From positions 1 through 22,085 of the IMG/VR virus record IMGVR_UViG_3300025418_000068: a DNA stretch of 22,085 nt, one strand, 5' to 3'. Below, in pieces: positions 1-22,085 of this stretch (position 1 is the first letter of the stretch; every line of letters starts with the position of its first letter). Made by a program: the position numbers and the translations under genes. The DNA is from a virus. Below the pieces are notes generated by a model that ran no database searches, was not told the DNA's origin, and saw nothing but the letters and a program-made list of their open reading frames with translations.

Positions 1-11
1 AAAAATGAAGG

Positions 12-24
12 TAGGGATTCCCTA
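12..24. repeat. 13-nt perfect palindrome upstream of terS
   Basis: TAGGGA, one central T, then TCCCTA forms a perfect inverted repeat 24 nt before the small terminase start. A short open frame (ATG at 5 to TAA at 23) crosses it and may be chance or the end of an upstream gene. Phage packaging (cos or pac) sites and regulatory operators often lie next to terS, so it could be a protein-binding site. The length is short enough to be chance. Confidence 0.3.
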
Positions 25-47
25 AACATAACTTGGAGTTATAAGAC

Positions 48-521
48 ATGGAAAAAAAGCCAATGAACTTGGTCGAAATCACAAGCCAAAAAAAGATTTC
101 TAAGAATGAACCCATCCAAAATTTGGGGGACATGGCGAAGCGCATTCCGGCTGCTGATTGGATGGATGATTCATCACTTTGGGACAAAAAAAAGTTCGTC
201 AAAGAAACCGCCGAATACTTATACGAAACTTACGGCATGACGTCGGACCAATACAAGCACACGTTGTCGATGTTGGCCGACCACATGGATATGTATATTC
301 TTTGCAATCGGGAAATCGCCGTTCAAGGTTTGATTGCTGAATATAACCAAGGCAAGACTACCGGCCCGAACCCACATATTTCCATTCGGAATAAGTGCAG
401 CGACTTAATCATTGCCTTGATGGGCCAATTGGGGTTGACGCCAAAAACCAAGCTAACTGCCAGCGGCGCAAAAGAGAAAAGCGCAATTGGTAATTTGCTT
501 AAAGGGCCGAAATCCGCATGA
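48..521 (+). CDS. terS: Terminase small subunit (P27-like)
   Basis: This 157-aa protein is probably the small terminase that recognises the phage DNA and starts packaging with the large subunit. The second half has the layout of the P27 small terminase family: a helical region, then a [11 protein letters not shown] stretch (about residues 107-117), a helix with [13 protein letters not shown], and a basic tail rich in Lys. P27 proteins typically carry this GPNP...LGLTP signature near the C-terminus. The start at 48 follows GGAG (34-37) at a usable distance. An alternative ATG at 63 is possible and would remove five residues. The stop overlaps the start of the methyltransferase by 4 nt (ATGA), which suggests translational coupling. 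Large terminase two genes downstream supports the call. Confidence 0.8.
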
Positions 522-1171
522 AGGTCGAAATAGGCGACGCCACGCTATACCTTGGCGATTGCATCGATATTCTGCCAACCTTAGGCAAAGTCAATGCGGT
601 GATTACTGACCCGCCATATGGTTTGAATATCGCAAATCAGCCTTTTAAGCATCAAAGAATGAATGGTGCAGAAAAAAAAGATTGGGATGTTGCTGCCCCT
701 AACCAATCAATGCTTCAAACCATTTTAAACAAAAGTGAAAAAGCAATTTTGTGGGGTGGAAATTATTTTGAATTGCCGCCGTCAAGATGCTGGCTTGTTT
801 GGCATAAACCCGATGGGCCGCAATCTTTTAGTCGTGTTGAATTGGCATGGACAAACATGGATAAATTGGCTGGTTATTTTCAATGGACTATTGCTGCAAC
901 CAATCCGGAAAGAGTGGGTCATCCAACCCAAAAACCCCTTGCTTTGATGAAATGGTGTATTGGACAAGCTGGAAATCCGCAAACAATACTTGACCCATTC
1001 ATGGGCAGCGGGACAACAGGTGTGGCGGCGGTTCAAATGGGGCGCAAGTTTATTGGGATTGAACGTGAACCCAAATATTTCGACATTGCTTGCAAGCGAA
1101 TCGAACAAGCATCCAAACAGGTTGATATGTTTATTGAACCGCCCACACAAGTTCAAGAAAGTTTTTTATGA
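518..1171 (+). CDS. DNA methyltransferase (N6-adenine/N4-cytosine, DPPY type)
   Basis: This 217-aa SAM-dependent amino-methyltransferase modifies an exocyclic amino group of adenine (most likely, given DPPY) or cytosine in a specific DNA site. The catalytic motif DPPYG lies at residues 31-35. HPTQKP (135-140) and the SAM-binding motif [10 protein letters not shown] (159-168) lie near the C-terminus, which is the beta-group order (motif IV before motif I). The C-terminus continues with [10 protein letters not shown], the usual next strand of the SAM fold. At 217 aa the target recognition region (about 45-130) is small. Both ends overlap their neighbours by 4 nt (ATGA at 518 and 1168), so it is embedded in the terminase operon. 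No restriction endonuclease is visible nearby. It looks like an orphan phage methyltransferase that protects the genome from host restriction or marks the packaging region; that role is inference. Confidence 0.9.
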
Positions 1172-2829
1172 ACTGGCAAGACGGTATCCTTTACGCAATA
1201 CAGGTCGTCAAGGGCGAAATAAATGTTTGCAACGACATTCGCCTGACTTGCCAGCGGTTCATTAACCAGTACGAAAACGCCGAATGGGAATGGGTATTTG
1301 ACGAAGATTACCCACAACACGTTTTGGATTTTGCGTCGGTTCTGAAGCACACCAAAGGCCCGGACGCTGGCAAGCCCATCGTGCTGGAACCGTTCCAAAT
1401 CTTTTTAATTTGCGCGGTGTATGGTTTCCGTAGCAAGAAAGACAGAAACCGGCGCATGGTGACGGACGTTATCGTTTACATTCCACGCAAGGCCGGGAAA
1501 TCGACGCTAACGGCTATTTTGGCCCTATACGAACTGCAATTTGGCGAAGCTGGCGCAGAAGTGTTTACGTTGGCCACCAACCGGGAACAAGCCACCATTG
1601 TTTTTGATTCGGCCAAGGGCTTCATTGAAAAGATGCCATTGGAACTTGCCGGGCAATATGAAACGTCCAAATACGAAGTCAAAAAAGCTGGCGACAACCA
1701 ATCCATGTTTAAAGCGCTGTCGCGGGACACCAAGAAAACAGGCGACGGTAAAAACCCATCGTGCGTCATCATTGACGAAGCTGCTCAAATTGTTGACCGC
1801 AATTCTATCGAGGTTTTGCATTCCGGTATGGTGGCCCGGCGTAACCCGTTGCGAATCTACATTACAACCGCCAGCTTCACCAAAGACACCAAGTTCTACG
1901 AAGATTTGTCCATGTATCAATCCATGCTGACAGGCGAAGCGTCGGACAATCCCCGCTGGTTTGGCCTGATTTACTCGCTGGATGCCAAGGATGATTGGCG
2001 CGACCCGACGACATGGGCCAAGGCCAACCCGATGCATGGCATTAGCGTATTTGAAGAAGCCATTGCCCAACGCGCAGAGGAAGCAAAGCACAAACCGCAA
2101 GCCTTGAATGAGTTTTTGTGCAAGACCTTGAACATCTTTGTGTCGGCCAACACCGCATGGCTGGACCGCCGATTTTGGGACGAATGCAAAACCGACGTAA
2201 AACGTCAAGAACCCGAAGCCGTGTTCATTGGCTTTGACTTGGCTGCGACCCGTGACTTGAACGCCGTTTGCACTTTGAAGCGGTTTGGTGAATTGGACTA
2301 TGAGGCCGAATTCAAGTTCTTTTTACCAGAGGAAGGCTACAAGCTGATTCCCAAGCACTACGCCGACATTTTCCGGGTGGCCGTGTCATCGGGCATTCTG
2401 AAGCTGACCGAAGGCAACGTAATGGACGACCGCGAGATTTCCGAATACATCAAACAGCAATGCGAGAAATACGAAGTCAAGGAAGTTGGCTTTGATTCTT
2501 ACAATGCCGCCAGTTTGGTTGCCCGGTTATATGAAGCTGGAATCCCGGTCAAGAAAGTCGGCCAAAGCATGGGCGTTTTGTCCAATCCTTCCAAGCACGT
2601 CGAAAAGCTAATTTTGAACAAGCAAATCATGCACGACGGAAACCCATTTGTTGGCTGGCAATTGGGGAACTGCGAAGTCTATGAAGACGTCAATGGCAAC
2701 ATTAAGGTCAGAAAAAACGAAGCCGACAAAGCCGCCAAGGTGGACGGGATTGTTTCATTGATTATTGCGATGCACGCAAGCCTTGATAATCCTTCCATTT
2801 CTGGAAGTTACGGTTTCCGGTCCTTTTAA
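1168..2829 (+). CDS. terL: Terminase large subunit
   Basis: This 553-aa ATPase-nuclease pumps DNA into the prohead through the portal and cuts the concatemer. The N-terminal ATPase domain has a Walker A-like RKAGKS (107-112, the lysine-rich variant common in HK97-type terminases) and a Walker B with catalytic Glu, CVIIDEA (199-205). A coupling-type TT motif (YITTAS) follows at about 231-236. The C-terminal RNase H-like nuclease begins with [12 protein letters not shown], where Asp357 is a likely metal ligand. Further acidic positions are in VGFDSYNAA and in the [10 protein letters not shown] stretch near the end. This order fits the Terminase_1 (HK97/phage lambda-like) family, and the length is typical. 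The start overlaps the methyltransferase stop by 4 nt, and AAGAAAG just upstream can act as a ribosome site. Confidence 0.95.
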
Positions 2830-2831
2830 GA

Positions 2832-2861
2832 TAGACATTCGTTAAAATTTGCGCGTAAAAT
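2832..2861 (+). promoter_or_regulatory. Sigma70-like promoter before the portal gene
   Basis: TAGACA (2832-2837) and TAAAAT (2856-2861) each match 5 of 6 bases of the -35 and -10 consensus and are 18 nt apart. This is one of the few real gaps between genes in the window (53 nt), and a GGGGG ribosome site follows at 2873-2877. Transcription would begin near 2868, just ahead of the portal start. It is a pattern match only, and A/T-rich gaps can give such matches by chance. Confidence 0.4.
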
Positions 2862-2882
2862 GTCAGAAAATTGGGGGAAAAC

Positions 2883-4331
2883 ATGGGCTTTTTAGACATT
2901 TTTAAGGGTAAAAAACCCGCACAAAACGAAAGTAACACCCTGTTTGGTCAGACCCAATTGGGCAACCAAATCTTGCGTCAGAACCAAAACGGTCAAACTG
3001 GCGCGAATTATCAGCTTTTATATGTCACGACATCCAGCACCACCAACGCTGGCCGTATTGTGGATATGTCCGTCTTATCGCGGAATTCCACCATCATGTC
3101 TTGCGTCAATTTGAAGTCGCGGGCGATGGCGCAATGCAACTTGAAGGTGATGTATAAAACCGACGACGGGGTATTTGAAGATGCTCTGAATTCGGAAAAC
3201 ATTGGTGCGCGGGACAAGAACAAAGCCAAACAAATAATGTCTTTGTTCCAAGAACCCAACAACTTCCAAAACCAATACGAATTTTGGTATCAGTTTGTGA
3301 TGTGGTACGAATTGGCTGGTGAAGTTTTCACTTTGCTATACCGCAAGAACCAAAAAGATTCGTTGCAAACGCCCATTGAAATGTATAACTTGGACGCGAC
3401 GCTAATCACGGTCCAAGCCAGCGAAACACGTTACCCAACCTACCGGGTATCGACTCCAACTTACGGGTTTAACAAAGACGAACCCTTGGCGTATTACCAA
3501 GTCATTCACACGACCGAATCGCCGTGGCAAGGTTCCGCAGGTTTTAACAAAGGCATTTTGGCAACCGAACTGGTGGCGCTGGATACCGACATCGATTTGT
3601 ATGCCAACTATGTGATGCAAAACGGCGCGAAGCCTTCCGGTTTGTTCCGCACCGACCAAGTGATTCCCGACGCCAAATATAAGGAAATCGCCCAACGCTT
3701 GAAGGAAGCGTGGTCAAGCATGACCGGAAGCCGCCCGACCGACTTGTCGAAGCCCGGCCAAGGTATGTTGCTGGACCAAGGCATGACCTTTGAAACGGTC
3801 AAAATGCTGACCTTGCAAGATGCCGACGCCGCCAAACTGAAAGAGCAAACCACAAAACGGATTTGTGCATTGTTCGGCGTTCCCGCCCAATTGCTTGGCT
3901 TGGATGTTGGCAAATACAACAACACCCAAACGCTGCTGGATGAGTTCTACAAAACCACCATGTACCCGATGATTATCAACATCGAGCAAAAGTTCAAAAA
4001 GGGTTTGTTGAACGGTTACCCCAATTTGTCTATCCGTTTCGATACCAAAGATTTCTTGAAGGGCGCGGCGCTGGACCAAATGAATTTTGTCACGGCTGGC
4101 GTGGCCGCTGGAATCTTTACACCGAACGAAGCCCGCGAATATCTGAATATGTGCAAAGTGGATGGCGGTGACGAATTGCCTAGTTTGGACGCCGCAAACA
4201 TTTCCAAAACCAACGTTCCAATCAGCGGCAAGCCAACGGCCAAAATCGACCCAATCCCCGGCTCAAGTCCGCAAGATACGGGCGGTGGCGGTGGCAACCA
4301 ACGTTCCAAAATGAACATTGGCAAGACATGA
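2883..4331 (+). CDS. Portal protein (HK97 family)
   Basis: This is the 482-aa ring protein at one vertex of the capsid, through which DNA enters and leaves and to which terminase and connector proteins bind. The sequence has the typical HK97/lambda-type portal layout. An N-terminal arm is followed by the conserved SVLSRNSTIMSCVNLKSRAMA region, in which each subunit begins its wing fold. A segment with NGAKPSG follows, and later TTKRICALFGVPAQLLG and the N-T-Q-T-L-L-D-E-F segment, which form the stem and clip region of Phage_portal proteins. The C-terminus is low in complexity (Gly stretch, basic end), as is common. ATG 2883 is chosen over an in-frame TTG at 2871 because GGGGG (2873-2877) sits at the right distance. 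The stop overlaps the next small ORF by 4 nt. Confidence 0.93.
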   Translation: MGFLDIFKGKKPAQNESNTLFGQTQLGNQILRQNQNGQTGANYQLLYVTTSSTTNAGRIVDMSVLSRNSTIMSCVNLKSRAMAQCNLKVMYKTDDGVFEDALNSENIGARDKNKAKQIMSLFQEPNNFQNQYEFWYQFVMWYELAGEVFTLLYRKNQKDSLQTPIEMYNLDATLITVQASETRYPTYRVSTPTYGFNKDEPLAYYQVIHTTESPWQGSAGFNKGILATELVALDTDIDLYANYVMQNGAKPSGLFRTDQVIPDAKYKEIAQRLKEAWSSMTGSRPTDLSKPGQGMLLDQGMTFETVKMLTLQDADAAKLKEQTTKRICALFGVPAQLLGLDVGKYNNTQTLLDEFYKTTMYPMIINIEQKFKKGLLNGYPNLSIRFDTKDFLKGAALDQMNFVTAGVAAGIFTPNEAREYLNMCKVDGGDELPSLDAANISKTNVPISGKPTAKIDPIPGSSPQDTGGGGGNQRSKMNIGKT

Positions 4332-4534
4332 TTGCCGCACATAAAATTGTGCGTATCATGGCGGCACAAATCCATCAAAGCCGTGTTATATTAACGCCAC
4401 ATGAGAAAACCCCTACAATACAAGACATTAACTTGGCTATAAACAACGGGGTTGTTCATGAAAAATCTGAATCTGATTTGCGAAGCGAAATTAAGCCTAA
4501 AAAAAGAGGCAGACCAAAAAAGTCCGTCGGGTAA
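4328..4534 (+). CDS. Small AT-hook-like protein, uncertain
   Basis: A 68-codon frame starts at an ATGA overlap with the portal stop and ends inside the protease gene, overlapping it by 77 nt in another frame. The C-terminus reads KPKKRGRPKKSVG, which contains an AT-hook core (RGRP flanked by Lys), a minor-groove DNA-binding motif. The rest is not recognised. In its favour are the coupled start and the meaningful C-terminus. Against it are the long overlap, codons such as AGA, ATA and CCT that neighbouring genes use rarely, and a promoter-like sequence within it. It may be a real DNA-binding accessory protein, or the region may simply be a leader for the protease and capsid genes. Confidence 0.4.
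   Translation: MIAAHKIVRIMAAQIHQSRVILTPHEKTPTIQDINLAINNGVVHEKSESDLRSEIKPKKRGRPKKSVG
4336..4353. repeat. 6-bp inverted repeat (hairpin) after portal
   Basis: CGCACA (4336-4341), a 6-nt TAAAAT loop and TGTGCG (4348-4353) form a perfect short hairpin or operator-like dyad 5 nt after the portal stop. No T-run follows, so it is not an intrinsic terminator. It could be an RNA processing or stability element, or a protein site for the promoter downstream. Confidence 0.3.
4391..4419 (+). promoter_or_regulatory. Sigma70-like promoter before protease and capsid genes
   Basis: TTAACG (4391-4396, 4 of 6 to the -35 consensus) and TACAAT (4414-4419, 5 of 6 to the -10 consensus) are separated by the ideal 17 nt. 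Transcription would start near 4427, about 30 nt ahead of the protease ATG at 4458, where GGGG (4448-4451) is a good ribosome site. The location before protease and capsid, and the terminator after the first capsid gene (6638-6662), would define a strongly expressed protease-capsid unit. Pattern match only. Confidence 0.4.
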
Positions 4535-5282
4535 CATTTCCGCAGTCGTGACAACTTGGGGTCCCCGCGAAGGCGAAGATGGCCGCAAGTTCAACTATCA
4601 ACCCGAAGGCTTCAAAGAATGGGCGCAAGCCTTCAAAGAAGCTGGCAAACCCCTGCCAATGTTTTTGAACCATAACGATATGGGAATGCCCGTAGGCGAA
4701 TGGTACGAATTCAACTTTGAGAAAACCGGAATGACCGCTGAAGGTCGTTTGTTCACCAACACCGTTGGCGGTTCTGACCTATACAACATCATGAAAGATT
4801 CGCCCGACCTGTTTGGCGGCGTTTCGGTTGGCGCTTACGCTGACGAAGCCCAAATGGTGGACGCTGACGGTAACGTTATCAACCAATCCATGTCGTGGGG
4901 CAACGACGATGATGATGACGACGACAGCGACGAACAATACTTCCAAATTACCAAAGGCGGCTTGCGTGAAGTGTCGGTGGTCATGTACCCCAACAACACC
5001 AAAGCCCAAGTCACCCGCCTTGAGTATTTCGACGTGGACGGACAACCGAACCCACGCATTATCGAGAAAGTCTTGCGTGATGCTGGCCTTTCGCGTAAAG
5101 ATGCGACCACCGCATCTTCAGTCTTGAAGAAAGTTCTGGAACAACGTGATGTTGTCCAAAAACCAATTCAAGTAACCCCAACCCCGAGCGATTCGGATGC
5201 GGTGGTCGAAGCCGACGACATTTTGCGAGTTCTTGAAGAACGCGAATTGTTGAAAGCATTATCTAAACGATTGAAAGGTTAA
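4458..5282 (+). CDS. Prohead maturation protease (HK97 type)
   Basis: This 274-aa serine protease of the herpesvirus assemblin-like fold (Phage prohead protease, peptidase family S78/U35 type) cleaves the scaffold part of the capsid protein during maturation. The pattern matches the family: PMFLNHND with catalytic His72, then GGVSVGA with the nucleophile Ser123, then GLREVSVVMYPNN (about 168-180), whose Glu is usually conserved. An unusual run of seven Asp residues (150-156) lies in the loop before the last strand. The C-terminal 90 residues are charged and probably act as an internal scaffold-like or regulatory tail. Start 4458 is preferred to TTG 4452 because of the GGGG at 4448-4451. The major capsid gene follows 4 nt downstream, as in HK97. 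Confidence 0.9.
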   Translation: MKNLNLICEAKLSLKKEADQKSPSGNISAVVTTWGPREGEDGRKFNYQPEGFKEWAQAFKEAGKPLPMFLNHNDMGMPVGEWYEFNFEKTGMTAEGRLFTNTVGGSDLYNIMKDSPDLFGGVSVGAYADEAQMVDADGNVINQSMSWGNDDDDDDDSDEQYFQITKGGLREVSVVMYPNNTKAQVTRLEYFDVDGQPNPRIIEKVLRDAGLSRKDATTASSVLKKVLEQRDVVQKPIQVTPTPSDSDAVVEADDILRVLEERELLKALSKRLKG

Positions 5283-5286
5283 TATC

Positions 5287-6630
5287 ATGTCTCTCGACAA
5301 AATCACCGAAAAGCTGGATGCAATTGAAGCGCAAAACGTCGCCAAGATTGAAGAAATCAAGACCGAAGCAATTGCCAAGGTTGAAGAAACCAAGGTTGAA
5401 CTGATTGAAAAAGTCGCGGCTTTGGAAGCCCGTATTTCTGAAATCAATTCGTCCGCATCGTTCATCAAACCCGCGAAAACCGTTCGTGGCGATGTGAACA
5501 AATCGGTTCGTGAACAACTGTCCAAGTTCTACAAAAAGGGCAAGGCTTACGAAAAAGAAGTCAAAATCTTTGAAAGCACCGACCAATACGACGCGTACAT
5601 GAAGGAAAGTTCCGCGCTGACAGGCGGCGGCGCTGGCGTTGGTGGCCGTACTGCATACGACCCCGTGTTCCACACCTTGCGTCTGATTAACCCCCTGCGC
5701 GGTGTTTCTCGCAATGTCTCGACTGAAGGTTCGACCTATCAGTTTCGCGCTAAAGTCGGCAACGCTGGCGCACAATGGGGCTATGCAATTCAGAACAACG
5801 GTTCGCCCACTACTGAAAACACCAATATCTGGCAATTGACCTTGCAAGATTTGAACGTTCAGTTCCCCATCCGTACCGCTGCTTTGGACGACATCGATGG
5901 TTTGGAAGCCAACGTTGTTGACGATATGTTGATGGAATTCTCGCAAGTTGAAGGCCAGTCGATGATTTCCAACAACGACCAAACCGACACGCCCAACACA
6001 TACGGCGGCACAAACGGTTTGCGCGGTTTGAATCAATACCCCGGCGCTAATGGCTCTTATACTGGCGGCACGATTTCTGTCGGCGCTTTCGGTTCAAGCG
6101 GCACAGGCTCTAGTTCTGGTTTGCACAGCATCGCTACATACGACCAATTGACCACCAACGGCGCTGGTGTTGGTGCTGCTAACGTGACGTATCAAGACGT
6201 TATCAATTTCGTGTATGCCTTGCCGCAACAATACTGGAACCCATCGACCAAGTTCTTGGTTTCGCCTTTGATGTTGTCTCAAATCCGCGGTTTGAAAGAC
6301 AGCAACGGCACACCAATCTTTGAACGTATGTCGCCTTTGGTTTATGACGGTATCGTCGGCCAACTGTTGGGCTTTGACGTGGTGGTGAACAAGTATGTTG
6401 ATTCTCCTGATTCGTCTACCAGCACCCCCGGCACTACCAGCTTGTATCCCATGTATTTTGGCGATTGGCAACGTGGTCACACCATCGTGGACCGTCTGAA
6501 CATGGTTTTGCGTCGTTATGACCAAACCCTGCCCGGCTACATCACGTTCTTCGGTGAAAAGCGTCTTTGCACTAGCGTGGTGGACCCCTTGTCTATCATC
6601 CGCTATCGTTCAACCGCTACTGCGACCTGA
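5287..6630 (+). CDS. Major capsid protein 1 with delta domain (HK97 fold)
   Basis: This 447-aa protein should form the hexamers and pentamers of the head. Residues 1-60 are Glu/Lys/Ala-rich and predicted coiled coil, followed by a charged stretch to about 108. This is the delta (scaffold) domain that the upstream protease removes in HK97-type phages. The conserved shell begins at about Leu111 (LTGGGAGVGGR) and continues with INPLRGV, a WGY motif, the spine-helix region (PIRTAALDDIDGLEANVVDDML), NTYGGTNGLRGL, and a C-terminal GYITFFGEKRLC segment. The Ala/Gly/Ser-rich inserts near 260-290 resemble surface loops. The ribosome site AAAGG lies just upstream. A paralog lacking the delta domain follows at 6686, and an intrinsic terminator lies between them, so this copy is likely the abundant one. 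Confidence 0.92.
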   Translation: MSLDKITEKLDAIEAQNVAKIEEIKTEAIAKVEETKVELIEKVAALEARISEINSSASFIKPAKTVRGDVNKSVREQLSKFYKKGKAYEKEVKIFESTDQYDAYMKESSALTGGGAGVGGRTAYDPVFHTLRLINPLRGVSRNVSTEGSTYQFRAKVGNAGAQWGYAIQNNGSPTTENTNIWQLTLQDLNVQFPIRTAALDDIDGLEANVVDDMLMEFSQVEGQSMISNNDQTDTPNTYGGTNGLRGLNQYPGANGSYTGGTISVGAFGSSGTGSSSGLHSIATYDQLTTNGAGVGAANVTYQDVINFVYALPQQYWNPSTKFLVSPLMLSQIRGLKDSNGTPIFERMSPLVYDGIVGQLLGFDVVVNKYVDSPDSSTSTPGTTSLYPMYFGDWQRGHTIVDRLNMVLRRYDQTLPGYITFFGEKRLCTSVVDPLSIIRYRSTATAT

Positions 6631-6637
6631 TAAAACG

Positions 6638-6662
6638 GTGGGGCTTAATGCCCCACTTTTTT
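6638..6662 (+). terminator. Intrinsic terminator between the two capsid genes
   Basis: GTGGGGC (6638-6644), a 5-nt TTAAT loop and GCCCCAC (6650-6656) form a perfect G+C-rich 7-bp stem. It is followed at once by six T residues (6657-6662), with a further run of T at 6668-6676. This is a classical rho-independent terminator 7 nt after the first capsid stop codon. It would leave the downstream genes with less transcript unless readthrough or antitermination occurs. Confidence 0.9.
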
Positions 6663-6685
6663 AACAATTTTTTTTTGGGATTAAC

Positions 6686-7720
6686 ATGACCGCCAAACAA
6701 CATATTCTCGAAGCCATCCGCAAATCTTTGAAAAAAGAAGAACGGGTAACGGTAAACCTTAACGAAGCGTCTGGCATTACCGGTTCGGGTTCTGGTGTCG
6801 GCGGTCGTGTTATCTATGACGATGCCTTTGCTGCCCTACGCTATGCCAATCCTTTGCGAACTGCTGGTGTTCGTGAAATTACAACTATTGGTTCAGACCA
6901 AGCGTTTGTGGTTAAAACTGGTAACGTAACCAACCCAACCAATCCTTGGGGTTATACCTTCACGCCAAACGTTGGCACACCTAACACCGCCACATCGTTC
7001 TGGCAATTGCCCGTCCAAGTCGTCGCGGCTCAAGTTCCCGTCCGCACCGCCGTTCTAAGCGACGTAAACTATTTGAACGAAACATTGCTGACCGACATCG
7101 GTTTGGAATTCGCGCAACAAGAATCCTATTCCCAATGGTTGAACAACGACCAATCGGGAACCACCACGACTACATACGGCGGCACTTTGGGCTTGCGTGG
7201 CTTGAACTATTATCCCGGCTCGACAAGCGCCGCATCGTTCGGCACAAACGGTTCTGGCCCTACCAACGGCATTCACACCATGCTGCAAGTGGCATCGACC
7301 ACCAGCGGCACTTTGGTTTATAACGACATGGCCGCCGCCAACGCTGCCTTGCCGCCACAGTATTACAACCTGCCAACCACGGCTTGGGTAATGCACCCCA
7401 ACACCATCGCATTCTTGCGTGAACTGAAAGATGGTCAAGGGATGCCGCAATTCTTGGAATTGGGCGCAAAAGACGGTTTTGCCGTGGGCAACATTTTCGG
7501 CCACGCCGTGATTGCCAACCCTTACATGGACCAAATCGGTTCGGGCAAGTTCCCCATCTATTTGGCCGCATGGGAAAATTTCTACACAATTGCGGACCAT
7601 GAAGAAATGTCGTTCCAATGGTTCGAGCAAACCGCGCCCGGTTACTTGACCCTGTTCGCAGAAAAGCGCCTTTGCAGCACCATCCGCGACGTTTTCGCTG
7701 GTGTTCGTATCGCAACCTAA
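6686..7720 (+). CDS. Major capsid protein 2, paralog without delta domain
   Basis: This 344-aa protein is clearly homologous to the upstream capsid protein. Matching blocks run in order: ITGSGSGVGGR (31-41), YANPLR, WGYTF, FWQLPVQVVAAQVPVRTAVLSD, an NNDQS...TYGG...LGLRGLNYYPG block, LRELKDGQGMPQF, and GYLTLFAEKRLC. The first 28 residues replace the roughly 108-residue scaffold region of the first copy, so it has no evident delta domain. It could be a second shell subunit that co-assembles with the first, a minor vertex or portal-side subunit, a regulator of head size, or an alternative capsid. The DNA differs at most third positions, so the two copies are old. GGGA (6677-6680) is a ribosome site 5 nt from the ATG. 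It lies after a strong terminator, so lower expression is expected. Confidence 0.9.
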   Translation: MTAKQHILEAIRKSLKKEERVTVNLNEASGITGSGSGVGGRVIYDDAFAALRYANPLRTAGVREITTIGSDQAFVVKTGNVTNPTNPWGYTFTPNVGTPNTATSFWQLPVQVVAAQVPVRTAVLSDVNYLNETLLTDIGLEFAQQESYSQWLNNDQSGTTTTTYGGTLGLRGLNYYPGSTSAASFGTNGSGPTNGIHTMLQVASTTSGTLVYNDMAAANAALPPQYYNLPTTAWVMHPNTIAFLRELKDGQGMPQFLELGAKDGFAVGNIFGHAVIANPYMDQIGSGKFPIYLAAWENFYTIADHEEMSFQWFEQTAPGYLTLFAEKRLCSTIRDVFAGVRIAT

Positions 7721-7729
7721 GAGGCGGTT

Positions 7730-8401
7730 ATGCCATTAGACAGCTACACCAACGGCCCATATCTAGGCACATCCCGCAACCCGTTCAGCTATGAAAAAGT
7801 TGAACAAATTTCGCGGGATACATCCACCGAATGGTTGACGCTGACCCAAATCACCGACCAATTAAATTTGTTTGGTGATACGTCCCAAGATTCCTATTTG
7901 CAAGGTCTTGAATTAGCCACGCGCATGGCGATTGAAGATTTCTTGGGCATGGCAATCTTTGCTACCCGGTATCGTTGCTATTACGGCGCATTGAATGGGA
8001 TGTCGGGAACGCAAGTCAATCTGGATTTGCCCGAAGTCACTCAAACCACCGTTGGCGGCGTTGTTGGTGTCACCATCAATTCGGTTGGCTATTGGGATTC
8101 AAGCACCCCGCCCGTTTTCACGCTGGTGGATTCATCGACTTATTTTTACGATGCCACAGGCAACAAAGTCGTTGTCAACAGCATCCCGAACGAAGTCAAT
8201 CAAAACATTTCAAACCCTATCGTGGTGGATTACACGCAAGCGGCCAACCCGCTGGCGGCTTACCCTGTAATTCAACAAGCTGGTTTGTTATTGCTGACGC
8301 ACCTATACAACAACCGTTCAAACACGACCATGACCAAACTGAATGAAATTCCGTATGGCGTGGCCGCATTGTTGCGACCTTATAAACCGCTGGTGATGTA
8401 A
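7730..8401 (+). CDS. Head-tail connector (gp6-like adaptor)
   Basis: This 223-aa protein probably forms the ring that binds under the portal. The N-terminal half has the helical pattern of gp6/gp15-type connectors: STEWLTLTQITDQLNL, then a long helix with TRMAIEDFLGMAIFATRYRCYY, followed by a Pro-rich beta region. The C-terminal helix ends with a basic patch (EIPYGVAALLRPYKP), which matches the usual 'head-tail connector' ending. The position directly after the capsid genes and before a head-closure-sized gene agrees. AGAGG just upstream is a good ribosome site. The stop overlaps the next start as TAATG. Confidence 0.75.
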   Translation: MPLDSYTNGPYLGTSRNPFSYEKVEQISRDTSTEWLTLTQITDQLNLFGDTSQDSYLQGLELATRMAIEDFLGMAIFATRYRCYYGALNGMSGTQVNLDLPEVTQTTVGGVVGVTINSVGYWDSSTPPVFTLVDSSTYFYDATGNKVVVNSIPNEVNQNISNPIVVDYTQAANPLAAYPVIQQAGLLLLTHLYNNRSNTTMTKLNEIPYGVAALLRPYKPLVM

Positions 8402-8745
8402 TGGCACTTACCCGGTACGAAAACATCAAAGTGAATACGGTCACCGCTGGCATTGATTCCATCGGCCAGCAAACCACGACCATCACGTTGGCTTTTCAAA
8501 CCCGCGCCTTGGTGCAAGATGTCCGCGATTCTATGGTCGCAACAAAGGACGACCGCGCCTATACAAAACAAGTTCGGTTTGTGGTGAACTACACGCCAAA
8601 CACGCAAAACGTTTCCATCAATCAGTATCAATACTCTATCAATTGGCGTAATAAAGATTACAAATTGCTGGATGTTTTGGAAGCCAACGACCGGATGACA
8701 ATGACGTTTGTTTGTTATCGTAACGACCCGATTACCAGCGTATGA
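8401..8745 (+). CDS. Head closure (stopper) protein
   Basis: This 114-aa beta-rich protein has the size and position of the head-closure proteins (lambda gpFII, SPP1 gp16, Phage_H_T_join family) that seal the connector after packaging. It alternates short strands (ITLAFQTRALV, KQVRFVVNYTPN, MTMTFVCYRNDP) with a WRNKDYKLLDVLEAND segment, an acidic turn often seen in this family. Start and stop overlap both neighbours (TAATG and ATGA), consistent with a coupled operon. The call rests mainly on position and size. Confidence 0.6.
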   Translation: MALTRYENIKVNTVTAGIDSIGQQTTTITLAFQTRALVQDVRDSMVATKDDRAYTKQVRFVVNYTPNTQNVSINQYQYSINWRNKDYKLLDVLEANDRMTMTFVCYRNDPITSV

Positions 8746-9167
8746 CCACCCAACAAAACGTTCTTACATACGCGCAAGCCATCCAAAACCAATTGGTGGC
8801 TGTGGTGTCGCCCGTTCCGGTTTATGCCAACTTCAACCGCAACTTTGCCGAGCAAAGCCAATTTTGTGTTTGGCAATTGCGAAACGTTCACCAACCTGTT
8901 TACACGGGCCAAGACCAAGCGAACAAAGGTATCGATACGCCCGTGTTTCAAGTGAATGTTTTTGCTTCAGACATGAATAACTGTTTCAATATGACCAATC
9001 AAATCTTGCAAGCCCTGCATGGTTATTCGGGACAGTTTGGCGTCAAAACTGGTTTTGCTGGAATTTATGTTGCCAAGATTGACGTGACGATGCTATACAA
9101 TACATACGACGATTCGGTAAAATTGAATCAAATTGTGCTGGATTGCCGCATGGACATCCCTTGCTGA
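8742..9167 (+). CDS. Tail terminator / tail completion protein (DUF3168-like)
   Basis: This 141-aa protein resembles DUF3168-type tail terminators, which cap the tail tube and set the head-proximal end. Key points are a leading helix (NVLTYAQAIQNQLVA), a middle strand ending in PVFQVNVFASDMNNCFNMTNQILQALHGYSGQFG, and a C-terminal strand pair containing LDCRMD. The 'V(F/Y)A.....A......LHG..G' layout is typical of the family. The next gene has tail-tube size and a strong ribosome site, matching the usual order of terminator then tube. Confidence 0.7.
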   Translation: MTTQQNVLTYAQAIQNQLVAVVSPVPVYANFNRNFAEQSQFCVWQLRNVHQPVYTGQDQANKGIDTPVFQVNVFASDMNNCFNMTNQILQALHGYSGQFGVKTGFAGIYVAKIDVTMLYNTYDDSVKLNQIVLDCRMDIPC

Positions 9168-9206
9168 TAAGACAAGACTTTTTTAACTTTTAATTGAGGT
9201 TTACAA

Positions 9207-9728
9207 ATGGCTATTCCAAGTAAAGTTCTTGCTGGTTTTCAAGCGTCCTTGTGGTGTCAAACTGGCGCAAATCCAACCCCGTTGACCAATACTTATTTGG
9301 CAACTTGGACCGCTGAAGTTCAAAACATTGTCGGCACTTCCGCTGGCGGTTCTGGTTCATCGGGTCAAGCTCTGAATGTGGAAGAAATCCCCGCATTCGG
9401 CCAAGACGATGCAAGCGCAAACTTTGCGGTCGCTGGTTCGCGTCAATCGGACATCATCCCCACTCAATCGAAGCCCACATCTTTGACCATTACCGCGCCT
9501 TGGAACCCTTCCGACGCTGGTTTGGCAATCATCCAAGCTGATGCTTACAACGGCACGATTGACCGCACTTTCGTGATTGCTGCATACGATGGCACAAACG
9601 TCATTGCATACGCTTTCAACGGTCGCGTTTCTGAGTTCCGCATTGAATCGATGCCCAAGGCTGAGGCAAAGTGCATTTTCAGCATCCACCCCCGCGGCAA
9701 CCAATACGGCTGGTCGCACAATACCTAA
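9207..9728 (+). CDS. Major tail (tube) protein candidate
   Basis: This 173-aa beta-rich protein is the likely tail-tube subunit. It has the right size, the right position (after terminator, before the tail assembly chaperones and tape measure), and the best ribosome site in the area (GAGG at 9196-9199, 7 nt spacing), in line with a product needed in many copies. The sequence reads as alternating strands with an N-terminal helix (VLAGFQASLWC) and a Gly/Ser-rich loop near 45-55. No domain is recognised with certainty, so this is a context-based call. Confidence 0.65.
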   Translation: MAIPSKVLAGFQASLWCQTGANPTPLTNTYLATWTAEVQNIVGTSAGGSGSSGQALNVEEIPAFGQDDASANFAVAGSRQSDIIPTQSKPTSLTITAPWNPSDAGLAIIQADAYNGTIDRTFVIAAYDGTNVIAYAFNGRVSEFRIESMPKAEAKCIFSIHPRGNQYGWSHNT

Positions 9729-9732
9729 TAAC

Positions 9733-9966
9733 ATGACGACAATACAAAATAACAAAGACCTGTTGCATTTTCTGATTGACCAAGCTGGTTCTGGCAAAAA
9801 AGACTGGTTTGGTTTTTCAGAACAAAAAATAACGGGAATTGACCTATGCTATGAACTGGCGCAACGTCACGCGCCAGAAATGACCCCCGAAGCGGTGGTG
9901 GATTATGTTGTTCGACTGAACAATACAATCTTCCATCGCATCATCATGGGTAAAAACAATGGCTGA
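9733..9966 (+). CDS. 77-aa protein of unknown function
   Basis: A small acidic-to-neutral protein sits between the tube protein and a gp10-like protein, overlapping the latter by 8 nt. I do not recognise it. It appears helical, with a TPEAVVDYVVRLNNTIFHRII segment at the C-terminus and a DLCYELAQRHAPEM stretch in the middle. The ATG at 9733 follows a TAATAA region after the tube stop and has no clear ribosome site. It is in a region where tail assembly chaperones or neck accessory proteins are common, and one of these is possible. Confidence 0.65.
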   Translation: MTTIQNNKDLLHFLIDQAGSGKKDWFGFSEQKITGIDLCYELAQRHAPEMTPEAVVDYVVRLNNTIFHRIIMGKNNG

Positions 9967-10549
9967 CGAAACCAAATCGTCAAAAGGTTTCAGCATCAAA
10001 TGGGAAGGATTCAAAGACTTCCAAGATTTGCTAGATGAAATCGAAGATGATTTTGGGCCAAAAGATACCAAAAAGATTTTGCGGAATGCCACCCGCGAAG
10101 CCATGAAACCAGTTTTGCAAGCGGCCAAAGTTAATTTGGAACGGAACATAGACACGGGTCAATTGATTGCATCCTTACAAATTGAATCCCGAGCGCCAAC
10201 GGCAAAAGATAAGCGGTCAGCTTATACAACGCCAACCATGATTATGATTTCGCGGGTTACGGTCGCGCCGGGAACAAAGTTTGTTTCAGATTCCGAAGGC
10301 AAAAAAACAAAGTTTTTCACCAAGACATTCAAGAATGTTAAAACTGGCGAAAAGCAACACACGCATAGCGACGCCCGAGCATATGCCATCGAATTCGGGA
10401 CAGCGCGTTGGTTAAAAGGCGAAGGAATGCCCTATATGCGGCCCGCACTTGAAAACAATGCCGTGTTTGTTACCAATGAACTTGGTTCAAACCTTGGCCG
10501 CGCACTTGAAAAATACCGTTCTAAAACAATGAAAGTTCCTAAGACATGA
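9959..10549 (+). CDS. HK97 gp10-like neck / tail-completion protein
   Basis: This 196-aa protein carries the marks of the HK97-gp10-like family. An N-terminal lead has GFKDFQDLLDEIEDDFGP, then a helix (ILRNATREAMKPVLQAAK). The C-terminal end has YAIEFGTARWLKGEGMPYMRPALENN, which matches the usual (V/I)E(F/Y)GTxR...PfmRPAl... pattern. Members act at the head-tail joint or in tail assembly. Unusually, it lies after the tube protein rather than between connector and terminator genes. It overlaps the 77-aa gene by 8 nt and the chaperone gene by 4 nt (ATGA at 10546). Confidence 0.75.
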   Translation: MADETKSSKGFSIKWEGFKDFQDLLDEIEDDFGPKDTKKILRNATREAMKPVLQAAKVNLERNIDTGQLIASLQIESRAPTAKDKRSAYTTPTMIMISRVTVAPGTKFVSDSEGKKTKFFTKTFKNVKTGEKQHTHSDARAYAIEFGTARWLKGEGMPYMRPALENNAVFVTNELGSNLGRALEKYRSKTMKVPKT

Positions 10550-11028
10550 CAAAATTATCTTCAGCATTTGGCAGCAACTTTGACAAAGATTCGTTGCGTA
10601 TTCGGTCGTTTGTTTTAAATGGACACACCTTTAAAGTGAAAGTCCCTTTGACCGCCGAAACCGACGCCATGTTTGAACGCGCCAAAATTATTGACGAATC
10701 AAAAGTGGAAACCTACTATGATGACCTTGCAAAAGATTTTCTCGATAACAAAGAACGTTATTCAAACGATTCAGACGTTGTTTACCAAGATGATGACATT
10801 TTGGTCAAAGGAACGTCCCTTAAAGTAACGGCTAGAAACAAAGTTCAAACCGAAAACCGCATCACCGAAATGGTGCGTTTGCTGGTTCCCGAAAACAAAG
10901 ATTTTGATATGTCCGCCGTGACGTATGAGGAAATCGATGAACTGTTCCCCTTTTCGGTGCAACTTGAATTGTTGGAAGAAATCAACAAAGCGATAGCGCC
11001 CGGATACGCCAACACGCGGGGAAAATAG
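10546..11028 (+). CDS. Tail assembly chaperone, short form (gpG-like)
   Basis: This 160-aa acidic protein lies directly before the tape measure gene and ends at a stop that immediately follows a slippery heptamer, which marks it as the gpG-like member of a G/GT pair. It would bind the tape measure protein and keep it ready for tube assembly. Visible features are a basic-to-acidic N-terminus and a C-terminal helical stretch (PFSVQLELLEEINKAIAPG). The overlap with the gp10-like gene is ATGA. The longer product is described under the frameshifted extension. Confidence 0.8.
   Translation: MTKLSSAFGSNFDKDSLRIRSFVLNGHTFKVKVPLTAETDAMFERAKIIDESKVETYYDDLAKDFLDNKERYSNDSDVVYQDDDILVKGTSLKVTARNKVQTENRITEMVRLLVPENKDFDMSAVTYEEIDELFPFSVQLELLEEINKAIAPGYANTRGK
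11019..11025 (+). promoter_or_regulatory. -1 programmed frameshift site GGGAAAA
   Basis: The heptamer reads G GGA AAA in the upstream frame, fits the X XXY YYZ rule, and is directly followed by the TAG stop at 11026-11028. A -1 slip joins the 160-aa chaperone to an open frame running to 11375. Lambda gpG/gpGT uses the close relative GGGAAAG at the same position in the operon. The downstream sequence (about 11030-11060) is G+C-rich, which could give a stimulating structure, but I have not folded it. Confidence 0.9.
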
Positions 11029-11375
11029 TCGGGTCGGTCCGGCGGCAAGTGAAAGCCTATTTGACCGCGCATGGAACCGACCCTGACACCGTAGACGAAG
11101 CAACCTTCAATGACATTTGCGTCATGTATGCCGATGGCTTAATTGGCAATCAAGGCGTTCTGGAAGTCCTTGGCGCATTGACCGCTGGACAATTCAACAA
11201 GATGTTGTCAAAAGGGTCGTCACCGTATACGCTCGCAGATATAATCGGCAAGGCTTATGACTACATCTACCCGCCATTAGACCCGGAAACCAAGAAATCA
11301 TTGGTTTCTGAAAAGCTGATTGCGTTTGCGCTGATGAGTCCAAATGCCCCGGTCCATCTTTTTGAGGGTAAATAA
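11025..11375 (+). CDS. Tail assembly chaperone -1 frame extension (gpT part of gpGT)
   Basis: After the -1 slip this frame adds 116 aa, so the fusion would be 276 aa, in line with lambda gpGT. The first residues read IVGSVRRQVKAYL and come before the first possible start codon (GTG 11049), so the frame is coding-like upstream of it, as expected for a fusion and not an independent gene. The domain is helical and ends in MSPNAPVHLFEGK. Its stop directly precedes the tape measure start. In lambda the T part binds tube protein while the G part binds tape measure. Confidence 0.85.
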   Translation: MVGSVRRQVKAYLTAHGTDPDTVDEATFNDICVMYADGLIGNQGVLEVLGALTAGQFNKMLSKGSSPYTLADIIGKAYDYIYPPLDPETKKSLVSEKLIAFALMSPNAPVHLFEGK

Positions 11376-13271
11376 ATGGCAAATGTCGTCGCAGGTCTTG
11401 GCGCACAGTTGGGGCTAGATACAACGGAATTCCGCAAAGGGATTGCCGAGGCCAAAGAATCTGTCGAATCGCTAAAAGAAACGATTGAAACAATCCTTGA
11501 AGTGACCGCCATTTATGAAATGGTGAAAAGCATCATGGAAATGTCCGGCGCTATTGTTGAAACGGCCCGCGCAAACGAAGTCGCCGTGGCGTCAGTTTTG
11601 GAACTTTCCAAAGCCCTGCAAGAAAACGGCGGCCGCGCTGAAGATGTGGGCAAAATTTATTCTGGTTTCAATGCCAAAATTGAAGCCGCCGCCCAAGGAA
11701 ATGCCAAAGCTCAAGAATCATTTGCCCGTCTTGGCGTATCTTTAAACGACTTAGCGCATTTATCGACCGAAGATTTGTTTAATAAAACCATTTCGGGTTT
11801 GTCGCGCATGAAAGACGCCGCCGAACGCAATGGCTTGGCGATGCAAACTTTGGGCAAAGGCGTTCGTGGCGTTGACATTATGGGCTTGGCGCACGACCTT
11901 GAAGAAGGCAAAGGCGCAATGGACAAGTTTGCCAACAGCATCACAATGGCTCACGAATTGACCGAAAAGCTGGAAAAATCACAGCACGAAATGGCGATGA
12001 ATATCACCGATTCAATTATTCCGTCATTAAATACGCTTTACGATTCCTATGCAAGAACTGGAACCGTGGTCAAACTGCTGCATGACTTCATGGAAGATTT
12101 GGCGGTGGGCGCGGTCATTGTTGTTAAGACTATCACCACAGGCTTTTCGCAATTGTTTGATATTGTCAAAGCGATTGGCAAGTGGGCAATTGACTTCACA
12201 AATTTGGATTTCAAAAAGGCGGGTCAAGACTTATTTGCTGGTTTTGACGAAATCAAAAAAGATGGCAAAGAATATCTGGATTTCTTCACCGAATTGAAAA
12301 AAGCCCTTTCCAAAGAACCGGAAAAGCCAAAGCCTGTCGAACCAATTTCTCGAAACATCATTGCTTCAAATCAAAAACAAATTGATTCTGCCAAAGAACT
12401 AGCGGCTTTATATCAAAAGCAAGCTGACACCAGTTTGTTGATTCTGACCACCAAGCTGCAAGACAACAATGCAACCAAGAATCAAAAGGAGATGGCCGAC
12501 GAATTGATGAAAGTGGTCGAAGCTCGAAACAAAGCCTTGGACGACATTGACAAGCGCGAATCAGGCGTGGACAAAACCACCGAAAGTGGCAAAGCATTGT
12601 TAAAAGTTCTGGAAGAACAACGCGCAAAAATCCAAGATGTGTATTCGGTGATGATTGCCAAAAGCCAAGAAGCCGTTGAAGCCAATCAAAAGCTGCAAGA
12701 AAGTTTTATGTTTGGTTGGGACAAAGCATTTGCCCAATACAAAGAAAACGCCGACACAATGGCAAATGTGGGCAAACGCGCCTTTGATGATATTTCGTCG
12801 GCATTGGAAAAGTTCGTATCTACGGGCAAATTTAACTTCAAGTCTTTAGCGCAAAGCATCATCCAAGACATTATCAAAGTTCGGATTGAAGCACAAATCA
12901 GCAAAATGATTAGTGGCTTTAGTTTTTCCAGCTTGTTTAGCGGTGGCGGTGGCGGCGTCAACATGGGAACGGCCACAGGCGCGGACCTTGGCGCGGCATT
13001 TGCAGACGGTGGCGACCCGCCCGTCGGCAAGGCGTCATTGGTCGGCGAACAAGGCCCGGAATTGTTTATCCCCAAAACATCGGGAACAATTATCCCCAAC
13101 AACAAATTGGGCGGCTTGGGCGGTGCAACCACCAACAACGTGACAAACAACTACATCCAAGCCATTGATACCCAATCGTTTGAACAACGGCTATATGGTA
13201 GTTCACAGGCGATTTGGGCGGCTAACCAATACGCCACCAAGAACTTGGCAACCAACCGCGCAAGGACATAA
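11376..13271 (+). CDS. Tape measure protein
   Basis: This 631-aa protein sets tail length and is the core around which the tube polymerises. The N-terminus (LGLDTTEFRKGIAEAKESVESLKETI) fits the usual tape-measure opening, followed by long Ala/Lys/Glu-rich helices and coiled-coil stretches. Residues near 235-280 are hydrophobic (GAVIVVKTITTGF, IGKWAIDF) and may insert in the membrane on DNA entry. The C-terminus is lambda-like: a Gly-rich loop, ADGGDPPVGKASLVGEQGPELFIP, GTIIPNN, and NNVTNNY. With about 0.15 nm of tail per residue, tail length would be near 95 nm (inference). It starts 1 nt after the chaperone stop. Confidence 0.92.
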   Translation: MANVVAGLGAQLGLDTTEFRKGIAEAKESVESLKETIETILEVTAIYEMVKSIMEMSGAIVETARANEVAVASVLELSKALQENGGRAEDVGKIYSGFNAKIEAAAQGNAKAQESFARLGVSLNDLAHLSTEDLFNKTISGLSRMKDAAERNGLAMQTLGKGVRGVDIMGLAHDLEEGKGAMDKFANSITMAHELTEKLEKSQHEMAMNITDSIIPSLNTLYDSYARTGTVVKLLHDFMEDLAVGAVIVVKTITTGFSQLFDIVKAIGKWAIDFTNLDFKKAGQDLFAGFDEIKKDGKEYLDFFTELKKALSKEPEKPKPVEPISRNIIASNQKQIDSAKELAALYQKQADTSLLILTTKLQDNNATKNQKEMADELMKVVEARNKALDDIDKRESGVDKTTESGKALLKVLEEQRAKIQDVYSVMIAKSQEAVEANQKLQESFMFGWDKAFAQYKENADTMANVGKRAFDDISSALEKFVSTGKFNFKSLAQSIIQDIIKVRIEAQISKMISGFSFSSLFSGGGGGVNMGTATGADLGAAFADGGDPPVGKASLVGEQGPELFIPKTSGTIIPNNKLGGLGGATTNNVTNNYIQAIDTQSFEQRLYGSSQAIWAANQYATKNLATNRART

Positions 13272-13273
13272 AA

Positions 13274-13924
13274 ATGGCTTTCCAGCAAATCTTTGAAATT
13301 CAACAAAAGATGACGGTGAACAATCGCCGCATTGTTGGGCAACAAGTCACCCGCGCTGGTTACATGACTACGGCTCAATACCTGACCGCGGTTCCGTGGC
13401 AATTTACGGTTGTTCCACACAATTTTCTGTATTACCCCAAAGTCCGAAACATCATCCAAGGCATTGACAACTTGGACCGCCAATTGCCGGAAACAATCAT
13501 TTTCAATTCGTCCTTGCTGTCGTGGTTTACGGCGTATCAAGGCGACTTGAACTTGTCGGACGCGCAAGCCCTGACCCTTGCATCGGTTCCGGCTGCTAAT
13601 AGCCAAACCATCACCGTGGGCAATCTGCCAAGCGTGGCGTCAACGGCGGCGGTTTTCCGCGCTGGTGATTTCTTGCAATTGGGTTCTTATTCCTACAAAG
13701 TCACCGCGGACGTTCTGCGTGGTTCTGGTAGCACCGTCAGCGTAAACTTGAATCGCCCCGTGATTGGTACGGTCACGACCGGAACTTTGACCGCGGTCGC
13801 AAATAATTGCACCTTCACCGTAGTGGCCGAGCAATGCCCGACCTATACTTTAAACCCAATGACAAACGGCGCTTTTGTCGAATGGTCCGGCCCGTTTGTG
13901 TTCCGTGAATATGTAACAGGATAA
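13274..13924 (+). CDS. Tail-tip protein, lambda M-like position
   Basis: This 216-aa protein lies directly after the tape measure, where lambda gpM-like or distal-tail proteins are encoded. The N-terminal part (QQIFEIQQKMTVNNRRIVGQQVTR) and the middle (TAVPWQFTVVPHNFLYYP, then DNLDRQLPE) suggest a beta-barrel tail-tip component. The second half has a repeat-like beta region (AGDFLQLGSYSYKVTADVL, then VNLNRPVIG). The family is not recognised with certainty. AAGGA at 13260-13264 is a good ribosome site. Assignment depends on position and the strand-rich pattern. Confidence 0.6.
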   Translation: MAFQQIFEIQQKMTVNNRRIVGQQVTRAGYMTTAQYLTAVPWQFTVVPHNFLYYPKVRNIIQGIDNLDRQLPETIIFNSSLLSWFTAYQGDLNLSDAQALTLASVPAANSQTITVGNLPSVASTAAVFRAGDFLQLGSYSYKVTADVLRGSGSTVSVNLNRPVIGTVTTGTLTAVANNCTFTVVAEQCPTYTLNPMTNGAFVEWSGPFVFREYVTG

Positions 13925-13928
13925 AAAA

Positions 13929-14585
13929 ATGACAACAACAATCGCAGCGCTTAGTTCAAACGCAATTCGATATGTTGAATTTGTAAAGCTGTCAAATTCC
14001 AGTTTCACCGATACTTTTTGCAATGCACCTGACAACATAACCGTTGGCGGCGTGACATACGCTGGCATGGGTTCGTATATGGGCGTTTCCGAAATTCAAT
14101 CGGACATGAAGGCCACCAGCACCGACGTCAAACTGACCATAACCGGGCTTAATCCTTCCAATATTGCGTTGATTCTTGGCTCAAATATCAAAGGTTCAAC
14201 CCTGACAATTTGGCGCGGATTCACCGATTCAGACAATCAGCTTTTGACCATTGGCGGCGTTTTGCAGTTTTTCCAACGCTATCAAGGCATCATCAACAAC
14301 ATAAACATCACCGAAAACTTTGATGAAAAGTTACGCGAACGGGTCGCCACTTGCATCATGTCATCGGCATCGATGCGCTTGGTTTTGGATAGTCGGATTG
14401 CTGGCATTAAGACCAACCCATCAAGCTGGCGTTTTTTGTATCCAAACGACACTTCAATGGACCGTGTACCCGCGATTGCATCAACTTATTTCAATTTTGG
14501 CAACACCGCCAGCACAGGCAGCACTTCCAAAGTAATTGGTTCCACCAGCACCGTTCCGGCGCAAATCGTTAAATTTGGGAATTAA
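13929..14585 (+). CDS. Tail-tip/baseplate hub protein, lambda L or DUF2163-like
   Basis: This 218-aa protein shows the run of a tail-tip hub protein: an N-terminal strand (IRYVEFVKLS), a VGGVTYAG loop, then VSEIQSDMKATSTDVKLTITGL. A GFTDSDN...GVLQFFQRYQGIINNINI section follows, and the C-terminal RVATCIMSSASMRLVL continues towards a KTNPSSWRFLYPNDTSMDRVPA ending. The final part resembles the 'R...P.D..(F/M)..V' ending of DUF2163/L-type proteins. In lambda, L joins the tip complex with M, K, I and J. AGGA at 13918-13921 is a good ribosome site. Confidence in the exact family is moderate. Confidence 0.6.
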   Translation: MTTTIAALSSNAIRYVEFVKLSNSSFTDTFCNAPDNITVGGVTYAGMGSYMGVSEIQSDMKATSTDVKLTITGLNPSNIALILGSNIKGSTLTIWRGFTDSDNQLLTIGGVLQFFQRYQGIINNINITENFDEKLRERVATCIMSSASMRLVLDSRIAGIKTNPSSWRFLYPNDTSMDRVPAIASTYFNFGNTASTGSTSKVIGSTSTVPAQIVKFGN

Positions 14586-14587
14586 AA

Positions 14588-17500
14588 ATGAAAATTGGCG
14601 GTTTTTTCCAATCATTGCTAAGTCTTGCGGTCATTGTCACCGCGGCATACTTTACTGGCGGCGCTTCATTAGCCTATGACATGGCAGCTACATTTGCCGT
14701 TTCGATGGTGGTGTCTCGCATCTTTGCCCCCAACGTTCCGCAATCTCAACAAAACAACATTCGCCAGCAAGTCCCGCCCGACCCAACCGCGGGCATCCCT
14801 TTGGTTTATGGCGACGCATTCACCGGGGCGCGTTTCGTTGATGCGGTCTTGACCACCGACCAAACAAAAATGTATTACGTCATGGCGATTTCGTGCATTT
14901 CGCCCAACGGTCAATTTTTCTATGACACGACAAAGTTTTATTATCAAGACCGCCTGATTACGTTTGACAGCACCGACCAAACCAAAGTCGTCAGCTTGAC
15001 CGATGCGGCTGGCAACGTGGACACCACCATCAGCGGCCATTTGTATATTGCACTTTACAAATCCAGCGCCACCGGAACGATTACGCCCGTAAACACATCG
15101 AATCTGCCATCGGATATCATGTCCACGGCAAACGGCGTTCCATCGGGCCAACAATGGGCATCGAGCGGTCGTCAAATGAACGGCACAGCGTTTGCGGTCG
15201 TCACCTTGGTCTATAACGCCAATTCCGCGGGAACGACAAGCCTTCAACCCATCACCTTCCACGTCAGTCATTATTTGAATGGCACAGGTTGCGCGAAACC
15301 CGGTGACGTTTGGTATGACTACCTGACAAATACCGTATACGGCGGCGCGATTGACCCGTCTTTTGTGGATTCAACATCGGCCACCGCGCTGAATACTTAT
15401 TCCGACGTCTTGATTCCATACACCGATTACAACGGTTATTCTCAAACAATTCCGCGCTATCGGTTCAACGGCGTCTTGGACACCGGGCAAACCATCCTCA
15501 ACAACGTGGACATCATGATGACTTGCTGCGATTGCTGGCAAGCCTACAATTCGCCCACGGGTTTATGGTCGGTGGTGATTAACCAAGTTATATCGCCCAC
15601 ATTCAGTTTTGACGATACCAACATTGTTGGCGCAATTTCCGTCGGCGCTTTAGACATCACGCAACAAGCCAACCAAGTTGAAGCCAAGTTCAACGATGCC
15701 ACGAACCGCGACCAACCCGGCTATGTGAATTTACAAACCCCGAGCGGTTTGCTGTATCCCAACGAACCCGTCAACAAATACACGGTTTCTTATGACCTGA
15801 TAAATTCCAGCGTCACCGCCCAATACCTTGCAAACCGTGTTTTGGAACAAAACCGCCAAGACTTGATTGTCAGTTTTGAATCAACCTATGCCGGGATTCA
15901 AGTGCAAGCTGGCGATGTCGTCACCGTCACCAATTCAAATTACGGTTGGACCAATCAGCAATTCCGCGTGACGCAAGTCAAAGAATTGGCCGCACCGGAT
16001 GGCACTTTGTCCGCATCGTTCCAAATGAATTCGTATAACCCCGCCGTTTACGCCACGGGAAACATTACGCAATTCCATCCCACGCCCAACAGCGGCTTGG
16101 CAAATCCGCAATACTTTTCGGCGTTGTCAGCACCCACGGTTACCAGCACAAGCCCAACGGCCACCATCCCATCGTTCAATGTGGCTTGCACTATTCCCGC
16201 CAGCGGCCAAGTCACCGAAGTCACGTTGTTTTATACGACCTATTCCAGCCCATCCGCATCGCAATGGGTGGCATGGGGTTCGCAAACATCGTCAAATTCG
16301 CTGGCATTTACGCCATCGTCCACGGTGTCGTTCATCGATATTAGTTTGCCGACCCAAACTTATTATTTTGCGTTCATTGTCTCGAACAACAACAGTTCGT
16401 CACTTTTGTCGCCTTTGTCGGCATCTTTGAATTGGAACCCAAACCCAACCACGTCGGCGGTGGCTGGCACGTTCTTGGGGACGTTTTCACCCGTTGTTAC
16501 TCAAGTTCCACGAACTGGCGGCGTCACGCCCGTTTTCACGGGTATTGTTCCAAAACTTTACGGTTCGGCTGCTGGCGGCGCAATTGACTTTGTTACATCG
16601 CAAACCGACACCGATTCGGCTTTTGTGAATAACACTTGGCGCATTGGCGGTTCGGCCACCACAGGTTATGGCGACATCACCACCACGGGCGGCTTGACCC
16701 TTGGTTCAATCACCGATGGCGGCACTTACGCGCAATGGGCATCGGTCACGGGCATGTCGTCGTCCCCCGCGTTGCTTAACGTTCCAATTCGCTACAAATC
16801 GGCATTGGGCGTCATTACTCAAGCGGCCACGGCCACCACCCAATTTATCTTTTTGGACCCCGGCCCACAGGGAACCAGCGGTTCAAACGGCAACCAATAC
16901 GCCACGGTTTATTTGTATCAATGGAATACGACAACCCCATCCAATCCAACTGGCACGTCGTCCTATAACTGGTCCACGGGCGTCAATTCGTCTTATACCG
17001 GAACGGGCGGGTGGTCAACGACTATTCCGACAAATCCCGGCACACCGTTGATTCAGCTTTGGACAGCGGCGCTTCAAATTGTCGCCGTTGGTGGAACGTC
17101 CACCACATCGGTCAGTTGGGCCAGCGGTTATTCGATTTCGGCTTTGACGCTGAATGGCGCAAATGGTGCAAATGGAACAAACGGTTCACCCGGCGCAAAT
17201 GGCTTGCAAACTGCATCGCCTACCGTTTACCAATGGGCAATTACCATTCCAAGCGGCCCGACGGGTTCATCAACCTACACTTGGGCCAGTTCATCGTTTA
17301 CGCCTACCCCAAGCGGCTGGACGCAAACACCCGGTGCATCGCCAAGTCCCGGTTTCACTTTGTGGGCGGCAAAGGTCAACATTTCCGATTCGGCCACGGC
17401 CACCACGACTTCAATCAATTGGACGTTGGCAAGCATTCTTGGCGCTGGTTATGCCGGAACAAACGGCGCAAATGGAACAAACGGGACAAATGGCACAAAC

Positions 17501-19036
17501 GGAACGAACGGTCTAAACGGCACACGAACCGCCGTCATCACCATGTATCAATGGGCGGTGTCTGCCCCGTCTTTGTTCCCGTCCGGCACATCCACCTACA
17601 CTTGGGCAAATGGAACGTTTACCGCGCCAGCAACGCCCAATGGCTGGACTATTTACCCCGGCGCACCCGTGGCGGGTTACATCCTTTACGCCACCGACAT
17701 GGTTTACGCTGACACCAGCACCAGCGCAACATCGTCGATTGTTTGGTCGTCCACAATTGCTTACCCAAGCGGCGCGGCTGGAACAAACGGCGCTAATGGT
17801 TCACCCGGCGCACCCGGCACAAACGGAACCAATGGCACAAACGGCTTAAATGGAACCCGCACAGCGTTCTTGCAGCTTTACCAATGGGCATACAGCACCC
17901 CCACGGTGTTTCCAAGCGGTTCATCGGTATATACATGGTCCAACGCAAGTTACACCTTGCCAAGTTCGCCAAATGGTTGGTCATTGTTGCCCGGACCGCC
18001 TGTTGTCGGTTACACGCTATACGCTTGCGAAGTTACATACGCGGACACCAACACCACGGCCACTTCGACAATTGGTTGGACCACTTCAACGGCGTTTGCG
18101 TTGGGCGCTGCTGGCACAAACGGCGCAAATGGAACAAACGGCACGAACGGGACGAACGGCACAAATGGTATTGATGGATTGTCGGCTCGCATTGCTTACG
18201 CCGTTTCCAATTCATCGTCGCTGAGTTCAAGCCCTTCAACCTATACGACCACAGGCGCTGGCGCTTTTCCACCCTACAACACATGGGGCGGCGCTGAAAC
18301 ATGGCAAGCCACACCCGCAACGTATGGCGCTGGACAAGCCCTATTCCAAACGAATGGCATATATAACCCCGGCACATCCCAAACGGTTTGGACCGCGCCT
18401 TATTTGTCGAATTTGAAGGTCGGTTCGTTGTCGGCCATCACCGCCAACACGGGCAATCTGACGGTTACAGGCACATTCCAAGCGAACACCGCCGCAATCA
18501 GCGGCACGTCCATGACGGGTTCGGGTATGTATCTGGACCAAACTGGTGACTTTGCATTAGGCAATTCCAGCACCAACATTTCGTTCAATGGTTCGCAAAT
18601 GACCTTGAACGGGAACGTGGTTGCTACCAACAACATCAATTCAAATGCGGTAACAAACATTTTAGGCAATTCAACTGCTGGCAGCGGCACTCTTACGACC
18701 ACGCCAACCACTTTTGTTTCTTTGCCTTTTACAACTTCCGGCGGTAATGTTGTTGTGACACTTAGCGCCATTGCCACGTTGCAAAACACATCCTTATCAT
18801 CCATTAGCGATGAAATTGTAGTGTCGGTTTATAGAAATTCAACTTTATTGTATTCGGCTGGCATTAACATGAATGCTCAACCTAGTCAATCTACGTCATC
18901 AGTTCCCGGAGCAACTTTTGTTGACAACCCGCCATCAGGAACCAATACTTACGTTTTTAAAGCCAACAGTATCTACGGCTCATATCCTTTTACTATTAGT
19001 GGATGTTATTTAGTTTTGCAAGAATTTAAGCGGTAA
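14588..19036 (+). CDS. Tail tip host-specificity protein (J-like) with collagen-like linkers
   Basis: This 1482-aa protein is the likely tip and receptor-binding subunit. Residues 1-60 hold a hydrophobic tail (GFFQSLLSLAVIVTAAYFTGG), then IPLVYGDAFTG, the usual start of J-like proteins. About 310-460 match the phage tail protein domain (PF13550-like), with a CCDCW segment, a SVGALDITQQANQVEAKFND stretch and a QAGDVVTVTNSNYGW segment. Residues 769-1175 hold four related modules of about 86 aa with motif YQW...GxSxYxW...GW...P...G..LWA..., separated by collagen-like Gly-Xaa-Asn runs at 759-768, 857-872, 957-978, 1065-1089 and 1176-1197. After about 1270 comes a TipJ-like fibre region, then a beta-sandwich ending in a YLVLQEFKR tail. 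The last 125 codons have AT-rich, unusual codon use, suggesting exchange of receptor-binding ends. Confidence 0.88.
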   Translation: MKIGGFFQSLLSLAVIVTAAYFTGGASLAYDMAATFAVSMVVSRIFAPNVPQSQQNNIRQQVPPDPTAGIPLVYGDAFTGARFVDAVLTTDQTKMYYVMAISCISPNGQFFYDTTKFYYQDRLITFDSTDQTKVVSLTDAAGNVDTTISGHLYIALYKSSATGTITPVNTSNLPSDIMSTANGVPSGQQWASSGRQMNGTAFAVVTLVYNANSAGTTSLQPITFHVSHYLNGTGCAKPGDVWYDYLTNTVYGGAIDPSFVDSTSATALNTYSDVLIPYTDYNGYSQTIPRYRFNGVLDTGQTILNNVDIMMTCCDCWQAYNSPTGLWSVVINQVISPTFSFDDTNIVGAISVGALDITQQANQVEAKFNDATNRDQPGYVNLQTPSGLLYPNEPVNKYTVSYDLINSSVTAQYLANRVLEQNRQDLIVSFESTYAGIQVQAGDVVTVTNSNYGWTNQQFRVTQVKELAAPDGTLSASFQMNSYNPAVYATGNITQFHPTPNSGLANPQYFSALSAPTVTSTSPTATIPSFNVACTIPASGQVTEVTLFYTTYSSPSASQWVAWGSQTSSNSLAFTPSSTVSFIDISLPTQTYYFAFIVSNNNSSSLLSPLSASLNWNPNPTTSAVAGTFLGTFSPVVTQVPRTGGVTPVFTGIVPKLYGSAAGGAIDFVTSQTDTDSAFVNNTWRIGGSATTGYGDITTTGGLTLGSITDGGTYAQWASVTGMSSSPALLNVPIRYKSALGVITQAATATTQFIFLDPGPQGTSGSNGNQYATVYLYQWNTTTPSNPTGTSSYNWSTGVNSSYTGTGGWSTTIPTNPGTPLIQLWTAALQIVAVGGTSTTSVSWASGYSISALTLNGANGANGTNGSPGANGLQTASPTVYQWAITIPSGPTGSSTYTWASSSFTPTPSGWTQTPGASPSPGFTLWAAKVNISDSATATTTSINWTLASILGAGYAGTNGANGTNGTNGTNGTNGLNGTRTAVITMYQWAVSAPSLFPSGTSTYTWANGTFTAPATPNGWTIYPGAPVAGYILYATDMVYADTSTSATSSIVWSSTIAYPSGAAGTNGANGSPGAPGTNGTNGTNGLNGTRTAFLQLYQWAYSTPTVFPSGSSVYTWSNASYTLPSSPNGWSLLPGPPVVGYTLYACEVTYADTNTTATSTIGWTTSTAFALGAAGTNGANGTNGTNGTNGTNGIDGLSARIAYAVSNSSSLSSSPSTYTTTGAGAFPPYNTWGGAETWQATPATYGAGQALFQTNGIYNPGTSQTVWTAPYLSNLKVGSLSAITANTGNLTVTGTFQANTAAISGTSMTGSGMYLDQTGDFALGNSSTNISFNGSQMTLNGNVVATNNINSNAVTNILGNSTAGSGTLTTTPTTFVSLPFTTSGGNVVVTLSAIATLQNTSLSSISDEIVVSVYRNSTLLYSAGINMNAQPSQSTSSVPGATFVDNPPSGTNTYVFKANSIYGSYPFTISGCYLVLQEFKR
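16862..18178 (+). repeat. Module array with collagen-like linkers in tail tip gene
   Basis: Four related module-coding blocks lie at 16892-17155, 17204-17455, 17522-17779 and 17855-18112. The collagen-like segments are at 16862-16891, 17156-17203, 17456-17521, 17780-17854 and 18113-18178. Within the linkers, GGAACAAACGG-like 9-12-mers recur many times and alternate Gly-Thr-Asn, Gly-Ala-Asn and Gly-Ser-Pro. Modules C and D, and the longer linkers, are the most alike, so the array probably grew by unequal exchange within linkers. Confidence 0.85.
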
Positions 19037-19136
19037 AATTTCGCAACACTACACGACAAGATTCGTAGCCGCGCGAGACAGCGTGGAGCGTCACTACCAG
19101 AGTTTTGGGAACATTGCATAAACGCAGAAAGTGTAG
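19037..19136 (+). other. Atypical segment of about 100 nt, no gene assigned
   Basis: This stretch after the tail tip gene has codons and dinucleotides unlike the neighbouring genes (CTA, AGA, CAG, ATA, GTA appear). One frame continues after the tail tip TAA for 34 codons to TAA at 19139-19141, and another for about 27 codons from ATT 19038 to TAA 19119-19121; both give readable peptides, but neither has an NTG start. An inverted repeat CTACAC (19049-19054) and GTGTAG (19131-19136) brackets it. I saw no tRNA cloverleaf. It may be a structured RNA, a scar of recombination, or a decayed small gene. Confidence 0.5.
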
Positions 19137-19145
19137 GGTAAAGCC

Positions 19146-19634
19146 ATCGCTGCCTTCAATCAAAATACAATTTATCAAGTATCGGGTTTTTCTAATCCTT
19201 GCATATCCGGCGAACTTGTCTGGAATCAAGCGACATACTGGAATCTAGCATTCACCAACCAAGCTGGCGCACCCGTCGATTTGACAGCGGCCACAATCAA
19301 TGCCCAAATCGTTCGGCGCGAGGTTTCCAACCTGCAAGACACCCGCACAGGCTTGTCTTTCAGCATTGCGGACTATTCGCCCACGCCCACGCCCATCACT
19401 TTGAACATTGTCAATTTGAACGCATCGGCTGGCACTTTTACGTTGGTGATTGACGATTCCACATGGTCTTTGGTGTCAAGCGACCCTGAGTTGGAAATCA
19501 ACGCACAGAATCCAGTTTGTTTTTCTGGCCGCATCATGGTGAATTTCCCCGCAATTTCCGGCGGTAATCCCGCTGACGATGCCGTGATTTTTCTTTTGTT
19601 CTTGGTCCGTTCCGACGGTATCGTGGTGGTCTAA
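19146..19634 (+). CDS. Small beta-rich tail protein with noncanonical start
   Basis: The frame is open from 19137 to 19634 and codes for AAFNQNTIYQVSGFSNP, then DLTAATINAQIVRREVSN, and a beta-rich body ending in FLLFLVRSDGIVVV, about 162 aa. The coding signal is clear upstream of the first in-frame NTG (TTG 19281), so the real start is earlier. In that part no ATG, GTG or TTG exists; ATC at 19146 is a possible start, 7 nt after AGGG (19135-19138). The likely normal start, ATG-GCC-ATC, appears to have lost its ATG (AAA GCC ATC). The DLTxATI...R region resembles the N-terminal domains of baseplate upper or fibre-adaptor proteins. Just downstream the fibre gene begins with TAAATG overlap-free. 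Confidence 0.65.
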   Translation: MAAFNQNTIYQVSGFSNPCISGELVWNQATYWNLAFTNQAGAPVDLTAATINAQIVRREVSNLQDTRTGLSFSIADYSPTPTPITLNIVNLNASAGTFTLVIDDSTWSLVSSDPELEINAQNPVCFSGRIMVNFPAISGGNPADDAVIFLLFLVRSDGIVVV

Positions 19635-22085
19635 ATGCAATTAAATTTAACAGTCCAAAACGCAAACAGCATCGTTTGCCAAGTTGTTCCCACGCCCACG
19701 CAAACCATCAACATCGACCGCGGCGTCACGGGCAACGGCATCGCATCGATTGTTCCCGTCACCATCGCAACGTTCCAATACTTGCAAATTACTTACACCA
19801 ATGGAACGGTGGTTGACGTTGGGCCATTGACATCCACGGCTTACACGGCCACATCGCCCATTGTTATCACGGGCAATACCATTTCGCTGTCTACGGTTCA
19901 ACCGCAACAAGGCGGCACAGGCGCGGCGGGAACGCTGACGGGTTACGTTTACGGCAACGCCACGGGCGCGATGACCGCATCAACGACCATTCCCAACACG
20001 GCCATCACAGGCTTGGGTACGATGTCCACGCAAAATGCCAACAATGTGGCGATTACAGGCGGGACAATCCAAGGCGTTGCGCTGACCATTGACAGCATTC
20101 AAAGCACCCCTATCGGCTCGACCACGCCATCCACAGGCGCGTTCACCACGCTATCGGCATCCAGCACCGTTTCTGGCACAGGTTTTTCCACTTATTTGGC
20201 AAGTCCACCCGCAATCGGCGGCACAGCGGCCAACACCGCAAAGTTCACCACGCTGGCAGTCACGGGCCTGACGGGTTACACATACGCCAACGGTTCTGGC
20301 AATTTGACCGCATCGACCACGATTCCGAATGCTGGTTTGGCGAATTCAAGCCTTACAGTCAATGGCGTTTCGATTGCCCTTGGCGCGTCGGGAACCGTTA
20401 CGGCGGCGGCTGGCACTTTGACCGGAACAACCTTGAATTCCACGGTGACGGGTTCGTCATTGACAAGCGTCGGCACTATCACGACGGGAGTTTGGAATGC
20501 GACGCCAATCACCAACAGTTTCTTGGCGAATTCTTCTATTACGGTCAATGGTACTAGCATTGCTTTGGGTGGCAGCGGAACGATTACTGCCGCGACTACC
20601 AGCACCCTTACTATTGGTTCTGGATTATCTGGCGGCTCATTCAACGGCTCTACCCCTATAACCATCGCAAACACGGGCGTTTTGACGTTTTCCGGTGGAA
20701 CGACAGGGCTAACCCCCAATACGGCCACAAACGGCGCGATTACCCTTGCCGGAACGCTTGCAGTCGCCAACGGTGGAACGGGCGTCACATCATCGAGCGG
20801 CGCGAATTCGGTTGTTTTGCGCGATGCAAATGGCAACGTCACGACCAATTGCCTGTTTGAAGGCTACACAAGCCAAGCGGCGGGAACGACCATTACGCTG
20901 ACGGCATCGTCGGTTCAGAATTGGGCCATTACGAGTTCGGGCGGTCAAACTATCCAATTGCCCAATGCGACCACGCTACCCGCTGGCGCGACTTTCACGT
21001 TCAACAACAATCAATCGAGCGGCACAATCGTTGTCCAAAACAATTCGGCCACCACCATCGCCACGGTGCAATCGGGTTCGTATATCACGGTTGTTTTGCT
21101 GAATAACTCCAGCGCGGCGGGTTCGTGGGATTTCCACAATTCGCCACCTTCCAATGCGTCTTGGTCAACCAATACGCTGAATTGGGCGGGTTCTTATACC
21201 AACGGCACATGGAACGGCAACGCTGTCGGCGCAATTTACGGCGGCACAGGTCAAACCGCAGTCATCACAGGTGATTTGCTTTACGGTTTGGCATCGAACA
21301 CTTGGTCGCGGCTTGGCGTTGGCTCTACGGGTCAAATCTTGCGCGTTGCTGGCGGTGTTCCGACTTGGGGCGTTGACTACACCGGAACCGTCACCAGCGT
21401 TGCGGCTACCGTTCCGTCATTCTTGTCGATTTCTGGTTCGCCTATTACAACCAGCGGCACATTGGCAATCGGTTATTCCGGGACAGCTTTGCCCACGGCC
21501 AACGGCGGGACGGGTTTAACCAGCTTCACGGCAAACCAAGTTTTCTACGCTTCCAGCACATCGGCATTTGCACAATCGGCCAACCTGACATTTGACGGCA
21601 CGAACTTGGGATTGGCTGGCGGCACAGCCAACGGTGTGGCCTATTTGAACGGCTCTAAGGTGCTGACTACGGGGTCTGCGCTGACGTTTGATGGGACATA
21701 TTTTTATGCAAATGGTTTGCGGCTTAGTGGTTCTGATGCAGGCAACACAATTTACAAATCTAGCGGAAATTTATTTATAACGGCAGACAATGGAACGCTT
21801 GCTTTACAAGCAAACACAAGTAATCCAATTGCGTTTTATTTAAACAGCTCCGAACAAATGCGCCTGAACAGCACAGGTCTGGGTATTGGGACAAGTTCGC
21901 CAGGGTCAAAATTGGCCGTAATTGGTTCAGCAAACATGGCGTACTTCTACGATGGAAGTACATCTGATTTTCAGATTCAAGCGGTTTCAAGCAGAACCGA
22001 AATCGGCCCTACAACAAACACACCGCTGTCATTTAAGACCAACAACACAGAACGTGCCCGTATAGACTCCAGCGGGAATTTGTTG
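19635..22085 (+). CDS. Tail fibre protein, partial (C-terminus beyond window)
   Basis: The ATG directly follows the stop of the previous gene, and 817 codons are open to the window end without a stop. The N-terminal ~90 residues are beta-rich and probably attach to the tail tip. From residue 93 the sequence is dominated by short beta repeats with GGTG motifs (near residues 93, 380, 536 and 624), repeated TASTTIPN, TVNG(V/T)SIALG blocks and W-N-A-T-P turns. This is typical of trimeric beta-helix fibres. The last 150 residues have SEQMRLNSTGLGIGTSSPGSKL and NTERARIDSSGNLL, a signature that in related fibres precedes a C-terminal self-cleaving chaperone (Peptidase_S74), which is probably beyond the window. 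No clear ribosome site is seen; coupled translation is likely. Confidence 0.88.
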   Translation, partial: MQLNLTVQNANSIVCQVVPTPTQTINIDRGVTGNGIASIVPVTIATFQYLQITYTNGTVVDVGPLTSTAYTATSPIVITGNTISLSTVQPQQGGTGAAGTLTGYVYGNATGAMTASTTIPNTAITGLGTMSTQNANNVAITGGTIQGVALTIDSIQSTPIGSTTPSTGAFTTLSASSTVSGTGFSTYLASPPAIGGTAANTAKFTTLAVTGLTGYTYANGSGNLTASTTIPNAGLANSSLTVNGVSIALGASGTVTAAAGTLTGTTLNSTVTGSSLTSVGTITTGVWNATPITNSFLANSSITVNGTSIALGGSGTITAATTSTLTIGSGLSGGSFNGSTPITIANTGVLTFSGGTTGLTPNTATNGAITLAGTLAVANGGTGVTSSSGANSVVLRDANGNVTTNCLFEGYTSQAAGTTITLTASSVQNWAITSSGGQTIQLPNATTLPAGATFTFNNNQSSGTIVVQNNSATTIATVQSGSYITVVLLNNSSAAGSWDFHNSPPSNASWSTNTLNWAGSYTNGTWNGNAVGAIYGGTGQTAVITGDLLYGLASNTWSRLGVGSTGQILRVAGGVPTWGVDYTGTVTSVAATVPSFLSISGSPITTSGTLAIGYSGTALPTANGGTGLTSFTANQVFYASSTSAFAQSANLTFDGTNLGLAGGTANGVAYLNGSKVLTTGSALTFDGTYFYANGLRLSGSDAGNTIYKSSGNLFITADNGTLALQANTSNPIAFYLNSSEQMRLNSTGLGIGTSSPGSKLAVIGSANMAYFYDGSTSDFQIQAVSSRTEIGPTTNTPLSFKTNNTERARIDSSGNLL
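20337..20594 (+). repeat. 62-residue internal repeat in tail fibre
   Basis: Two copies of about 24 codons (20337-20408 and 20523-20594), 186 nt apart, both encode LANSS(L/I)TVNG(V/T)SIALG(A/G)SGT(V/I)TAA. The second copy uses different, more AT-rich codons, so the duplication is old or was assembled from different sources. Confidence 0.8.

Follow-up and report, generated by a model that had tools for sequence, protein, structure and literature searches.

We analysed a 22,085-base IMG/VR fragment of a tailed phage (referred to here as the window) and found two adjacent, paralogous genes for HK97-type capsid proteins, MCP1 and MCP2. By analogy with the shell of phage T4, MCP2 is probably a penton protein similar in role to T4 gp24, which would have evolved independently of it. 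The head genes of the window begin with terminase and portal; the S78 protease comes next, then MCP1 and MCP2, and a head-tail adaptor and more connectors follow (Table 1). The protease gene starts with TTG at 4452 or with ATG at 4458, and the list of open reading frames in the window gave no evidence of a separate scaffold gene between the protease and MCP1.

Table 1. Positions of the head genes and related features in the window, with the evidence for each
Feature	Position	Strand	Evidence
Terminase large subunit	1168..2829	+	Pfam TerL_nuclease E 4e-40, TerL_ATPase E 1e-26
Portal protein	2871..4331	+	Pfam Phage_portal E 2e-59
Prohead protease, S78 type	4452..5282	+	Pfam Peptidase_S78 E 2e-7; phrog head maturation protease E 8e-9
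MCP1, HK97-fold capsid protein with delta domain, 447 aa	5287..6630	+	Pfam Phage_capsid E 3e-28
MCP1 delta (scaffold) region, residues 1-107, to predicted cleavage at Glu107	5287..5607	+	Glu107 invariance, motif census, model helix 3-55
Terminator-like hairpin between MCP1 and MCP2, followed by TTTTT	6637..6657	+	Hairpin scan
MCP2, HK97-fold capsid paralogue without delta domain, 344 aa	6686..7720	+	Pfam Phage_capsid E 5e-17
MCP2 N-terminal peptide, residues 1-27, to predicted cleavage at Glu27	6686..6766	+	Glu27 invariance, motif census
Head-tail adaptor	7730..8401	+	phrog_442 head-tail adaptor E 1e-11

Several other frames were observed in the window. A 68-aa ORF at 4328-4534 overlaps the start of the protease gene in a different frame, and its basic C-terminus is AT-hook-like (Pfam AT_hook E 0.07, below the cut-off). 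Further downstream, positions 14588-19036 encode a tail protein of 1482 aa, whose GTNGTNG repeats are collagen-like (Pfam Collagen E 4e-9). Another repetitive frame of at least 817 aa begins at 19635 and is still open at the window end (22085).

The preliminary description had proposed two tandem HK97-type capsid paralogues downstream of a single protease, only the first of them with a delta domain. Both reading frames were found where it had placed them. BLASTP aligned MCP1 and MCP2 over 327 columns with 37% identity (164 bits, E 2e-51), and the shared sequence blocks it had listed are all present in the same order. The two proteins each exceed the curated cut-off of Pfam Phage_capsid (PF05065) and are matched by phrog_10, ‘major head protein’. 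Ahead of the shared part there are about 107 residues in MCP1 and about 27 in MCP2, and a helix is predicted at residues 3-55 of MCP1, within the delta region. The single Peptidase_S78 gene lies just before MCP1. Taken together, these results confirm that the observation is real and far from chance.

To compare the folds, we modelled both proteins with AlphaFold2, using alignments of relatives run without the P19250A rows. Both models are of moderate confidence, and their E-loop parts are poor, with low confidence. The MCP2 model (mean pLDDT 68) is HK97-type, and in the PDB it was matched best by the capsid of RcGTA (E 3e-17) and by HK97 proheads. The MCP1 model (pLDDT 57) matched the same kinds of chains, including the RcGTA capsid at E 1.6e-14. 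Foldseek assigned a probability of 1.00 to both models against RcGTA and HK97 capsid chains. MCP2 is thus predicted to keep the HK97 fold, the loss of which had been raised in the preliminary description as a point against its being a shell protein. We also found that a loop near the C-terminal third is mostly 3-7 residues long in MCP2, compared with 13-17 in MCP1. The shorter loop of MCP2 would suit a tighter ring, if the loop faces the capsomer axis.

Next to the N-terminal regions, both proteins carry a candidate processing site. Glu107 of MCP1 and Glu27 of MCP2 are each invariant in a 34-sequence alignment. A motif census found [LIMVF]-x-E/[AS] (the stroke marks the predicted cut) in 92 of 108 MCP1 sequences and in all 101 distinct MCP2 sequences, where it invariably stands 12 residues ahead of GGR; in this census the Glu was picked by script, and the claim of invariance rests on the two 34-sequence alignments. 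Since the candidate motif is shared by MCP1 and MCP2, we infer from the sequences that the one S78 protease would trim both at the predicted sites. The candidate motif is T4-like. The proteases of T4 and of giant phages cleave after Glu at comparable motifs (PMC5694885).

To determine how widely the pair occurs, 377 loci were fetched from five IMG/VR scans, one assembled-genome scan and a phage collection, some of these loci being overlapping views of a single contig. MCP1 and MCP2 are adjacent and in the same order in at least 352 of them, representing at least 283 distinct pair sequences. Each scan covered at most 80 loci, and the clade is larger than this sample. The pair is an invariant trait of a large clade, which could not be seen from the single sequence behind the preliminary description. 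The assembled-genome scan contributed five metagenome-assembled loci and no clear prophage. Among the matches listed, the remaining members of the clade either carry frame-split copies or are truncated by the end of the contig where the missing gene would lie. MCP2 had appeared to be absent from ten loci; tblastn found it in all ten, and the apparent absence was traced to start-codon and classification artefacts. Among the loci listed, the only ones with a single capsid gene and room for a second belong to five outgroup phages of about 20-23% identity, fetched for comparison. The longest contigs of relatives measure 36-41 kb in most cases, and one reaches 76 kb.

The pair is also present in a cultured Methylophilaceae phage, P19250A (38.7 kb), in the same order and with the same intervening hairpin, at 62% (MCP1) and 51% (MCP2) identity. 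Its gene 0005 bears the annotation ‘gene transfer agent capsid protein’ and its gene 0006 that of a ‘hypothetical protein’, and their paralogy is absent from the record. A Lake Baikal study describes P19250A as a siphovirus of LD28 (PMC7678222); the original paper is given as Moon et al. 2017 in the reference to it in PMC9004378. The window has an N6_N4 DNA methylase gene (518-1171; Pfam E 3e-22) directly upstream of the terminase, where no corresponding gene is annotated in P19250A. Within an incomplete coverage of the literature, no published account of a pair of this kind in small siphophages was found, and paper searches for two capsid paralogues of the MCP1/MCP2 type in other phages returned T4-type cases only.

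The mature parts of 36 pairs were used to build a tree, in which the MCP1 and MCP2 groups are split by one branch with 100/100 support. A single duplication is thus older than the sampled clade. The tree is unrooted: rooting with four outgroup capsids failed, with very long branches and an outgroup that joined inside an unresolved MCP1. Mean identity is 73% among MCP1 proteins, 61% among MCP2 proteins and 42% between MCP1 and MCP2 within a locus, and MCP2 evolves about 1.5 times faster than MCP1. Both genes are under strong purifying selection (median dN/dS 0.10 for MCP1 and 0.126 for MCP2). The MCP1 and MCP2 halves of the tree differ in part: in one locus (L028), MCP1 groups with those of L044 and L053 and MCP2 groups with that of the window, and the MCP1 and MCP2 distance matrices correlate only moderately (r 0.52). 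This observation suggests recombination between the MCP1 and MCP2 genes.

We also examined the signals that may set the amount of MCP2. A strong hairpin was found right 3′ of the MCP1 stop codon in 206 of 207 distinct loci, among the loci listed, and the sole exception has an HNH gene inserted there. Since the spacer sequences are too variable to align, each spacer was folded singly; folding energy is on average 3.2 SD below dinucleotide shuffles after MCP1, compared with 0.5 SD after MCP2. At least four T occur in the eight bases after the hairpin in 73 of the 105 examined. About a third of the hairpins therefore have no good T-tract, and not all of them resemble standard terminators. The predicted median anti-Shine-Dalgarno pairing is -3.4 kcal/mol for MCP2, -5.6 for MCP1 and -5.0 for the following gene, medians that ignore kinship and use starts picked partly by their Shine-Dalgarno match. 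The hairpin before MCP2 and the weaker predicted ribosome binding together point to MCP2 being made in smaller amounts than MCP1.

We considered whether the hairpin had evolved to set the dosage of MCP2. This idea is weakened by four distant single-capsid relatives (L225, L226, L227 and L228), in which a strong hairpin likewise stands directly behind the capsid gene. The hairpin is thus probably an old post-capsid device, and the relevant point is the location of MCP2 beyond it. It may be a general device that raises capsid protein over the products of downstream genes.

The MCP1-MCP2 spacer is, in addition, a site where genes for probable homing endonucleases insert. One of them encodes an HNH protein (Pfam E 4e-5) and is present in L043, L044, L046, L133, L134, L213, L215, L363 and L365. 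The spacer of L067 and L230 holds a different ORF, GIY-YIG-like by eye and with no Pfam match. Several of these insertion loci are views of the same contigs.

The best known precedent for a minor subunit co-assembled into the shell comes from T4. There, gp24 forms the 11 pentameric vertices, probably arose by duplication of the hexon protein gp23, and loses a propeptide of 10 residues, compared with 65 in gp23 (PMC9958956; PMC13185644). A recent review ties the division between hexon and penton genes to the larger genome of T4 (PMC13185644). Like gp23 and gp24 with the protease gp21, the genes of the window place adjacent paralogous HK97-fold shell proteins downstream of portal and protease. 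The predicted propeptide is likewise long in the hexon-type protein and short in the second, and the predicted cleavage motif has Glu ahead of the cut. However, MCP1 and MCP2 are about 42% identical, whereas gp23 and gp24 share about 20%. The scaffold is the delta domain of MCP1, whereas T4 has separate core proteins, and the phages with MCP1 and MCP2 are siphophages with about a quarter of the T4 genome size.

Descent of MCP1 and MCP2 from gp23 and gp24 was considered as an explanation of this likeness. When PDB sequences were searched with profiles (E <= 0.1), the matches were RcGTA and other capsids encoded by a single gene, and no T4 chain was among them. MCP1 and MCP2 are also far more alike than either is to any T4 protein, and the phages at about 20-23% identity have one capsid gene. 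Given these results, the pair does not appear to descend from the T4 pair, and its duplication seems to be independent. Of the solved structures, the RcGTA capsid (Rcc01687), which has the HK97 fold, is most closely related to both proteins, in sequence profile as well as in fold, and HK97 gp5 carries a delta domain as MCP1 does. Unlike the window, RcGTA and HK97 each use a single capsid gene to make hexamers and pentamers. Agrobacterium phage Milano, which has an HK97-fold shell and a further abundant head protein, was rejected as a second example of a two-protein shell: gp9 makes up every capsomer, pentamers and hexamers alike, and the minor protein of that phage is no paralogue but a decoration of jellyroll fold (PMC10491603).

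Taken together, the predicted fold, the candidate processing site and the obligate linkage to MCP1, all of which are kept, make it most likely that MCP2 is a co-assembled, processed, minor shell subunit. With no delta domain and no separate scaffold gene, MCP2 should not build shells alone. Of the three options offered in the preliminary description, ‘special vertex subunit’ fits best, because MCP2 is without its own scaffold, keeps the predicted protease site and has a lower apparent expression. In the model that we propose, MCP1, with its own scaffold (delta) domain, would build the prohead hexamers, and the less abundant MCP2, encoded in the same gene cluster, would be specialised for the pentameric vertices and would co-assemble with MCP1. 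A T4-like second protein confined to the pentamers would amount to about 55 copies. The single S78 protease would cut both proteins at a site of the same type, so that MCP1 would lose about 107 residues and MCP2 about 27, and the shell would expand after cleavage. We infer the cleavage, the low copy number and the pentamer location of MCP2; the low-dosage evidence fits any minor role and does not single out the pentamers.

We therefore weighed other roles for MCP2. There is a small but real chance that MCP2 is a minor shell subunit without being the protein of all pentamers, and that it occupies instead certain hexamer positions, only the vertex of the portal, or a single cap, where it might set the size or shape of the shell. 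The evidence for a processed, co-assembled, low-dosage paralogue fits it equally well. However, the T4 precedent is for pentamers, and the paper searches gave no such arrangement in tailed phages. We know of no tailed phage with a paralogue only at selected hexamers, the portal vertex or one cap. It is doubtful that MCP2 marks a single vertex (that of the portal) or one cap, or sets size or shape, a role that would be new to tailed phages. It is improbable that MCP2 is a head-bound HK97-fold protein outside the lattice, or one acting only in assembly, for example as a trigger or delivery factor for the protease. The loss of the delta domain and the faster evolution of MCP2 would agree with such a role, and attachment of T4 gp24 is thought to trigger the protease (PMC9958956). 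But MCP2 keeps the shared capsid blocks throughout and is predicted to have the capsid fold, which would hardly be needed off the lattice.

That MCP2 forms an alternative complete capsid, used under other conditions or by another genetic element, is very improbable. MCP2 is a full-length protein with a predicted HK97 fold, as this reading expects. However, it has neither a delta domain nor an accompanying scaffold gene, it lies beside MCP1 with one shared protease in every complete locus listed, and its predicted dosage is low; a complete capsid of MCP2 alone, without a scaffold, is unlikely. Finally, MCP1 or MCP2 is split between frames in a small number of loci, but the pair occurs in a cultured phage and in at least 352 loci from many samples, its duplication is older than the clade sampled and the median dN/dS of MCP2 is 0.126, so that a decaying relic or an assembly artefact can practically be dismissed.

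A shell split between hexon and penton genes is a well-known peculiarity of T4. If the penton role of MCP2 is confirmed, small siphophages of the type known from freshwater Methylophilaceae would have acquired this division on their own and kept it across a clade that counts hundreds of contigs. Since the two paralogues are still about 42% identical, their comparison could show which changes make a capsid protein pentamer-only. The ‘hypothetical’ gene of P19250A is a capsid protein gene, and the availability of this phage in culture makes the penton reading directly testable.
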